Positions 1-64,000 of a stretch of DNA of 64,000 bases are shown one piece after another (within the stretch, counting starts at the first letter, position 1; each line of letters opens with the position of its first letter). A program made the position numbers and the translations under genes. Where the stretch lies: the NCBI GenBank assembly GCA_913778085.1, contig CAJYXJ010000020.1:1-64000 (forward strand), given 5' to 3'. The stretch is from an uncultured Chryseobacterium sp. (lineage in GTDB: Bacteria; Bacteroidota; Bacteroidia; Flavobacteriales; Weeksellaceae). The notes under the pieces were generated by a model. The model had not been told where the DNA came from and searched no databases. It was given only the letters and a program-made list of their open reading frames with translations.

Positions 1-107
1 TTCTCAATATTCTCTCCGCTTTAGCTGCTTATTCCTTCTTTGATAAAAAACCTTCTATTAACACCAATTCCGACATTATTGATGAAGATAGATTGATTGC
101 TGCTTAA
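1..107 (+). pseudogene. C-terminal end of a transposase, cut by the window edge (IS982-like?)
   Basis: An open frame enters from the left edge and stops with TAA at 105-107. It encodes about 34 residues that include SALAAYSFFDKKPSIN and end in DRLIAA. From memory, the AAYSFFDKKPSI type of ending resembles IS982-family transposases of flavobacteria. The stop is followed at once by GCCGAACTCACGTTAA, which could be the right end of the element. Only the tail is visible, so whether the gene is intact cannot be judged here. Family assignment is tentative. Confidence 0.4.
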
Positions 108-124
108 GCCGAACTCACGTTAAT

Positions 125-371
125 TAATTTAAAAATAAAATTAAGACTAATCCAGTCAGTATTTTAAACAGAATTTCTATTAGTAGATTTTGATAGGACT
201 TTATCCTATCCTGTAATGCCGTTCCTTAGGCACTATAAACAACATAAATCCAAACCAATTCAGCCTGTAATTATTTATTTAAAACGCTCTTACAGAAAGA
301 AAAAAGATTTAGTTTAATCATCAAGACCTTCGGTCATGTTTTTACAAAAGAACTTCCGGCATTCTTTTTCC
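125..371 (+). repeat. Dispersed non-coding repeat, copy 1
   Basis: This stretch matches the reverse complement of about 47503-47793 over most of its length. Blocks line up in the same order: 125-176, the hairpin GATAGGACTTTATCCTATC at 192-210, and the ATCAAGACCT...ACTTCCGGCAT block near 320-360. No reading frame is shared between the copies. The hairpin has a 7-bp stem in both copies while its loop differs. It fills most of the gap between the transposase tail and the next gene. Confidence 0.7.
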
Positions 372-381
372 TAACCCTGTT

Positions 382-855
382 CTATTTTTCCTTCTTCTTT
401 TTCTTCTTCTTGTCTTTATCTTTGCTTTTCTTTTTATCCTTTTTGGGATTCAGGATTTCATTGGCATATTCAAACTCTTCGATAACTTTTAAAGGCTTGA
501 TTTCGATTACCGGGTTGAATTCCTTCAGGTCTTCGTGGGAAATGATTTTTTCGTGCAGCAAAAAACTTACGATTTCCTTTCCCGAATCATGAAAAAAATG
601 ATGCGTCAGCTCTTTTAACAGAAATTTCCGGTATTCTTCCATTGGCAGAATCACGCTATATTTAAAGATTCTTCCTTCTTTTTCAGTGGCAAGATATCCT
701 TTTTCAACGAGTATTTTTAGATAGGTAGAGACGGTATTCTGATGCGGTTTCGGCTCGGGATGCTGTTCCATAACATCCTTTAGGTAAAAGGATTCCAACT
801 TCCAGAATAGCCTCATTAAATTTTCTTCCGCAGAGGTAAGATGGTTGATTTTCAT
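382..855 (-). CDS. BlaI/MecI/CopY-family transcriptional regulator
   Basis: A 157-residue protein with a winged-helix N-terminal half (roughly residues 5-80). It shows the family pattern of an early LTSAEENLMRLFWKLE helix and the recognition region HQNTVSTYLKILVEKGYL. Relatives repress beta-lactamase or copper genes and are usually paired with a BlaR1-like M56 peptidase; no such partner is present. The gene lies 9 bp downstream of the PAP2-like gene on the same strand, so the two are probably co-transcribed. The last ~22 residues are almost all Lys, Asp and Ser, encoded by a run of AAG/AAA codons; this tail is not part of the usual fold and may be a repeat-expansion product. Confidence 0.8.
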   Translation of the reverse strand: MKINHLTSAEENLMRLFWKLESFYLKDVMEQHPEPKPHQNTVSTYLKILVEKGYLATEKEGRIFKYSVILPMEEYRKFLLKELTHHFFHDSGKEIVSFLLHEKIISHEDLKEFNPVIEIKPLKVIEEFEYANEILNPKKDKKKSKDKDKKKKKKKEK

Positions 856-864
856 ATTGAATGC

Positions 865-1467
865 TTAATGTTGAAACTGAATATTGCAATAAAGGTAAAG
901 AAAAGATACCATAAAAGCAATTCCGGCCCCCATCAGTACCTCTTTTGGAGTATGCCTTTTCAGGATAATACGGGTAATTCCAACCAGGATGGCAATCACG
1001 AGCCAGACCACTCCCATAGTCGCTTTTAAAGCGAAAAATAAAGCTGCGACAAAGATATTAAAGGCCGTATGCATAGAACTTTTAATGTAAAAATTGCTGA
1101 TCTGCAGAGCAAAAAGCAGGATCAGGATAAAAAGCATGACCAGATCCACATATCCGTTTCTAAAATAATTATAGGCAATATAGAAAACCACGCAGGTGGC
1201 AATGAAGACATAAAGGCTTTTTCTCTGCACCCGGTTAGACACATCCATATTCGTGTATCTTCCGGTTTTTACGTTCCATACCAGCCAGGCCATTACGGGA
1301 GCAATAATAATTAACAGGATGGGCAGGAAATACATGAGTGAGTTCTTCAGCGAATATTTCAAAAAGCTCATGTATACAAAAAAAACAAATAATGACAGCA
1401 GGGGATTAAAAAAATCGGATATAATTTTTGAGATTTTGTATAGTACCGAAGACTGTTTTTCTTCCAT
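865..1467 (-). CDS. PAP2-superfamily membrane phosphatase-like protein
   Basis: A 200-residue protein that is mostly membrane segments (about six hydrophobic stretches between residues 20 and 195). Two motifs of the PAP2 / lipid-phosphate phosphatase family are visible near the C-terminus: KSSMHT, matching the SGH motif, and GITRIILKRHTPKEVLMG, matching SRxxxxxHxxxD with Glu in place of the last acidic residue. The N-terminal KxxxxxxRP motif is not obvious, so enzymatic activity is uncertain. Relatives dephosphorylate lipid phosphates or undecaprenyl pyrophosphate at the inner membrane. It is the first gene of a probable pair with the BlaI-like regulator 9 bp downstream. Confidence 0.7.
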   Translation of the reverse strand: MEEKQSSVLYKISKIISDFFNPLLSLFVFFVYMSFLKYSLKNSLMYFLPILLIIIAPVMAWLVWNVKTGRYTNMDVSNRVQRKSLYVFIATCVVFYIAYNYFRNGYVDLVMLFILILLFALQISNFYIKSSMHTAFNIFVAALFFALKATMGVVWLVIAILVGITRIILKRHTPKEVLMGAGIAFMVSFLYLYCNIQFQH

Positions 1468-1548
1468 ATTTAAGTTTAACGGTGTAAATATAATATTATA
1501 ACTAAAAAAACAATGGGTAGGTATACAATAAAAACAAAGTTTTTTTTA

Positions 1549-1556
1549 TAATTTTG
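1549..1556 (+). promoter_or_regulatory. Bacteroidota -7 promoter box for pdhA
   Basis: TAATTTTG matches TAnnTTTG exactly and lies 37 bp before the pdhA start codon. No TTG -33 element is evident at the usual spacing. Confidence 0.6.
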
Positions 1557-1593
1557 CTCAACTATTTCATTATAATTAAGCAAAGGCTCACAC

Positions 1594-2595
1594 ATGAAAG
1601 AATTTTCTAAAGAGGTATACCTGAAGTGGTATGAAGATATGACAATGTGGAGAAGGTTTGAAGACAAATGCCGTTCTCTCTATCTAAAACAAAAAATCAG
1701 AGGTTTTTTACATTTGTACAACGGTCAGGAAGCAATTCCTGCAGGGTTTACTCATGCCATGGATTTAACCAAAGACAGTATGATTACTGCTTACAGATGC
1801 CACATCCATCCGATGGCGATGGGCGTAGATCCGAAAAGAATCATGGCCGAACTTTGTGGCAAAGCTACAGGGACGTCCGGAGGGATGGGTGGATCTATGC
1901 ACATTTTCAGCAAAGAACACAGATTCTATGGAGGTCATGGTATCGTTGGAGGACAGATTCCTTTAGGAGCCGGGATTGCCTTTGCCGATAAATATTTCGA
2001 CAGAAAAGCGGTGAATATCTGCTTCTTCGGAGACGGTGCTGCCAGACAGGGTTCATTACATGAAACGTTTAACATGGCGATGAACTGGAAGCTGCCGGTA
2101 GTTTTCGTAGTGGAAAACAATCAGTATGCAATGGGAACTTCCGTGAAAAGAACCGCTAACCACGAAGATATCTATAAACTGGGATTAGGTTACGAAATGC
2201 CTTGTCTTGCCGTAGACGCGATGGATCCTGAAAAAGTAGCGGAAGCTGCTTATGAAGCTATCGAAAGAGCAAGAAGAGGAGACGGACCTACTTTCATTGA
2301 AGCCAGAACGTACCGTTACAGAGGACACTCAATGTCCGATGCTGAACCATACCGATCTAAGGAAGAAGTAGCTATCCATAAAAATGATGATCCGATCGAG
2401 CTGATCAGGCAGAGAATTCTGGCAAACAGCTGGGCAACGGAAGAAGAACTGGAAGCTATGGATAACAAATCGAGGGATTTTGTGGAAGAGTGCATCGAGT
2501 TTATGGAAAACTCTCCATATCCTGACGCAGAAAAAATCTATGAGTATGTATATGCTCAGGAAGATTATCCGTTCTTAGACAAACTAGAAAACTAA
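1594..2595 (+). CDS. pdhA: Pyruvate dehydrogenase E1 component, alpha subunit
   Basis: The 333-residue length is normal for the alpha subunit of a heterotetrameric E1. With the beta subunit it decarboxylates pyruvate using thiamine diphosphate and passes the acetyl group to lipoyl-E2. The thiamine-binding motif starts at GDGAARQG (about residue 149) and ends in the ENNQYAMGT loop about 30 residues later. The phosphorylation-loop region RYRGHSMSDAEPYRSKEE is also present. The E2 gene follows 107 bp downstream, consistent with one transcription unit. No E1 beta gene is adjacent, so it must be encoded elsewhere. The assignment is secure. Confidence 0.96.
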   Translation: MKEFSKEVYLKWYEDMTMWRRFEDKCRSLYLKQKIRGFLHLYNGQEAIPAGFTHAMDLTKDSMITAYRCHIHPMAMGVDPKRIMAELCGKATGTSGGMGGSMHIFSKEHRFYGGHGIVGGQIPLGAGIAFADKYFDRKAVNICFFGDGAARQGSLHETFNMAMNWKLPVVFVVENNQYAMGTSVKRTANHEDIYKLGLGYEMPCLAVDAMDPEKVAEAAYEAIERARRGDGPTFIEARTYRYRGHSMSDAEPYRSKEEVAIHKNDDPIELIRQRILANSWATEEELEAMDNKSRDFVEECIEFMENSPYPDAEKIYEYVYAQEDYPFLDKLEN

Positions 2596-2624
2596 AAAAT
2601 AATGAGTCAATTTGGGAATCTGAA

Positions 2625-2695
2625 AATTTGAAAATGAGATCTTTACATCCTTTTTTAATTTTCAAATTAACAAATTACCAAATTTTCAAATTAAA
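2625..2695. repeat. AT-rich inverted repeat between pdhA and the E2 gene
   Basis: AATTTGAAAAT at 2625-2635 pairs with ATTTTCAAATT at 2658-2668, and a further AAATTTTCAAATT lies just before the E2 gene. It could form a hairpin within the pdhA-E2 message. Its effect is unknown. Confidence 0.55.
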
Positions 2696-2702
2696 ATAAA
2701 TT

Positions 2703-4319
2703 ATGGCAGAAGTAATTACAATGCCACGTCTTTCCGATACAATGACGGAAGGAAAAGTGGCTAAATGGCATAAAAAAGTAGGAGATAAAGTAAAGGAAGG
2801 TGATATTTTAGCTGAAATTGAAACCGATAAGGCCGTTCAGGACTTCGAATCTGAAATAGAAGGAACCCTTTTATATGTAGGAGTTGAGGAAGGCAATGCT
2901 GCAGCAGTAGATTCTGTATTGGCGATTATCGGGAAAGAAGGCGAGGATATTTCCGGATTAACCGGTGGCGAAGCTCCTACATCCAATGATTCTGAAGAAA
3001 AGAAATCTGAAGAAGACCATAAAACCGAAAATAACGCAACAAGCATCGAACAGGCCGATACTGAAGTTCCAGCAGGAGTGGAAGTGATTACGATGCCAAG
3101 ACTTTCCGACACGATGACGGAAGGAAAAGTGGCTAAATGGCATAAAAATGTAGGTGATACCGTAAAAGAAGGAGATCTTCTTGCTGAAATTGAAACTGAT
3201 AAAGCGGTTCAGGATTTCGAATCCGAATTCAACGGGGTCTTGCTGAAGCAAGGTATTGAAGAAGGTGGTGCAGCTCCTGTGGATTCCGTTTTAGCTATCG
3301 TAGGACCGGAAGGAACAGACGTTTCATCCGTAGGTGCTCCGAAGGCAGCCGGTTCATCTTCAGAAAAGCAGGGCGAACAAAAGCCCGAACCGAAAAAAGA
3401 AGAGGAAAAAGCCGCTCCTGCTGCTGAAGCTTCCTCTACAGACCGGGTGGCGATCTCTCCGCTGGCTAAGAAAATGGCTCAGGACAAGGGAGTAGACCTT
3501 CACAGCATTCAGGGTTCAGGGGAAAACGGAAGAATCGTTAAAAAAGATATTGAGAATTATCAGCCTGCAGCAAAACCGGCGGCTTCTGCGCCTGCAGCAA
3601 GTCCTGCGGCAGCACAGGTGGCGTTAAGCTTCGTACAGGGTGAGGATACCGAGTCTCAGAATTCTCAGGTAAGAAACGTCATCGCAAAACGTCTTTCCGA
3701 AAGCAAATTCTCTGCGCCTCACTACTATCTGATGGTAGAGATCAATATGGATAAAGCCATCGAAGCAAGAAAAGAGATTAACTCTTTACCGGATACCCGA
3801 ATTTCTTTCAATGATATGATCATCAAGGCAACGGCGGTTGCATTGAGAAAGCACCCGCAGGTAAATTCAAGCTGGGCAGGTGACAAGATCATCCACAGAG
3901 GGAATATCAACATCGGTGTAGCCGTGGCTATTCCTGACGGATTGGTGGTTCCTGTTCTTAAGAATACCGATCAGATGAATTACACCCAGATTTCGGCAGC
4001 GGTAAAAGATATGGCCGGAAGAGCGAAAAACAAAGGTCTTAAAGCCAATGAAATGGAAGGCTCTACATTCTCCATCTCCAACCTGGGAATGTTCGGCATC
4101 GAAACCTTTACCAGCATCATCAACCAGCCGAATGCGGCGATCCTTTCAGTAGGCGCCATCATTGAAAAGCCGGTAGTGAAAAACGGACAGATCGTAGTAG
4201 GAAATATCATGAAGCTATCCTTAGCTTGTGACCACAGAGTAGTGGACGGTGCTACAGGTGCTCAGTTTTTACAGACTTTAAAAACATATTTGGAAAGCCC
4301 ATTAACTTTGTTACTGTAA
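2703..4319 (+). CDS. Dihydrolipoamide acetyltransferase (pyruvate dehydrogenase E2)
   Basis: A 538-residue E2. Domain order: lipoyl domain 1 (about 1-77, lipoylated Lys43 in ETDKAV), an acidic linker, lipoyl domain 2 (about 126-201, Lys167), a Glu/Lys/Ala linker, an E3/E1-binding domain (about 247-286, ISPLAKKMAQDKGVDL), an Ala/Pro linker, and the catalytic domain with the C-terminal HRVVDGATGAQFL signature carrying the catalytic His and Asp. It transfers acetyl from lipoyl to CoA and forms the complex core. The two lipoyl domains are nearly identical in protein and largely in DNA, pointing to an internal duplication. It lies downstream of pdhA, and a strong terminator follows. Confidence 0.95.
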   Translation: MAEVITMPRLSDTMTEGKVAKWHKKVGDKVKEGDILAEIETDKAVQDFESEIEGTLLYVGVEEGNAAAVDSVLAIIGKEGEDISGLTGGEAPTSNDSEEKKSEEDHKTENNATSIEQADTEVPAGVEVITMPRLSDTMTEGKVAKWHKNVGDTVKEGDLLAEIETDKAVQDFESEFNGVLLKQGIEEGGAAPVDSVLAIVGPEGTDVSSVGAPKAAGSSSEKQGEQKPEPKKEEEKAAPAAEASSTDRVAISPLAKKMAQDKGVDLHSIQGSGENGRIVKKDIENYQPAAKPAASAPAASPAAAQVALSFVQGEDTESQNSQVRNVIAKRLSESKFSAPHYYLMVEINMDKAIEARKEINSLPDTRISFNDMIIKATAVALRKHPQVNSSWAGDKIIHRGNINIGVAVAIPDGLVVPVLKNTDQMNYTQISAAVKDMAGRAKNKGLKANEMEGSTFSISNLGMFGIETFTSIINQPNAAILSVGAIIEKPVVKNGQIVVGNIMKLSLACDHRVVDGATGAQFLQTLKTYLESPLTLLL

Positions 4320-4346
4320 TTTTCTAATTAACGTTTAAATAAAAAA

Positions 4347-4387
4347 GAGAGTTTACCGAGAATCCGGTAAACTCTTTTGTTTTTTAC
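4347..4387 (+). terminator. Rho-independent terminator after the E2 gene
   Basis: An 11-bp stem (AGAGTTTACCG / CGGTAAACTCT) with a 6-nt loop is followed by TTTTGTTTTTT. It ends the pdhA-E2 unit. Confidence 0.85.
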
Positions 4388-4451
4388 TGTTTTTTACAGC
4401 TGATTTTGATCATAGGATAACAAAAAATCGAGAAATCCTCCTTATCTTTAA

Positions 4452-5450
4452 ATGATGAAGATAGGAAAACTGAAAATGGATAAGCAGAACATCTTTCTGC
4501 TGTTGCTGGTCACCATGGTTATTGCCGGCAAAGTGATCCCGTTCCGGGATGCATACAATCAATATTTTAATCTGTCTGCTTTTATCGACTGGGGCATTGC
4601 TGCGATTTTTCTTTTGTATGGATTAAAGCTGAACATTAAAGAAATTATTAAAGACATTTCCAACTGGAAGCTTCACCTTCTGGTGCAGCTGGGAACATTC
4701 GTGATTTTCCCTTTGCTGGTAATTCCTTTTTATGGTTTTGTAAGGGATACGGCCTATTTTATTACATGGCTTTCCATATTTTTCCTGGCCTGTCTTCCTT
4801 CCACGGTATCTTCTTCGGTGGTTATGGTTTCCATAGCCAAAGGAAATGTCACTTCTGCGATATTTAACGCTTCGATATCGGGAATTATCGGTATTGTGAT
4901 GACGCCTTTGCTCATGAGTCTTTTTGTTCAGCCGGACCAGGGAAATGTAGATAATTCTGAGATTATCCAACAACTGCTGCTGAAGGTGCTGCTGCCCATC
5001 ATTTTGGGATTGCTTTTGAATCCGGTTTTTAAAAATTTAGTCACAAAATACAGCAAAATTATTGCAGAATTTGATAAGCTAATCATCCTGCTGATCGTGT
5101 ATGAAAGTTTCTCGGAAGCGTTTACCCAAAATGTTTTCGCGTCGGTTCCGCCTGTGGTATTTATTATTATTGCCGCCAGTGTCATCATCCTGTTTTTTTC
5201 AGTCTATGAAATTTTAAAATTGATCTCCAAAAAGTTACATTTCAAAAGAGAAGACGTAATTACTGCAACGTTTTGCGGCTCAAAAAAATCATTGGTTCAC
5301 GGAAGCCTTTTTGTAATGGTGCTTGGCATTCCGGAAGATCAGAAAGTCCTGTTTCTGCTGCCGGTGATGATTTACCACAGTTTCCAGCTGTTCTACGTAA
5401 GCTGGCTGGCGAACAGGATTGAGAAACGTTCGCGTACCGTTAAAATATAA
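4452..5450 (+). CDS. SBF-like (bile acid:sodium symporter family) transporter
   Basis: A 332-residue integral membrane protein with about nine or ten hydrophobic segments. The ACLPSTVSSSVVMVSIAKGN stretch, which includes the polar crossover region, and the C-terminal TFCGSKKSLVHGS fit the SBF-like branch (relatives of RCH1 and YfeH) rather than true bile-acid carriers. The substrate cannot be predicted. A near-consensus -7 box (TATCTTTA, 4443-4450) lies only 1 bp before the first ATG, so the ATG at 4476 (MDKQNIFLLL), which starts directly before the first membrane helix, is a good alternative start. It stands alone after the E2 terminator. Confidence 0.8.
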   Translation: MMKIGKLKMDKQNIFLLLLVTMVIAGKVIPFRDAYNQYFNLSAFIDWGIAAIFLLYGLKLNIKEIIKDISNWKLHLLVQLGTFVIFPLLVIPFYGFVRDTAYFITWLSIFFLACLPSTVSSSVVMVSIAKGNVTSAIFNASISGIIGIVMTPLLMSLFVQPDQGNVDNSEIIQQLLLKVLLPIILGLLLNPVFKNLVTKYSKIIAEFDKLIILLIVYESFSEAFTQNVFASVPPVVFIIIAASVIILFFSVYEILKLISKKLHFKREDVITATFCGSKKSLVHGSLFVMVLGIPEDQKVLFLLPVMIYHSFQLFYVSWLANRIEKRSRTVKI

Positions 5451-5497
5451 TCCTCGAAAATACCTGTTTATTGCTTTTCAGATTTAAATCAATTCAC

Positions 5498-5505
5498 TAT
5501 TTTTG
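5498..5505 (+). promoter_or_regulatory. -7 promoter box immediately before lolD
   Basis: TATTTTTG matches TAnnTTTG and ends only 4 bp before the ATG at 5510. A TTG at 5471-5473 lies 24 bp upstream, slightly longer than the usual -33 spacing. If used, the transcript would be leaderless or nearly so. Confidence 0.5.
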
Positions 5506-5509
5506 AGTC

Positions 5510-6178
5510 ATGATTAAAGCGAGGAATATCCATAAATTTTATGGGAATTTAGAAGTGTTAAAAGGGGTTGACATTCATATCAAAGTGGGTGAAGTGGTAT
5601 CCATTGTCGGAGAATCCGGAGCGGGTAAATCCACACTTCTTCAGATTCTGGGAACCCTGGATCAGCCAACGACTTCCGGTAAATTTGATACCGAGATCAG
5701 CATTGCGGGAGAATCTTTCATCAATATGAATGATAAACAGCTTTCTAAATTCAGGAACCAGAACATCGGTTTCGTATTTCAGTTTCATCAGCTGCTCCCT
5801 GAATTTACCGCATTGGAAAACGTTTTGCTTCCGACAAAAATTGCCGGAGCTAATGAAAAGGAAGCGGTTGAAAAGGCATATGCCTTATTTGAAGACCTGA
5901 AAATCGAACAAAGGCTGCATCATAAGCCCAATCAGCTTTCAGGGGGAGAGGCGCAGAGGGTAGCAGTGGCCAGGGCTTTAATTAATTCACCTAAAATTAT
6001 TTTTGCGGACGAGCCTACGGGAAACCTGGATTCCAGAAATGCAGACGATCTTCACCGGCTGTTCTTCGATCTGAGGGACAAATATAACCAGACGTTTGTA
6101 ATCGTAACGCATAACCCCAATCTGGCAGAGATCACAGACCGTAAACTGGTAATGAAAGACGGACTGATTATCGAATAA
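5510..6178 (+). CDS. lolD: LolD-family ABC transporter ATP-binding protein
   Basis: A 222-residue ABC ATPase with Walker [10 protein letters not shown] (about residues 38-46), Q-loop [10 protein letters not shown], signature [15 protein letters not shown], Walker [14 protein letters not shown] and the H-loop VTHNP. The LSGGEAQR signature and the NLDS D-loop match the MacB/LolD group. In that group the ATPase works with membrane partners to release lipoproteins from the inner membrane toward LolA, or with other substrates. No LolC/E permease is adjacent, as is common in Bacteroidota. The L,D-transpeptidase-like gene starts 11 bp downstream, suggesting co-transcription. Confidence 0.88.
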
Positions 6179-6189
6179 TAACTGCACAA

Positions 6190-6771
6190 ATGATGAAACC
6201 CCTTATTTTTTTACTTTTACTGCTCATTTCACGCTCTAAATTTGAATCTCAGGTTTCAGATACCGGCTATGATTTGCCGAAATCAAAAATTTCAGAGATT
6301 AAAGATTTCGTTAAAGGAAAAAATTATAATCAGGATCTGGCAGTGTTTATAAATTTCAGAATCCATTCCGGAAAATACAGGTATTTTCTTTATGATTTGA
6401 AAAACAACAAAATATTACAAAAAGCCATTGTCGCGCATGGTGACGGTTCGGTTATTAAAAATTCATCAGCATTGAGATTTAGTAATGTAGGCAGTTCGCA
6501 CCAGTCGTCATTAGGAAAATACGAAATTAAAGAAAGTTATTCCGGAAAATTCGGAAAGTCTTACCGTCTGGACGGTTTGGATGCAACCAACAGTAATGCG
6601 CGATCGAGAGCAATTGTTCTTCATTCATATTATTGCATTCCGGATAAAGAATCTGCGCAGCCTGCGTGCCTGAGTTTCGGATGTCCGATGCTTTCAAAGA
6701 AGGCATTCAATGAAACGGCAAGGTATATCGACCACTCGGAAAAGGCCATTCTTTTGTTCGCATTTTATTAA
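6190..6771 (+). CDS. Murein L,D-transpeptidase catalytic-domain family protein (YkuD_2-like)
   Basis: A 193-residue protein with an N-terminal hydrophobic signal sequence and a C-terminal catalytic region. The SLGKYEI...GLDATNSNARSRAIVLHSYY stretch and CLSFGCPML near residue 160 carry the His and the Ser-x-Gly-Cys of the YkuD fold. Such proteins are predicted to cross-link or anchor murein through diaminopimelate in the periplasm. The Cys in SFGCPML is the expected nucleophile. It lies between lolD (11 bp) and radC (23 bp) on the same strand. Confidence 0.8.
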   Translation: MMKPLIFLLLLLISRSKFESQVSDTGYDLPKSKISEIKDFVKGKNYNQDLAVFINFRIHSGKYRYFLYDLKNNKILQKAIVAHGDGSVIKNSSALRFSNVGSSHQSSLGKYEIKESYSGKFGKSYRLDGLDATNSNARSRAIVLHSYYCIPDKESAQPACLSFGCPMLSKKAFNETARYIDHSEKAILLFAFY

Positions 6772-6794
6772 ACCGTTATTTAAAATTTAATTGT

Positions 6795-7472
6795 ATGGCC
6801 ATTAAGTTTTTAGCTGAAGACGACAGACCCAGGGAAAAATTTTTACTGAAAGGGATCAATTCACTTTCAGATTCCGAATTGCTGGCTATCATTCTAAGAA
6901 GCGGCAGCCGGGAAGAAACCGCCATAGAACTGGCGCGGAAAATCCTGAATTCGGTAGACCAAAGCTGGCATCAGCTGAGTCTCCTCTCCATAAAAGACCT
7001 CATGAAATTTAAGGGAGTAGGAGAAGTAAAAGCTATTGCAGTTGCTACTTCACTTGAAATCGGCAGACGGAGAGCAGCACAGGAAATCCCCGAAAAATCA
7101 TCGATTACCTGCAGCAATGATGGGTACCAGATTCTTAAAAAATATTTATCAGATATACGAACGGAAGAATTCTGGGCGATATTTCTCAACCAAAATAATC
7201 GGGTGCTCCATTTTGCACAGCTGACTCAGGGTGGAATCAATCAGTCGATTGTAGATGTGAGGGTTCTGTTTAAAACGGCTTTGGATCATTTTTCGACAGG
7301 AATTATCGTAGCCCACAATCATCCCTCAGGCAATTTAAAGCCAAGCAAAGAAGACATCGATATTACCCAAAAGATCAAAGAAGCCGGAAAAATACTGAAT
7401 ATTCAGTTGCTGGACCACCTGATAATTACCCAGAACTCATATTTCAGTTTCTCGGACAACGGATTGTTATGA
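6795..7472 (+). CDS. radC: RadC-family JAB-domain protein
   Basis: The 225-residue length is typical. The N-terminal UPF0758 helix-hairpin-helix part (residues ~1-95, with the MKFKGVGEVKAIAVATSLE helix-hairpin-helix) is followed by a JAB/MPN metalloprotease-like domain. This has the metal motif AHNHPSGNLKPSKEDID near residues 172-188, supplying two His and one Asp. Historically named for DNA repair, but the molecular role of RadC proteins is unproven. The stop overlaps the next start (ATGA at 7469-7472), showing translational coupling. Confidence 0.93.
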   Translation: MAIKFLAEDDRPREKFLLKGINSLSDSELLAIILRSGSREETAIELARKILNSVDQSWHQLSLLSIKDLMKFKGVGEVKAIAVATSLEIGRRRAAQEIPEKSSITCSNDGYQILKKYLSDIRTEEFWAIFLNQNNRVLHFAQLTQGGINQSIVDVRVLFKTALDHFSTGIIVAHNHPSGNLKPSKEDIDITQKIKEAGKILNIQLLDHLIITQNSYFSFSDNGLL

Positions 7473-8335
7473 TAAGAAGATTAAAATATCATGAAATTGA
7501 TTTCAACAAGTATGATGAATGCCTCGAAAATTCGGAGCAGAAAAACTGGTATGCCCGAAGAGAAGTGCTGGACCAGCTTTCCGGAAACTGGCATATCCTG
7601 GTAGAGGATGATTACCGTGCGGTAATGCCAATCCACCTGAAGAAAAAGATGGGAATTAATTTTGTTCATATGCCGCTTTTCTGTCAGCAGCTGGGTATCT
7701 TTTCTGAAACTGACGATCCTGAAACAAACGAAGCGTTTCTGCATTTTATGAAGAAGAAATACAAAGTTTTCTTATATTCATTCAATGACGGCAACCGGTT
7801 TGGAGGGGAAATGGAAAAACGTAAAAACTACGTCATTCCCGTTTCGGATTATACCATCCTGAGAAGGAAGAAATATTTTAAGGGCCGCAAATCCACGGTA
7901 AAAATGGCGCAGCACCTTCAATACAGGGAAATTGATTTTAATGCTGATGCACTGGAGTTCATTAAAGGTAATTTTAAAGGGCTGACAAAAGACGCAGAGT
8001 GGCAGCAGCTGAAAAATTATCTTTTTTTTCTGTCGGCAAGCCATCATCTGAAGCTGTGCGGTGCTTTTTCGGAAAATATATTAATCAATCTGGCTTTACT
8101 GATCACAGATCGGGAGCAGCTGTCTCTTCTAGGACTTATGAATAATAAGCACCATAAACATGAAAACGGATCTTCTTTTCTCATCGACAGGATTTTGCAG
8201 CAATATATCGGACAGCAGTCCTTTAATTTTATGGGCAGCAACATCCGCGGGATTGAAGTTTTTTTTAAAAGTTTCGGGGCGGAACTCCGGGAATACAGCT
8301 TTGTCGAGAACAAATTTTTGAAGAGATTTTCCTGA
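7469..8335 (+). CDS. FemAB/GNAT-like acyltransferase-type protein, function unknown
   Basis: A 288-residue soluble protein with no signal peptide. The layout resembles a double-GNAT (FemAB/CelD-like) fold: an N-terminal half with HILVEDDYRAVMPIHLKKK and a C-terminal half ending in QQSFNFMGSNIRGIEVFFKS followed by FGAELREY. That last stretch is similar to the ending common in FemAB-like proteins, where a sugar or peptide acceptor is acylated from an aminoacyl- or acyl-carrier. No catalytic residue can be named with confidence. Its start overlaps radC by 4 bp. Confidence 0.5.
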   Translation: MIRRLKYHEIDFNKYDECLENSEQKNWYARREVLDQLSGNWHILVEDDYRAVMPIHLKKKMGINFVHMPLFCQQLGIFSETDDPETNEAFLHFMKKKYKVFLYSFNDGNRFGGEMEKRKNYVIPVSDYTILRRKKYFKGRKSTVKMAQHLQYREIDFNADALEFIKGNFKGLTKDAEWQQLKNYLFFLSASHHLKLCGAFSENILINLALLITDREQLSLLGLMNNKHHKHENGSSFLIDRILQQYIGQQSFNFMGSNIRGIEVFFKSFGAELREYSFVENKFLKRFS

Positions 8336-8402
8336 TCCGTATAATTGTTTTGATCCATTCTGCATATTATTCGTAAATTTATCCTGTTTTTTGCAGTAAT
8401 CC

Positions 8403-9335
8403 ATGTTCAAACAGATTAGAAATTATAAGCTTCCGTATATTGTTTACAACTTTTTCAATAAAAAAAAGCTTAAACACAATATTCCTTTGTATAAAAAGTA
8501 CGGAATTCCTAAAAGCTATTTTTCCAGTATTTCCAGTAAAGATTTTGCCCATCTTCCGCCCAGCGAAAGAAAAGTGGATGATCAAAAACTTAAAGAAACG
8601 AGCTTTTTTAAACGTCTTTCCGTAGAGAATCAGCGCAGTGTGGAATGCTTTGATGATGAGGGGTACCTGATTTTAAGAAATTACCTGAGCAGTGAAACAG
8701 CCGATCAAATCAACAGCGAGATCGATAGGCTGATGGCGGAAGGAACAATTAAATTCCGGTACGGAGGCAAGCTGATGTTCGTAATTCATCATTCCGAAAT
8801 TATTAAGAGTATCGGAGAGAATAAAGACCTTCTGGAATTTCTTTCTGTATTGATGGACGGCCAGGCAAAACTTTTCCAGAGCATCAATTTTATCAACGGC
8901 AGCCAGCAGAAAACCCACTCCGACAGTATCCACATGACCACTTATCCGTTGGGCGGGCTTCTGGGAGTCTGGATCGCCTTGGAGGATATTGATGAAAACA
9001 ACGGAGCTCTTCATTACATTCCGAAAAGTCATAAATTACCGTACTTCCTGAATTCCGATTATGATAATGAGGGGGATGCGCTCAGAATGGGTAAAAAGAG
9101 CTACAAAGCCTACGAAGAATTTCTTGAGGAAAAGGTAAAAGAATTAGGGTTGGAAAAAGAAATCTTCCGGGCAAAAAAAGGTGATCTGCTGATCTGGCAT
9201 GCCAATATTCTCCATGGTGGAGAGCCTCATTTGGATAAATCAAAGACCAGGAAAAGCTTAGTGTATCATTATTTTGACGAAAACAGCGTTTGCTATCACG
9301 AAGTAACCCAGCGGCCTGCACTTTTCGAGCTGTAG
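8403..9335 (+). CDS. Phytanoyl-CoA dioxygenase (PhyH)-family 2OG-Fe(II) oxygenase
   Basis: A 310-residue protein. Iron ligands of the double-stranded beta helix are visible: HSD in QQKTHSDSIHM (about residues 177-179), the distal His in LIWHANILHGGEP (about residue 266) and the 2-oxoglutarate-binding Arg in KTRKSLVYHY. The ALEDIDENNGALHYIPKSHK stretch is the characteristic PhyH core. It is expected to hydroxylate an unidentified small molecule in the cytoplasm. Upstream is a 67-bp gap with a weak -7-like box (TAAATTTA). Confidence 0.82.
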   Translation: MFKQIRNYKLPYIVYNFFNKKKLKHNIPLYKKYGIPKSYFSSISSKDFAHLPPSERKVDDQKLKETSFFKRLSVENQRSVECFDDEGYLILRNYLSSETADQINSEIDRLMAEGTIKFRYGGKLMFVIHHSEIIKSIGENKDLLEFLSVLMDGQAKLFQSINFINGSQQKTHSDSIHMTTYPLGGLLGVWIALEDIDENNGALHYIPKSHKLPYFLNSDYDNEGDALRMGKKSYKAYEEFLEEKVKELGLEKEIFRAKKGDLLIWHANILHGGEPHLDKSKTRKSLVYHYFDENSVCYHEVTQRPALFEL

Positions 9336-9455
9336 AACGATATAGGAAAGACATAGAATTCATTACAGTTTTTCCTCATTTTAAGCACTTAAAATAAACG
9401 AAAATTTCAAATAATTAAAATTTTGAAAATGGTCGAAAATTATCCAAATAATTAC

Positions 9456-9463
9456 TAATTTTG
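9456..9463 (+). promoter_or_regulatory. -7 promoter box that decides the next start
   Basis: TAATTTTG is an exact TAnnTTTG match 12 bp before the ATG at 9476. It overlaps the in-frame TTG at 9461, so that upstream codon is unlikely to be the start. Confidence 0.6.
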
Positions 9464-9475
9464 CTACCTCAAATT

Positions 9476-9988
9476 ATGGCTAGTTTTTCAGGATATTTAC
9501 CCTATGCTTTTGCATTGATTATTGCGATACCTTTTCTGGTTCTGCTCAGGCAGTTCGTATTTACATACATTAAACTTAAAGAACAGGAAATCAGGCTGCT
9601 TTCCGTAAAGTCCAATTCCGAAAACAAAACACAGTCCTATGAAAGGATGACCCTGTTCATGGAAAGGCTTAAACCTTCCAACCTGATCCAGCGATTCGAT
9701 AAAGGCCTCGCTGCTCACGAATTTATTTTCCTTACCGAAAAAGCCATCAATGAAGAATTTGATTACAATGCTTCCCAGCAGCTGTATATCACCAAAAGCT
9801 CATGGAAAAATATCGTCGATTCCAAGAATGCAATCATCACCCTGCTACATAAAACCTATGAAGAAAGCAAGGGAAGCATCAATCTTGATGAGTTTAAAAC
9901 CATTTTCCTGATGAATTATATGGAAGGCGAGGATTACATTTCCATGACCATCGACGATCTGAGAAAAGAAATCATCATAATAGCTTAA
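9476..9988 (+). CDS. Conserved Bacteroidota membrane-anchored protein of unknown function (DUF7935-like)
   Basis: About 170 residues from the ATG at 9476. A longer frame opens at a TTG (9461), but a perfect -7 promoter box covers that codon. One N-terminal membrane helix (about residues 8-28) is followed by a cytoplasmic or periplasmic helical domain with the stretch YERMTLFMERLKPSNLIQR. That stretch recurs, from memory, in a family restricted to Bacteroidota. No enzymatic motif is seen. Pyrophosphatase follows 24 bp downstream on the same strand, so they may share a transcript. Confidence 0.6.
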   Translation: MASFSGYLPYAFALIIAIPFLVLLRQFVFTYIKLKEQEIRLLSVKSNSENKTQSYERMTLFMERLKPSNLIQRFDKGLAAHEFIFLTEKAINEEFDYNASQQLYITKSSWKNIVDSKNAIITLLHKTYEESKGSINLDEFKTIFLMNYMEGEDYISMTIDDLRKEIIIIA

Positions 9989-10012
9989 CTAAAAAATAAA
10001 AAATTTAAATAA

Positions 10013-10624
10013 ATGATTCCAAATTTTAAAGCACATCCATGGCACGGAATTTCTGCAGGAGAAGATGCGCCGAATGTTGTAAATGTTTTCGTGGAGATCG
10101 TTCCTTCAGACACTATTAAATACGAAGTTGATAAAGAAACCGGATTTTTGAAGGTAGACCGTCCTCAGAAATTCTCCAATATTATTCCGGCACTGTACGG
10201 ATTTGTTCCCAGAACCTATTGTGATACCGAAGTAATGAACCTTGCTGTGGAAAGAGGAGCGACAGACGTTACCATGGGAGACCATGACCCGCTTGATATC
10301 TGTGTATTGAGTTCTCACAACATCCACGCCGGTGGTCTTTTGATGGAGGCTATTCCGATCGGAGGTTTTAAAATGATCGACGGAGGAGAGGCAGACGATA
10401 AAATTGTTGCAGTAATGATCGGAGACCATGCTTTCGGGCATTTCAGAGATATTTCAGAATTGCCGGAAGCGGAAGTGAAACGATTAATGCACTATTTCCT
10501 TACGTACAAAAATTTACCGGATGAGCCGGCAAAATGCAGAATCCAGGAAGTATACGGAGCTGAGCACGCTAAAACAGTAATCAAAGCTTCCCAGGAAGAT
10601 TATCTGAACAATTACGGAGGATAA
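10013..10624 (+). CDS. ppa: Inorganic pyrophosphatase (family I)
   Basis: A 203-residue soluble enzyme that hydrolyses pyrophosphate to two phosphates, driving biosynthesis forward. The family-I active-site acidic cluster is seen in MGDHDPLDICV (about residues 86-96), with other conserved parts at NIIPALYGFVPRTYCD and GGEADDKIVAV. It belongs to the longer, eukaryote-like variant found in Bacteroidota. It lies 24 bp after the membrane-anchored protein gene. A weak hairpin with a T-run follows it. Confidence 0.92.
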   Translation: MIPNFKAHPWHGISAGEDAPNVVNVFVEIVPSDTIKYEVDKETGFLKVDRPQKFSNIIPALYGFVPRTYCDTEVMNLAVERGATDVTMGDHDPLDICVLSSHNIHAGGLLMEAIPIGGFKMIDGGEADDKIVAVMIGDHAFGHFRDISELPEAEVKRLMHYFLTYKNLPDEPAKCRIQEVYGAEHAKTVIKASQEDYLNNYGG

Positions 10625-10645
10625 TAATTCTTTGCTAAAATATTT

Positions 10646-10686
10646 AAAAGAGGTTGTTTCGAAAAATGGAGCACCCTCTTTTTTAT
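10646..10686 (+). terminator. Probable terminator after ppa
   Basis: AAAAGAGG and CCCTCTTTTTT flank a long loop, giving a 7-bp stem and a T-run. The rest of the 347-bp gap to gpmI is AT-rich, with only the gpmI promoter box recognisable. Confidence 0.4.
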
Positions 10687-10942
10687 TTGTCACCAACGAA
10701 AAAAGAGTCAGGGTTAAAGAAGTTTTTTAAACATTTTTCCTGTATGGTTTAAAATAAGATCAATTGCTATTCAATCACCAGCACCAATTGGGAAAGAAAC
10801 TTTCTGCGTTCACAACTCTTCTTTCAGCCTGATAACAGGATTGTAACTTTGTGTTCACATTAAAATGCAGGCAATTCCCATAAATGCCGTAATTTTAAAC
10901 AAATTTTAAGTCCACGGGTTCTTCGGTTTATTTCAAAATAGA

Positions 10943-10950
10943 TAAATTTG
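10943..10950 (+). promoter_or_regulatory. -7 promoter box for gpmI
   Basis: TAAATTTG, an exact TAnnTTTG match, lies 21 bp before the gpmI ATG. Confidence 0.6.
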
Positions 10951-10971
10951 TAATACAAAAGTTTATATAAA

Positions 10972-12513
10972 ATGTCGAAAAAAGCAATACTGGCGATCCT
11001 TGACGGATGGGGACTGGGAACAAACCCCAATGTTTCAGCCATTGATAAAGCAAACACCCCTTTCATAGATAATTGTCTTAAAAATTTTCCTCATACTACA
11101 CTGGAAGCCAGCGGACTGGCTGTCGGACTTCCTGCCGGGCAGATGGGAAATTCCGAAGTAGGACACATGAACCTGGGAGCGGGAAGGGTAGTGTACCAAA
11201 ACCTGGTAAAGCTGAATATGGCTGTGGAAAACGGTTCTCTGGGCCAGCAGAAAGCCATTCAGGATGCTTTTGCTTATGCCAAAAAAGAAAACAAAAAGGT
11301 CCACTTCATCGGCCTGGTTTCCGATGGAGGGGTACATTCACATATCAACCATTTAAAAGGACTTTTGACGGCTGCTCATGAATTTGGGATGCACGAAAAT
11401 GTTTTTGTTCATGCCTTTACAGACGGCCGCGACTGTGATCCGCGTTCGGGAAAAGGATTTATCGAGGATCTTCAGAATCACATGGAAAAAACGGTAGGTA
11501 AACTGGCCTCTGTAGTGGGAAGATATTATGCCATGGACCGTGACAAAAGATGGGAGCGCGTAAAGATTGCCTATGATGCAATGGTGGAAGGTGTTGGGGC
11601 ACAAACCACAAATGCACTGCTGGAAATCCAGAAATCCTATGATGAGAACATCACCGATGAATTCATGAAGCCGATCATTATGATCGATTCCACGGCTATC
11701 GGAAATGTAGTGCCGGTAGCTAAAATTAATGATCACGATGTTGTAATCTGCTTTAATTTCCGAACGGACAGAGGCCGTGAGATTACCGAGGTGCTTACCC
11801 AGCACGACCATCCGGAATATTTCATGAGAAAGCTGCCGTTATATTATGTGACGCTGACGAACTATGACAAAACTTTCGAAAACGTTCATGTAGTGTTTGA
11901 TGAAGAAGTTTTACATGAAACGATGGGGGAAATTCTTGAGAAAAACCACAAAACACAGATCAGAATTGCCGAAACAGAAAAATATCCCCACGTTACTTTT
12001 TTCTTTTCAGGAGGAAGGGAAGAGCCTTTTAACGGAGAAAAAAGACTGCTTTGCCCAAGTCCTAAAGATGTTCCGACCTATGATCTGAAACCGGAAATGT
12101 CGGCTTACGATATTACAAATGCCATAGTTCCGGAACTGGAGAATGAAACCGCTGATTTTGTATGCCTGAATTTTGCCAATACCGATATGGTAGGCCATAC
12201 AGGTGTTTTTGAAGCAGCCGTAAAAGCAGCGGAAACAGTAGATCAGTGCATTGAAAAAGTGGCAACAACGGCTTATGAGCACGGATACGCCGTCTTCATC
12301 CTCGCAGACCACGGAAATTCCGATGTGATGATTAACCCGGACGGGTCACCGAACACGCAGCATTCTACCAACCTGGTGCCTTTCATCGTGATGGATAAAG
12401 AACAGACCTGGAATCTGAAACCCGGAAAATTAGGTGACGTGGCCCCGACCATCCTTAAGGTAATGGGGGTGGAAGTTCCTGAAATAATGACTGGCGATAT
12501 TTTAGTAAGCTAA
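10972..12513 (+). CDS. gpmI: 2,3-bisphosphoglycerate-independent phosphoglycerate mutase
   Basis: The 513-residue length is standard. It interconverts 3- and 2-phosphoglycerate in glycolysis using two Mn ions and a phosphoserine intermediate. Visible signatures: ILDGWGLG (first metal Asp), GNSEVGHMNLGAGR with the catalytic Ser near residue 61, the sugar-phosphate-binding regions SDGGVHSH and FTDGRDCDP, FNFRTDRGRE, and the second metal site FADTD-like FANTDMVGHTG and ADHGNSDVM. It is a single-gene unit with its own promoter box and terminator. Confidence 0.97.
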   Translation: MSKKAILAILDGWGLGTNPNVSAIDKANTPFIDNCLKNFPHTTLEASGLAVGLPAGQMGNSEVGHMNLGAGRVVYQNLVKLNMAVENGSLGQQKAIQDAFAYAKKENKKVHFIGLVSDGGVHSHINHLKGLLTAAHEFGMHENVFVHAFTDGRDCDPRSGKGFIEDLQNHMEKTVGKLASVVGRYYAMDRDKRWERVKIAYDAMVEGVGAQTTNALLEIQKSYDENITDEFMKPIIMIDSTAIGNVVPVAKINDHDVVICFNFRTDRGREITEVLTQHDHPEYFMRKLPLYYVTLTNYDKTFENVHVVFDEEVLHETMGEILEKNHKTQIRIAETEKYPHVTFFFSGGREEPFNGEKRLLCPSPKDVPTYDLKPEMSAYDITNAIVPELENETADFVCLNFANTDMVGHTGVFEAAVKAAETVDQCIEKVATTAYEHGYAVFILADHGNSDVMINPDGSPNTQHSTNLVPFIVMDKEQTWNLKPGKLGDVAPTILKVMGVEVPEIMTGDILVS

Positions 12514-12538
12514 AATTTAATAATATTATACCATACTT

Positions 12539-12568
12539 GCCGTTATTAAATAAATAACGGCATTTTTT
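12539..12568 (+). terminator. Rho-independent terminator after gpmI
   Basis: A perfect 9-bp stem, GCCGTTATT / AATAACGGC, with a short loop is followed by ATTTTTT. Confidence 0.9.
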
Positions 12569-12625
12569 ATGACGAATATCAGAAGAATTAACATAATATT
12601 ATGTCCTAAATAATAAAGAAAGCTT

Positions 12626-12633
12626 TAACTTTG
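12626..12633 (+). promoter_or_regulatory. -7 promoter box for the acyl-ACP desaturase
   Basis: TAACTTTG, an exact TAnnTTTG match, ends 22 bp before the ATG. Confidence 0.6.
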
Positions 12634-12655
12634 CGGTTTAATCTAAATTCTAAAA

Positions 12656-13636
12656 ATGTATCAGCAGCTCGTAAGAAAAGAAGTAATGGGAATTTTGGAA
12701 AAGGAAGTCGGTTCTTTTCTGGATAAATTTTTAACGCCAATTGAAAAAATCTGGCAGCCTTCCGATTATCTTCCGGATCCTTCCAGCGAGAACTTCAAAT
12801 ACGATTTAGAAGAAATCCAGACTTTTGCAAGGGAAATGCCGTACGATCTTTTCGTAACGCTTATCGGCGACTGTATTACGGAGGAAGCATTACCTTCTTA
12901 CGAATCATGGCTAATGGGCGTAGATGGGATAGACCAGGAAAAGAAAGAAATCGGCTGGGCCAACTGGATAAGAGCCTGGACGGCTGAAGAAAACCGACAC
13001 GGAGACCTTCTGAGCAAATACCTTTATCTTTGCGGAAGGGTGAATATGCGGGAAGTGGAAATTACCACTCAATATCTCATCAACGATGGTTTCGATTTGG
13101 GAACAAGCATGGATCCTTACCGTAATTTTGTCTATACGAGTTTTCAGGAAACCGCTACCAACATCTCCCACAGAAGGGTAGGTACGTTGGCCAAACAGTG
13201 TGGAAACGGAAAGCTGGCCAAAATGTGTGGGGTAATTGCTGCCGACGAAGCCAGACATGCCAAAGCATACAAACATTTCGTTGCTAAAATCCTTGAAATC
13301 GATCCTTCTGAAATGATCCTTGCCTTTGAAGACATGATGCGTAAAAAGATCGTAATGCCGGCTCACATGATGAGACAGTCAGGACAAAAGGCAGGTGAAC
13401 TTTGGGGACATTTCTCAGATGCGGCACAGCGTTGTATGGTATATACAGGACAGGATTACATAAACATCATGAAAGAGCTTTTGGACGAATGGAAGATTGA
13501 GCACGTAAAAGGACTGAACGAAAAAGCGGAAAAAGCGCAGGAATACCTGATGAAGCTTCCGGCAAGGCTTCAGAAAATTACAGATAGGATCTCAACGCCC
13601 GATCTGCAGTTCCAGTTCAATTGGGTGAAGAGCTGA
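12656..13636 (+). CDS. Acyl-ACP desaturase (ferritin-like diiron fatty-acid desaturase)
   Basis: A 326-residue soluble protein. Diiron ligands follow the family pattern: EENRH (Glu112, His115), FQE (Glu165) and DEARH (Glu198, His201), with a further Glu near residue 77. These enzymes introduce a cis double bond into acyl chains carried on ACP, using O2 and ferredoxin, to keep membranes fluid. No signal peptide or membrane segment is present. A promoter box lies upstream and a terminator downstream, so it is a monocistronic unit. Confidence 0.88.
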   Translation: MYQQLVRKEVMGILEKEVGSFLDKFLTPIEKIWQPSDYLPDPSSENFKYDLEEIQTFAREMPYDLFVTLIGDCITEEALPSYESWLMGVDGIDQEKKEIGWANWIRAWTAEENRHGDLLSKYLYLCGRVNMREVEITTQYLINDGFDLGTSMDPYRNFVYTSFQETATNISHRRVGTLAKQCGNGKLAKMCGVIAADEARHAKAYKHFVAKILEIDPSEMILAFEDMMRKKIVMPAHMMRQSGQKAGELWGHFSDAAQRCMVYTGQDYINIMKELLDEWKIEHVKGLNEKAEKAQEYLMKLPARLQKITDRISTPDLQFQFNWVKS

Positions 13637-13665
13637 TTTTAAAATATAATTAACTAAAAAGTTAG

Positions 13666-13699
13666 GAGTGCTAAGTATTTTAGCACTCTTTTATTTTTG
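13666..13699 (+). terminator. Rho-independent terminator after the desaturase
   Basis: GAGTGCTAA / TTAGCACTC form a 9-bp stem with a 5-nt loop, then TTTTATTTTT. The next gene's promoter box begins immediately after it. Confidence 0.85.
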
Positions 13700-13707
13700 T
13701 ATCTTTG
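13700..13707 (+). promoter_or_regulatory. -7 promoter box for the small HAD phosphatase
   Basis: TATCTTTG, an exact TAnnTTTG match. It overlaps the in-frame TTG at 13705, which argues that translation starts downstream at 13726 or 13729. Confidence 0.6.
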
Positions 13708-13725
13708 CATTTCAAAATATTCGAT

Positions 13726-14157
13726 ATGATGAATAACAAGAAAATTGCCGTAGACTTCGACGGAACCATTGTTGACGATGCGTATCCATCTATCGGCAAA
13801 CCGAAGATTTTCGCTTTTGAGACGCTGAAAAGGCTTCAGGCCGAAGGGTACCGGTTGATTTTATGGACCTATAGACATGGGAAAACCCTGGATGAAGCGG
13901 TAGAATTCTGTAAAAAAAACGGAATTGAATTTTATGCCGTTAATTCAAGCTTTGAAGGCGAAGTTTTTGATTCCGCCGCCCAGTCGAGAAAGCTGGATGC
14001 GGATTGGTTCATCGATGACAGGAACTTAGGAGGTTTTCCGGGATGGGGAGAAATTTATAACATCATCCAAGAGAGAATTGAATTCAGGGTAGAGGGAAAA
14101 GAAGTCCTGGCCTATTCCAAACTAAAAAAAGAAAAGAAAAAAGGATTATTCTGGTAA
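13726..14157 (+). CDS. Small HAD-superfamily phosphatase (BT0820-like)
   Basis: About 143 residues from the ATG pair at 13726/13729; a longer frame begins at a TTG inside the promoter box and is unlikely. HAD motif I is KIAVDFDGTIVDD at the N-terminus, a Thr/Ser motif II follows in RLILWTYRHGK, and the motif IV acidic residues are in DADWFIDDRNLGG. There is no large cap domain, as in the structurally studied Bacteroides protein BT0820. The C-terminus ends in a Lys-rich stretch. The substrate is unknown. Confidence 0.75.
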   Translation: MMNNKKIAVDFDGTIVDDAYPSIGKPKIFAFETLKRLQAEGYRLILWTYRHGKTLDEAVEFCKKNGIEFYAVNSSFEGEVFDSAAQSRKLDADWFIDDRNLGGFPGWGEIYNIIQERIEFRVEGKEVLAYSKLKKEKKKGLFW

Positions 14158-14249
14158 AAGATAATCTGATAATGTATCAGTGTAAGAATGAGTTCATTTT
14201 CTAATTCGTTATTATTACACTGCTAGATTTATAAATTGTAACATTATTT

Positions 14250-15059
14250 ATGATTCAGTTAAAAACAATAGACGAATTGCGTCTGATGAAACAGAGTGCC
14301 CAGTTGGTTTCCAGAACATTGGGGATGCTGGCGAAGGAAATCAAGCCGGGAATCACCACTTTGTATTTAGATAAACTGGCACATGACTTTATCAAGGATC
14401 ATGGTGCAGAGCCTGCTTTTTTGGGATACGGTGGTTTTCCGTATTCACTGTGTATTTCTCCTAATGAACAGGTAGTCCACGGTTTTCCGAGCAAAGAAGA
14501 AATTAAGGAAGGCGATGTGCTTTCTGTTGACTGCGGGGCCATTTTAAACGGATTTGTAGGAGATCATGCTTATACCTTCGAGATCGGTGAAGTAAAACCG
14601 GAAACCCGAAAATTGCTGAAAGTTGCCAAAGAATCCTTATATAAAGGGATCGAGCAATGTGTAAGAGGAAAAAGAATCGGTGATATTTCCCACGCTATTC
14701 AGGCACATTGTGAAAAAGAACGATATGGAGTGGTAAGAGAACTGGTAGGCCACGGTGTAGGCAGACAGATGCACGAAGATCCGCAGGTTCCCAATTACGG
14801 CAGACAGGGAAGCGGTAAAGTGATTAAAGACGGTCTTACGATTGCTATTGAACCGATGATTAACCTGGGGACCGAAAAAGTAAAATTCCATAATGACGGG
14901 TGGACGGTAACGACGCTGGACAACCAGCCTTCAGCCCACTTCGAGCATGATGTAGCGGTGATTAATGGGAAACCTGTCCTACTTTCGACATTCCAGTATA
15001 TCTATGATGCTCTGGGAATTACAAGCGACGAAGAAAAAGCTTTCCAACTGGATTTTTAA
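14250..15059 (+). CDS. map: Type I methionine aminopeptidase (copy 1)
   Basis: A 269-residue enzyme that removes the initiator Met from new proteins. Metal ligands of the pita-bread fold appear in order: VDCGAILNGFVGDHAYTF (two Asp), VGHGVGRQMHEDPQVPN (His), IAIEPMINLG (Glu) and SAHFEHDVAV (Glu). The stop codon overlaps the ATG of the downstream methyltransferase (TAATG at 15057-15061), so the two are translationally coupled. A second, more divergent map lies at 54757-55521. Confidence 0.94.
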   Translation: MIQLKTIDELRLMKQSAQLVSRTLGMLAKEIKPGITTLYLDKLAHDFIKDHGAEPAFLGYGGFPYSLCISPNEQVVHGFPSKEEIKEGDVLSVDCGAILNGFVGDHAYTFEIGEVKPETRKLLKVAKESLYKGIEQCVRGKRIGDISHAIQAHCEKERYGVVRELVGHGVGRQMHEDPQVPNYGRQGSGKVIKDGLTIAIEPMINLGTEKVKFHNDGWTVTTLDNQPSAHFEHDVAVINGKPVLLSTFQYIYDALGITSDEEKAFQLDF

Positions 15060-15826
15060 TGAAAAAAGTTACTAAACTTTTATTGAATAAAATTCCCCGT
15101 CCGGTGCTGATCAAAATGAGTATCTGGGCGCGGCCGCTGATTTATCAGTTTTTTAAAGGAGATAAATTTATTGATCCGATCGATGGGAAATCATACCGGA
15201 AGTTTCTTCCTTACGGATACGGTAGCCAGAGGGAAAATGCCCTTTCTCCGGGAACGTTAAGTCTGGAAAGGCACCGCCAGATGTGGTTGTATCTCCAGAA
15301 TGAAACCGACTTTTTTATAAAAAATTACAAGGTTTTACACATTGCTCCGGAGCAGGAATTTTTGAGAAAATTCAAAAGAATGAGAAACCTGGATTACATT
15401 TCTGCCGATCTGTATTCTCCGATTGTCGATGTAAAAGCGGACATTCTGAATCTTCCTTTCGCTGATGAAAGTTTTGATATTGTATTCTGCAACCATGTGT
15501 TGGAACATATCGAAGACGATGCCAGGGCGATGAGCGAATTATACCGGGTCTTAAGGCCGGGAGGCTGGGGAATCGTACAGGTACCGATGAAAAATGCACT
15601 TGAAAAAACATATGAAGATTTTACCATCAGGGATCCTAAGGAACGCCAGAAGCACTTTGGGCAATATGACCATGTCCGCTGGTACGGAATGGACTACTTT
15701 GACCGCCTGAAAGAAGCAGGATTTGAAACGGATGTGAACTTTTATTCCCAGACTTTTTCCGAAGAAGAAATAGAAAGATACGGGCTCAGGAAAAATGAAA
15801 TCCTGCCGGTTATCTATAAAAAGTAA
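15059..15826 (+). CDS. Class I SAM-dependent methyltransferase
   Basis: A 255-residue protein of the Methyltransf_11 type. The SAM-binding strand is VLHIAPEQEFLRKFK (about residues 92-106), where the usual glycine-rich motif is replaced by an APEQ variant. It is followed by YISADLYSPIVDVKADILNL, NLPFADESFDIVFCNHVLEH and LYRVLRPGGWGIVQVPM. The substrate cannot be deduced. Its ATG overlaps the map stop by one base, and a bidirectional terminator follows. Confidence 0.8.
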   Translation: MKKVTKLLLNKIPRPVLIKMSIWARPLIYQFFKGDKFIDPIDGKSYRKFLPYGYGSQRENALSPGTLSLERHRQMWLYLQNETDFFIKNYKVLHIAPEQEFLRKFKRMRNLDYISADLYSPIVDVKADILNLPFADESFDIVFCNHVLEHIEDDARAMSELYRVLRPGGWGIVQVPMKNALEKTYEDFTIRDPKERQKHFGQYDHVRWYGMDYFDRLKEAGFETDVNFYSQTFSEEEIERYGLRKNEILPVIYKK

Positions 15827-15829
15827 AAA

Positions 15830-15858
15830 GGATGCTTTCGGTGTGAAAGCATCCTCTT
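15830..15858. terminator. Bidirectional terminator between convergent genes
   Basis: GGATGCTTTC / GAAAGCATCC form a perfect 10-bp stem with a 5-nt loop. The reverse strand has a clear T-run (CTTTTTACTTTTT), and the forward strand has a weaker one. Confidence 0.8.
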
Positions 15859-15919
15859 TCGTATTGTATTAAAAATTTTCTGCCTTTTGCAGTAAATAAA
15901 AAGCTCAGAAGGCTTGTAT

Positions 15920-16624
15920 TTATTCTTTAATAAATTTCTGTGCCGGGATATTTTTAGAATTTACTATGTAAACTCCTTTGTTGAGACGGCTGATGTCTAT
16001 TTTCACATTAATTCCTTCACTATAAGCTTCCAACACCTTTTTTCCGGAAAGGTCGTAAATTTTTACAGTAGAACCTTCGTGGATACCTTCAATATTTAAT
16101 ATATCTTTCGCCGGGTTCGGATAAATGGAAAGCGGCTTTTTAAGAATGTTTTCGCCGGTTCCGAGAAAACCGGAATTGTTGTAAAAGATCTGGTCTCCGG
16201 TAGAGGAGTGGGTAATGATAAGGGTTTTCAGGATACCGGAGGTAACGATCTGGTAATTGAAGACGGCAGCCGGACCGGAGTTGAAATAAAAATCACAGTT
16301 TTTCTGGTCGTAAGCCTGTGCCGCAGCTGCATTGGTCCCGTTGTAAATGGCCAGGGTACATCCGCCTCCCTGACGGGTAAAACTGTCGGTTGTCGGCGAA
16401 AAGGTAATTGTAGAGCCGGCGGAATTGTAATACCTTGACTGAAAGTTATAAGCTGTTCCTGAGCCTGTAAATGCAGAACTTCCTATAGACACCTGCATTA
16501 TCGGACTGGTAGTGGTCTGGCCGCCGATAACCATTTTGGAAATGTACCAATTGTTGCTGAACAGTTCGGGGCTCTGTGCAGACAGCATACTTCCCGAAAA
16601 CAAAAAGAAAAATATTTTTTTCAC
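15920..16624 (-). CDS. Secreted protein with type IX secretion C-terminal sorting domain
   Basis: A 234-residue protein. It starts at a GTG codon and opens with a Sec signal peptide (MKKIFFFLFSGSMLSAQ). The last ~70 residues form a type A T9SS sorting domain: SIYPNPAKDILNIEG, VKIYDLSGKKVL, ISRLNKGVYIV and the final IPAQKFIKE. It should therefore cross the outer membrane through the type IX system and be attached or released at the surface. The middle (about residues 20-150) resembles the short 'lipocalin-like' part common in flavobacterial T9SS cargo, but no function is assigned. Promoter box TATATTTG lies at 16642-16649. Confidence 0.82.
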   Translation of the reverse strand: MKKIFFFLFSGSMLSAQSPELFSNNWYISKMVIGGQTTTSPIMQVSIGSSAFTGSGTAYNFQSRYYNSAGSTITFSPTTDSFTRQGGGCTLAIYNGTNAAAAQAYDQKNCDFYFNSGPAAVFNYQIVTSGILKTLIITHSSTGDQIFYNNSGFLGTGENILKKPLSIYPNPAKDILNIEGIHEGSTVKIYDLSGKKVLEAYSEGINVKIDISRLNKGVYIVNSKNIPAQKFIKE

Positions 16625-16641
16625 AGGTTATAAATTTTTCA

Positions 16642-16649
16642 CAAATATA
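16642..16649 (-). promoter_or_regulatory. -7 promoter box for the T9SS cargo gene
   Basis: On the - strand TATATTTG (exact TAnnTTTG) lies 17 bp upstream of the GTG start at 16624 and supports that start. Confidence 0.55.
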
Positions 16650-16653
16650 AGAA

Positions 16654-16691
16654 TAAAAAGCCGTTTCCAGCAGGGGAAAACGGCTTTGCTA
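16654..16691 (-). terminator. Terminator downstream of the SMR transporter
   Basis: AAAGCCGTTT / AAACGGCTTT with T-rich sequence following on the - strand. Confidence 0.75.
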
Positions 16692-16734
16692 TTAAAGCAT
16701 TTAACAAGATTAAATTAATAGGTGATTAATTTTA

Positions 16735-17064
16735 TTAATTTGAAGAAACTGCTTTCAGTCCGATTACGGAACCGATGAGTGTGATAATGAAGAATATTCT
16801 CCAGAAAGTTACCGGATCTTTAAAAAAAAAGATTCCCATCAGCGCCGTTCCTACCGCACCGATTCCTGTCCATACTGAATAGGCCGTACCGATTGGCAGG
16901 GTCTCGGTAGCTTTGATCAGGAGCAGCATACTCACCGTCAGTGAGATCAGAAAGCCGGCAAACCAAAAGTACATGGCAGTTCCGCTCGTTTCTTTTACCT
17001 TTCCGAGACAAGATGCAAAAGCTACTTCAAATAAACCGGCGATAACTAAAATAATCCAATTCAT
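16735..17064 (-). CDS. Small multidrug resistance (SMR) family transporter, SugE/Gdx-like
   Basis: A 109-residue protein with four membrane helices, the standard SMR size. The N-terminal NWIILVIAGLFEVAFASCLG contains the membrane-embedded Glu (about residue 13) needed for proton-coupled antiport. GTAYSVWTGIGAVGTALMG is the family core. The Gly/Ala-rich first helix and SVWTGIG motif fit the SugE/Gdx group, which exports guanidinium or quaternary ammonium compounds. No guanidine riboswitch is recognised upstream. It is followed by a terminator on its own strand. Confidence 0.82.
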   Translation of the reverse strand: MNWIILVIAGLFEVAFASCLGKVKETSGTAMYFWFAGFLISLTVSMLLLIKATETLPIGTAYSVWTGIGAVGTALMGIFFFKDPVTFWRIFFIITLIGSVIGLKAVSSN

Positions 17065-17171
17065 TTTTACTGTTGTTTCTCCTGCAAAGTTCAGGATTTT
17101 AAAAGGATTAAAATTTTACAATTGTTAAAAAAAGATCAGCATAAAAACATATAAACTTTTCACCCTGTAAC

Positions 17172-17735
17172 TCACTTAATTTCTGCCCGGATCCTGCTCA
17201 AGCTAACCTGTGTAATTCCCAAATAAGAAGCAATATGTCCCAGTTGCACCCTTCTTAAAAGATCAGGTTTGTCGCGCATCAGGTCTTTATACCTTTCCAG
17301 AGCAGTTTTAAACTGTCTTGAAATAATAAGTTCCTCGGTTTTTATAAGTTCCCGTTCGGCAAACTTCCGGCCCCAGTTGGCTATATGAACATCTTGATTG
17401 AACAGATCCCGCAGATTCTCGGTTTTCAGTTTATAAAGTTCGCATGATTCCAGCAATTCTATATTTTCATAACCCGGACTGTCTTCCACGTAACTTTTCA
17501 TGGAAACCACCGGCTCGCCTTCACTGCCGAACCAGAACGTAATGTCTTTTTCTTCCGCAGAAGCATAGGCACGCACAATTCCTTTTTTAATAAAATAAAT
17601 ATAAGGAATAACTTTTCCCGCTTCCATCAGGCAGAAATTCTTTGGTAAAGAAATCTCCTGGATTGATTCCTTTAAACTGATTTTCGATGAATCGGGAAGA
17701 GGATAAATACGGTCAAGAATTTCTTCAATAGTCAT
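17172..17735 (-). CDS. Crp/Fnr-family transcriptional regulator (1)
   Basis: About 187 residues from the ATG at 17735. A TTG-initiated extension to 17756 overlaps a perfect -7 promoter box and is rejected. An N-terminal cyclic-nucleotide-binding-like beta-barrel (about 25-120; IPYIYFIKKGIVRAYASAEE) is followed by a C-terminal helix-turn-helix (QLGHIASYLGITQVSLSRIR). The arginines that bind cAMP in Crp are not obvious, as usual in Bacteroidota. The SMR transporter lies 107 bp downstream on the same strand and could be its target, but this is only positional. Confidence 0.82.
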   Translation of the reverse strand: MTIEEILDRIYPLPDSSKISLKESIQEISLPKNFCLMEAGKVIPYIYFIKKGIVRAYASAEEKDITFWFGSEGEPVVSMKSYVEDSPGYENIELLESCELYKLKTENLRDLFNQDVHIANWGRKFAERELIKTEELIISRQFKTALERYKDLMRDKPDLLRRVQLGHIASYLGITQVSLSRIRAEIK

Positions 17736-17753
17736 ATGAAATCTGTAATAATT

Positions 17754-17761
17754 CAAAAATA
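17754..17761 (-). promoter_or_regulatory. -7 promoter box for the Crp-like regulator
   Basis: TATTTTTG on the - strand, an exact TAnnTTTG match, 18 bp before the ATG at 17735. Confidence 0.55.
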
Positions 17762-17838
17762 TCGGTTTTCAGCCATTATGTGAAGCATTATCATGATCAA
17801 TATTCAAATTATTTTAAAAAATATTGAAATATTTAAGC

Positions 17839-17850
17839 CTAAACGTTTAA
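17839..17850. promoter_or_regulatory. Predicted LacI-family operator, upstream copy
   Basis: CTAAACGTTTAA contains the palindrome TAAACGTTTA with a central CG, typical of LacI-family sites. The same core recurs at 19093-19104 before the kinase gene. Assignment to the adjacent LacI-type regulator is inferred. The rest of the 340-bp gap is AT-rich and holds no gene. Confidence 0.6.
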
Positions 17851-18026
17851 CCAAAATATGTTCCGGAAGCTTGCCGGATGTTCATAATAAATTAACAATA
17901 AATTTAAATAAGAAAGAGGGTGTAACGTAAACGTAAGATAATGAGTTGATTATATATTAAAATACCATGAATTAAAAAATGTGCGAAAATACAATAATTT
18001 TTATACCAGCCAAAAAAATGGGGCTA

Positions 18027-18058
18027 TTGTTTTGTATGCATTTTATGAAATATTTTTG
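18027..18058 (+). promoter_or_regulatory. Promoter of the LacI-type regulator (TTG-N21-TATTTTTG)
   Basis: TTG at 18027-18029 and TATTTTTG at 18051-18058 are spaced by 21 bp, matching the Bacteroidota -33/-7 pattern, and end 17 bp before the ATG. Confidence 0.65.
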
Positions 18059-18075
18059 TCTCTGAAAATAACTGT

Positions 18076-19074
18076 ATGAAAAGAGCTTCTATTAAAGACA
18101 TAGCCAGAATTGCCGGTGTTTCCGTGGCAACCGTATCCTATGTCCTGAATAAAAAGGAAGGAAGCCGGATCAGCGACGCTACAAAGGAAAAAATTCTTGA
18201 AGTCGCAAAATCCATCAATTACATCCCCAATAAGATTGCTAAAAGCTTAAAGATGAGCAAAAGTAAGCTTATCGGCCTTATCGTTGCAGATATTTCCAAT
18301 GATTTTTACTCGAACATCGCCCGCAACATTGAAGACGAGGCCATGAAGCTCGGTTATACGCTGCTGATCGGAAGCTGCGACGAAAATCCTGAAAAATTTC
18401 AAAAACTTACCGAACTTTTCTCCGAACATCAGGTGGACGGCATGATCGTTGCGCCGGTAGTAGACTCGGATGAAGCCATCAATAAGCTGATTGCTGAGGA
18501 ATATCCGATTGTTACCATCGACCGTTACCTCAAAAACGTCAGCCTTCCCGGCGTGATGATCAACAATGCTGAAATTTCGGCGTATGTTTGTGATCAGCTC
18601 ACCGAAAAGAAGTTTGATGAGATTATTTATGTAGGCTACAATACCGAACTTCCGCATTTGCTTGACCGGCAGAAAGGCTTTGAAGAAAGAATTAAAAGTT
18701 CCGGTATTCCCATGAAAAAAATACTGATCGGCATTCAGAATATTACCGCAGAAATGAATGAAAAACTTAACGGGAATATTAACCTTAAGAAGAAAACAGC
18801 CATTTATTTTTCCAGCAATAAACTCGGTATTGCCGGGCTGAGAAACCTGAACGACCACCATATCCGTGTTCCCGAAGAAGTTTCCGTAATCGCATTTGAT
18901 GAGACGGAAGCCTATCACCTTTTCCCGACGGATATCAGTTTTGTACAGCAGCCGCTGATCGATATGGCAAAAGAGTCCGTAAAGCTTTTAGATCAGCAGA
19001 TTAATCATTATACACCTGATGGAGAAAGAATTACTCTTCAGGCAAAATATATGGAACGAAATTCTGTACAATAA
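18076..19074 (+). CDS. LacI-family transcriptional regulator
   Basis: A 332-residue protein. The N-terminal DNA-binding domain (SIKDIARIAGVSVATVSYVL, residues 4-23, plus the hinge helix NKIAKSLKMSKSKLIGLIV) is followed by a periplasmic-binding-protein-like sugar sensor (about 60-330). Such proteins usually repress catabolic genes until a sugar binds. It is followed by a fructokinase-like kinase, an MFS sugar symporter, a porin and an epimerase on the same strand. A palindromic operator lies between it and the kinase. The inducer is probably a ketohexose (inference). Confidence 0.92.
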   Translation: MKRASIKDIARIAGVSVATVSYVLNKKEGSRISDATKEKILEVAKSINYIPNKIAKSLKMSKSKLIGLIVADISNDFYSNIARNIEDEAMKLGYTLLIGSCDENPEKFQKLTELFSEHQVDGMIVAPVVDSDEAINKLIAEEYPIVTIDRYLKNVSLPGVMINNAEISAYVCDQLTEKKFDEIIYVGYNTELPHLLDRQKGFEERIKSSGIPMKKILIGIQNITAEMNEKLNGNINLKKKTAIYFSSNKLGIAGLRNLNDHHIRVPEEVSVIAFDETEAYHLFPTDISFVQQPLIDMAKESVKLLDQQINHYTPDGERITLQAKYMERNSVQ

Positions 19075-19092
19075 AAAAATTTAAAAGATTAA

Positions 19093-19104
19093 TTAAACGT
19101 TTAA
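19093..19104. promoter_or_regulatory. Predicted LacI-family operator before the kinase gene
   Basis: TTAAACGTTTAA is a perfect 12-bp palindrome ending 4 bp before the kinase ATG (19109), a good position to block expression of the catabolic genes. Confidence 0.7.
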
Positions 19105-19108
19105 CCTT

Positions 19109-20014
19109 ATGATAAATAATAAAGAACCGTATGTCGTGTGTTTCGGAGAAGTACTTTGGGATATTTTTCCCGAAGGATCCAGAGCAGGAGGAGCACCATT
19201 CAACGCCGCTTACAATATCCACAAAATGGGGATCGGTGTAAAAATGCTGAGCAGAATAGGAAATGATGAGCTGGGACACAAACTGGAAGATCAGATCAAA
19301 AGCTGGGGCATCACGACCGATTATATTCAGGTGGATGACGAAAAGCCGACCAGCACCGTGCTGGCGAAGATCGATCAGCATAATGAAGCCACGTATGAGA
19401 TCATCAACCACGTAGCATGGGATTATATCGAACTGCTGCCTGAGCACAAAGAATTGGTGTCCAATGCAGAAGCATTTGTTTTCGGAAGCCTTTCTGCAAG
19501 AAACGAAAAAACAAGAGAAACTCTTCTTCAGCTGCTGGAATATGCCAAACTGAAAATTTTCGACGTAAATTTCAGGCCGCCTTTTATTGATGTCGAACTT
19601 ATTAAAGCCCTTTTGCATAAAGCCGATATCGTAAAGATGAACAAGGCGGAAATGCGGGAAATCATGGCCTATTTCGGTGAAGAATACCGAAGCGAGGACG
19701 AAAGTGCGGCATTTATCCAAAACCATTTTAATATCAGTGAGATTGTCCTCACCAAAGGAAGCAAGGGAGCACGGTACTTTGTCGGAAACCAGAATTACGG
19801 ATTTTCGGCCGTTCCCATTACCATTGCAGATACAGTTGGAAGCGGCGATGCTTTCCTTTCAGGATTTATTTCAAAAAGAATTAAAGGGGAAAGCCCGGAA
19901 GAAATCATGAACCAGGCTATCTCTTTAGGGGCGTTTATTACTTCCAAATCCGGAGCATGTCCGGATTATGACCCGTCTGAATTTAATAATTTCAAAGTTC
20001 AGCATACCGTTTAG
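19109..20014 (+). CDS. PfkB-family carbohydrate kinase, probable fructokinase
   Basis: A 301-residue protein. PfkB signatures are visible: the N-terminal CFGEVLWDIFPEG and GGAPFNAAYNIHKMG (substrate and lid region), and the C-terminal DTVGSGDAFLSGF with the catalytic Asp (about residue 249) and the anion hole. It phosphorylates a sugar with ATP; the FGEVLWD / GGAPFN pattern is typical of fructokinases. It sits in the LacI-controlled sugar locus directly downstream of a palindromic operator. Its stop codon lies inside a 7-bp inverted repeat (20007-20021). Confidence 0.88.
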   Translation: MINNKEPYVVCFGEVLWDIFPEGSRAGGAPFNAAYNIHKMGIGVKMLSRIGNDELGHKLEDQIKSWGITTDYIQVDDEKPTSTVLAKIDQHNEATYEIINHVAWDYIELLPEHKELVSNAEAFVFGSLSARNEKTRETLLQLLEYAKLKIFDVNFRPPFIDVELIKALLHKADIVKMNKAEMREIMAYFGEEYRSEDESAAFIQNHFNISEIVLTKGSKGARYFVGNQNYGFSAVPITIADTVGSGDAFLSGFISKRIKGESPEEIMNQAISLGAFITSKSGACPDYDPSEFNNFKVQHTV

Positions 20015-20021
20015 TAAACGG
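20007..20021. repeat. Perfect inverted repeat across the kinase stop codon
   Basis: CCGTTTA-G-TAAACGG. The one-base loop is too short for a good hairpin, so it may be a protein-binding palindrome, or chance. Another hairpin (CCTGCTT / AAGCAGG) follows at about 20057-20079. Confidence 0.45.
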
Positions 20022-20152
20022 AAGGATACGGCATAAGATAAATTTCAATTTTCAGCTTCCTGCTTCGTAAAAAGCAGGGACAGTTTATCTTGTGCTTTAT
20101 CGGAACTTATGTTCAATATTCATTTATATTTTAATCTGTAAAAAACATACTT

Positions 20153-21400
20153 ATGAAATCGGCAAAATTTACCGAGAAGAAGTACCTGGTGGTACTGGCT
20201 TTTGTAACCTCCCTGTTTTTTTTCTGGGCTATTGCCCTTACGATGGGTGATGTTCTGAATAAACATTTTCAAAATGTTCTACATATTTCAAAATCAAAAT
20301 CCGGCCTGGTTCAGCTTTCCATATTCGGAGCATATGCACTGATGGGAATTCCTGCCGGCCTATTTATGAAAAGGTTCGGATATAAAATGGGCGTTATTTT
20401 AGGCCTTACTTTATTTGCAGGAGGATGTTTCCTCTTTGTTCCGGCAGCCAATATGGCATCTTTTGATTTTTTCAGGGTAGCACTTTTCATCCTTGCTTTG
20501 GGAATGGCCACGCTGGAAACCGTAGCACACCCTTTTGTCGCCTCATTAGGTGATGAGAGAACAAGCGATCAAAGGGTAAACTTTGCGCAGTCTTTCAACG
20601 GATTGGGCGCAATTGTAGGACCGTTATTGGGCGGTTTTTTTATCTTCAGCGGAACCGGCGGCGACCAGTCGCTGGATTCTGTAAAAACCCTTTATACCTG
20701 GATCGGAATTGTGGTGCTGGTATTGGTGTTTATTTTTGCATTTATCAAAGTGCCGGACCTGAAAGACCCGCATGCTGAAGAAACGGAAATCCTTGAACAT
20801 GCCACCGGCGAAGATCATCATCATGACCGGGTAGATACCAATGCACCACTTTGGAAGCAGAGACATTTTGTATTTGCTGTGATTGCACAGTTTTTCAATA
20901 TTGCGGCGCAGGGCGGAACCTGGGCGTTCTTCATCAATTACGGAGTGGAAAAAATGCATCTTCAGGAAACACAGGCTTCTTATTATTTTTCGCTGAGCAT
21001 GGCGATGATGATGGTCGGAAGATTCATCGGTACTTTTCTGATGCGTTATATTGCCCCGAATAAAGTGCTTGCTATTTTCACAGCCTGCAATATTGTTCTT
21101 TGTGTGATTATTTCCCAGAGTTTCGGATGGGCTTCCTTTGTCAGCCTGATCCTGCTGAATTTATTCCTGAGCGTGATGTATCCTACCATTTTCAGTTTAG
21201 GATTAAAAAAACTGGGAGGAAAAGTTCACCAGGCTTCTTCATTCCTCGTAATGGCGATGTTCGGCGGTGCGTTCTTCACGCCGATCATGGGTAAAATTGC
21301 TGAAACGGATGTTGCTCATGCCTATCTGTTACCGATTATCTGCTACATCATCATCATTTTATTTGCTGTGAAATTTTACAAGCCTAAAACTTTAAAGTAA
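20153..21400 (+). CDS. MFS sugar:H+ symporter, FucP-like
   Basis: A 415-residue, 12-helix major facilitator with a His-rich cytoplasmic loop (EDHHHD, about residue 220). The N-terminal FFWAIALTMGDVLNKHFQ, LVQLSIFGAYALMGIPAGL and QSFNGLGAIVGPLLGG stretches match the FucP / glucose-galactose transporter group. It would bring sugar across the inner membrane with protons. It is co-directional with the kinase and only 6 bp ahead of the porin gene, so transporter and porin are surely co-transcribed. The substrate is likely fructose or an epimer, from context. Confidence 0.88.
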   Translation: MKSAKFTEKKYLVVLAFVTSLFFFWAIALTMGDVLNKHFQNVLHISKSKSGLVQLSIFGAYALMGIPAGLFMKRFGYKMGVILGLTLFAGGCFLFVPAANMASFDFFRVALFILALGMATLETVAHPFVASLGDERTSDQRVNFAQSFNGLGAIVGPLLGGFFIFSGTGGDQSLDSVKTLYTWIGIVVLVLVFIFAFIKVPDLKDPHAEETEILEHATGEDHHHDRVDTNAPLWKQRHFVFAVIAQFFNIAAQGGTWAFFINYGVEKMHLQETQASYYFSLSMAMMMVGRFIGTFLMRYIAPNKVLAIFTACNIVLCVIISQSFGWASFVSLILLNLFLSVMYPTIFSLGLKKLGGKVHQASSFLVMAMFGGAFFTPIMGKIAETDVAHAYLLPIICYIIIILFAVKFYKPKTLK

Positions 21401-21406
21401 AATTAA

Positions 21407-22813
21407 ATGATCAGAAATATATATCTAAGAGCTTGCCTGCTTGTACTGATGATGTTCAGCCAGGCAGCCTTTGCACAGATTGTTATCACCAACAAGAAGT
21501 TTTCATTCGGAACCACGGGGAGAATCGGGGCAGGCTATTCCCCGAATGCAGACGGCAGAACAGGTAGGCAATTGAATCTGAATAATCAGGGTTCACTTGG
21601 CGGACGGATGGACCAGGGCGATTATGTGGATTTCCTGCCGACCTTTCATTTTACACCTGTGGTGGGCGACAGTGCCAGGAAAACGAAGATCGACATGCAA
21701 GCCAGGCTGAGCTTTTATTCCGGCGGTACTTTCCTTGGGAATGTAGATACCAAGTCGAACCAAGGAATGATTGTGGCTTTGCCTGAAGCCTTCGTGGAAG
21801 CACGCAACATCATGGGCAGCGATTGGGATGTCTGGGCAGGTTCCCGTTGGCTCCGTTTCGACGACGTGCATATTGCGGATTACTTTTATTTTGACGACCA
21901 TTCGGCAACAGGCTGGGGTGTACGGCATAAAAACACGAGGTTTTCCATGTTTTTCCCAGCAGCCATCGATACGGCAGCGAGCAATTCAACGCCTTATTCT
22001 TATACGAATGTCATCAGCGGAGGAAAAAATCTGATTTACCGGCAGCGGGAAGTATTTGTACTGGAACAGATCATCCTGTTTAAAAATACTGACCAAAAGG
22101 TAAAATTGCTGGCTGAATTCCATACGGTAGATAAATCCGGGAAAAATTCCGTAGAGCAGTATCCGGCAGATCACGGCTGGGTGCTGGGCGCAAAATTAAG
22201 TTCGACGCTTAAAACCAGATTGCCGGGTTCGTTTAATCAGATTTCCGTCCGTTACGGATCGGGAATCGCCAATGGCGGAGACAGCGGAAATACCCAGACC
22301 TGGAGGACATATGGAGCGCCTGATGAATTTACAGGAACTTATAAAGGCGCTTATTCCCTGACGGCGGTTGAACATATTTTGCTGAATCTTTCCAACCGCT
22401 GGTCTTTAAACGGTTATGCCGTTTACACCCGGAGCAAAGGCGGTGCGGACAGTGATAAAGCCGTGGATTATTATAAAAGGGAAATTTTTAATAAAAAGTC
22501 CGAGTTCAATACCGGTATAAGAGCTACGTATTATTTCAACAACTGGTTTCACATTCTTACGGAACTTCACTATGCCCAACGGAAAGACGGCAGCCAGGAT
22601 CCTGCGTCGATGGTAAAATTCGTATTGGCGCCAACGATTGTACCGACAGCGGAAAGAAGCGTCTGGGCAAGGCCGCACATCCGGTTTATTGCGGAGGTTT
22701 CCAGATACAACGATCAGGCGATGAACAGCCTGTATTCACCTTTCCTGCAGCAGTCCGGAGCCAAAAGGTTCGGAACGTATTTAGGCGTGAGAGCAGAATG
22801 GTGGGTATTTTAA
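21407..22813 (+). CDS. Outer-membrane carbohydrate porin-like beta-barrel protein
   Basis: A 468-residue protein with a Sec signal peptide (cleavage probably after AAFA, residue 23) and a long series of amphipathic beta-strands with aromatic ends, closing in the C-terminal LGVRAEWWVF typical of beta-barrel outer-membrane proteins. The strand layout resembles maltoporin-like sugar porins. There is no TonB box or plug domain, so it should be a passive channel. It starts 6 bp after the MFS symporter stop, which links the outer- and inner-membrane steps of uptake. Confidence 0.75.
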   Translation: MIRNIYLRACLLVLMMFSQAAFAQIVITNKKFSFGTTGRIGAGYSPNADGRTGRQLNLNNQGSLGGRMDQGDYVDFLPTFHFTPVVGDSARKTKIDMQARLSFYSGGTFLGNVDTKSNQGMIVALPEAFVEARNIMGSDWDVWAGSRWLRFDDVHIADYFYFDDHSATGWGVRHKNTRFSMFFPAAIDTAASNSTPYSYTNVISGGKNLIYRQREVFVLEQIILFKNTDQKVKLLAEFHTVDKSGKNSVEQYPADHGWVLGAKLSSTLKTRLPGSFNQISVRYGSGIANGGDSGNTQTWRTYGAPDEFTGTYKGAYSLTAVEHILLNLSNRWSLNGYAVYTRSKGGADSDKAVDYYKREIFNKKSEFNTGIRATYYFNNWFHILTELHYAQRKDGSQDPASMVKFVLAPTIVPTAERSVWARPHIRFIAEVSRYNDQAMNSLYSPFLQQSGAKRFGTYLGVRAEWWVF

Positions 22814-23055
22814 AAGTCGGTCTAAAAGCCGGTGATGATTTTTAAACATTAAGAAATTAAGATCCTTTTATCTTTAAAAATCAAATCTTTGATAGCTCAC
22901 TTTATTTACTGAAATTAATTTTGAAGAGAAAAAGTTTCTTATCGAAGTGAAGAATAAACAAAGTTTATTTTTATTAAGAAAAAGAAGAAGACTACAGAAC
23001 ATTTTCTGAATGAAAATTTAGACAGACTTTAAATAATTTAAAATAAAAATTAAAA

Positions 23056-23895
23056 ATGAATATAAAATTCGGAGCATCACTGCTTTCGTGGATCACTCCG
23101 GTGTGGAATCCCGAAGCCGGAAAATATGCCATTGAGAAAACCGCAAAGGCGGGATTCGATCTCATTGAGATCTTGCTTCCGCCATCGATGGAATTTAACG
23201 CTAAAGAAGTGAAACAGCAGCTTAAAACTCATCAGCTTGAAGTAGTTTGTTCCCTGAATCTTCCTAAAGAAGCCCATATCGCCTTTTACCCCGAAGCAGC
23301 TGAAAATCTGATCAGACAGGCAGTTAATAAGACTTACGAACTGGAAACCGATTTCCTGGGCGGTGTTCTGCACGGCGGAATTGGTGTTTTTTCAGGAAAT
23401 CCTTTAACGGATGCAGAGGCTGAAATCATTACACAGGTCTGGAGCCATGTCGCGGATTATGCCAGAGAGAAAGGCGTTAGTATCGGAATCGAGCCGATCA
23501 ACCGTTATGAAACCTATGTTTGCAACACGGCAGAAAATGTAATGGATCTGATTTCAAAAACAGGAAAAGACAATTTATACCTTCATCTCGATACCTTCCA
23601 CATGAATATTGAGGAAAACAACTTTTATGATCCGGTTATCCTGGCCGGTAAAAAGCTTAAGCACATCCACATGACGGAATCCCACCGCGGAATGCTTGGT
23701 GAAGGAAGCGTGAACTGGGATCAGCTGTTTGCCGCTTTAAAGGAAATTGATTTTGACGGGAATCTTGTGCTGGAAAACTTCTCGTCGTCCGTACCCGGCA
23801 TGCAGCAGATGGTTTCCTTATGGCAGAAATCACTGCACGATGCCGATGCCCTCGCAAAAGGAAGTCTGAATTTCATAAAAAGCCGTTGCCTGTAA
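23056..23895 (+). CDS. Sugar epimerase, D-tagatose/D-psicose 3-epimerase-like TIM barrel
   Basis: A 279-residue AP-endonuclease-2-like barrel. Metal ligands of the ketose 3-epimerases can be read: Glu in GIEPINRYETY, Asp in LHLDTFHMNIEE, His in HIHMTESHRG and Glu in LVLENFSS. The EPINRYETY and DTFHMNIEE motifs are close to those of tagatose/psicose 3-epimerases, although hydroxypyruvate or other sugar-phosphate isomerases remain possible. Placed after the uptake genes and a fructokinase, it would convert a rare ketohexose into fructose. It is 242 bp from the porin; that gap is AT-rich without a clear promoter box. A terminator follows. Confidence 0.8.
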   Translation: MNIKFGASLLSWITPVWNPEAGKYAIEKTAKAGFDLIEILLPPSMEFNAKEVKQQLKTHQLEVVCSLNLPKEAHIAFYPEAAENLIRQAVNKTYELETDFLGGVLHGGIGVFSGNPLTDAEAEIITQVWSHVADYAREKGVSIGIEPINRYETYVCNTAENVMDLISKTGKDNLYLHLDTFHMNIEENNFYDPVILAGKKLKHIHMTESHRGMLGEGSVNWDQLFAALKEIDFDGNLVLENFSSSVPGMQQMVSLWQKSLHDADALAKGSLNFIKSRCL

Positions 23896-23918
23896 ATGAA
23901 GCAGAAGCATAAATAATA

Positions 23919-23953
23919 AAAAGCCTTTCCAATCTTTGGGAAGGGCTTTTTGG
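23919..23953 (+). terminator. Terminator closing the sugar locus
   Basis: AAAAAGCCTTTCC and GGGAAGGGCTTTTT form a stem with a T-run, shortly after the epimerase gene. Confidence 0.85.
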
Positions 23954-23995
23954 TTTAAATCTTCAGGATTAGCCGAAAGACCGGTTTAGTTTTAT

Positions 23996-24003
23996 TAACT
24001 TTG
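23996..24003 (+). promoter_or_regulatory. -7 promoter box for era
   Basis: TAACTTTG, an exact TAnnTTTG match, 19 bp before the era ATG. Confidence 0.6.
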
Positions 24004-24022
24004 CATTTCTTAATATTATTTT

Positions 24023-24898
24023 ATGCACAAAGCAGGATTTGTAAATATAGTGGGAAAGCCGAATGCCGGAAAATCGACCTTGTTGAACCAACTGATGGGA
24101 GAGAAGCTGGCCATTGTAACCCAGAAGGCTCAGACCACCCGTCACAGGATTTTTGGAATTTATAACGAGGAAGATTTGCAGATCGTATTTTCCGATACGC
24201 CGGGCGTACTGGATCCCAAATACGGATTGCAGGAAAAGATGATGGATTTCGTAAAAGATTCCCTTCAGGATGCAGACGTTTTCCTGTTTATCGTAGATGT
24301 AACCGACAAGGCCGAACCTTCCGAATTTCTGATCGATAAACTGAATAAAATCCCGGTACCTGTTTTACTGTTGTTAAATAAAGTAGACCAGACCAACCAG
24401 GAAGGCCTTGAAAAGCTCGTTGAAACCTGGCATGAAAGGATTCCGAAGGCGGAAATCCTTCCTATTTCTGCCCTGAATGCTTTCAATACCGATATCATCC
24501 TTCCGAAGATCAAATCTTTGCTGCCGGAAAACCCGCCGTATTACGATAAAGACCAATACACGGACAAGCCGGAACGGTTCTTTGTGAATGAAGCCATCCG
24601 TGAGAAAATTTTGCTGAACTACGAAAAAGAGATTCCGTATTCCGTGGAAGTGGTAACTGAACAGTTCAAGGAGAAAGAGGGGATTATTTTCATCGATTCC
24701 ATCATTTATGTAGAGCGTGATACCCAAAAAGGGATTATCATCGGGCACAAAGGGGAAGCCATTAAGAAAGTGGGGACCGAATCCAGAATGGACCTGGAGA
24801 AATTTTTCAATAAGAAAATCCATCTGAACCTTTTTGTAAAAGTGAAAAAAGACTGGAGGAAAAATGACAGGGACCTGAAAAATTTCGGGTACCGGTAG
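24023..24898 (+). CDS. era: GTPase Era
   Basis: The 291-residue length is standard. The GTPase domain (residues 1-170) shows G1 GKPNAGKSTLL, G2 QTTRHRI, G3 DTPG and G4 NKVD. The C-terminal KH domain contains IIIGHKGEAIKKVG (about 235-250). Era binds the 3' end of 16S rRNA and assists 30S subunit maturation. It has its own promoter box. DoxX follows 67 bp downstream. Confidence 0.97.
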   Translation: MHKAGFVNIVGKPNAGKSTLLNQLMGEKLAIVTQKAQTTRHRIFGIYNEEDLQIVFSDTPGVLDPKYGLQEKMMDFVKDSLQDADVFLFIVDVTDKAEPSEFLIDKLNKIPVPVLLLLNKVDQTNQEGLEKLVETWHERIPKAEILPISALNAFNTDIILPKIKSLLPENPPYYDKDQYTDKPERFFVNEAIREKILLNYEKEIPYSVEVVTEQFKEKEGIIFIDSIIYVERDTQKGIIIGHKGEAIKKVGTESRMDLEKFFNKKIHLNLFVKVKKDWRKNDRDLKNFGYR

Positions 24899-24965
24899 AC
24901 TAAAAAGAGCCTGAAAGCCGTTGTATTAAAAGATTTTTGTTATCTTTAACTTTAAATCTCTTTCA

Positions 24966-25394
24966 ATGAACTACACAAGCTCAACAAATTCTGATTCGGT
25001 GGTCAAAGATATTGCGTTATTGGTGGTGAGGGTGTTTATCGGTTTTGCCATGCTGTCCCACGGATTCCCCAAGCTGCAGATGCTGATCGACGGAAAAAGT
25101 GATTTCTACGATTTCCTTGGAATGGGTCCGCAATTATCTCTCGGACTGACCGTCTTTGCTGAATTTGTCTGTTCTATCTTTCTGATCCTGGGGCTTTTCT
25201 CAAGGATCGCATTAGGATTTCTCATCTTTACGATGGTCATTGCCGGATTTGTAGTCCATTCAGCAGATCCTTTTGCCAAACAGGAAATGAGCCTGGTGTA
25301 CCTGGCGGTTTACCTTCTTCTGATGGTATTCGGCGTAGGAAAAGTTTCTGTAGATTATATGATTGAAAAACGGAAAAGAGCCAACGACTGGTAA
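24966..25394 (+). CDS. DoxX-family membrane protein
   Basis: A 142-residue protein with four membrane helices. The first helix region, VFIGFAMLSHGFPKLQML, and the later LTVFAEFVCSIFLILGLFSR are typical of DoxX proteins. The role is uncertain; relatives are linked to redox stress or quinone chemistry. A decayed copy of its 3' third lies about 125 bp downstream. The hairpin after the stop codon probably ends the transcript. Confidence 0.85.
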   Translation: MNYTSSTNSDSVVKDIALLVVRVFIGFAMLSHGFPKLQMLIDGKSDFYDFLGMGPQLSLGLTVFAEFVCSIFLILGLFSRIALGFLIFTMVIAGFVVHSADPFAKQEMSLVYLAVYLLLMVFGVGKVSVDYMIEKRKRANDW

Positions 25395-25414
25395 TCCAAT
25401 TTAAAATATAAATT

Positions 25415-25446
25415 AAAAGGGCGGTAAGTTTTACTGCTCTTTTTTG
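25415..25446 (+). terminator. Probable terminator after doxX
   Basis: AAAAGGGCGGTAA / TTACTGCTCTTTTTT pair with mismatches and end in a T-run. Confidence 0.6.
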
Positions 25447-25518
25447 TTATCATTAAACCTTGAAGGTTTGTTTACCAGATAGATTAAATTCGAGTCTGGT
25501 TTTCTCATGCACTAAAAA

Positions 25519-25647
25519 CCTTTTGCCAAGCAGGAAATAAGCCTCGTTATCTCGCAGTCTATCTTCTCCTGATTGTTTGTTTTCGGAATGGGAAAAGTAT
25601 CGGTGGATTATATAATCGAAAAGCGGAAAGGTGTTAACTATTGGTAA
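25519..25647 (+). pseudogene. Decayed copy of the 3' end of doxX
   Basis: From CCTTTTGCCAAGCAGGAAAT to TATTGGTAA this stretch matches codons ~101-142 of the intact doxX (25267-25394) base by base with scattered substitutions. A 1-bp deletion near 25546 and an insertion of a few bases near 25580 destroy the frame. The remaining residues read like PFAKQEISL...YLLLI...GMGKVSVDYIIEKRKG.NYW. It is most simply the remnant of a tandem duplication. The rest of the gap to 25926 is AT-rich, with a CTTTGCG-type repeat at about 25790 and no gene. Confidence 0.85.
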
Positions 25648-25926
25648 TGTTTTAAATACAAGAATAGAGTGGCTAATCTTAAAGCCTATCTATTATATTA
25701 AACTAATTTAAAGGTCAAATAAAAATATATATTGCTGTCATTTGCTGAATGAAATGCCTTTGCGAGCGAAAATTTACTTTATTTTAAATAAGATATTCTT
25801 TGCGTGCATAGCGTTTAATCTCAATCCTTCCGTATTTCCGTCCTGATACTGATGAAAAATCCCAAACCCACAACCTTTTGCTATCGGAATAAAATTCATT
25901 AAATTCGTGCAAATCGAAATTATATT

Positions 25927-28329
25927 ATGAAGATAAAGTTAACCATATGTCTTCTTGCGTTTCTAAATTTCTATGAAGCACAGGAAAGCATTACCTATCA
26001 GAAACCGTCTGCGGAGATTCTGAAACTGGCGGATTATGAAAGGCCGCCGAGTGTTTTAATGAACAGCAAAAAAGACTGGATCGTTTTCAGCTACCGCCCG
26101 ACTTACAAAACATTGGAGGATCTGAGCCAGCAGGAAATGAAACTGGGCGGATTGAGAATTAATCCGGTAACCAATATTTCAAGCTCGATGACCTACGTCA
26201 ATAATCTGAAGGTCAGAAAAATGAACGACAAAACAGAAGTTCAGGTCAGGAATTTACCGGCAAATCCTAAAATTGCCTATACTTCATTTTCACCGGACGA
26301 AAAGAAACTGGCTTTTACGAACACCACTAATAAAGGAGTGGAGTTATGGATCGTTGATCTGGAAACGTCGGCTGCCAAAAAAATCACTTCCGATAATCTG
26401 AACGCCAATTTGGGAAGTCCTTATGTTTGGTATAAAGATTCCCAGCATTTGCTGATCAAAACCCTTCCTCAGAACAGGGGCACTCTGATTGATGCAAGCA
26501 AAGACCTTCCCACAGGCCCGATTGTATCGACTGCCGACGGGAAAATTTCACAGAACAGAACCTACCAGGACCTGCTGAAAAATCCTCAGGATGAAAAGAA
26601 TTTTGAAATCCTGACGGCTTCAGAAGTATATAATGTTGATCTGAACGGAAGTTTAAAAAAAATAAAAGACCAGGATCTGTATTCCGGGCTGAGTTTCTCG
26701 CCGGACGGGAATTACCTGATGGCGACAACGATTAAAAAACCATTCTCTTACATCGTTCCGCTGAGCCGCTTCCCAATGACGACCACCGTTTACGATATGA
26801 ACGGAAATACGATAAAGGTGGTGAATGAGATCCCTCTGAATGAAATTATGCCGAAAGGTTTCTCTTCCGTACGTACCGGAAAAAGGGATATGGGCTGGAG
26901 AAGCGATAGGCCGGCCACCTTGGTTTATACTGAAGCCCTGGATGGTGGCGACCAGTCGAAGACCGCCGATTACCGCGATGAGGTGTTTACCTGGGAAGCG
27001 CCTTTCACCAATACGCCGAAATCCTTTTTCAAGACGAAACAGCGGTATGAAAATGTAAGCTGGACCAACGATCATTATGCGATTGTTTCGGAAGGCTGGT
27101 ACGACACCAGAAATACGACTTCTTATCTTGTAGACCTGAATACCGGAGAATCAAAAGTTCTGGAAAACCGGAATTATCAGGATATTTACAGCGATCCCGG
27201 AAATTTCAACACCACCAAAAACCAGTACGGAAGATATGTCGTGGATATGAAGGGCGGAAAATCTTACCTCATCGGAGCCGGATTTACCAAAGACGGGCAG
27301 CATCCGTTTCTTGATGAGGTGGACATGAAAACCCTGAAGAAAAAAAGGCTATATACTTCCAATCTTAAGAATGGCAAAGAAGAGATCGTAGATATCCTTA
27401 ATCCTTCCAAAGGTGAATTGCTGACGATCCAGCAGTCTTCCAGCCAATACCCGAATTATTTTAAAAAGAGTATTAAATCCGGCAAAGCAGAAGCTGTAAC
27501 TAATTTTGCCAATCCATTTGAGAGCATCAGGGATGTTTACAAGGAAGTGATCACTTATAAAAGAAATGACGGGGTAACTTTAACGGGAACACTTTACCTT
27601 CCTGCGAACTACGACCGTAAGGCCAAAACCGAAAAGCTGCCGTTGCTGATCTGGGCTTATCCGACGGAATACAAAGACAAAAATACAGCCGGGCAGAACA
27701 ACCAGAACCCGAATGATTTTACGTTCCCTTCTTACGGCTCTTTCGTGTACTGGACTACGAAAGGATATGCTGTCCTTGATGACGCCGCATTCCCGATCAT
27801 TGGCGAAGGCAAAACCGAACCGAACGATACCTTCATTCCGCAATTGGTCGCCAATGCCGAAGCCGCCATTAATGCGGTGGATCAGCTGGGTTATATCGAC
27901 CGGAAAAAAGTAGCCGTGGGCGGGCATTCGTATGGTGCTTTCATGACGGCTAACCTGTTGACGCATTCCAAGCTGTTTGCCTGCGGAATTGCCCGAAGCG
28001 GGGCTTACAACCGGACGCTGACTCCCTTCGGTTTCCAGAGCGAACAGAGAAATTACTGGGACGTTCCGGAAATTTACAACACGATGTCACCCTTTATGAA
28101 TGCCGATAAGATGAAAACGCCTTTGCTGCTGGTTCACGGGGATGCCGATAACAACCCCGGGACATTCACTTTACAGACCGAGCGTTATTTCCAGGCTCTG
28201 AAAAACCTGGGTGCTCCGGTAAAGATGGTGCTGCTGCCGAAAGAAGCGCACGGCTATGCCGCCAAAGAGAATATTTTACATTTGCTCTGGGAGCAGGACC
28301 AGTTTCTGGAGAAATGCCTGAAAAAATAA
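25927..28329 (+). CDS. S9-family prolyl-oligopeptidase-like peptidase (glutamyl endopeptidase type)
   Basis: An 800-residue protein with an N-terminal signal peptide (cleavage near NFYEAQ), a seven-bladed propeller part (about 25-530) and a C-terminal alpha/beta hydrolase domain. The catalytic Ser is residue 668 in GGHSYGAFM, the acid is in HGDADNN (Asp739 or Asp741) and His775 is in KEAHGY. The LLIWAYPTEYKDKNTAG stretch is characteristic of the S9D / glutamyl-endopeptidase branch. It is probably exported to the periplasm to degrade peptides. It is a single gene with its own terminator. Confidence 0.88.
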   Translation: MKIKLTICLLAFLNFYEAQESITYQKPSAEILKLADYERPPSVLMNSKKDWIVFSYRPTYKTLEDLSQQEMKLGGLRINPVTNISSSMTYVNNLKVRKMNDKTEVQVRNLPANPKIAYTSFSPDEKKLAFTNTTNKGVELWIVDLETSAAKKITSDNLNANLGSPYVWYKDSQHLLIKTLPQNRGTLIDASKDLPTGPIVSTADGKISQNRTYQDLLKNPQDEKNFEILTASEVYNVDLNGSLKKIKDQDLYSGLSFSPDGNYLMATTIKKPFSYIVPLSRFPMTTTVYDMNGNTIKVVNEIPLNEIMPKGFSSVRTGKRDMGWRSDRPATLVYTEALDGGDQSKTADYRDEVFTWEAPFTNTPKSFFKTKQRYENVSWTNDHYAIVSEGWYDTRNTTSYLVDLNTGESKVLENRNYQDIYSDPGNFNTTKNQYGRYVVDMKGGKSYLIGAGFTKDGQHPFLDEVDMKTLKKKRLYTSNLKNGKEEIVDILNPSKGELLTIQQSSSQYPNYFKKSIKSGKAEAVTNFANPFESIRDVYKEVITYKRNDGVTLTGTLYLPANYDRKAKTEKLPLLIWAYPTEYKDKNTAGQNNQNPNDFTFPSYGSFVYWTTKGYAVLDDAAFPIIGEGKTEPNDTFIPQLVANAEAAINAVDQLGYIDRKKVAVGGHSYGAFMTANLLTHSKLFACGIARSGAYNRTLTPFGFQSEQRNYWDVPEIYNTMSPFMNADKMKTPLLLVHGDADNNPGTFTLQTERYFQALKNLGAPVKMVLLPKEAHGYAAKENILHLLWEQDQFLEKCLKK

Positions 28330-28335
28330 ATATTG

Positions 28336-28363
28336 AAGCCTGCTCGACTGAGCGGGCTTTTTG
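28336..28363 (+). terminator. Terminator after the S9 peptidase
   Basis: AAGCCTGCTC / GAGCGGGCTT stem with a short loop, then TTTTTG. Confidence 0.8.
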
Positions 28364-28372
28364 TTTGTTAAA

Positions 28373-29236
28373 GAAATTTAGCTTAAAACTAAACGTCCGA
28401 TTGTCATTCTATAGGAATTTATACACGAATCTTTCCATGAGAATCTTTAATATGATGTTTAGGTCCTTGCGGGAATGACAGACGTGATGGAAAGGAAACT
28501 TAGCTTGAAAATTAAACGTCCGATTGTCATTCTATAGGAATCTATACACGAATCTTTTCATGAGAATCTTTCATACGATGTTTAGGTCCTTGCGGGAATG
28601 ACAGACGTGATGGAAAGGAAACTTAGCTTAAAACTAAACGTCCGATTGTCATTCCGTGGGAATCTATACTCGGGATTTTTTTTCATGCGAATCTTTAATA
28701 CGATGCTTAGATTCCCTGCGGGAATGACAGATCTGATAGAAAGAAATTTAGCTTAAAAACTAACCGTCCGCTTGTCATTCCGTGGGAATCTATACCCGGA
28801 TCTTTCCATGCGAATCTTTCATACGATGTTTATATTCCCTGCGGGAATGACAGATGTGATGGAAAGGAAACTTAGCTTGAAAACTAAACGTCCGATTGTC
28901 ATTCCGTGGGAATCTATACTCGGGATTTTTTCCATGCGAATCTTTAATACGATGCTTAGATTCCCTGCGGGAATGACAGATCTGATAGAAAGAAATTTAG
29001 CTTAAAAACTAACCGTCCGATTGTCATTCCGGTAGGAATCTATGCCCGAATCTTTCCATGCGAATCTTTCATAAGATGTTTAGATTCCTTGCGGAAATAA
29101 CAGATGTAATGGAAAGGAAACTTAGCTTGAAAACTAAACGTCCGATTGTCATTCCATGGGAATCTATACCAGGATATTTCCATGCGAATCTTTAATACGA
29201 TGTTTAGATCCCCTGCGGGAATGACAATGGGAGCGT
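28373..29236. repeat. Tandem array of seven ~123-bp repeats
   Basis: Units begin with GAAA(C/T)TTAGCTT at 28373, 28495, 28618, 28744, 28867, 28992 and 29117. Each carries an inverted pair, GTCATTCC..GGGAATCTA near the start and TTAGATTCC..GGGAATGACA near the end, so each can fold into a long hairpin. Units alternate: 3 and 5 are almost identical, and 4 and 6 are alike, which suggests expansion in two-unit (~248-bp) steps. A degenerate half unit follows at about 29290-29330. Short open frames inside are by-products of the repeat. The rest of the gap to 29398 has no gene. Confidence 0.9.
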
Positions 29237-29398
29237 TTAATGATTACGCAGGAATAGCTTGAATTGAATGAAGCATATATTTAACACTATATTTAGATTC
29301 CTTCGGGAATTACAATCGGAGCCTTTAATAATTGAGCGAGAATTAGTTTTAATTAAATAAAGCAAAGTAGGGCTAAAATATAAGCTCTCAAAACCAGA

Positions 29399-30088
29399 TC
29401 ACAAATAATTCAAGACCTCTTTAATGTTTTTGAATTCCAGAAAACGTGCATGTTTCAATTGATGCTCATGTTGCTCATGCGTCCAGGTGACATGATACGG
29501 AATATGGGCAGCGGAACCTCCGATTTCCAGCACCGGGAGAATATCCGATTTGATTGAGTTTCCCAGCATAAGAAACTGCTCCGGTTTGCAATCCAGGTGT
29601 TTCAATAACTTCCCGTAATCACTTTCCTTTTTATCGCTCATGATTTCGATATGGTGAAAATAATCCTGCAGCCCGGATTTCTTCAGTTTCCGTTCCTGAT
29701 CCAGCAGATCACCTTTTGTGGCAACCACCAGCCGGTATTTTCCTTTTAAACTGTCTAAGGTTTCAGTAACTCCGTCGAGAAGCTCAACCGGCTTCATCAG
29801 CAGTTCGTGCCCGATTTCAATGGTTTTGCTGATGAGCTCTGTGGAAGCGGTGTGGTCTGAAATACGGCAGACTGTTTCTACCATGCACAGCATAAATCCC
29901 TTTATCCCGTATCCGTACAGATGAAGGTTCTGCATTTCGGTTTTAAACAGCTCCTGGGAAACGGAATGCTGCGGAAGGTAGTGTTCCAGCATTGCACAGA
30001 ATTTGTTTTCCGCTTCCTGAAAATACGGTTCATTGATCCAGAGGGTATCATCCGCGTCGAATGCAATGGTTGTTATCGAATTATTCAT
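29399..30088 (-). CDS. HAD-family hydrolase (phosphatase-like)
   Basis: A 229-residue protein with HAD motif I FDADDTLW (residues 9-16), a helical cap, motif II VVATKG, a Lys motif III in the SDKKESDYGKLLKHL region and motif IV LMLGNSIKSDILP. This arrangement fits class I small-molecule phosphatases of the YjjG/phosphoglycolate type. The substrate is unknown. It is transcribed divergently from the Crp-like gene, with a 91-bp shared upstream region. It ends next to the repeat array. Confidence 0.82.
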   Translation of the reverse strand: MNNSITTIAFDADDTLWINEPYFQEAENKFCAMLEHYLPQHSVSQELFKTEMQNLHLYGYGIKGFMLCMVETVCRISDHTASTELISKTIEIGHELLMKPVELLDGVTETLDSLKGKYRLVVATKGDLLDQERKLKKSGLQDYFHHIEIMSDKKESDYGKLLKHLDCKPEQFLMLGNSIKSDILPVLEIGGSAAHIPYHVTWTHEQHEHQLKHARFLEFKNIKEVLNYL

Positions 30089-30179
30089 ATTGTATTTACT
30101 TTAGTTTTTTGTATTTTTCCGCCGACAAAATTCAGTATAAAAAATAAATCAGAAAAGGACATTTGTCCCAACCGAAAAT

Positions 30180-30758
30180 ATGTTACGTACCAATCAGCCA
30201 TTTTTGGATTATTTAGAACAGCTGTATAGCCGGCAGGATCACAAAGGGAATATTGTATTAAAGCCTTTTGAAAAAGGGGATAAAATATTAACCCAGAATG
30301 AAATCTCCACAAAGATTATGTTGATCAAAAGCGGGATTACCAAATGCTATTTCGTGGAAGAAAACGACAAGGAATATATTGTGGAGTTTCTCGGAAAAGG
30401 AGAGATCGTGGGCGAAATAGAGGTTATTAAAAATGTTCCCTGTCTATGCAGCATTGAAGCCATTACGGAAGTCATCGTCTATTCCATGTCGATCCCGTAT
30501 TTCCAGGCACTGATTAAAAATGACCTGACGCTGAACAATCTGCTGCTGGATGTTTTCGCCGAAAGGATTGTCAATACGTCAAGCCGCGCTTCCTATCAGC
30601 AGCTTCACACCACAGAACATACGTTGTCCCAGCTTCTGGAAGTGAAATCCAAGGAAATGGAAATTTCCAAAGAGGACATGGCCGCCTATCTCGGGATTAC
30701 CGTAAGAAGCCTGAACCGTGCCCTGAAAGAACTGCAGGAAAACAATTCCGAAGAATAG
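30180..30758 (+). CDS. Crp/Fnr-family transcriptional regulator (2)
   Basis: A 192-residue protein. The N-terminal cNMP-binding-like beta-barrel (about 20-120; KIMLIKSGITKCYFVEENDK, EFLGKGEIVGEIE) is followed by a C-terminal HTH (EDMAAYLGITVRSLNRALKEL). The GEIVGEIE segment resembles the phosphate-binding cassette, but without the full RxS pattern, so the ligand is uncertain. It diverges from the HAD gene and lies 53 bp ahead of the GNAT gene, which has its own promoter box. Confidence 0.82.
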   Translation: MLRTNQPFLDYLEQLYSRQDHKGNIVLKPFEKGDKILTQNEISTKIMLIKSGITKCYFVEENDKEYIVEFLGKGEIVGEIEVIKNVPCLCSIEAITEVIVYSMSIPYFQALIKNDLTLNNLLLDVFAERIVNTSSRASYQQLHTTEHTLSQLLEVKSKEMEISKEDMAAYLGITVRSLNRALKELQENNSEE

Positions 30759-30785
30759 GGTATAGGCATCTGAACAATCTTCACG

Positions 30786-30793
30786 TATCTTTG
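30786..30793 (+). promoter_or_regulatory. -7 promoter box for the GNAT gene
   Basis: TATCTTTG, an exact TAnnTTTG match, 18 bp before the ATG at 30812. Confidence 0.6.
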
Positions 30794-30811
30794 CAGAAAT
30801 GACAATATCGA

Positions 30812-31318
30812 ATGGAAGAACTGAAATTCAGGAATGCAACGCCGGAAGATTTACCCAAGATCGTAGAAATTTATAATTCTACCATTCCTTCAAGAATGGT
30901 CACCGCCGACACGGAAGATATTACTGTGGAAAGCAGAATACAGTGGTTTCATGAACATACGCCTGAACGAAGGCCGCTGTGGTTGATCGAGGATCAAGAG
31001 GGAAATGTATTGGGATGGGTTAGTTTTTCTTCATTTTACGGAAGGCCTGCTTATAACGGAACGGTAGAGTTGAGTATTTATATGACTGAAAATTCCCGCG
31101 GGAAAGGCTACGGAAAAAAAGTTCTTCAATATTGTATTGATAACGCGCCTAAGTTTAATGTGAAAACGCTGTTGGGATTTATCTTCCTGCATAATGAACC
31201 CAGCATGAAATTATTCCGCCATTTCGGTTTTGAAGACTGGGGTATCTTTCCGAACGTCGCCGTGCTTGATGGGGTAGAGCGGACGCTGGTGATTTTGGGG
31301 AAAAGGGTTTCTGTTTAA
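30812..31318 (+). CDS. GNAT N-acetyltransferase, phosphinothricin-acetyltransferase type
   Basis: A 168-residue enzyme. The FRNATPEDLPKIVEIYNSTI start, the ELSIYMTENSRGKGYGKKVL acetyl-CoA-binding motif A (about 92-111; Q/RxxGxG/A as RGKGYG) and LLGFIFLHNEPSMKLFRHFG match the PAT/YncA subgroup. That subgroup acetylates small amines such as phosphinothricin or methionine sulfoximine. The actual substrate is not known. It is monocistronic, with its own promoter box. Confidence 0.85.
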   Translation: MEELKFRNATPEDLPKIVEIYNSTIPSRMVTADTEDITVESRIQWFHEHTPERRPLWLIEDQEGNVLGWVSFSSFYGRPAYNGTVELSIYMTENSRGKGYGKKVLQYCIDNAPKFNVKTLLGFIFLHNEPSMKLFRHFGFEDWGIFPNVAVLDGVERTLVILGKRVSV

Positions 31319-31351
31319 CAGGATAATTTTTAAACCTAAACAATTCTTTTT

Positions 31352-31359
31352 TATATTTG
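31352..31359 (+). promoter_or_regulatory. -7 promoter box upstream of the decayed antitoxin gene
   Basis: TATATTTG, an exact TAnnTTTG match, 30 bp before the first ATG of the degraded antitoxin frame. The promoter seems to have outlived the gene. Confidence 0.5.
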
Positions 31360-31389
31360 TATCAATTACAAGATGAAAAAATATCAAAA

Positions 31390-31592
31390 ATGATACAGGA
31401 AATTTTAAATTATAAGTAAGTAGTGTATGAAATAAATACTCTTAACCAGATGAAATGCTGGAATTGGCTAAAATACTATCGCCTCTTGAAGCATTAGCGT
31501 TGGAACTTGAACAGTCTGAAAACGATATTGAAAATGGAAGATATCGTGAACATGAAGAAGTGAGTAGACAATTACGTAAGAAATTCCTGTAA
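31390..31592 (+). pseudogene. Degraded antitoxin-like gene
   Basis: Starting at ATG 31390 the frame reads MIQEILNYK, hits TAA at 31417-31419, continues VVYEINTLNQ and then needs a 1-base shift near 31448 to join DEMLELAKILSPLEALALEL...DIENGRYREHEEVSRQLRKKFL, ending in TAA at 31590-31592. The tail (DIxxGRxxxHEEV) is typical of small addiction-module antitoxins paired with ParE/RelE toxins. One stop plus one deletion mean the full protein cannot be made. The intact 3' part (31455-31592, 45 codons) could still be translated. It overlaps the toxin remnant tail to tail. Confidence 0.65.
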
Positions 31593-31866
31593 ATGATCAG
31601 GATTTTGAAAATTATTCCATAATGCTACCAGGTATATTTTTTCCGGGGTTACGCGGTAATATAGATATATTTGTAGGACAATTAAATTAAATTAAATGTA
31701 GTCATGCGAAATACTGCCGATAAAAGGTCTAATAGAGTATTATATGCAGTTTCACCTTATCCATAAAAGTCCTGATTTCCTTCCCTGACCAATATTCCGA
31801 AAGGTATTCCAGATTATCTTTGTAAGACTTTTCAGCAGTTTTTGTCCAGACAACTGTTCTCATCAT
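31572..31866 (-). pseudogene. Degraded ParE/RelE-type toxin gene
   Basis: From ATG 31866 the - strand reads MMRTVVWTKTAEKSYKDNLE, then YLSEYWSGKE...MDKVKLHI. A missing base then shifts the frame so that translation stops at 31729. The next frame continues NTLLDLLSA, and after further damage the end LYYRVTPEKIYLVALWNNFQ..PDHLQEFLT is recovered in a third register, stopping at 31572. These pieces match the start, middle and end of a ParE-type mRNA-interferase/gyrase-toxin fold of ~95 residues. It is inactive as it stands. Its 3' end overlaps the antitoxin remnant by 21 bp in opposite orientation, unlike the usual tandem arrangement. Confidence 0.8.
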
Positions 31867-31925
31867 TTAAATGTTTATTTAAAAATAAGAAAAATTTTCA
31901 TACAGGAAAATACCGATGTATACAG

Positions 31926-31962
31926 TAAAAAAAAATAAAGCGATCCATAAGAACCGCTTTTA
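31926..31962 (-). terminator. Terminator after the MATE gene
   Basis: On the - strand AAAGCGGTTC / GATCGCTTT forms a stem followed by a run of nine T. Confidence 0.75.
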
Positions 31963-31964
31963 TA

Positions 31965-33326
31965 TTATACATTCTGCCTGATTCTTTTGGCAGATAAATT
32001 CAGGAATCGTTTCACTAACATGACTGCCGAGATTGTCAGTCCAAGCCCGAGCGCGATCCACATTCCGAAAGCGCCCATTTTCAAAGTAAAGCAGAGCAGA
32101 TAGCCCAATGGGATGGTAATGATCCAGTAAGCAATAAAAGTATAGATGGATGGAATTTTCACGTCCTGCAATCCCCGCAGCATTCCCAGAGCTGTAACCT
32201 GGATACCGTCCGATAATTGGAATAAAGCGGCGATGATCATTAATTTGGCAGCGAGCTCGATCACTTCAACTTCCTCTTTTTTGGTAAAGAAAGTCGGTAG
32301 GATATTCCGGCCCAAAATAAAAATAACCCCGCAGATGCACATGAAGATAAAGGCGATCTTAAGATTGTTGATACCCACTTTCCGTAATTCCACAAAATTT
32401 CCTTCACCTACTTTTCTTCCGATCATAACGGTAGAAGCAACGCTGAAGCCGATGCATAAATTAAAAGTAAAAGAAGCCATGCTCAGAGCGATCTGATGGG
32501 AGGCAATGTCGTGGGCCGAGATCAGTCCGCAGATGAAGGCAGCCCCGGCAAAAGCGGTTACTTCAAAAAACATCTGCAAAGCGGTAGGGAAGCCTAAGCG
32601 GATCATCTTTTCAAACATCTCTTTGCTGAACACCTGAATCTTTAGAGAGAAATCTTTGATGTACTGTTTTGTTTTCTTCTCATTCAGTAAAACAAAATAG
32701 AGAAAGACCACCATAAAAATGCGGGCAATGAGGCTGGCTAATGCCGAACCCTTCACACCCATCGGCGGCAATCCGAAAAGACCTTTGATGAATACATAGT
32801 TCAGTACGATATTGATTACATTGGCAATAATGGTAGCCTTGGTGACTCCGATCGTGTAAGACAAGCCTTCCGAGACTTCCCTCAGGGTCTGGAAAGCCAT
32901 AAAAGGCACAATGCTGACCGCCATGATCGTCAGGAAATCCACGGTATCGGGAATGATTTTCTCAGGCTGTCCCGATTGATACAAGAGCGGCATTCCTAAA
33001 AGCAAAACTCCCATCAGCAGAATGCCTACGGTCATATTGATGACAAAGCCATGGCTGAAAACCGAATTTATGGTCTGATGATCGTGCTGGGAATGGGCCT
33101 GTGAAACCAGCGGCGGAATGGCAAAAGAGAAGCCCAAGGCAAGAACAAACATGGAGAAAAATACGGCATTTCCCAATGAGACGGAAGCCAGGGCATCGGC
33201 TCCCAAAAGATTTCCGACAATAATATTGTCGAAGAGATTTACCGAAACCTGTCCCACCTGCGTCAGCATCACCGGTAATGCCAGGGTCAGGCATTCTTTC
33301 GTATAGTTTTTATTTAAAAAGTTCAT
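31965..33326 (-). CDS. MATE-family multidrug/Na+ efflux transporter
   Basis: A 453-residue protein with 12 predicted membrane helices in two halves. The N-terminal LALPVMLTQVGQVSVNLFDNIIVG and the C-terminal half restart LGFPTALQMFFEVTAFAGAA are typical of MatE domains (NorM/DinF branch). It should expel cationic drugs or metabolites using Na+ or H+. It is a single gene on the - strand, 90 bp downstream of the sigma-54-type regulator gene and separated from it by a terminator, so it is expressed independently. Confidence 0.93.
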   Translation of the reverse strand: MNFLNKNYTKECLTLALPVMLTQVGQVSVNLFDNIIVGNLLGADALASVSLGNAVFFSMFVLALGFSFAIPPLVSQAHSQHDHQTINSVFSHGFVINMTVGILLMGVLLLGMPLLYQSGQPEKIIPDTVDFLTIMAVSIVPFMAFQTLREVSEGLSYTIGVTKATIIANVINIVLNYVFIKGLFGLPPMGVKGSALASLIARIFMVVFLYFVLLNEKKTKQYIKDFSLKIQVFSKEMFEKMIRLGFPTALQMFFEVTAFAGAAFICGLISAHDIASHQIALSMASFTFNLCIGFSVASTVMIGRKVGEGNFVELRKVGINNLKIAFIFMCICGVIFILGRNILPTFFTKKEEVEVIELAAKLMIIAALFQLSDGIQVTALGMLRGLQDVKIPSIYTFIAYWIITIPLGYLLCFTLKMGAFGMWIALGLGLTISAVMLVKRFLNLSAKRIRQNV

Positions 33327-33356
33327 AATCTTTTAATTCATAGTATAGTTTATTCA

Positions 33357-33390
33357 AAAAAAATTGCAGTAACCAGGTACTGCAATTTTC
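33357..33390 (-). terminator. Terminator after the response-regulator gene
   Basis: AAAATTGCAGTA / TACTGCAATTTT is a 12-bp stem with a 6-nt loop, followed on the - strand by a T-run. Confidence 0.85.
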
Positions 33391-33416
33391 ATCGTTTATT
33401 TAAAGTAATAAGTATA

Positions 33417-34601
33417 TTATTTCCTTACAAAACTTGCAACGTCATCGGCAGAAACGCTAGCTCCTCCTAAAATAATCAGTCTTTCCACAACGTTTCTCAG
33501 CTCCCTGATATTTCCGGTCCATGAAAGTGCTTTCAATGCATCGATAGCTTTATCATCAAATTTTTTCACGGCGGTACCGTGCTCATCAGCAATCATTCCT
33601 GAGAAATGTTCAACCAGAAGCCGGATGTCTTCTTTTCTTTCATCCAAAGGCGGAACATAGATCTCGATTACAGAAAGTCTGTGGTAAAGATCTTCCCTGA
33701 ATCTTCCGGCCTCAATTTCCTTCTGCATATTTTTATTGGTCGCCGCAAGAACCCTTACGTCCACTTTTATTTCCTTATCGCTTCCTACCGGGGAAACTTT
33801 GCTTTCCTGAAGCGCTCTCAAAACTTTTGCCTGGGCAATTAAGCTCATATCCCCGATTTCATCCAGGAAAATCGTTCCGCCGTTGGCCTGTTCGAATTTT
33901 CCCTGCTTATCCTTAATTGCTCCCGTGAAAGATCCTTTTACGTGCCCGAATAACTCGGATTCGATAAGTTCTGACGGAATAGCAGCACAGTTTACTTCCA
34001 CCATCGGACCTCTTGCGCGGTCGCTCTGGTTGTGGATGGCGTGGGCTACCAGTTCTTTACCGGCCCCGTTCGGTCCCGTAATCAAAACCCTTGCATCAGA
34101 CACGGCCACTTTCTCGATCATCTCCTGGATTTTCTTTAAACCTGCCGATTCACCGATCATCTGGTACTTTTTGTTTACCTTTCTCTTCAGCGTTTTGTTT
34201 TCGGTCTGAAGATTTTTGTTTTCTTTCTTCAGGGTTTCTTTGGCTAAAGCATTTTTTACACTGGTAATCAATCGGTTGATGTCAATCGGCTTGGAAATGA
34301 AATCATAAGCCCCTTCTCTCAGGCAGGAAACGGCAGAATCGATGTCTGCGTGTCCTGAAATCATGATAAAAGTGGATTCCGGCTTTAAGGCCAGACTCTG
34401 TTTCAGCAGTTCGGTTCCGGAAAGCTTAGGCATTTTGATGTCGGAAATGACCAGTGCGAAATCTTCTTTTTCGATTTGCTTATAACCTTCAAGTCCGTCT
34501 TCGGCAATTACAAATTCATATTCGGTAAGTTCGTCAGATAGGATACTTTGGAGTACTCCTGAGATTGCTTTTTCGTCTTCTACAATAAGGATTTTTTGCA
34601 T
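33417..34601 (-). CDS. Sigma-54-type response regulator (receiver + AAA+), lacking a C-terminal HTH
   Basis: About 394 residues from the ATG at 34601; a -7 promoter box at 34607-34614 rules out the TTG start further up. The receiver domain (1-120) has the acidic pocket in VEDE and the phospho-acceptor Asp in VISDIKMPK. A coiled linker with many Lys leads to the AAA+ domain (about 148-385) with Walker A GPNGAGKE, the sigma-54 loop as GSFTGA (usual GAFTGA), Walker B GTIFLDEIGDM and the arginine region RELRNVVERLIILGG. The protein ends about 15 residues later, without the usual Fis-type DNA-binding helix-turn-helix. No histidine kinase is adjacent. Confidence 0.87.
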   Translation of the reverse strand: MQKILIVEDEKAISGVLQSILSDELTEYEFVIAEDGLEGYKQIEKEDFALVISDIKMPKLSGTELLKQSLALKPESTFIMISGHADIDSAVSCLREGAYDFISKPIDINRLITSVKNALAKETLKKENKNLQTENKTLKRKVNKKYQMIGESAGLKKIQEMIEKVAVSDARVLITGPNGAGKELVAHAIHNQSDRARGPMVEVNCAAIPSELIESELFGHVKGSFTGAIKDKQGKFEQANGGTIFLDEIGDMSLIAQAKVLRALQESKVSPVGSDKEIKVDVRVLAATNKNMQKEIEAGRFREDLYHRLSVIEIYVPPLDERKEDIRLLVEHFSGMIADEHGTAVKKFDDKAIDALKALSWTGNIRELRNVVERLIILGGASVSADDVASFVRK

Positions 34602-34606
34602 AGTTG

Positions 34607-34614
34607 CAAATTTA
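34607..34614 (-). promoter_or_regulatory. -7 promoter box for the response regulator
   Basis: TAAATTTG on the - strand, exact match, only 5 bp before the ATG at 34601; it also implies a very short leader. Confidence 0.6.
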
Positions 34615-34657
34615 GATTTTTTTGATTGAATTATTAGCAAAAACCGTACCTAATCCG

Positions 34658-35317
34658 CTATTGGGAATAATCCCTTCTTCCGAAAATGGCCGATCCTATG
34701 CGGATCGAATTGGCACCGCATTCAATGGCGATCGGGAAATCGTCACTCATGCCCATCGATAAGGTTTCCAGCTTTTTCAGTTGATTTAATTCGTCGAATA
34801 GATTTTTCAGGGTTTGAAACTCCTTTTTTATCTGATCCTGATCTTCTGTGAAAGTTGCCATTCCCATTAATCCTGTGATGTTTATATGCTGATATTCTCC
34901 GCTAAGGTACTTTTCAAACAAATCTTTGACTTCACTGATTTCCAGTCCGAATTTACTTTCTTCCTCAGCGATTTTCACCTGAAGCAGAACATTGATCGTG
35001 CGGTTGTTTTTTTCTGCCTCTTTATCAATTTCGCGGATCAGCTTTTCAGAATCCACACTCTGGATGGTATCGATGAATCCGGCAATGTATTTTACTTTGT
35101 TTGTCTGAAGATGCCCGATGAGGTGCCATTGGATATCTTTCGGAAGAAGAGGATACTTCTCCGTGAGTTCCTGTACTTTGTTTTCACCGAAGACCTTTTG
35201 TCCCAGATCATAAACTTCCTGTATGGCTGAAACCGGGTGGGTCTTTGAAACGGCAACCAGCTGAACCCCGGAAGGAAGCTGGCTTTTAATAGCGTTGTAA
35301 TTTTCCTGAATGCTCAT
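34658..35317 (-). CDS. YggS-family pyridoxal-phosphate homeostasis protein
   Basis: A 219-residue protein, slightly shorter than E. coli YggS. The PLP-binding Lys is in QLVAVSKTHP (about residue 25), with further conserved parts FGENKVQE, WHLIGHLQTNKVK, GLMGMATF, LSMGMSDDFPIAIECGANSIRIGSAIFG. It is a monomeric alanine-racemase-fold protein that buffers free PLP and affects amino-acid pools; no racemase activity is known. The 56-bp gap to the response-regulator gene holds only that gene's promoter box. Confidence 0.95.
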   Translation of the reverse strand: MSIQENYNAIKSQLPSGVQLVAVSKTHPVSAIQEVYDLGQKVFGENKVQELTEKYPLLPKDIQWHLIGHLQTNKVKYIAGFIDTIQSVDSEKLIREIDKEAEKNNRTINVLLQVKIAEEESKFGLEISEVKDLFEKYLSGEYQHINITGLMGMATFTEDQDQIKKEFQTLKNLFDELNQLKKLETLSMGMSDDFPIAIECGANSIRIGSAIFGRRDYSQ

Positions 35318-35495
35318 ACCTGCAAATTTCGGGCTTTTAAACCAATTTTCCCATATTCTTGTTTATTTTTACAAATAATTGGGTGAATAAAATGATGAAA
35401 ATCTTACATTGGAATTGATCCCTTTTACTTCTTATCCCTTTGGCTATACTATAGGCAAAAAAACATCCAGCTTCCTTCTTCCAACCCATCAAATA

Positions 35496-36614
35496 CTACA
35501 TCTCCAATTCCACGATCCGTTCCACCAGTTTCCGGTTGAAACGTTCCGGAACCATTCTCATCAGGAAGTTACGTAAGGCCGTGGCTTTTTCCCATTGGGA
35601 GAACTGTCCGATCTTCCAGCTTGTACTCACTACATCATCTACTTTCTTTCGCCTGATTTTCTGAAAATCTTCAAAAACCCGATTGAAATCATCCGAACGT
35701 TCCAGCAGTTTCCCGATGATGTAGGCATCTTCAATCGACTGGCAGGCGCCTTGTCCCAGATTAGGGGTTGTGGCATGGGCAGCATCACCGATAAGACATA
35801 AGTTGTCCGCGTACCATTTCGGGATAGGAGACAAGTCGGTAAGGGTATTCATGATGATATTTTCCGGCAGGGTGGCGTTAATCATATCAATCATCATCGG
35901 ATGAAAGCCGTGAAAATTTTCGGCAATACGGCGATAAGGATCCTGCAATCCTTTATTGATAACGGCATACCAGTATATTTTTTTGCCGGTCATCTTTACA
36001 AAGCCGAAACGTTTTCCTTTGCCCCAGGCTTCCACGGCTTCCCGGTTGTACTGTTCCGGCAGGTCAAATTCTGCAAGTCCGCGCCAGCAGATCTGTCCGG
36101 TATCCCGGATTTTCCCGGTCTCTAAGATTTGGGTTCTTATCTTTGAATGGATGCCATCCGCTCCGAAGACAACTTTGCTTTTAATTTCATTCCCATTTTC
36201 AAATCTTAAAATATATCCATCTTCCCTGGTGATTTTTACTAATGAATGATTCAGACTGATGGTATCTAAACCAACATTTTGTGCCAGGATTTTTTGCAGA
36301 TCCGCCCGATGGATGGCCACATTGCAGGAATTGTATTTCTTTTCAAGTGCCAGGACATTGGTAGTGGATATGTTTTTGAGCTTCTGATCGGTTACGGAAA
36401 CAGCATTAATTTTATTACCGGCGCTTTCAATCTGCTCTTTTAATCCCAAAGTATTAAAAATCTGCATCGCATTGATAGCCATCATAATTCCTGAACCCAC
36501 CGGTTTTATTTCCGTAGCGGATTCGTAAATTCTGAAATCCAGGTTTTGTTTTTTCAGGATATTGGCCAAAGTTAAGCCTCCGATTCCGGCTCCGACAATT
36601 GAAATAGGGTTCAT
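35496..36614 (-). CDS. FAD-dependent class A monooxygenase
   Basis: A 372-residue flavoprotein. The N-terminal dinucleotide fold is VGAGIGGLTLANILKKQ (residues 6-22). The DG motif is VVFGADGIHSKIR, and the GD motif LCLIGDAAHATTPNLGQGA contacts the FAD ribityl. It resembles salicylate hydroxylase / zeaxanthin epoxidase-like enzymes, which hydroxylate or epoxidise an organic substrate with NAD(P)H and O2. It is the last gene of a - strand operon: its ATG overlaps the stop of the lipoprotein gene by one base. Its job presumably connects with the two 2OG-oxygenase-like proteins encoded upstream. Confidence 0.85.
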   Translation of the reverse strand: MNPISIVGAGIGGLTLANILKKQNLDFRIYESATEIKPVGSGIMMAINAMQIFNTLGLKEQIESAGNKINAVSVTDQKLKNISTTNVLALEKKYNSCNVAIHRADLQKILAQNVGLDTISLNHSLVKITREDGYILRFENGNEIKSKVVFGADGIHSKIRTQILETGKIRDTGQICWRGLAEFDLPEQYNREAVEAWGKGKRFGFVKMTGKKIYWYAVINKGLQDPYRRIAENFHGFHPMMIDMINATLPENIIMNTLTDLSPIPKWYADNLCLIGDAAHATTPNLGQGACQSIEDAYIIGKLLERSDDFNRVFEDFQKIRRKKVDDVVSTSWKIGQFSQWEKATALRNFLMRMVPERFNRKLVERIVELEM

Positions 36615-37210
36615 TATTTTAAATTTTTCATCGCGTTCAGCAATTGGTTCTGTTTTCCGATATATTGCTCCAGGTTATCAGTTTTTAGAGGGTGGGCATT
36701 TTGGTATTTTTCGATTTCGGGAAGGGTTTTTCGGATTTTGAATACGATGTATAAATTATTTATTGTTTCCCTATTTTTAGAAATTCGAGAAATTAAAGCT
36801 TTGATATTTTTCACCTTTAAATCATACTTTTGCATACTTAATTTAATCTCATTTTCAATTTGATGCTTCATAAGCGAATCCGTTACGCTGTTAATCTGAT
36901 TCGTGGCATCACGATAATAATCATCGGATTTGATGAAAATATTTTCATACTGATTAATAACTTTTGATTCCTCTTCGTGGACTTTCAGAATCTTATCATC
37001 GAGGGCAGATAATTTTTTATCATTTTTAATTAATTCAGAATAAATTTTATCGATCATATTATCACCGTACCGGCTGCTCTCAAATGAACCTTTCAGCGGT
37101 GAATCCGTTTTATCAACCGCATTTTCCACCAGAGGTTTATTTTCAGATCTGTTTTCTCCACAGGAAAAAATCAGTAAAGATAGAGTGGCAGTGAGGAATG
37201 TTTTTTTCAT
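36614..37210 (-). CDS. Lipoprotein with coiled-coil, function unknown
   Basis: A 198-residue protein with a lipoprotein signal peptide: Lys-Lys start, hydrophobic core and lipobox LIFSC (Cys about 17). The mature part is rich in Lys, Glu and Asn and looks like long helices (about 60-185), probably coiled-coil. No enzyme motif is seen. It should be anchored in the inner or outer membrane facing the periplasm. It lies between a putative oxygenase gene (9 bp) and the monooxygenase gene (1-bp overlap), so it is part of the same transcript. Confidence 0.7.
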   Translation of the reverse strand: MKKTFLTATLSLLIFSCGENRSENKPLVENAVDKTDSPLKGSFESSRYGDNMIDKIYSELIKNDKKLSALDDKILKVHEEESKVINQYENIFIKSDDYYRDATNQINSVTDSLMKHQIENEIKLSMQKYDLKVKNIKALISRISKNRETINNLYIVFKIRKTLPEIEKYQNAHPLKTDNLEQYIGKQNQLLNAMKNLK

Positions 37211-37219
37211 GGGATGTAT

Positions 37220-38020
37220 TTACGGTTTAATTTTGTTTTCGGGAATCAGAAGATCGGCAGGATTTACCGTGTAAAACAGTTTAGGATAAGTAAAGTCCAA
37301 CGATCGGTTTTCCTGGCCGCGCAGCTGGAAAAATTCTTTTTCTTCTTCTTCGTCAGCTAAGGTTAATAATTTCCCGGTTGAAAAATAAGGTTGCGTATCT
37401 TTAAAGGTTATGAAAGTCTTAGAAGTTCTGAAGGTGATTCCAAGCCATCGGTTTTCGGTATAATCTTTAGAGTTCTGCTTTGAATCCAGGATAATTTTAT
37501 GCTGGAACTTTTTGTTGGTCTCTGCTGAAAATATAACAGCAGAATGATGATCCAGTATAATTTCAGATTCCTCTCCGGTCATTTTGTTTTTGATGACCAG
37601 TTTTCTTATCTGATTTTCCTGTAGAACGTCGGGATTTTCATAACACGAAAACAGAGCAATAAAAGAATGGTCTTCCAGATCGAGCGCCTGGTCGGAGTGA
37701 AATCCCATTTTTGAATAGGAAGGATTATAGACTTCGATCAAGGCATTGTTAAAATCCTGTTCCGGCAGTCCAGTATTTCCGGCTGAAATAACTTTGTTAA
37801 TTTCTTCAATAACCGAATAATGAACATTTGAAAACAAATTAGCAGGAATACCGTATCGTGTTGTCGTCCTTACAACAGCTATAACTCCGTGATCTTCTTT
37901 TACAAGATGATTTCCAAGTCTGCCTTTTCCTATTTCTTCAAAGTCAGCGGAGTTCATCAGACTTTCAAATAAATTTTGCTCTGTCGGCACTGCTATTTTA
38001 TAAAACCCATGAAAATTCAT
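37220..38020 (-). CDS. Putative AlkB-like 2OG-Fe(II) oxygenase A
   Basis: A 266-residue soluble protein with no close family I can name. The middle contains a complete AlkB-type metal and cosubstrate pattern: His108 and Asp110 in GFHSDQ, preceded by LIEVYNPSYSKM as in the AlkB 'YxxGxxxxxxHxD' region; His174 in FQHKI; and Arg198 in RWLGITFRTSKT, the expected 2-oxoglutarate ligand. The C-terminal part aligns with the neighbouring protein (G-x-x-x-R-x-S ... K-D-x-Q-x-Y), so the two are paralogues. Predicted to oxidise a base, amino-acid or small-molecule substrate. Its ATG overlaps the stop of the upstream gene by one base. Confidence 0.6.
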   Translation of the reverse strand: MNFHGFYKIAVPTEQNLFESLMNSADFEEIGKGRLGNHLVKEDHGVIAVVRTTTRYGIPANLFSNVHYSVIEEINKVISAGNTGLPEQDFNNALIEVYNPSYSKMGFHSDQALDLEDHSFIALFSCYENPDVLQENQIRKLVIKNKMTGEESEIILDHHSAVIFSAETNKKFQHKIILDSKQNSKDYTENRWLGITFRTSKTFITFKDTQPYFSTGKLLTLADEEEEKEFFQLRGQENRSLDFTYPKLFYTVNPADLLIPENKIKP

Positions 38021-39243
38021 TACAATAAAGGTTTTTCATAATCGCCCAGATTCATGCTGAAATGCGTTTTTTTGTATTCCACCATATTTTCCGTCATGTT
38101 TTCTTCATAATAGGAATTCCGAAGTTCAGCCTGCATTTCCGGAGTCATCTCTTCCAGTTTCACGTAGTGATCGTTTTCTTTGATGTATGTCTGATTATCT
38201 TTGTAAACGGCCTCCAGATTCGAACAGCGAACAACATATCCCATTCTTATCGGAATCTGGTCTACTCCTAAGATAGAGGGACGGATCTCATGGGTATAAA
38301 GCCTATTCGTAGAAAGTGGAATGATAAATGCAGAATCAGGGTATAAAGTAACCGTAAATTCTTTTTGCAGAGATTGGTCTTCAACGGTTTTCTTGAGCTT
38401 AAAATGAAGTCTCGTGAGTGCGCTGGTCTGTTTATAGCATACATCAAACCTGTCTGTTTCCGACGGTTTTAAATTATCAGAATTAGAATCGTCATAAAAA
38501 GTACAGAACGCGATCAGTCCTTCTTTCGGCATGTCCTTCGTCTTGTCCGAATGGGCCTTAATCTTAGCTTTTACTTCCTTTTCAGTATCCGTAGTTTTCT
38601 TTTTATTTTCGTAGATCTGCACCAAAGCGTGGTTCAGATCGGTTTTGTATTCAAAAGTTTCCTCGGCACATTGATTCAGTAAAGCGATAATTTTACGGTC
38701 TGTTTCTCTGAAATTATCGGTTGGGCCTGTGAGATTGCTGGAGCACCGAAGAAGATTGAAGCGTAGTGCCTCTTCTCCTTCTTCAGCGGATTCTTTTGTC
38801 ACTTTACTCAGATAGATGCCTTTTCTCAATGCTTTTGCTTCTTTGTTGGATTCGGTAAGTTCCTGAAAATGATGTTCGGATTTTACCTTTTCGAAAACAT
38901 TGACTTCATTAAAAAGCTTTCGGAAATAAACGCCTGCATTGCTGATTATAACCGGAACCTCTCCGATACCCACCAGTTCTGATTTCCCTGCATGAATGTT
39001 TTCGTAATTTACCGAAAATTCTTTGATGATATGAAGGAAATGGCTATTTCCAACAAAGTTATTTAAATCCCCGCAGATGTATATTTTTTTATCCTTAAAA
39101 TTTGCATTTAAATTATCAACGACAGTTCCGCAGAAATTATCGATCAGATAATGAAGTTCTTGATTATTTTCCTGACGGTTGTTTAATACAACAAGAATAT
39201 TTTTATGTATTGCTATTTTGTTTTCCACCGAATGGTTATTCAT
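38020..39243 (-). CDS. Putative AlkB-like 2OG-Fe(II) oxygenase B with N-terminal extension
   Basis: A 407-residue protein, first gene of the four-gene - strand operon. Residues ~1-160 form a unique N-terminal part (IHKNILVVLNNRQEN..., YICGDLNNFVGNSHFL) of unknown fold. Residues ~200-355 repeat the pattern of the downstream gene: LNHALVQIYEN, His231 and Asp233 in KAHSDKT, LIAFCTFYDD, His318 in NRLYTHEI and Arg339 in PIRMGYVVRCS, then YKDNQTYI. This is the order of iron and 2-oxoglutarate ligands in AlkB-like enzymes. No signal peptide. No clear -7 box is seen upstream. Confidence 0.55.
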   Translation of the reverse strand: MNNHSVENKIAIHKNILVVLNNRQENNQELHYLIDNFCGTVVDNLNANFKDKKIYICGDLNNFVGNSHFLHIIKEFSVNYENIHAGKSELVGIGEVPVIISNAGVYFRKLFNEVNVFEKVKSEHHFQELTESNKEAKALRKGIYLSKVTKESAEEGEEALRFNLLRCSSNLTGPTDNFRETDRKIIALLNQCAEETFEYKTDLNHALVQIYENKKKTTDTEKEVKAKIKAHSDKTKDMPKEGLIAFCTFYDDSNSDNLKPSETDRFDVCYKQTSALTRLHFKLKKTVEDQSLQKEFTVTLYPDSAFIIPLSTNRLYTHEIRPSILGVDQIPIRMGYVVRCSNLEAVYKDNQTYIKENDHYVKLEEMTPEMQAELRNSYYEENMTENMVEYKKTHFSMNLGDYEKPLL

Positions 39244-39467
39244 TTTTTTAATTATGAGATGAAGATAGTTTAAAATTTTAAATGTTTAAACTATATCCAT
39301 GAAGTTTGTATTTTCCTTTTTTAACGCAAAGTGATTGTCCGTTACTCGTAATGAAAGGAAGCAAAGAAAGGATCAGCAAGCTGATCTGATGAAGCGTGTG
39401 CGTAAATCCGTTTGATTTTTTCCAGATGATAAACTATTTACTACTGATGGCTAATCAGAAACAAAAT

Positions 39468-39505
39468 AAAAAGAGAAAGTCCAAAAGCAGACCCTCTCTT
39501 TTTTG
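39468..39505. terminator. Terminator in the gap before the lipoprotein gene 3' end
   Basis: AAAAAGAGAAAGTCC / GACCCTCTCTTTTTT forms an imperfect stem with T-runs on both strands. It would end the - strand gene at 39608-40858. The 364-bp gap also holds a CTTCCAGCATCCAGCATC-type dispersed repeat (39541-39575) and an ACGCAAAG motif, and no gene. Confidence 0.6.
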
Positions 39506-39607
39506 ATATAATTTTAATATAACGTAAACAAAAAAAAAACTTCCAGCATCCAGCATCATTCTTCCAGCCATAATCTCAAGTTCACATTAATTCACCTGCA
39601 AAGTTTT

Positions 39608-40858
39608 CTATTCATATTTTGAAAAATCTACCGCAAATATGCATCGGTTCACCTGGCTTCCGTTTTGTGCACCTGCATTGGGCTCGAATTCCGTCAGGCT
39701 CCATAGGTAATTATATTGGGATTCATAGTAGAGGGATTCTGCTCCGTAAGGCCACCGGAAGCGCACCGTATCATCGGCGCCGTCTGTATACCGGGCCAGT
39801 CTCGCATTGGATCCGTACGAATTACTTGGAGATCCGGTGCAGGAAAGCCAGGTTCGGTTTCCTTTTCTGAATACGCCTTGTATTCCATGGGCATGATTAT
39901 CGGTGAAAAGGCTGTTTTTCGGTATAACCGATACAATTCCGGTATTCTGGAGGGTTCCATTGGCGTCAACAGGAAATCCGAAGACTTTGGGAACAATGGA
40001 AGCATCGGCGCTGCCGGAATAATATTGTCCGGTCCAGAACTGGGTTCCTTCATCATTGATCTGGATCGTCGAGAAAGGATTGGCATTGTTGATTTTCTGA
40101 TATCCCGTCTGAGGCAGAATATACCTGTAATTGAAAGCAAACAAATTCCCGTTGGAATCCTTACCGCATTTGTCATTGGTTGTGTCTCCGGTGCTTACTT
40201 CAATAATCTTATTAAGATCAAATACACGGACTCCCAAATTCGTGCTGCTGATATAGAGCTTACCTTTAAAATAAGCCATTCCACCAGCATGTACGTTCAG
40301 GGGAGCGTACGAAGCATACTGTGAGTAGTCCGTTACGCTTGCCGGAATGTCGGGCTGAACCAGAAGAATATGACGATAGGTAAGATAAGTGCTCGAACTC
40401 GGACTGATATCAATCAAAGTAATGCGCGATCCTTTGAATGCAGCTTCATCTTTGGCGTACCAGCTTACCAGAAGATAACGGACGCCGTCTTTGCTGAATC
40501 CTGCGATTCCCTGCGGTCTCCAGAGTGCAGTTGTTTCATCGTCGGTATTCCAGCGGATGCCCCGAACCCGGTTTTCTTCAGGAATATTAAAGCCGTAGAC
40601 TTCAGTATAAGCGCTTCCGCCAATGGCCTGGCGGTTTTTATTGAGCTGTGAAGGATTTAAAAAACTAAATCCGGAATTAATGTAGGTGCTCGTATCCACA
40701 TAAGCATTTACACTTACACTTGCATCCGCAGATGTTCTGCTGGTATTGGCTTTTAAAGATTGCTCTTCTTCTACTGAAGTGATGGCATTATTCTGGCACC
40801 CAACGCTGGTCAGCACATACAACAAAAGCATCCATCCAAGAAATTTTTTCTGAATCAT
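39608..40858 (-). CDS. Secreted lipoprotein with beta-propeller-like body, function unknown
   Basis: A 416-residue protein with a lipoprotein signal peptide (MLLLYVLTSVGC; Cys about 21) and a low-complexity Ser/Thr stretch after it. The rest contains repeated blade-like segments such as GIAGFSKDGVRYLLVSW, GGMAYFKGKLYISSTNLGVR and WTGQYYSG, typical of beta-propeller or YncE-like folds. It should sit on the outer membrane. Homologues with similar layout occur in Actinobacteria and Bacteroidota as uncharacterised secreted proteins. It is monocistronic, flanked by a terminator. Confidence 0.65.
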   Translation of the reverse strand: MIQKKFLGWMLLLYVLTSVGCQNNAITSVEEEQSLKANTSRTSADASVSVNAYVDTSTYINSGFSFLNPSQLNKNRQAIGGSAYTEVYGFNIPEENRVRGIRWNTDDETTALWRPQGIAGFSKDGVRYLLVSWYAKDEAAFKGSRITLIDISPSSSTYLTYRHILLVQPDIPASVTDYSQYASYAPLNVHAGGMAYFKGKLYISSTNLGVRVFDLNKIIEVSTGDTTNDKCGKDSNGNLFAFNYRYILPQTGYQKINNANPFSTIQINDEGTQFWTGQYYSGSADASIVPKVFGFPVDANGTLQNTGIVSVIPKNSLFTDNHAHGIQGVFRKGNRTWLSCTGSPSNSYGSNARLARYTDGADDTVRFRWPYGAESLYYESQYNYLWSLTEFEPNAGAQNGSQVNRCIFAVDFSKYE

Positions 40859-40984
40859 ATTAATAATTTACACTGTTTTGAATTGGATGCGAAGCTATCG
40901 GATTCTTACGTTAACCGGATTTCGTCCTTATTAATTATGTATTAAATTTATGTTTCTGAAAAAATAATTCGAAATAAACTGTTG

Positions 40985-41419
40985 TTAGATATCTTTTTCT
41001 AGATAATCTTCCAAATTAAAACCTGTATTTTTGAAATTAAGATTTACTTTAATGCTGCCATTGGAATTTTTTATTTCAAGTCTTTCTTTTACTTTTTGCT
41101 TTAAGTCATAAGAATATTTAAAGAAAACACCAGGGAAGTTTTCCTGGCTTTTGGTAAGTTGGATAATCGATTTGTTGAAAGGAATAATAAAAATTTCATC
41201 ATCCAAAAAAATAATATTCCCTTTTCGATAACTTATTTTGGCTCCTAATTTCGAATATCCTTCAATCTCAGCTTCTACATTTTTGATGACATCGTATTTT
41301 CTATCTCTGATAAAATTGAAAAAACGGCGGTATTTATTTTTATTTAAGAAGTAAATGAAAATATTTCCAAAAATAAAAATCAGGATAAATCCTCCTATAA
41401 AAAAGTAGAGTCCTTCCAT
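40985..41419 (-). CDS. Hypothetical membrane-anchored protein
   Basis: A 144-residue protein with one N-terminal membrane helix (GLYFFIGGFILIFIFGNIFIY, residues 3-23), a basic stretch (NKNKYRRF) that should lie in the cytoplasm, and a C-terminal ~100-residue domain predicted as mixed alpha/beta (KISYRKGNIIFLDDEIFIIPF). No known family was recognised. Promoter box TATCTTTG at 41445-41452 on the - strand supports this start. AT-rich with many Lys and Asn, suggesting weaker codon adaptation than its neighbours. Confidence 0.6.
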   Translation of the reverse strand: MEGLYFFIGGFILIFIFGNIFIYFLNKNKYRRFFNFIRDRKYDVIKNVEAEIEGYSKLGAKISYRKGNIIFLDDEIFIIPFNKSIIQLTKSQENFPGVFFKYSYDLKQKVKERLEIKNSNGSIKVNLNFKNTGFNLEDYLEKDI

Positions 41420-41444
41420 AAATAAAAATGTAACGGAAAAGAAT

Positions 41445-41452
41445 CAAAGATA
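41445..41452 (-). promoter_or_regulatory. -7 promoter box for the hypothetical membrane protein
   Basis: TATCTTTG on the - strand, an exact TAnnTTTG match, 25 bp before the ATG. Confidence 0.55.
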
Positions 41453-41524
41453 TTTAACCTGTATAAAATACGCACCAAATTTTAAATATTTTTTATTTTT
41501 ATCTGATGTATTCTAACCTATAAG

Positions 41525-41547
41525 GGCTTCGGCTACGCTCAGCCACC
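41525..41547. repeat. Short dispersed repeat related to the 49.4-49.6 kb repeats
   Basis: GGCTTCGGCTACGCTCAGCCACC resembles GGCTTCGAGCGCCTTCAGCCACC in the repeats at 49378-49438 and 49560-49620. It can fold on itself (GGCT...AGCC). Confidence 0.45.
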
Positions 41548-41601
41548 AGAAAATTAAATGTATTATGACTAATGTGTTAAAGCAGACTACAAACATCCAT
41601 G

Positions 41602-41634
41602 AAAAAAAAACGGAGCCTGAAAATCAAGCTCCGC
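41602..41634 (-). terminator. Terminator after the primary sigma factor gene
   Basis: On the - strand CGGAGCTTG...CAGGCTCCG forms a stem followed by TTTTTTTTT. Confidence 0.8.
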
Positions 41635-41655
41635 GTATGTATATTTCGTTAAAAA

Positions 41656-42522
41656 TTACTTCCCTAAATAAGATTTAAGAATCTTACTTCTGGTATTGTG
41701 CTTCAATCTCTTGATCGCTTTTTCTTTGATCTGACGAACACGTTCTCTCGTAAGGTCGAAAGTTTCACCGATTTCTTCCAAAGTCATCGGGTGTTTCCCG
41801 TTCAGTCCGAAATACAGTCTCACCAAATCCGCTTCTCTTGGTGTCAGCGTATTCAATGCTCTTTCAATCTCGATCTGAAGCGATTCCAGCATCAGGTCTT
41901 TATCCGGGCTCGGAGACTCTCCTGAACGCAATACGTCGTAAAGGTTGGAATCTTCACCTTCTACCAAAGGGGCATCCATCGACAGGTGTCTTCCGGAGTT
42001 TTTCATCGATTCCTTGATGTCCTCCTCGCTCATATCGAGAACTTCGGCCAACTCTTCCGGGGAAGGTGGTCTTTCGTTTTCCTGCTCAAGATGTGCGTAA
42101 GCTTTATTGATCTTATTGATGGAACCGATTTTGTTCAGCGGTAACCTTACAATTCTCGACTGTTCTGCCAAAGCCTGTAAGATCGACTGACGGATCCACC
42201 AAACCGCGTAAGAGATGAATTTGAAACCTCTAGTTTCATCATACCTTTTTGCCGCCTTCATAAGTCCTAAGTTACCTTCGTTAATCAAATCCGGTAAAGA
42301 AAGACCCTGATTTTGGTACTGCTTGGATACGGATACTACGAAACGGAGGTTGGCCTTAATTAATTTTTCCAGTGCTGCTCTGTCGCCCGCACGGATTCGC
42401 TGTGCCAAATCTACCTCTTCGTCCGCAGTGATCAGTTCCACTTTACCAATTTCCTGCAAATACTTGTCTAATGAAGCAGTTTCCCTGTTGGTTACCTGCT
42501 TAGTGATTTTTAATTGTCTCAT
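41656..42522 (-). CDS. rpoD: Primary RNA polymerase sigma factor (Bacteroidota SigA type)
   Basis: At 288 residues it is much shorter than E. coli sigma-70 because region 1.1 and the non-conserved insert are absent, as is normal in Bacteroidota. Visible regions: 1.2 ([20 protein letters not shown]), 2.1-2.4 ([32 protein letters not shown]), 3 ([20 protein letters not shown]) and 4.2 ([20 protein letters not shown]). It recognises the TTG/TAnnTTTG promoters seen throughout this window. A terminator lies close downstream; the gap upstream contains repeats only. Confidence 0.95.
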
Positions 42523-43107
42523 CTATTTTTATCCTCAAAAAAGAGTTTCTATTATATTATACGTATGAAACATCAAAAAGGTTACAGTAGCTGCAGAAAT
42601 TTTTTATTTAATTAAACTTATTTTCAGAAATTAGTTGTAAATTATGCCTCTCACGACACAGAATGCCCGTTTCAAGGGAGGAGAAGCCTGACGGGAGCTG
42701 ATTTTTTTCAGGAGCTTTTTCCCGCTTTCCGCTGCAATCTTTTTTTTCAAAAAAGGATTTCCACTGCAATCGGGGCTAGGGCGGTAGCCGGTGATTTTAC
42801 ACATCAGGCAAAAACAACTTTCGGCATGCAGAATTACGAAAGGGTAATAGTCAATTTCTTTGTGTCAATGGTCAATTCGGCTATGCCGGTGAATGGTGAA
42901 TTTTTGTATGATGAATTGACGATTGACCATTCACTTGCATCGCAAAATTCACTCTTTAAAAACCACCCCGTCAAAAATTCTTTCAGAATTTTCGCCACTC
43001 CAGAGGAGGGGAATTTAATGTTTTTTGATTATCAGTCGGTTATACTTTTATTAACGTTTGATTGAAACTGCCTTTTTTGCTTAACGTATTGCACATTCAC
43101 CACTCAC
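42523..43107. other. Gene-free, repeat-rich stretch
   Basis: It contains a repeated CTGCAATC pair flanking TTTTTTTTCAAAAAA (about 42732-42785), several GTCAATGGTCAAT / GTGAATGGTGAAT units (about 42848-42940) and a palindromic AAAATTCTTTCAGAATTTT (42975-42993). A 79-codon frame at 42826-43065 runs through these repeats and is not credible. No RNA gene was recognised. Confidence 0.6.
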
Positions 43108-43109
43108 CA

Positions 43110-43212
43110 TAAAAAAAGCGGAACCTAAGCTCCGCCATATATTACTTGCTGAACAAAATTGGCTATTCACCATTCACTATTCACCAAAAAAAAGCAGAAC
43201 CGAAGTTCCGCC
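43110..43212 (-). terminator. Duplicated terminator downstream of the S1/P1 nuclease gene
   Basis: Two near-copies, at 43110-43136 (GCGGAACCTAAGCTCCGCC) and 43186-43212 (GCAGAACCGAAGTTCCGCC), each form a short stem preceded by a run of A, which is a T-run on the - strand. They are separated by the CCATTCACCATTCACTATTCACC-like repeat. Their sequence resembles the sigma-factor terminator at 41602-41634. Confidence 0.65.
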
Positions 43213-43270
43213 TTATATAATGTAACGAACAGCAAATCGATCATTGACCATTCACCATTGACTATTCATT

Positions 43271-44062
43271 TTAAAATAGATCATTCAGCCATTTCGCCAA
43301 TCTTAATCCTCCGTAAAGAAGCTGCCTTTCCATCGTATCATTAAACTTGTACTGGTAATCGTAAGCCAGCTTGGAATCATTCGGTGTCTGTGCGTAAATT
43401 TTGTTGGCCATTTTATGAGAATCGTACAGCCAGTCTTCCAGCGTTCCGGTCTGGATCTGCTTTACTTCGTCATCGGTTTTGATATCCAGCAGCTTGGAAT
43501 ATTCCGTATAGCTGTATTTCTGGGAGTCCACCAACTTTCCGTCCCATACCGAATGCAGATTGGTCTTTTCCCCGAAGTAGGTAACATTGATCTTGTTTCC
43601 GCCCAAATCTTCTGCTCTTCCTACATGGAGCGGCTGAGCCAGGTCGCCCATAATGTGGATCAGGAAGATCAGTGCGATCTTGCGGTCTTTTTCCGAAGTT
43701 TTCGGATCTTTAATCTGGCTGGATAAGGTTTTTACCTGCGTGTATAAGCTCGGGCCGGCCTGGGCCTTCAGTTTTTCTTCAAACCCTTTGAAATCCGTCT
43801 GCGGATCGATGTTTACATAATGCCAGGCTGAAGCCTGCTTCCAGGCACCGGTGGTGTCGGATTTAATGAAATCCGGCCAATTGGCCCAATACGCCAGGCG
43901 TTCCCTTCCCATCATTTTTCTGATCTCCCTTCTTGCCTTTCCGGAAAGGTGATTCTCTGCAATTTCTGCAATAATCCGGTGTCCCGTCAGTCCCCATGCA
44001 TAAGAATACAGCGAAGAGGCCACAAAGGCCAGAACCAGGATTTTAGAATACATACTTCTCAT
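43271..44062 (-). CDS. S1/P1-type nuclease (zinc-dependent, secreted)
   Basis: About 263 residues from the ATG at 44062 (44074 and 44053 are alternatives); a -7 promoter box at 44085-44092 excludes the longer TTG frame. After a signal peptide (ILVLAFVASSLYSYA) the mature protein begins with Trp in AWGLTGHRIIAEIAE, the N-terminal Trp and first His being zinc ligands in this family. Further ligands appear in AYWANWPDFIKSD, SAWHYVNID, LIHIMGDLAQPLHVG and NLHSVWDGKLVD. Such enzymes cleave single-stranded nucleic acid and 3'-nucleotides outside the cytoplasm. Confidence 0.9.
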   Translation of the reverse strand: MRSMYSKILVLAFVASSLYSYAWGLTGHRIIAEIAENHLSGKARREIRKMMGRERLAYWANWPDFIKSDTTGAWKQASAWHYVNIDPQTDFKGFEEKLKAQAGPSLYTQVKTLSSQIKDPKTSEKDRKIALIFLIHIMGDLAQPLHVGRAEDLGGNKINVTYFGEKTNLHSVWDGKLVDSQKYSYTEYSKLLDIKTDDEVKQIQTGTLEDWLYDSHKMANKIYAQTPNDSKLAYDYQYKFNDTMERQLLYGGLRLAKWLNDLF

Positions 44063-44084
44063 TGTAAATAACATTTTCAGGGAG

Positions 44085-44092
44085 CAAAGATA
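44085..44092 (-). promoter_or_regulatory. -7 promoter box for the nuclease gene
   Basis: TATCTTTG on the - strand, exact match, 10 bp before ATG 44074 and 22 bp before ATG 44062. Confidence 0.55.
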
Positions 44093-44192
44093 AGGCTTGT
44101 ACGGATGCTCAACAAAGGAAATGAAAAATTTAATCAAATCTTAATTCTGCTGAAGGTTAGCCTGAGATCTATCTGCCCTAAGGCTGCGGAAA

Positions 44193-44324
44193 TTATTGAT
44201 CTTTATCTTTTCGCCCAATAATTTTATCCTTTATGTGAACTTGAGCCTTTACATCAGCCGTAATCTTATTTCCTCTTTCCTTTTTTTCTTCGTAATTTTT
44301 TCCTATTTTTAAGATAAAATTCAT
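44193..44324 (-). CDS. Possible small Lys-rich protein, uncertain
   Basis: A 43-codon frame beginning MNFILKIGKNYEEKKERGNK and ending in a basic tail. It could be a small protein or the tail of a lost gene next to the type VI block. No promoter box, no family match and no obvious membrane or signal segment. A longer in-frame extension would overlap the start of tssG. Reported only because it is free of stops and not explained by a neighbour. Otherwise the 44075-44388 gap shows nothing. Confidence 0.2.
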   Translation of the reverse strand: MNFILKIGKNYEEKKERGNKITADVKAQVHIKDKIIGRKDKDQ

Positions 44325-44388
44325 TGGAAATATTTTTTCAATAATTTGAGATATACTATTTTTACAAGCCAAAATCACAGCAAAGACC

Positions 44389-45330
44389 ATGTATGAGAAT
44401 AATATTGTAGACATGCATTACAATAAACTGCAAACCGATTTCAAAGCGGAAGCGGTGGCAGTAAATCTTTTAAAATACCACCGGGCGGTAAGCAATATTT
44501 TTATCGACCGTATCGGGATTAATGACCGTGCTTATCTAAAGGACATTAAAAGCATTACAAGCGATTACCTGGGCTTTGACGAAGAAGTATTCACCATCGA
44601 AACCTATAGGGAAGGTATTTACGATTATCTTCCGGAAGGGCTTTTCCATCCGCCGTCATTAGGTGCATCCCGTAAAAACGTAGATACCGTTGTCCGGGAA
44701 ATCCGCCGGCAGAAAAAAGTCGAAGAGGACGCCCGGAAATTCTTTAAGCCTTTTGAGCTGGAAATCTTTTTTACGGAAATCAGTGCCTTACTGAAAGAAT
44801 TTGATTTCGATATATCCAGCGACACCGACTCGCTGCTCAATACCGTGAGCGAATTGTGGCCGCTGATTACCATGCTCGATAAGAAAAACGCCTGCATCTT
44901 TATCTATATTCTGCCGTTTTTCCATCAGATCCGGGGAAATAAGACCTGGTTTGAGCGCTGTATGACCGCTTTTCTGCAGGTTCCCGTGAAAGTGACCTTC
45001 GCCCCGAACGTGATCGACGGCATTGAAGAGCAGGACGATTCCATGCTGCTGGGGAATTCGAGGCTGGGTGTAACGTATATTCCAAGCGGAAGGCACATGG
45101 ACGGACAGCGGAATTGGGTAGTCAATATCGGGCCGATCCCTTATAAGGAAATGAAGAAATATATCGATGGAAGTCCGTTCCGGAAAGTGCTGCAGGCGAT
45201 GTACGACTACTTCCTGCCGGTGAGCGTCGATGTTGAGGAAAATTTCGTCACCGAGAAGAAAGAATATTCTTTTGCGCTGGAAGATGATGATAGAAATACC
45301 AACCGGCTCGGATACTCTACTTTCCTGTGA
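44389..45330 (+). CDS. tssG: Type VI secretion baseplate subunit TssG-like (T6SS subtype iii)
   Basis: A 313-residue cytoplasmic protein. The N-terminal LLKYHRAVSNIFIDRIGIN and YDYLPEGLFHPPSLG fit the Bacteroidota TssG group. The C-terminal LGNSRLGVTYIPSGRHMDGQ followed by WVVNIGPIP parallels the conserved LG...G..v.dr....i.iGP ending of TssG in proteobacteria. TssG holds the baseplate wedge together with TssF and TssK. It is followed at 54 bp by tssN and then tssK. Identification is by pattern and by the neighbours, not by close sequence match. Confidence 0.65.
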   Translation: MYENNIVDMHYNKLQTDFKAEAVAVNLLKYHRAVSNIFIDRIGINDRAYLKDIKSITSDYLGFDEEVFTIETYREGIYDYLPEGLFHPPSLGASRKNVDTVVREIRRQKKVEEDARKFFKPFELEIFFTEISALLKEFDFDISSDTDSLLNTVSELWPLITMLDKKNACIFIYILPFFHQIRGNKTWFERCMTAFLQVPVKVTFAPNVIDGIEEQDDSMLLGNSRLGVTYIPSGRHMDGQRNWVVNIGPIPYKEMKKYIDGSPFRKVLQAMYDYFLPVSVDVEENFVTEKKEYSFALEDDDRNTNRLGYSTFL

Positions 45331-45384
45331 AAATTTTAACTATATTTACATTCACCAAGAAAAAATATTAATTCGAAAAGACAG

Positions 45385-46299
45385 ATGGAAGTTTCGTCAG
45401 TAAAAGGAATCTTTTTAAGGTATATCATGATGCCTTTGTTTGCAGTGATCATGATGGCTATTTTAGGAGCCATCAGAAGAAATAAGCCTGCCATAAAGAT
45501 CAAAACCATTATCATCTATGTGCTGCTGTGCAGTTTATGCCTTGCCATTCCCGGGATCTTCGGATTTGCGGGAAATATGTTCAACCCTTATTGGTATCTT
45601 ATTGCACAGATTCTATATCTTATTTTAGGCATCATACATGTCAATTTGTCGGACCGGTATTTTAAGAAGCACTTTACCTCTGCTACAAAGAGCATTTTAT
45701 TTGAATCCATCCTTTCATTGACGTGCATCGGTTTCGGAGGCTATCTTTTTTACCTGATCTTTAACTGGATGAGCAAAGGAACAGGATATCCCATAATGGC
45801 TGCCACAAGCATTTTTATTTTCATAGTTCCGCTGGTATTTCATTACTGCTATGTACAACTCATCAGTATTCCCGTAGATATTTATAAGACATGGAGATAC
45901 TCACCGGATCAGAAACTACCGGATTTTGAAGGGGCCGACTTTGACCGGCTGATGGTGCTTAATGTGGAATTAAGCAAGAACCTCGAAGAGGCCAACCGTT
46001 TCAGAATTAAAGCAAAAACACTTCCGACAGGAGTTACTTTCGGTGATTGGTTTTACCGTGTGGTTGACGATTACAACCATAAAAATCCGAATTCTGTGAT
46101 CCATCTTACAGATGAAACAAAAGAAGCTTATTACTGGATCTTCTATACCAAAAAGTCTTTTTTCAGCTTCAGAAAATATATCGACTTCGATCAGGATATT
46201 ACGGAAAACCGTATTTCTGAAAACGATGTGGTAATCTGCAAAAGAGTGATCCAGCATGAAGAGGAAGGAGTCAGAAGACCACAATCGCATACCATTTAA
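45385..46299 (+). CDS. tssN: Type VI secretion TssN-like membrane protein (Bacteroidota-specific)
   Basis: A 304-residue protein with about five N-terminal membrane helices (between residues 10 and 165) and a soluble C-terminal half (LPDFEGADFDRLMVLNVELS, TFGDWFYRVVDDYNHKNPNS). In subtype-iii systems TssN is one of the proteins thought to replace the TssJLM membrane complex. The layout and its position between tssG-like and tssK-like genes support the call. It ends 12 bp before the tssK start, so the three genes are one operon. Confidence 0.7.
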   Translation: MEVSSVKGIFLRYIMMPLFAVIMMAILGAIRRNKPAIKIKTIIIYVLLCSLCLAIPGIFGFAGNMFNPYWYLIAQILYLILGIIHVNLSDRYFKKHFTSATKSILFESILSLTCIGFGGYLFYLIFNWMSKGTGYPIMAATSIFIFIVPLVFHYCYVQLISIPVDIYKTWRYSPDQKLPDFEGADFDRLMVLNVELSKNLEEANRFRIKAKTLPTGVTFGDWFYRVVDDYNHKNPNSVIHLTDETKEAYYWIFYTKKSFFSFRKYIDFDQDITENRISENDVVICKRVIQHEEEGVRRPQSHTI

Positions 46300-46311
46300 A
46301 AAATATTGAAT

Positions 46312-47451
46312 ATGATACAGCCTATTAAGCATTTTGCCATCAATTGGGTTGACGGGATGAAAGTTTCCCAGAGACATCTTAATGACCAGGATAACTTTTT
46401 AATCGATACCATCAGGGATTCCAATTCATTGGGAATCACAACATATAATTACGGACTTTTACCCATTTCAAACGAATTTACGGACCGGACGATTTTTGAT
46501 GTCCATAATACGGCAACCAACGATGTACAGCTGGTGATCAAACGATGCAGTGCCGTTACTATGGCAGGCTACAGGATCGAACTGAACGACAGGAGAGTCA
46601 GCGTAAAATCCCTGGCCAAATCCATGAATGAAGAACAGGCGGACGGAGAATACTACATACTTATCTCGGTCAATCCCTTTGATAAAGTACCGTTCGGGGA
46701 TATCGACCCGGAGGAAATTCCGCCGCGGCATCCCAATACACAGTCCAACCACCATCTGGAACTGCTGCCGGTTACTTCACTAAACAGCAGCTATTCGGGA
46801 GGGAATTACCTGATCATCGGAAAAGTAGATCTGAAAGGGAATATTGCACAGGTAGATTCCAACTTCATTCCGCCATGCACTTCCATCCAAAGTCACCCGG
46901 CTTTACTGGATTACTATAATATCTTTGCAAAATCCGTCGGAAATTTACAGCAGTATGCTTTCAAGATCATTCAGAAAGCTTCCCATAAGAATCAGAATAC
47001 GGCTTTGGCACAGAACGTTAAGTTTCTGTGCAACACGATGATCAATACTTTCGGCGATATGTACTTTCAGTTCAGGAATATTACGCCGTATCAGCCGCCT
47101 GTGTTTCTGATAGAGTCTTTCGCAAAACTGGCTCTCCGAATGTACAATGCCACACAGGTATTGGTTCCTGCCGAACTGGAAGAGATGCTGAACTACAGTT
47201 TGGAATGGAGTGAGATTGCTCCCCATACGCTGTTGAACCAGTTATCTATTGTTGCTGAAACAAATTACGACCACCATAACTGCGGCGAGCCGTTTATCTA
47301 TATCCAGCAGATGCTGCGAAGTCTGGAAACAATTTTTGCCAAGCTGAGTGAACTGGATTATATCGGTCAGCGCAAAGAAAACATCATTGTCAATGAACAG
47401 GAGGTATCCAACAACAACAATCCGAAAAGAGGCTGGAGCGTTTTGGATTAA
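46312..47451 (+). CDS. tssK: Type VI secretion baseplate subunit TssK-like
   Basis: About 379 residues from the ATG at 46312; a TTG six bases upstream is in frame but less likely. The N-terminal VDGMKVSQRHLNDQDNFLID matches the 'W.eGm.l.pqHFq.qd' start of TssK, and the shoulder-domain pattern continues through YGLLP and VKRC-like segments. The middle has EIPPRHPNTQSNHHLELLPV. TssK links the baseplate to the membrane complex. It is the last gene of the visible tss block; no Hcp, VgrG, TssB/C or ClpV gene is in the window. Confidence 0.75.
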   Translation: MIQPIKHFAINWVDGMKVSQRHLNDQDNFLIDTIRDSNSLGITTYNYGLLPISNEFTDRTIFDVHNTATNDVQLVIKRCSAVTMAGYRIELNDRRVSVKSLAKSMNEEQADGEYYILISVNPFDKVPFGDIDPEEIPPRHPNTQSNHHLELLPVTSLNSSYSGGNYLIIGKVDLKGNIAQVDSNFIPPCTSIQSHPALLDYYNIFAKSVGNLQQYAFKIIQKASHKNQNTALAQNVKFLCNTMINTFGDMYFQFRNITPYQPPVFLIESFAKLALRMYNATQVLVPAELEEMLNYSLEWSEIAPHTLLNQLSIVAETNYDHHNCGEPFIYIQQMLRSLETIFAKLSELDYIGQRKENIIVNEQEVSNNNNPKRGWSVLD

Positions 47452-47502
47452 TTGAGGAAAAGAAATAATATAGCGTGAACTCGAAGAAGAACCAGAGTAA
47501 AA

Positions 47503-47793
47503 GGCTGGAAGAGGGATGCCGGATGCTGGAAGTCTTTTCTGTCAAAAATAGATCCGGAGGTCTTGATAATCAAACAAATATTTTGTTGTTCTATCAGAGA
47601 AAATGCTTATTTAATGCTGAAAAATAGTCTTATACCAAGGTCTGATTTATATTGTTTTAAAGTCCCGGAGAGACGGCTTACTATTAGGATAGGATAAAAT
47701 CCTATCAGAAGCGTAAACCGTTTACTCATTTTACCCGGAGGGAATTCTATTCATAATCCTGAATGAATCAGCCTTAATTTCATTTTTGAATTA
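47503..47793 (-). repeat. Dispersed non-coding repeat, copy 2
   Basis: The reverse strand aligns with 125-371 in the same order of blocks. It includes the hairpin GATAGGATAAAATCCTATC (47688-47706) and the TAATTCAAAAATGAAATTAAG block at its outer end. The low end (47503-47532) is a GCTGGAAG...GATGCTGGAAG repeat unit. A CCGAATTCACGTAAA sequence at 47823 resembles the sequence after the transposase stop at 107. The rest of the 706-bp gap to 48157 is AT-rich, with a CTTTGCGCC repeat near 48024 and no gene. Confidence 0.7.
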
Positions 47794-48157
47794 AGTAAAT
47801 AACTGAATATGATATCGATATGGCCGAATTCACGTAAATATTAATCCCGGACTTTATGCTGCCAGGATTTTTTGTTGAGAAATAATTGGATATGAAGCAT
47901 TTTCTTTACGAGCCGTAAGTCAATTCTATCCTTGATACAATTGTAAATTACTTACTGATTGGGAAGAATAAAAAAATTCACAAACTCGTATTGGCGGTAT
48001 GAAAATTTAATAAAGTGAAATTCTTTGCGCCTTAAAGCATTCTCTTTTTCATCAGATGTTGTGTCTTCGCGCTTATTTAACAAAAACATTTTAGGCAAAA
48101 ATTAGAAGGAACATTTCCGGAATAAATAAAAAATCCGTAACATTATATTCCAATACA

Positions 48158-49342
48158 ATGAGAATGGACATTGATAAAATAAGACAGGAGACGCGCGGTC
48201 TGGGAGACGGCAAAATTTTTCTTAACAACGCCGGATCATCGCTTATGCCGGATATAGTTACCGATGTGATGGTCGACTATCTGGAGCTTGAAGAGTTGTC
48301 AGGAGGTTATCAGGTGGCGAACGTCAATGCCAATGTTTTGGAGGAATTTTATGATGAAACCGCAAAGCTGATTAATGCCAAGGCTCATAATATTGCTTTT
48401 GCCACAAGTGCTACCGAAGCATATACCAAGGCTCTTTCGAGTATCGTTTTCAAAGAAGGTGATGTAATCATCACTACGGCAGATGATTATATTTCCAACC
48501 AGATCACCTTTATTTCGCTCCATAAAAAATTAGGAGTGGAAATAATCAGGATGAAAAATCTGCCAGATCACGAATTGGATCTGGAAAATCTGGAATCGCT
48601 TATCCAAGAGCATCATCCGAAACTTGTTGCCGTAACGCATATTCCGACCAATTCCGGGCTCATCCAAAATGTGGAAGCAGTCGGGAAAATCTGTAGAGAA
48701 TATGATATCTTATATCTGGTGGATGCCTGCCAGTCGGTTGGCCAGATGATGGTGGATACCGAAAAAATAGGCTGTGATTTCCTTGCGGCAACCGGCAGAA
48801 AGTTTCTGCGCGGGCCCCGGGGAACGGGATTTCTATATGTATCGGATAGAGTTCTGAATGAGGGTTATGCACCGCTGCTGCTGGATATGCGAGGGGCAGA
48901 CTGGACGGAATACAATGACTACGAATTGTTCGGAACGGCAAAACGCTTTGAGCATTGGGAAAAGTCATACGCTTCCATGTTAGGTTTAAATCACGCCATT
49001 AGGTATGCCAACGATGTCGGAATGGAGGCAGTAGAAAAATACAACAGAGGCCTATCCCAAAAATTACGGGAAAATCTGAAAGAGAGCGGCTTTAGCGTTT
49101 GGGATTGGGGCAAACGGCTCAGCAGCATCGTGACTTTTTCCGGGCCAGGCGGCGACCTCGAAAATATCCAGAAAACCCTTACAGAAAACAGCGTTTACTT
49201 TTCAGTAACCTACAAAAACTCCGCACTGATTGATTTTACCCATAAGAAGATCAACGGGATCGTACGTTTGTCGCCTCATTATTTCAATACGATAGAGGAA
49301 ATAGGGAAAGTTTCTGAAATATTAAGAGCAAGTTTAAAGTAA
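48158..49342 (+). CDS. Class V aminotransferase-fold PLP enzyme (cysteine-desulfurase-like)
   Basis: A 394-residue PLP protein. Fold-type I landmarks: IFLNNAGSSLMP at the N-terminus, AFATSATEAYTKAL cofactor region, VTHIPTNSGLIQN, LVDACQSVGQM with the Asp that contacts the pyridine nitrogen, and GRKFLRGPRGTGFLYV carrying the PLP Lys. It lacks the clear C-terminal active-site Cys loop of SufS/IscS, so it may be an aminotransferase, epimerase or C-S lyase such as ergothioneine-pathway EgtE-like enzymes. It stands alone; no -7 box is obvious. The second Met (48164) is an alternative start. Confidence 0.8.
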   Translation: MRMDIDKIRQETRGLGDGKIFLNNAGSSLMPDIVTDVMVDYLELEELSGGYQVANVNANVLEEFYDETAKLINAKAHNIAFATSATEAYTKALSSIVFKEGDVIITTADDYISNQITFISLHKKLGVEIIRMKNLPDHELDLENLESLIQEHHPKLVAVTHIPTNSGLIQNVEAVGKICREYDILYLVDACQSVGQMMVDTEKIGCDFLAATGRKFLRGPRGTGFLYVSDRVLNEGYAPLLLDMRGADWTEYNDYELFGTAKRFEHWEKSYASMLGLNHAIRYANDVGMEAVEKYNRGLSQKLRENLKESGFSVWDWGKRLSSIVTFSGPGGDLENIQKTLTENSVYFSVTYKNSALIDFTHKKINGIVRLSPHYFNTIEEIGKVSEILRASLK

Positions 49343-49377
49343 CCGCAGATCTGCACGGATTTTACCAGGCTGTAGGT

Positions 49378-49438
49378 CTTCGAGTGCCTTCAGCCACCAT
49401 TTTGCCGCTCCTTTCGACGATAAGTGATTTGCATTTAA
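49378..49438 (+). repeat. 61-bp direct repeat, copy 1
   Basis: CTTCGAGTGCCTTCAGCCAC and what follows are repeated at 49560-49620 with a single mismatch over 61 bp. It lies in the 392-bp gene-free gap, which also holds two CAGAT(C/T)TxCACGGATTTT(A/C)AC-like units and a TGTCATTCCGAAGGAATCT palindrome (about 49630). Confidence 0.8.
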
Positions 49439-49559
49439 GTGCAATTTTTGTTATTCTTAGAGATTTTGCTTTAATGCTGGGAGCTTGAGGAGTGCATATT
49501 TTATTAACCACAGATTTTCACGGATTTTCACGGATGATTGTGTTTAAGAGACTGCATGG

Positions 49560-49620
49560 CTTCGAGCGCCTTCAGCCACCATTTTGCCGCTCCTTTCGAC
49601 GATAAGTGATTTGCATTTAA
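49560..49620 (+). repeat. 61-bp direct repeat, copy 2
   Basis: Differs from 49378-49438 at one position, 182 bp further on. Recent duplication or gene conversion is likely. Confidence 0.8.
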
Positions 49621-49734
49621 ACGTAAAGTTTGTCATTCCGAAGGAATCTCAACATAGTATTAGAAGTGTCTACAGAAAACCTGCCGTAGATTCAAAGATG
49701 ATCTTATGGCTTTAAGTATAGCACCAATCAAATC

Positions 49735-50388
49735 TTATTTCTTTACCAATATTTTATCCGTGGCTTTACGGCTCAGGATTTCCTGTTTTCCGTCCACTTC
49801 AATAGTAAATGACCTGTCGAAACTTTCAATCTTAAGAATATTGATTTTTTTATTCAGCAGTAAATTCCTTTCCGTTAAATAATTTAGGAAAGCATCATCG
49901 GAAAGTGTTACCGAAGTAAAAATTACGGTTTCTCCGACTTTGCAATTGCTCAATTTCTGTAAATCCTGGGCGATGATATTTCCGTCTTTGTCGGGGATCG
50001 GTTCACCGTGCGGGTCGAATTTGGGATAGTCCAGAATTTCATCCATCTTATCGAAGAACACAGCGGAATGTACATGTTCCAGCTGCTCGGCAATCTCATG
50101 AACGTTTTCCCAGCCGAAATTCATTTTTTTAACCAGAAACATTTCCGTCAGACGGTGTTTTCTTACGACGAGTGCTGCTTCGCGGCGGCCTTGCTCTGTT
50201 ACCTTTAACGGTTTGTAGGTTTCGTAAATCACCCAGTTTTTCTCAGCGAATTTCTTCATCATGTTGTTAACACTAGGCATTTTTACGTTTAAAAATTTGC
50301 TCAGCTCGTTAATCGTTACCTTTCCTTCATGGTCCACCACGTGAAACAATGCCTTCAGATAGTTTTCTTCTGTTAATGTTGTCTTCAA
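49735..50388 (-). CDS. MntR/DtxR-family metal-dependent transcriptional regulator
   Basis: About 217 residues from a TTG start at 50388 (then KTTLTEENYLKALF). The longer frame to 50421 overlaps a perfect -7 box (TAGATTTG, 50410-50417), and no ATG lies between, so TTG is the best start. The winged-helix domain (about 5-65) contains INELSKFLNVKMPSVNNMMK. The dimerisation and metal domain shows the E..HxxxE-type ligands in HRLTEMFLVKKM and EIAEQLEHVHS. A C-terminal SH3-like/FeoA-like domain follows (about 140-215). It should sense Mn or Fe and repress uptake genes. Confidence 0.88.
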   Translation of the reverse strand: MKTTLTEENYLKALFHVVDHEGKVTINELSKFLNVKMPSVNNMMKKFAEKNWVIYETYKPLKVTEQGRREAALVVRKHRLTEMFLVKKMNFGWENVHEIAEQLEHVHSAVFFDKMDEILDYPKFDPHGEPIPDKDGNIIAQDLQKLSNCKVGETVIFTSVTLSDDAFLNYLTERNLLLNKKINILKIESFDRSFTIEVDGKQEILSRKATDKILVKK

Positions 50389-50409
50389 AATGTTAGATGC
50401 TATTCCCGA

Positions 50410-50417
50410 CAAATCTA
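50410..50417 (-). promoter_or_regulatory. -7 promoter box for the MntR-like gene
   Basis: TAGATTTG on the - strand, exact TAnnTTTG match, 21 bp before the TTG at 50388. Confidence 0.6.
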
Positions 50418-50473
50418 ACAAAATATTGCCAATTAATAAGGATCTTTCGGTTAACTTTTTTTAATTTTACCCT

Positions 50474-51505
50474 ATGAAATTTTCATTTAAAAACGATTAT
50501 TCGGAAGGTGGTCATCCTGATATTTTACAGACACTTTTAATTCATAATCTCAGCCAGCAGGCGGGTTACGGCGAAGATGAATTTTCCGCAAAAGCCAAGG
50601 ATCTGATCAAAAAGAAGATGAAAAATCCAGATGCCGCTGTCTATTTTGTCTCGGGAGGAACGCAGGCCAATCTTATCGTTATTTCTTCCGTTTTAAGGCC
50701 TTATCAGTGTGCGGTTTCTGCATCTACCGGACATATTTTAAATAACGAAACCGGAGCAATAGAGGCGACCGGCCACAAAATTTTGAGCATTGAAAAAGAA
50801 GATGGAAAATTAACCCCGCAAGATATTATCCCGGTACTTGAGAGCCACAGAAATATCCCGCATCAGGTAATGCCAAAGCTCGTGTATATTTCCAATTCTA
50901 CGGAGCTGGGTACCACTTATACTTTGAAAGAACTGGAAGATCTTTCAGTATTTTGTAAGAAGAACAATCTTTATCTGTTTATGGACGGAGCCCGGCTGGG
51001 GCATGGGCTTACTTCGGAAATCAGTGATCTGACACTGGAAAAAGTTGCTGAACTGACCGATGTCTTCTATTTGGGAGGCACAAAAAACGGCGCGTTTATC
51101 GGAGAGGCGGTTGTCGTTAATAATAAGGAACTTCAACAGGATTTTGCATTTAATATTAAACAGAAAGGTGCTTTGTTGGCAAAGGGCAGGCTATTGGGCA
51201 TTCAGTTTCTTGAACTGATGAAAAACGACCTGTATTTTGATCTGGCCAAACATGCAAACAGGCAGGCCATGAAGATGAAAAAAGTCATGCAGGAAAGGGG
51301 AGTGCAGTTCTTATCCGATACCTATACCAACCAGATTTTTCCTATCTTAAGCGATCAGCTGATTGAAAAACTATCAGAAAAATTTGAGTTTTATGTGTGG
51401 AAAAGGGTAGACGAAGGTTCTTCCGCAATCCGTCTTATTACTTCTTGGAATACCGGTGACCAACCGGTGAATGATTTTATAGAAATTATCAGAAAAGAAT
51501 TATAA
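50474..51505 (+). CDS. Low-specificity threonine aldolase / beta-eliminating lyase family
   Basis: A 343-residue PLP enzyme. It begins with FKNDYSEGGHPDILQTLLIH, then AVYFVSGGTQANLIVISSVL, TGHILNNETGAIEATGHKIL, LFMDGARLGHGL (pyridine-N Asp) and FYLGGTKNGAFIGEAVV with the PLP Lys (about residue 198). Threonine aldolases cleave threonine to glycine and acetaldehyde. It diverges from the MntR-like gene across a short gap; no perfect -7 box is seen. The stop codon lies within a long perfect hairpin terminator. Confidence 0.9.
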   Translation: MKFSFKNDYSEGGHPDILQTLLIHNLSQQAGYGEDEFSAKAKDLIKKKMKNPDAAVYFVSGGTQANLIVISSVLRPYQCAVSASTGHILNNETGAIEATGHKILSIEKEDGKLTPQDIIPVLESHRNIPHQVMPKLVYISNSTELGTTYTLKELEDLSVFCKKNNLYLFMDGARLGHGLTSEISDLTLEKVAELTDVFYLGGTKNGAFIGEAVVVNNKELQQDFAFNIKQKGALLAKGRLLGIQFLELMKNDLYFDLAKHANRQAMKMKKVMQERGVQFLSDTYTNQIFPILSDQLIEKLSEKFEFYVWKRVDEGSSAIRLITSWNTGDQPVNDFIEIIRKEL

Positions 51506-51546
51506 ATGTAAAATGCAACCCTTTCCGGTTGCATTTTACATTTATA
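51501..51546. terminator. Long perfect hairpin, terminator between convergent genes
   Basis: A perfect 20-bp stem with a 6-nt loop (51501-51520 pairs with 51527-51546). The stem includes the stop codon of the threonine aldolase gene. Confidence 0.8.
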
Positions 51547-51580
51547 ATGTCATGATGATTCTGTTGATGGTACAGCTTTT

Positions 51581-52084
51581 TTATTTCAGGGCATCTGCGA
51601 CTATTTTGCAGTCTGCAGTTTTCAGGGTTCTGCCGTCGGAATATTTGATTTTCTTTTCGTCTGCATATTTGGTTCCGGTTTGGGCATCTCTTTCGCCGAT
51701 CCCTTCATTAAGACCGTCTTTCGTCTGGATAAAATAGAGGTCGTTCTTATTATCATTTTTGCCTTCAGCGGCAAAAGTATACGTCAGTTTCAGGGTATCT
51801 CCGGATTTAAAGCCTGTCAGTTTACCTTTATTGCTGTCTTTTTCGCTGTTTTTTGTCGCCATCTTTCCGGTGATGGTGCCGAGATTGTCGTCGATGCTTA
51901 CGAAAACAGTATCTTTTCCGGTTACGCCCATGTAGCAGAATGATTTTGCCCCTAAAGTATCGGTTACTTTCTCCGTTGCCGTAGTAGTATCAGCAGAAAC
52001 AGGATCGGCAACCGGAGCTTCAGGTTTTTTGTTGCAATTCATCAGCACCATTGAAAAAGCGCTTAACACAATTAATTTTTTCAT
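51581..52084 (-). CDS. Small lipoprotein of unknown function
   Basis: About 167 residues from the ATG at 52084; a TTG six codons upstream is also in frame. Lipoprotein signal peptide with lipobox VLMNC (Cys about 17), then a Pro/Ala/Thr-rich linker and a compact domain with CYMGVTGKDTVFVSIDDNLG, TGKMATKNSEKDSNKGKLTG and DGRTLKTADCKI, where two Cys might pair. It looks like a beta-rich domain seen in many small Bacteroidota lipoproteins. No role can be assigned. Convergent with the threonine aldolase gene. Confidence 0.7.
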   Translation of the reverse strand: MKKLIVLSAFSMVLMNCNKKPEAPVADPVSADTTTATEKVTDTLGAKSFCYMGVTGKDTVFVSIDDNLGTITGKMATKNSEKDSNKGKLTGFKSGDTLKLTYTFAAEGKNDNKNDLYFIQTKDGLNEGIGERDAQTGTKYADEKKIKYSDGRTLKTADCKIVADALK

Positions 52085-52179
52085 ATCCTTATTATTTATC
52101 AAATTTCGCTTATACTAAAATAGCAATTGTATTTTTATGTGGAGATAAAATCATTTTAAATATATCATAATTTTTGATC

Positions 52180-52767
52180 TTAATCATTCAATGCTTTTCC
52201 GGAAAGAATTTGAGGAATGCATTTTTCAATCCTGGATTCACGAGTTTTGGATTGCTTGGCTGAAGAAAAATACAGCAGGTAAGCTCGCTGCCGACCTGGT
52301 GTGAGTGCTTCAAAAGCAGACTTCAGTTCAAAATCTGTGTCCAGTTTCTGACGGAATTCTTCGGGTATTTCAAAGGCTTTTGTTTGTTTCATTTCCACGC
52401 GGGTGCCTGATTCTTCTACTTCAACTGCCTGGAATATGTAATTGCGGACCGTGTCTTCTAAATCAATGATATGCTGAATATTCAGAAAACGGATTTGCCT
52501 TGCAGACTGTACATTTTCGGTCTGCTGAACCAGGATATTCTCAGGATCTTTTAACAGAGCTCCTTTAAAAAAGAGTAGGGCGCAGTATTCTTTGAAACCA
52601 TGGATCAAAAAGATATTTTTCCCATTATAGGTATAGCATGGACAACCCCATTTTATCTCTTCAGTAAGTTGTGTACTTAATGCCAAAGTTCTCAGTTTCT
52701 GAAATTCCGAATGCCATTTACCGGTTTTATTAAAGAAAAAATCTGCTTTAGGATTATTTGTATTCAT
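52180..52767 (-). CDS. YdeI/OmpD-associated family protein
   Basis: A 195-residue soluble protein. N-terminal DUF1801-like part (KLRTLALSTQLTEEIKWGCP, CYTYNGKNIFLIHGFKEYCA) and C-terminal OmdA/YdeI part (AFEALTPGRQRAYLLYFSSA with KQSKTRESRIEKCIPQIL). The C-terminal RESRI-containing helix is characteristic. The biochemical role of the family is unknown; a Bacillus relative is linked to stress and some to antimicrobial resistance. Monocistronic. The 655-bp gap upstream (52768-53422) is very AT-rich; only the promoter of the next gene was recognised. Confidence 0.8.
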   Translation of the reverse strand: MNTNNPKADFFFNKTGKWHSEFQKLRTLALSTQLTEEIKWGCPCYTYNGKNIFLIHGFKEYCALLFFKGALLKDPENILVQQTENVQSARQIRFLNIQHIIDLEDTVRNYIFQAVEVEESGTRVEMKQTKAFEIPEEFRQKLDTDFELKSAFEALTPGRQRAYLLYFSSAKQSKTRESRIEKCIPQILSGKALND

Positions 52768-53373
52768 TGATTATCAGTGGTATAGGTGGTTTTGTATAAT
52801 TTAGAAGATATATTATTTGAATCCTTTAAAATACATTAAACCAATAAATTACACAAATTTTTAATTTTAAAAAAAATGTAAGTTTATAATCCGGAAAATT
52901 TAATTAAAAACAGGAATTGGTTAAATCAGTTGAAAATTTTACAGGTAAATTGTTTTGAACTAATTTCGAATTAAATAAAAATTGAAAATGCACACTTTTA
53001 AAGTCATTTAATAATTTAACCGAGCTTTAATTGCATCATCCCATTTTTTATGCTTTATGCAATTAAATTAGTAAAATTAAAGCAGAAGGATAAGGTTGAA
53101 TTTCAGGCCTTTTACAGCGATTTAATATCAGTCAGATAGCTAAGGTTCTGACTAAAATCTAAGGCCTTAAAACGCCTTTAAATCAAATGGTTGTAATAAT
53201 CGGAGAATATAAGATTTTAGACTGCTGTACCTCTTTTTTTGCTTTAAATAAAAATCCTATAATTTATATTATGTTAAATTGGAGATGTTTTTGGAATCGG
53301 ATTCAAAAGATTCCGAGATTTTTTTACAGAAGCTCTGAATTGCTTTTATAAGCTGGCTTTTCTGTATTTAAAG

Positions 53374-53404
53374 TTGGGTTCTCTCTAAAACATTCGTACT
53401 TTTG
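53374..53404 (+). promoter_or_regulatory. Promoter of the S24-type repressor (TTG-N20-TACTTTTG)
   Basis: TTG at 53374-53376 and TACTTTTG at 53397-53404 are separated by 20 bp, a good Bacteroidota -33/-7 match, 18 bp before the ATG. Confidence 0.7.
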
Positions 53405-53422
53405 CTCTCCTAATCTTTTTAC

Positions 53423-54103
53423 ATGTCAGTTTTTTCAGAAAATATAAGACTTTTACGCGGTACTCTAGGAAAAACCCAACGCGAATTGTCTCAACAAATA
53501 CAGATCACCTCTTCCAGATACAGCTCGTATGAAAACGGAAAATCCAAGCCTCCTGTGGATGTGCTCATCCGTATTTCCAGAATATTTAATGTCAGCATCG
53601 ATCTTCTGCTTTCGGTAGATTTAAAAAAGCATTCACTGAAAGATATGCTGAAACTTCCGGATAACCGGATCGTCCTACCGGTTGTCGTGGATCAGCAAGG
53701 CAACGAAAGCATTGAAATTGTTCCCCAGAAAGCCACCATGGGTTATCTTCGCGGTTACAGCGATCCCGATTATATCGAGAGTCTGCAGACGATTTCGCTG
53801 CCGTTTCTGAAAAACGGAAAATTCAGGGCTTTTCCTGCTGACGGCGATTCCATGCCGCCTTTTAGAGACGGTTCTTTCATTATCGGAAAATATATGGAAG
53901 GCATCAGCGATCTTAAATCCGGAAACACTTATGTTTTTATAACGCTGAATGACGGAATTACCTATAAACGTCTGAGATCCAAGAATGAAACTTCGCTTAC
54001 CGTAGCTTCTGATAATACATTTTACGAGCCGTATGATATCCCTTTAAATGAGATCGTTGAAGTCTGGCAATATGCAACCGGAATTTTTCCTGAGGATTTT
54101 TAG
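53423..54103 (+). CDS. XRE-HTH / S24 LexA-like repressor
   Basis: A 226-residue protein. N-terminal helix-turn-helix (about residues 3-60): LRGTLGKTQRELSQQIQITS then RYSSYENGKSKPPVDVLIRI. C-terminal S24 peptidase-like domain (about 120-220) with the nucleophile Ser in GDSMPPF (about residue 144) and the general-base Lys in ITYKRLR (about residue 185). Such proteins act like LexA or phage repressors and are inactivated by self-cleavage after DNA damage. No phage genes are near, so it may be a stand-alone stress regulator. The cleavage-site Ala-Gly is not obvious. Confidence 0.85.
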   Translation: MSVFSENIRLLRGTLGKTQRELSQQIQITSSRYSSYENGKSKPPVDVLIRISRIFNVSIDLLLSVDLKKHSLKDMLKLPDNRIVLPVVVDQQGNESIEIVPQKATMGYLRGYSDPDYIESLQTISLPFLKNGKFRAFPADGDSMPPFRDGSFIIGKYMEGISDLKSGNTYVFITLNDGITYKRLRSKNETSLTVASDNTFYEPYDIPLNEIVEVWQYATGIFPEDF

Positions 54104-54128
54104 AATATTCTATTTAACATAATATAAT

Positions 54129-54164
54129 GCTGCAAATTTAATTCTGAATTTGCAGCCTTTTTTT
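54129..54164 (+). terminator. Terminator after the S24-type repressor
   Basis: GCTGCAAATT / AATTTGCAGC stem with an 8-nt loop, then CTTTTTTT. Confidence 0.85.
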
Positions 54165-54210
54165 ACAAGAAATCAAGGCATCGATAGGCTCTGATTAAAG
54201 ATGATTCAGT

Positions 54211-54351
54211 TCAAAGCGAAGTCAACCGTCCATAGTCCCGATAAATAACCGCCATTACACCGGTACTAAAAATGGCCGGAAGAATGAAACACAGACCTGC
54301 TGCTAATAATCCTCTCCACCCTCCTCTATTATATCGTATATGAATAGCCAT
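54211..54351 (-). pseudogene. Chromate transporter (ChrA) fragment
   Basis: A 46-codon open frame on the - strand: MAIHIRYNRGGWRGLLAAGL, then CFILPAIFSTGVMAVIYRDYG. This matches, from memory, the first-helix region of ChrA-type proteins (AIxxGYxxxGWxGLLxAGxCFxLPA...YxxYG). Upstream the same frame closes at once (a TGA six codons before the ATG), and downstream it stops after TSL, so only about one tenth of a ChrA domain remains. It fills part of the 653-bp gap 54104-54756, whose rest is AT-rich and empty apart from promoter and terminator. Confidence 0.65.
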
Positions 54352-54721
54352 TTCGGTACACTTTCAATCTGCAAAATGAAAAAATTAATATGAAATTTTG
54401 GCTAAATCCTACTCTATTTCTGACTGAATTTTGTTCCGCGTGCGTATGGTGATATTTTAGAAGTTTATTTCAAATGGAAAAGATTCATTTTTCAGCAGAT
54501 AAAAAACAATATCATTTGCCCCTGAGATATTAAAGGAAAAACTCCGGTTTCTTAATTTCAACCTACTGATTCTAAATTTTACTTCGGCTTTACAGTAATA
54601 AAATGTATTACAACAGAAATATGTAATTCACGATGTCTTAAATGTAAGGATTATACCTCTTTATATTTTGTAAAAGATAACCTATCTTAAGCAATAAAGA
54701 TGAATCAGGAAACGAATTCAT

Positions 54722-54729
54722 TACCTTTG
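54722..54729 (+). promoter_or_regulatory. -7 promoter box for the second map gene
   Basis: TACCTTTG, an exact TAnnTTTG match, 27 bp before the ATG at 54757. Confidence 0.55.
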
Positions 54730-54756
54730 TTTAAATAATCCATTTAAAACAATAAA

Positions 54757-55521
54757 ATGTCCATTACAAATGAACAGGAATTGCTCGGAATGCAGAAAGC
54801 CGGTGAAGCAGTTGCCTTTACGTTGCGGGAAATGACAAAATATGCCAGGCCCGGAATGACAACCAAAGACCTTGATGATTACGGAGCTGCCATTCTTTCG
54901 GATTTCGGCGCGCGTTCTGCCCCTTATCTAACCTACGGATTCCCTGGGTGGACTTGTATCAGCGTAGGAAATGAGTTTTGTCATGGAATCCCTAGCGAAT
55001 CACGGGTCTTACAGGAAGGGGATCTTATTAACATTGACGTTTCTGCCGAACTGAACGGCTTCTGGGCCGACAACGGCAATTCCTTCATCATCGGAGAAGA
55101 TATCCATCAGCACGGTAAATTGGTCGATGCTTCCAGAGATATTCTGAAAAAAGCCATTGATCATATTAAAGGCGGGGTAAAAATTGCCGATATCGGCGGA
55201 CTGATGGAATCGGAGGCAAAGAAAAGAGGCTTCAAAGTTATTAAAAATCTTGGTGGCCACGGGATCGGCAGAAGTTTGCATGAAGAGCCGGACGAACTGA
55301 TGAATTACCGGAACCGTTTCGATGGAAGAAGGTTTAAAAAGAATTCCGTTGTGGCAATTGAAACGTTTATTTCTACTTCATCCCATATTACCGTTGATCT
55401 GGAAGACGGCTGGACAATGGTCGGAAATAAGGGCGGATTTATGGCCCAGCATGAACATACGATACTTATTACCGATGGAAAACCTGTTATTTTGACCGGA
55501 ATAAACGAAATACTGAGCTAG
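54757..55521 (+). CDS. map: Type I methionine aminopeptidase (copy 2)
   Basis: A 254-residue protein, paralogous to 14250-15059. Metal ligands are all present: INIDVSAELNGFWADNGNSF (two Asp), LGGHGIGRSLHEEPDE (His), VAIETFISTSS (Glu) and MAQHEHTILI (Glu). The 'ET' replacing 'EP' at the first Glu and changes around it set it apart from the housekeeping copy. Single-gene unit with its own promoter box and terminator, so perhaps conditionally expressed. Confidence 0.92.
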   Translation: MSITNEQELLGMQKAGEAVAFTLREMTKYARPGMTTKDLDDYGAAILSDFGARSAPYLTYGFPGWTCISVGNEFCHGIPSESRVLQEGDLINIDVSAELNGFWADNGNSFIIGEDIHQHGKLVDASRDILKKAIDHIKGGVKIADIGGLMESEAKKRGFKVIKNLGGHGIGRSLHEEPDELMNYRNRFDGRRFKKNSVVAIETFISTSSHITVDLEDGWTMVGNKGGFMAQHEHTILITDGKPVILTGINEILS

Positions 55522-55529
55522 CCATATGA

Positions 55530-55568
55530 AAACAACTTCTCAATCTTACTTGGGAAGTTGTTTTTTTA
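55530..55568 (+). terminator. Terminator after the second map gene
   Basis: AACAACTTC / GGGAAGTTGTT stem with a T-run; it may also serve the convergent gene at 55590. Confidence 0.8.
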
Positions 55569-55589
55569 ATATAACAGACTATACGAATA

Positions 55590-56045
55590 TTAATCTTTGT
55601 AGTCACTCATTCCTTTGAACTGGTGGTAAGAATCTTTAATGTGTTTGAGATGTTCGGAGACGATCGGCAGGCTTTTTTCGCTGAGTTTTCCGCTGTCGAT
55701 GGCATTCTGATAAGCTTCGATTGCTGCTTTTTCACCGAAGATCACATTTCCGATAGTAGATTCTTCCCGGTTTCCAAGAGTGAAAGAATTTTTGATGTCG
55801 ATCCACGTTCTGTGCAGGGCTCCTGCTATTGAAGTGGTGTCCTCTGCTTCCCCGCCGTTTTCCGTAATAAGATCGATAAGTTCATTTTTCATTACTTTGG
55901 TTAGGGAATTCATTTTGGCATATTCGGGTTTCACGTCGGGATAATTCTCCCAGACTTTGCCTTCCACTTTTCCGAAACCTTCAATACGGTCGTTTGTAAT
56001 GTGAAGCAGGTCATTCAAGACCGATATTTCTTCCTGATTTTTCAT
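55590..56045 (-). CDS. PA2169/DUF2383-family four-helix-bundle protein
   Basis: About 151 residues from the ATG at 56045; an 18-residue extension starting at GTG is unlikely. Helical throughout, with SVLNDLLHITNDRIEGFGKV, LTKVMKNELIDLITENGGEA, ALHRTWIDIKNSFTLGNRE and GEKAAIEAYQNAIDSGKL, typical of DUF2383 ferritin-like bundles. Metal-binding Glu/His residues are only partly visible. These proteins are linked to envelope or redox stress. It lies 60 bp downstream of the TetX-like gene on the same strand. Confidence 0.8.
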   Translation of the reverse strand: MKNQEEISVLNDLLHITNDRIEGFGKVEGKVWENYPDVKPEYAKMNSLTKVMKNELIDLITENGGEAEDTTSIAGALHRTWIDIKNSFTLGNREESTIGNVIFGEKAAIEAYQNAIDSGKLSEKSLPIVSEHLKHIKDSYHQFKGMSDYKD

Positions 56046-56105
56046 AATAAGATATTTTGTGATGTACGGGAATCCTTGCAAGAACCGTACCTTCATCACA
56101 GCAAA

Positions 56106-57263
<1,158 letters not shown>

Positions 57264-57295
57264 TTAAATAATGAATGACAAAATTCACGAATGTT

Positions 57296-58132
57296 TTATT
57301 CCGGGGATTGTAGAAATGCGACAAAATCATGGCCCGAGATGTTATCGTTTTTTGCCTTCCGGGCAAATTTTCCGGGTGTCGTACCGCAATAGCGTTTAAA
57401 TTCTTTACTCAGGTGTGCCTGATCGGTATATCCTGCTTCAAGGGCTAATTCAGCGAGATTACAGTCGGGATACGTCCAAAGGTGATTTCGAACTTTTTCA
57501 AAACGAATTAATCCTGATACATCCTTTACGGTATGCCCCGAAGATTGCTTGAATTTCCTTTCCAGGGTCCGGACGGTAGCGTGGGCGGAATCTGCAATCC
57601 GGGTCACAGGAAGTGATCCGCCTCCTTTCCGTATGGCTGTACCCGCTTTGTACAGTAAAGTATCGGAAGCGGCATCAGAACAGATGCCGGTAAAGTAATC
57701 TTTTAGGAAGCCGATGGCTTCATTAATTTTCTTTTCTTCGATCCTTACTGCCAGATAAGGGTGAAGTTCGGCCACGGAATGTTCAAAAATGTGAATTCCT
57801 TCTTTACCGGCTTTTAACCTGAGAAGGTCAAATACCGTCCAGGGAAAGCACCGGATTGCGAGAATCTGTAAACGTCCGCTGGTATAAAAATAAACCGGAT
57901 GATTCAGCAAACCTACCAAAAACGGAGAAGGAAGATCCGTTAGCTCGCCATGACTCAATATTTTGCAGCCATTGCCGAAATGGAAAATGATTTCCACATA
58001 GCCATCAGGAATCACTTCAAAACCGGTTTCCAGATCTCCGAAATCCGAATCGTTGTACCAAAAGCATTTGATGGTGTTCTCCAATGCTTCAGGAGGATCG
58101 AATTCTTTATGGAGGGTATTCTTCGGTTTCAT
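57296..58132 (-). CDS. AraC-family transcriptional regulator
   Basis: A 278-residue protein. The N-terminal ~150 residues resemble the DUF6597 ligand-binding-like domain (FDPPEALENTIKCFWYNDSD, EVIPDGYVEIIFHFGNGCK). The C-terminal AraC HTH pair is seen in SAHATVRTLERKFKQSSGHT and LAELALEAGYTDQAHLSKEF plus the closing GTTPGKFARK. It probably controls itself and the downstream TetX-like and DUF2383 genes. Promoter box TATATTTG on the - strand is at 58155-58162, 22 bp before the ATG. Confidence 0.88.
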   Translation of the reverse strand: MKPKNTLHKEFDPPEALENTIKCFWYNDSDFGDLETGFEVIPDGYVEIIFHFGNGCKILSHGELTDLPSPFLVGLLNHPVYFYTSGRLQILAIRCFPWTVFDLLRLKAGKEGIHIFEHSVAELHPYLAVRIEEKKINEAIGFLKDYFTGICSDAASDTLLYKAGTAIRKGGGSLPVTRIADSAHATVRTLERKFKQSSGHTVKDVSGLIRFEKVRNHLWTYPDCNLAELALEAGYTDQAHLSKEFKRYCGTTPGKFARKAKNDNISGHDFVAFLQSPE

Positions 58133-58154
58133 TCCAGCGGAAATTTATAACCAT

Positions 58155-58162
58155 CAAATATA
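58155..58162 (-). promoter_or_regulatory. -7 promoter box for the AraC-TetX-like unit
   Basis: TATATTTG, an exact TAnnTTTG match on the - strand. The gap 58163-58714 holds a GAAGGAAGCCGGATACTATTGCCGGAAG repeat-like stretch (about 58222) and no recognisable gene. Confidence 0.55.
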
Positions 58163-58714
58163 CTCACTAAAATTGTGTTTTTAATGTGAACTTGAAGCAG
58201 AAATCGTATCATTATGCTTTGAGAAGGAAGCCGGATACTATTGCCGGAAGTTTCTCTCGTCAACATTATTAATGATGGTATCAATAAAATACTGATTCAC
58301 TAAATCGAATTTCAGTCTTTTATTAAATACCTTGAACTCGAAAAAATATTCCCAGAAGAATTTATAATCATAGCCTTAGATGAAACTCCGGGGTTAAAGA
58401 AAACGGACGGCAACAACAACTCGTGGAGCGGCGAAACCTGTTAAATGGTTGAAAATAATTTAGATGCTATTTTATTCACGCTATGTAAATTCTGTAACTG
58501 AAAAGATTAATTTAAAGTAATATGGTCATTTTTAACTTTTATAATATATTCAAAAATGCCAGCAGTATATCTGAGCAGACTTCTTAAAATCCACTCCCAT
58601 CTCCTGGTCTTTAAGCTAACCTTTTATTGATTTAACAAAAATATAACCTGATAAACGCCTGCAGGCAGCTGAATTAAAAAAAAGAATACCGTACTTTTAT
58701 TCATCTAAAAATAA

Positions 58715-59530
58715 TTGCACTTCATGAATATTTCAGACGGTAATAATCCACACCGCATACAGGCGGTTTTTTTCGATATCGACGGAACCCTGATCAGTTT
58801 TAAAACCGGTAAAATACCGGAATCTACACAGAATGTGCTGAATAAACTCCGCGAAAAAGGAATTAAAGTTATTGTGGCAACCGGAAGATCCATCAATTCC
58901 CTCCATCACATCAGCCATCTGGAATTCGATGGTTTTATTACCTTTAACGGAGCGTATTGTGTGACCACAGACAAAGAGCTGATTTCAAAAAATACAATCG
59001 ATCCGGCTGATATTGAAAGCCTGGTCCGCTATTCGGAAAATTCGCCGTTAAGCTATTCTTTAATGTATGAAAATAAGGTGGAAATCAACGATGCAACGCC
59101 TGAAGTGGTCGGGATGTATGCCCACGTCAATCTTCCGGTGCCGCCGGTTCACGATAAGGGAAATATCGATATGCAGAATGTGCTGCAGGCCAATATCTTC
59201 CTGCGCCCGGAGGCCGAAGAGGAATTTATGCAGACTGTTATGCCGAATAGTATCTCCTCACGGTGGACGCCTCTCTTTGCCGATGTAAACGCAGGAGGAA
59301 TTACCAAGCAACTGGGTATCGAAAACTTCTGCCGTTATTTCGGGATTGATACGGCTAATACCATGGCTTTCGGTGACGGTGGAAATGACATTTCAATGCT
59401 GAAATTTGTAAAAATAGGTGTCGCGATGGGGAATGCCAATGATAAAGTGAAAGAAATCGCCGATTTTGTTACGGATGATGTGGATGACCACGGCATTGAA
59501 AAAGCACTGCTTAAGTTCGGACTGTTATAG
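58715..59530 (+). CDS. Cof-type HAD-IIB phosphatase
   Basis: A 271-residue enzyme starting MNISDGNNPHR. HAD motif I AVFFDIDGTLISF (about 20-30), motif II VIVATGRS, C2-type cap domain (about 90-185), motif III Lys in ITKQLGIENF and motif IV AFGDGGNDISMLKFVKIGVAMGNA. This is the Cof / YidA-like family, which hydrolyses sugar phosphates, FMN or pyridoxal phosphate. The substrate cannot be told. A TACTTTTA box, one mismatch from the -7 consensus, precedes it. Confidence 0.9.
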   Translation: MHFMNISDGNNPHRIQAVFFDIDGTLISFKTGKIPESTQNVLNKLREKGIKVIVATGRSINSLHHISHLEFDGFITFNGAYCVTTDKELISKNTIDPADIESLVRYSENSPLSYSLMYENKVEINDATPEVVGMYAHVNLPVPPVHDKGNIDMQNVLQANIFLRPEAEEEFMQTVMPNSISSRWTPLFADVNAGGITKQLGIENFCRYFGIDTANTMAFGDGGNDISMLKFVKIGVAMGNANDKVKEIADFVTDDVDDHGIEKALLKFGLL

Positions 59531-59621
59531 CATTCCTGACGGAAGTAAAATTTTAAGTATTATTTAAAATGTGGTATTATTTTTAAAATATTTTTAAAAA
59601 AAAGGCACAGTATATGTATAG

Positions 59622-59822
<201 letters not shown>

Positions 59823-59845
59823 ATCAATGTAGAAACTGAAGATAG

Positions 59846-59876
59846 AAAGCTGGAAACTTGGTTTCCAGCTTTTTCT
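59846..59876 (+). terminator. Terminator after the small membrane protein gene
   Basis: AAAGCTGGAAAC / GTTTCCAGCTTT stem with a 3-nt loop, followed by TTC TTA. The remaining bases to 60062 are AT-rich and empty. Confidence 0.85.
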
Positions 59877-60062
59877 TATTATACCGTTAAACTACAAAAG
59901 CTTTTTAAAAACACATAAGATTTCTGAGTCCCCTGCTTTATATTTATTTTATTTTAGGGTGCAGTAAACAAAAATTAAAGATTCTTATAAATCAGATAGA
60001 TGAGTTGAAATAAATCAAACATTCGTCCGTAAAAATCCTTAAATCTGTGAAGATAAGTCCTG

Positions 60063-60620
60063 TTATTTTTTACCGGCAGCTGTTGCGCCCAGTTTTGCTT
60101 TTACGGCAGGAGTAATGTCTTCGCCTCCGTCCATATAAGCGATATTGCTTCCCTGAGAGCTTGCAACATCAAATACATAAGCCAGTCCTTTTTCTTTTGC
60201 TACGGAAGAAATGGTAGTGGCTACTTTCTGCTGGATCGGTGTAAACAATTCAGTCTGTTTTTTACTGATATCCTGAGCAGCTTTCGTTCTTGCCGTTTCA
60301 ATATCCTTTCCTAAAGTCTGAAGCTCGGTCTGTGCTGCCGTTAATTCTTTAATGACTGTTTCCTTGTTCGCTTCGCTGATGGTTTTTTCCTTGTCCTGAG
60401 CAGCCTTGAGTTTACTCTGATACGTGGTAATCATCTTCTCGATATCACCCTGCTTGGTTTTGGTAAATGTGTCCAAAGACGCTTCCGCTGTTTTGGCTTC
60501 CGGAAGGTTATTAAAAACATCGTCGGAATTTACATGTCCTATTTTCTGTTGTGCATTCACGAAGTTGGATGTCAGGAAAAGGCCTGCGGCTAAAGAAAAT
60601 GTCGTGATTAACTTTTTCAT
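60063..60620 (-). CDS. OmpH/Skp-family periplasmic chaperone
   Basis: A 185-residue protein with a Sec signal peptide (cleavage after NFVNA, about residue 23). The mature part begins QQKIGHVNSDDVFNNLPEA, as Skp-like proteins do, followed by a long charged coiled-coil (about 45-140; KTKQGDIEKMITTYQSKLKA) and a C-terminal strand region (FTPIQQKVATTISSVAKEKG, YVFDVASS). Skp holds unfolded outer-membrane proteins. Promoter box at 60652-60659. It lies next to the TonB receptor gene but both have their own signals. Confidence 0.9.
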   Translation of the reverse strand: MKKLITTFSLAAGLFLTSNFVNAQQKIGHVNSDDVFNNLPEAKTAEASLDTFTKTKQGDIEKMITTYQSKLKAAQDKEKTISEANKETVIKELTAAQTELQTLGKDIETARTKAAQDISKKQTELFTPIQQKVATTISSVAKEKGLAYVFDVASSQGSNIAYMDGGEDITPAVKAKLGATAAGKK

Positions 60621-60651
60621 CTTAATTTTTTATTTTCGTTATAAAAGTCAG

Positions 60652-60659
60652 CAAATATA
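60652..60659 (-). promoter_or_regulatory. -7 promoter box for the OmpH/Skp gene
   Basis: TATATTTG on the - strand, exact match, 31 bp before the ATG. Confidence 0.55.
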
Positions 60660-60778
60660 ATAAATATAACTACATACCTAGTTATAATCAGAAATATGTT
60701 TGATTTTTTAATCAGATTTTAAGAAAGCTGATCCTGATAAAATATATTCCGTCAATTCTTTTAGGATGTATTACAAAA

Positions 60779-60811
60779 GGAAGCCCGGAATAAATTCCGG
60801 ACTTCCACGAA
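60779..60811 (-). terminator. Terminator after the TonB-receptor gene
   Basis: GGAAGTCCGGAAT / ATTCCGGGCTTCC on the - strand with a short loop and a TTTTG tail. Confidence 0.75.
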
Positions 60812-60845
60812 AGAATTAGTAAGTCTGTGTATCTGAAAAAGAAAA

Positions 60846-63800
60846 TTAGAAATTGTAGCGAATGCCCAGCTGTCCCTGGAATCTTGAAGCAAACTGATCG
60901 ATCGTATAAGGTAGGCCCGGTGTTTTGAAGTTGTATACCGGATCACCTGCAGAAGGCTGCCCTGCCGCAACATTTCCTACTTTCGTTAAGCCTACACTTG
61001 CTGTTGAGTTAAAGGTGTTGGGTACGAAATAGACTTTGCCCCAGTCCTTGTTCAGCAAATTCGTCAGATTGATGATGCTGAATGAAATCTGCAGGCTGTT
61101 TTTTGATTTTTCACTCAGTCGGATTTCATCCATGATCCTGAAATCTGCCTGTATGTTCCATGGGGTAAAATCGCCGTTTCTCTCGGTAAACTTTCCTCTT
61201 CTGCTGTTCAGGTAATCATTCCCGCTGATAAATTTTTCATAGTCAGCTACCTGCTGTGCGGCTGTCACCAGGATATTTCCTGAAGCATCTTTTATCGGAG
61301 CGATATATTTTGCTGCTTCGGTAGCATCTTTAAAGATATAAGCCAGGCCTGCCGCCTGTCCGCTGTTGGCAATCGTACTGTTTACAAATCCCCATGAGAA
61401 AGGGTTTCCGGATTGTGCATTAAAATATAGGTTAGCCGATAATCTGTTCGATGCTGAAAGCGGAACGGAATAGCCTAAGTTGGCCACGATTCTGTTTTTA
61501 ATCGCAAAGTTGGAGGTTGTCAGTTTCGGATCATTTGGGGTTAAAGACTGGTTCATCTGCCAGTTGCTTTCCATAGAGTTACGGATTCCGTTGGTAATGT
61601 CTTTCGCATCACCGTATGTGTAGGCCACAAAGAAATTCAGTCCGAAATTATATGCTTTGGAAAGCTGGGCCGTCAGGTTATAACGGTAGCCTTCTTTCGT
61701 GTTGGAAAGCATGTAGGCGTTAGAGAAATTGCTGTTGATGTTGGTCGTATAGACCGGCATTTCGTGGTTCGTATCATAGCTGAAGTACGTTACATTATCC
61801 GTTTTGTTTACCTGCTGGAACTTCAGATCATAAAGGACTTTCGTGTAGATTCCTTCTACGGTAAATTTATATCCCGATAATGTATAATCGAAAGCCAGAG
61901 AGCTTCTCCATACCCGCGGCATTTTGAAATTGTTATCGATTAAATCCACCTGTACTTTCGAGGAATTCTGCCATTTCGGGAAGTTGCTGCTTACCAGGGG
62001 ATCTCCGTTGGCTGCCAGCTGTGCGGCGGTAGGTGCGTTGTAATCATAACTTCCGAATCCGACCCCGTCGTTATAATATGCATATCCAAGCCATGCAAAA
62101 GGAATTCTTCCTACGAATATCCCGGATCCTCCTCTCATAATTAATGATCGGTCTTCGGTAAGATCCAAATTAAATCCTAGCCTTGGGGAAATTGTGGGCT
62201 TGTTAAGATAATTGTTCGTTAGTTGGCTCAGAGGGGTATAAGTATAAGTGCTTCCGTAATAAGGATCAGCAGGTGAGCTTGTTACTTTCGGGCTTAAAAC
62301 CGGCTTGTCGGGTAGGTCCGTATAATCAACTCTCACACCTGGCGTCAGTCTCAGTCTTCCCCAAGTGATCTCGTCCTGAAAATAGGCGGACAAAAGATTT
62401 ACTTTATAGTGTGCGTAAGGATTGTCGAATAAATCCTGCCGGCCTTCTCCTTCCAGAGAATACGTTCCCCTGATTCTCGCCGGGTTCGAATTATAAAAAT
62501 CATTTAAGCTTTTATATGAAATTCTTCCGTTCAGTGCGTTTACGAAACCATAGTCGATATTATACAGCTCATTATGAGTTCCCAGCAAGAACGTATGGTG
62601 TCCTGCTTTATAAGTCAGGTTATCTGTAATTTCAAATGTTTTCTGTCTCATATTGAAAACCGTTGCTTCCCGGTCGTTTCCAAGGAGAATGGTCCCGCCG
62701 TTATAAGCAATTTCCACCTGTGGGAACATCGCATTCTGGGACGTTGGATCCCGGTAATCATGGATGGAGGAATACCCCAGCACCAAATTGTTGTTTAGTC
62801 TGTCGTTAAAACGGCTTTTCAGCTCCAGGGTTGTCGTTGAGGATGTATTTTTCTGCACAAAGTCCATGCTCGAAAAACGGAAATTGGCCGCGTCTCTTTC
62901 CAGATTGGAAGCATGTGAGAATACCGTATTGTTTTTAATGGATAAAGTATGCTTGTCATTAATTTTCCAGTCTAATTTATTGAAAAGTTTTGAGCTTTCG
63001 GAGAAGTTGGTATACTGATCATAACTTCCGGCATTGAAACCGTACTTATTCCGTACGAAATCCGAAATCTGCTGGGCTATGGTACCGTTTACCAATGAAC
63101 CCTGATCTCCGGCGTTATAGAAAACAGGATCTGTTCTTTTCGTATATTCCATATTGGTGAACAGGAAAAGTTTATCTTTAATAACAGGAAGCCCTACTCT
63201 TCCACCGTAAATATAATCTCCGAAAGAATTCGGCATCCTGGAATTGTCGCCAACTCTGTTTTTTCCGGTAATCCAGGCATTTCTGCCGTAGAAATACATC
63301 GATCCCTCTACATTATTGCTTCCGCTCCGGGTAACGGCGTTAATGCTCCCGCCCAGGAAATTTCCTAATTTTACGTCATAAGGCGCAATATAAACCTGCA
63401 CATCCTGAATGGCATCCAGGCTGATGGAATTGGAACGCGTGCTGCTACCGGGCATTCCTGAGGTTCCTGTCTGTCCGCCTAAGGACGGGCTGAAGCCAAT
63501 CGCATCATTGTTAATGGAACCGTCGATGGTAACATTGTTATAACGGAAGTTTGTTCCGTTAAAAGAATTATTGGCACTTTGGGGAACAAGCTTCGTGACA
63601 TCCTGAATTCCTCTGTTGATATTAGGTAATCCTGAAATCTGTGCCTGACTGATTCCAACACCGAATTTTGCGGCTGTAGTTCTTTTGGAGGTCAGTTTCA
63701 CTTCATCGATCATTTTCTCCTTGCTGCCAAGCTCTACTACCGGAAGATCATTGTTTCCCAGAGAAAGCTGTACATTGCTGTTGGAATATACCACTTTTGC

Positions 63801-64000
63801 GCCATCCGTTACCTCAATGGTATAAGGTCCGCCCGGCTGCAGGTTGTCTAAGCTGAACTGACCGTTTTTATTGGTCTTCGTCTCAAAGCTGCTGTTGGTG
63901 GGAACGTGGGTTATTTTGATGGTCATTTCGGAATTGGTTCCTTTTAACCTCCCGAAAATTTTAGAGCTGGTTTCCTGTGAAAAGGCTAGGCTGAAAGATA
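60846..64000 (-). CDS. Oar-like TonB-dependent receptor, 5' end beyond the window
   Basis: More than 1050 codons on the - strand; the frame stays open to the right edge, where the end of a signal peptide (SFSLAFSQETSSK) is seen, so only the first few residues are missing. An N-terminal carboxypeptidase-regulatory-like domain (IFGRLKGTNSEM...IEVTDGAK) precedes a plug domain (PNINRGIQDVTKLVPQSANN, SISLDAIQDVQVYIAPYDVK, LGGSINAVTRSGSNN) and a large beta-barrel ending in LGIRYNF. The plug and barrel style match Oar/OmpA-related receptors of Bacteroidota. The ligand is unknown. A terminator follows. Confidence 0.9.
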   Translation of the reverse strand, partial: SFSLAFSQETSSKIFGRLKGTNSEMTIKITHVPTNSSFETKTNKNGQFSLDNLQPGGPYTIEVTDGAKVVYSNSNVQLSLGNNDLPVVELGSKEKMIDEVKLTSKRTTAAKFGVGISQAQISGLPNINRGIQDVTKLVPQSANNSFNGTNFRYNNVTIDGSINNDAIGFSPSLGGQTGTSGMPGSSTRSNSISLDAIQDVQVYIAPYDVKLGNFLGGSINAVTRSGSNNVEGSMYFYGRNAWITGKNRVGDNSRMPNSFGDYIYGGRVGLPVIKDKLFLFTNMEYTKRTDPVFYNAGDQGSLVNGTIAQQISDFVRNKYGFNAGSYDQYTNFSESSKLFNKLDWKINDKHTLSIKNNTVFSHASNLERDAANFRFSSMDFVQKNTSSTTTLELKSRFNDRLNNNLVLGYSSIHDYRDPTSQNAMFPQVEIAYNGGTILLGNDREATVFNMRQKTFEITDNLTYKAGHHTFLLGTHNELYNIDYGFVNALNGRISYKSLNDFYNSNPARIRGTYSLEGEGRQDLFDNPYAHYKVNLLSAYFQDEITWGRLRLTPGVRVDYTDLPDKPVLSPKVTSSPADPYYGSTYTYTPLSQLTNNYLNKPTISPRLGFNLDLTEDRSLIMRGGSGIFVGRIPFAWLGYAYYNDGVGFGSYDYNAPTAAQLAANGDPLVSSNFPKWQNSSKVQVDLIDNNFKMPRVWRSSLAFDYTLSGYKFTVEGIYTKVLYDLKFQQVNKTDNVTYFSYDTNHEMPVYTTNINSNFSNAYMLSNTKEGYRYNLTAQLSKAYNFGLNFFVAYTYGDAKDITNGIRNSMESNWQMNQSLTPNDPKLTTSNFAIKNRIVANLGYSVPLSASNRLSANLYFNAQSGNPFSWGFVNSTIANSGQAAGLAYIFKDATEAAKYIAPIKDASGNILVTAAQQVADYEKFISGNDYLNSRRGKFTERNGDFTPWNIQADFRIMDEIRLSEKSKNSLQISFSIINLTNLLNKDWGKVYFVPNTFNSTASVGLTKVGNVAAGQPSAGDPVYNFKTPGLPYTIDQFASRFQGQLGIRYNF

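What the first reader, a model, noticed from the sequence alone, without database searches (positions are those of the whole stretch)
35496..39243. Coupled operon with two paralogous, divergent AlkB-like 2OG-Fe(II) oxygenases, a lipoprotein and a flavin monooxygenase
Seen: four - strand genes joined by 1-bp, 9-bp and 1-bp junctions. Proteins 37220-38020 and 38020-39243 share a pattern HxD ... H ... G-x-x-x-R-x-S ... K-D-x-Q-x-Y (His108/Asp110/His174/Arg198 and His231/Asp233/His318/Arg339). Knowledge: this is the ligand order of AlkB-type 2-oxoglutarate oxygenases. Inference: two O2-dependent iron enzymes, a FAD monooxygenase and a membrane-anchored periplasmic protein form one oxidative pathway, perhaps for nucleic-acid, lipid or metabolite modification. 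I do not recognise this combination as a described system; it is my main candidate for something new.
Basis: partly seen in the sequence, partly recalled or inferred. Interest (0 to 1): 0.75.

Follow-up and report, generated by a model that had tools for sequence, protein, structure and literature searches.

The report
Paired AlkB-like oxygenase genes, travelling together
Two neighbouring genes in a Chryseobacterium-type genome encode a matched pair of divergent relatives of the DNA/RNA repair enzyme AlkB that is found side by side in two bacterial phyla; the pair looks like a real but unstudied unit, while the two genes behind it look like older neighbours.

The parts
38020..39243 (-). Gene A, 407 aa: N-terminal alpha/beta part (about residues 1-100), AlkB-like domain (about 95-344), C-terminal tail
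37220..38020 (-). Gene B, 266 aa: AlkB-like domain (about 2-202), C-terminal tail
38545..38553 (-). A His231-Ser-Asp233 (Fe ligands)
   Evidence: H and D invariant in 30 of 30 aligned; pLDDT under 50 for 219-233
38290..38292 (-). A His318 (distal Fe ligand)
   Evidence: 30 of 30 aligned
38227..38247 (-). A Arg333-x-Gly-x-Val-x-Arg339, counterpart of AlkB RxNxTxR
   Evidence: 30 of 30 aligned; register inferred from row ends and hhalign
37691..37699 (-). B His108-Ser-Asp110 (Fe ligands)
   Evidence: 30 of 30 aligned; aligned to HSD of the genome's own AlkB
37499..37501 (-). B His174 (distal Fe ligand)
   Evidence: 30 of 30 aligned
37427..37447 (-). B Trp192-x-Gly-x-Thr-x-Arg198: first arginine of RxNxTxR replaced by Trp
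   Evidence: 30 of 30 aligned (invariant list); register inferred from row ends
36614..37210 (-). Lipoprotein-like gene (by eye), 198 aa; resident neighbour, not part of the A-B unit
   Evidence: 95 of 119 genomes
35496..36614 (-). FAD monooxygenase-like gene, 372 aa (PF01494); resident neighbour, not part of the A-B unit
   Evidence: 95 of 119 genomes

Best explanation
A and B are one two-gene, horizontally moving module of the AlkB superfamily. Shown: shared predicted fold and ancestry, invariant iron triads, adjacency in the loci examined, correlated divergence. Inferred: A is the working Fe(II)/2-oxoglutarate oxygenase, because it keeps both arginines of the AlkB motif; B, whose first arginine is replaced by an invariant Trp, is its obligate partner (a subunit that helps fold, positions the substrate, or uses a remodelled pocket). 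Inferred with less support: the substrate is a modified base in nucleic acid or a nucleotide, oxidised or dealkylated as by AlkB/FTO; in several marine Flavobacteriaceae an endonuclease V encoded right behind could deal with deaminated bases. In the window's lineage the module sits between rpoD and a resident lipoprotein-monooxygenase pair and may be co-transcribed with it by position only.
Against: No activity is known; the substrate rests on kinship and linkage. Isoelectric points are near neutral (median A 6.36, B 5.86; own AlkB 7.8). EndoV occurs without A-B: 106 of 119 congeners have it, unlinked in the own genome; three genomes of the Winogradskyella genus keep it in the same place with no A-B; none at the three Actinomycetota loci; 7 of the 10 linked loci form one A clade, so independent linkages may be few. 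The monooxygenase is mildly enriched with A-B (18 of 18 against 77 of 101). The part of model A with His231/Asp233 has pLDDT under 50, so clustering of the ligands in A is not shown. Whether A and B touch was not tested. The motif register rests on row ends, some of which differ by one residue for A.
Confidence: 0.45

Rival explanations
1. A-B is a two-enzyme tailoring or catabolic unit that oxidises a small molecule or lipid, using an AlkB-like fold in a new role; both members are catalysts acting in sequence.
For: Near-neutral pI; patchy spread: 3 of 395 in a phylum sample, own genome counted, 5 of 395 in an order sample; three Actinomycetota carriers; changed 2OG motif in B; in this lineage beside a FAD monooxygenase that is mildly enriched with A-B.
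Against: Across genera the only recurring direct neighbour I found is endonuclease V (the printout was cut and part of L023-L025 not seen; Actinomycetota neighbours were only looked at by eye). Nearest folds are nucleic-acid demethylases.
Confidence: 0.25
2. The four genes form one oxidative pathway.
For: Tight junctions in this genome; lipoprotein downstream of A-B in 10 of the 12 Weeksellaceae loci L009-L019 and L022; monooxygenase in 18 of 18 A-B genomes against 77 of 101 others.
Against: Lipoprotein and monooxygenase are common without A-B (80 and 77 of 101) and stand in the same order behind rpoD in ten inspected loci without it. About 270 bases separate B and lipoprotein in L010 and L012; the lipoprotein is missing in L017 and L019; another gene lies between lipoprotein and monooxygenase in L016 and L018. 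Not found at A-B beyond Weeksellaceae.
Confidence: 0.05
3. A-B is an alkylation/oxidation-damage repair or anti-phage counter-modification cassette working together with endonuclease V as a three-gene system.
For: Direct A-B-EndoV order in 10 of 14 loci; in the Winogradskyella genus 5 of 5 A-positive genomes have EndoV next door against 10 of 63 A-negative genomes with EndoV anywhere (related genomes, not independent); neighbourhood with SUKH, DUF2314 and LRR genes.
Against: No PADLOC model matches A, B or EndoV at E up to 0.1; no phage or viral relatives found; EndoV stands alone in the same place in three genomes.
Confidence: 0.2

Closest known systems
AlkB / ALKBH2 / ALKBH3 (PF13532 2OG-Fe(II) oxygenases)
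   Same: Predicted fold, HxD...H iron triad, second arginine; hhalign match of B to the genome's own AlkB around the triad
   Different: A tandem of two divergent paralogues; extra N-terminal part and about 10 extra residues between Tyr and HxD in A; NxY is QxY (A) or ExY (B); RxNxTxR is RxGxVxR (A) or WxGxTxR (B)
FTO (N6-methyladenine demethylase)
   Different: About 10-14% identity in those rows; FTO is a single eukaryotic enzyme (recalled)
Ordinary AlkB of the same genome, L170:1310-1921 (G000 contig 65)
   Same: HSD and distal His align with B; weak alignment with A
   Different: 203 aa, keeps RVNLTFR and NLY, lies near a gene that looks Ada-like by eye
Alkyltransferase-endonuclease V fusion of Ferroplasma acidarmanus
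   Same: Joins a direct alkyl-repair activity to endonuclease V, as A-B-EndoV may do in marine flavobacteria
   Different: Fusion, archaeal, alkyltransferase not oxygenase (passages in PMC3489907, PMC10779285)

Membership tests
AlkB superfamily (protein B) | Curated score for PF13532 | tested here: met
   38.7 bits against cut-off 31.2; 25 of 25 members match at E up to 0.1
AlkB superfamily (protein A) | Curated score for PF13532 | tested here: not met
   16.2 bits against 31.2; 17 of 25 members match at E up to 0.1, best 1.4e-4
AlkB superfamily (A and B) | AlkB-type double-stranded beta-helix fold | tested here: met
AlkB superfamily (A and B) | HxD...H iron triad | tested here: met
   30 of 30 aligned sequences each; spatial clustering not shown for A
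AlkB superfamily (A) | RxNxTxR motif (recalled), both arginines | tested here: inconclusive
   Both arginines present, middle residues changed: R333xGxVxR339, 30 of 30
AlkB superfamily (B) | RxNxTxR motif (recalled), both arginines | tested here: not met
   W192xGxTxR198, 30 of 30; register by row ends and hhalign A-B
AlkB superfamily | 2OG-dependent oxidative dealkylation | not testable with these tools
   Needs enzyme assay
Bacterial AlkB groups of van den Born 2009 | Group-specific sequence features | not tested
   Paper not held; known to me here only as a reference in PMC3265494
   with the mild monooxygenase enrichment told above
Endonuclease V (gene behind A-B in relatives) | PF04493 over cut-off | tested here: met
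   37.0-45.4 bits against 23.4 in the 4 linked copies scanned of 10

The most novel reading that the evidence does not exclude
A-B is an obligate heteromeric AlkB: a catalytic 2OG oxygenase (A) with a paralogous partner (B) that keeps its iron site but has lost the first 2OG arginine, a bacterial parallel to catalytic/pseudo-catalytic pairs such as METTL3-METTL14 (recalled), which recognises a nucleic-acid mark that no known AlkB handles and can hand it on to endonuclease V.
Probability: 0.15. Interest if true: 0.75.

Novelty: new variant of a known kind. Interest (0 to 1): 0.5.

Why it matters
AlkB enzymes are normally described as single proteins (recalled). A pair that stays together in Bacteroidota and Actinomycetota, with one member altered at the cosubstrate motif in every copy aligned, points to a division of labour that I did not find in print (listings), and the endonuclease V link makes a concrete nucleic-acid hypothesis testable.

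Tried and rejected
Four-gene pathway: not borne out. Phage or viral origin: no match in 50,697 phage records; none of 36 and 61 pattern matches in viral contigs confirmed. Defence label: PADLOC gives nothing for A or B; PHROGs gives B an 'alkylated DNA repair' family at 7.5e-5 and A nothing. EndoV co-occurrence across the genus is uninformative: 106 of 119 genomes have it, among them 18 of 18 with B. EndoV tree: linked copies do not form an exclusive group; three syntenic copies without A-B, the unlinked G446 copy and the window genome's copy fall among them, and several forks are open. Mobile-element footprints: no repeat longer than 24 nt at 79% in 36900-40000. Promoter: no TANNTTTG in the 364 bases upstream of A; the pattern is at chance level in the window. 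Rfam: nothing at gathering score in 34000-42000. PDB by sequence alone: only sub-threshold rows for B (ALKBH3, E 0.081), none for A. The VIA-align top 50 show only AlkB, ALKBH2, ALKBH3 and FTO; absence of other families there is no evidence.

Rows set aside: 98 of 119 genomes match at E up to 0.001, but in 80 of them only by weak 25-32% hits that I take for ordinary AlkB; I read only the own genome's. In one search a 28% hit over 107 residues in G008 was taken as chance. L030 was left out of the alignments (24 of 25 fetched loci plus the window). Named loci and genome handles overlap in part, so their counts are not independent.

Literature: I saw search listings with abstract starts and passages of PMC3265494, PMC8508711, PMC3489907 and PMC10779285 (those of PMC8508711 were reference-list lines only). 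No paper was read whole.
Full report
WHAT IS THERE. The four ORFs and their junctions are as described. Pfam calls gene B (37220-38020) a 2OG-Fe(II) oxygenase above its cut-off (38.7 against 31.2 bits) and gene A (38020-39243) the same family below it (16.2 bits); the last gene is a FAD-binding monooxygenase (PF01494), and the 198-aa gene has no match above cut-off. NCBIfam assigns nothing above cut-off to A, B, the lipoprotein or the monooxygenase.

THE TWO ARE NOT EQUIVALENT. In the structural rows B residue 202 ends opposite AlkB residue 214 and ALKBH2 residue 258 in several entries; A residue 343 ends opposite AlkB 214 and, in most ALKBH2 rows, 258 (3bty and a few others end one residue off). 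Only row ends are printed, so the register is an inference; the hhalign pairing of A and B and the TFR shared by B and the genome's own AlkB agree with it. It puts A Arg333/Arg339 and B Trp192/Arg198 on the two arginines of the AlkB RxNxTxR motif. The motif and its 2OG-binding role are recalled; the first arginine is, from recall, the one that holds the distal carboxylate of 2OG. Arg333 is invariant in 30 of 30 A and Trp192 in 30 of 30 B. The NxY ahead of HxD in AlkB (NLY in the own AlkB) is QxY in A and ExY in B, also invariant. I infer that A is the likelier 2OG enzyme and B a partner with a changed pocket.

THE UNIT IS A-B. In 25 of 25 loci found with A in the genome collection B follows directly. 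In the genus sample 18 of 119 genomes have B (17 whole, one broken), and A lies beside it in 18 of 18, broken in two. Broader samples gave 3 of 395 genomes of the phylum, the own one counted, and 5 of 395 of the order, three of them congeners, so the pair is rare and patchy. tblastn in 72,556 plasmid-collection records found three Actinomycetota records (two Embleya, one Nonomuraea), A at 43-46% and B at 46-48% identity, adjacent in all three; the Nonomuraea A reading leaves the family frame near its end (by eye). A and B distances correlate at 0.94, with 0 of 2000 permutations as high, which shared species history also predicts. In the A tree Xanthocytophaga (Rhodocytophagaceae; another order, recalled) is sister to the Chryseobacterium-type clade (100/97); in the B tree it groups with the Flavobacteriaceae rows (100/99) and the Actinomycetota rows fall among Chryseobacterium with weak support, so the two trees agree only in part. 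Presence in two phyla and the patchy spread suggest horizontal movement.

LIPOPROTEIN AND MONOOXYGENASE ARE RESIDENTS. Each is in 95 of 119 genus genomes at the thresholds used; for the monooxygenase eight of these rest on 43-51% paralogues only. By my count the lipoprotein is in 15 of 18 genomes with A-B and 80 of 101 without; the monooxygenase in 18 of 18 (one paralogue only) and 77 of 101, a mild enrichment that I report against my reading. Ten loci from genomes without A-B, picked by their lipoprotein or monooxygenase hit, hold rpoD (10), lipoprotein (9) and monooxygenase (8) in the window's order and no A-B. A-B therefore lies between rpoD and an older pair. Coupling to the lipoprotein is not constant: about 270 bases separate them in L010 and L012, the lipoprotein is missing in L017 and L019, and another gene stands between lipoprotein and monooxygenase in L016 and L018.

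ENDONUCLEASE V. Outside Weeksellaceae, 10 of 14 Bacteroidota A-B loci have an endonuclease V gene right behind B (PF04493 over cut-off in the four scanned); in G339 it overlaps B by four bases. None was found at the three Actinomycetota loci. Against over-reading: 7 of the 10 are one A clade; nine of nine A-B genomes searched have one EndoV match each, linked in five and elsewhere in four (linkage judged from positions and contig lengths); in the Winogradskyella genus A is in 5 of 68 and EndoV in 15 of 68 genomes, all five A-positive with EndoV adjacent, but three more keep the same syntenic EndoV without A-B. A 151-aa gene joined to the start of A in that clade is also missing from those three, so it appears to come and go with A-B. 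The link is suggestive, not decisive.

RELATION TO KNOWN SYSTEMS. The genome has a conventional AlkB elsewhere (L170:1310-1921, RVNLTFR), so A-B is not its ordinary copy. Joining alkyl repair to endonuclease V has a precedent in the Ferroplasma fusion protein (passages in PMC3489907 and PMC10779285). The listings show no paper on a paired AlkB of this kind; the main paper on bacterial AlkB groups is not held, so whether it covers these is untested.

VERDICT. Real, conserved, a new variant of the AlkB kind; four-gene pathway not borne out; substrate open.

Noticed in passing
L026:7540-7995 and syntenic copies in L189-L191 and L193: 151-aa gene of unknown function joined to the start of A in the Winogradskyella clade; not found in the three syntenic loci that lack A-B. 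Only weak BrxA-like hits (E 0.016 Pfam, 0.0027 PADLOC).
   Followed up: partly
L026:3732-12816; LRR gene read in L028:12792-15164: The Winogradskyella A-B-EndoV locus lies in an island with SMI1/KNR4 (SUKH), DUF2314 and leucine-rich-repeat genes, of a kind often seen as toxin-immunity arrays (interpretation recalled).
   Followed up: no
L030, L051 (G086), L049 (G105); lipoprotein in L009 and L035: Some Chryseobacterium copies of A, B or the lipoprotein are interrupted by frameshifts or stops, as expected of a dispensable accessory unit.
   Followed up: no
G000 contig 41, 42668-43183 (L171:4669-5184): The window's genome has its own endonuclease V-like gene, about 50-54% identical to those behind A-B in marine flavobacteria but unlinked to A-B.
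   Followed up: yes
window 39608-40858 and 40985-41419: A 416-aa protein without Pfam or NCBIfam match, exported by the look of its start, lies upstream of A in the window's close relatives and was not found at the more distant Chryseobacterium A-B loci L015-L019; a variable 144-aa gene precedes it behind rpoD.
   Followed up: no
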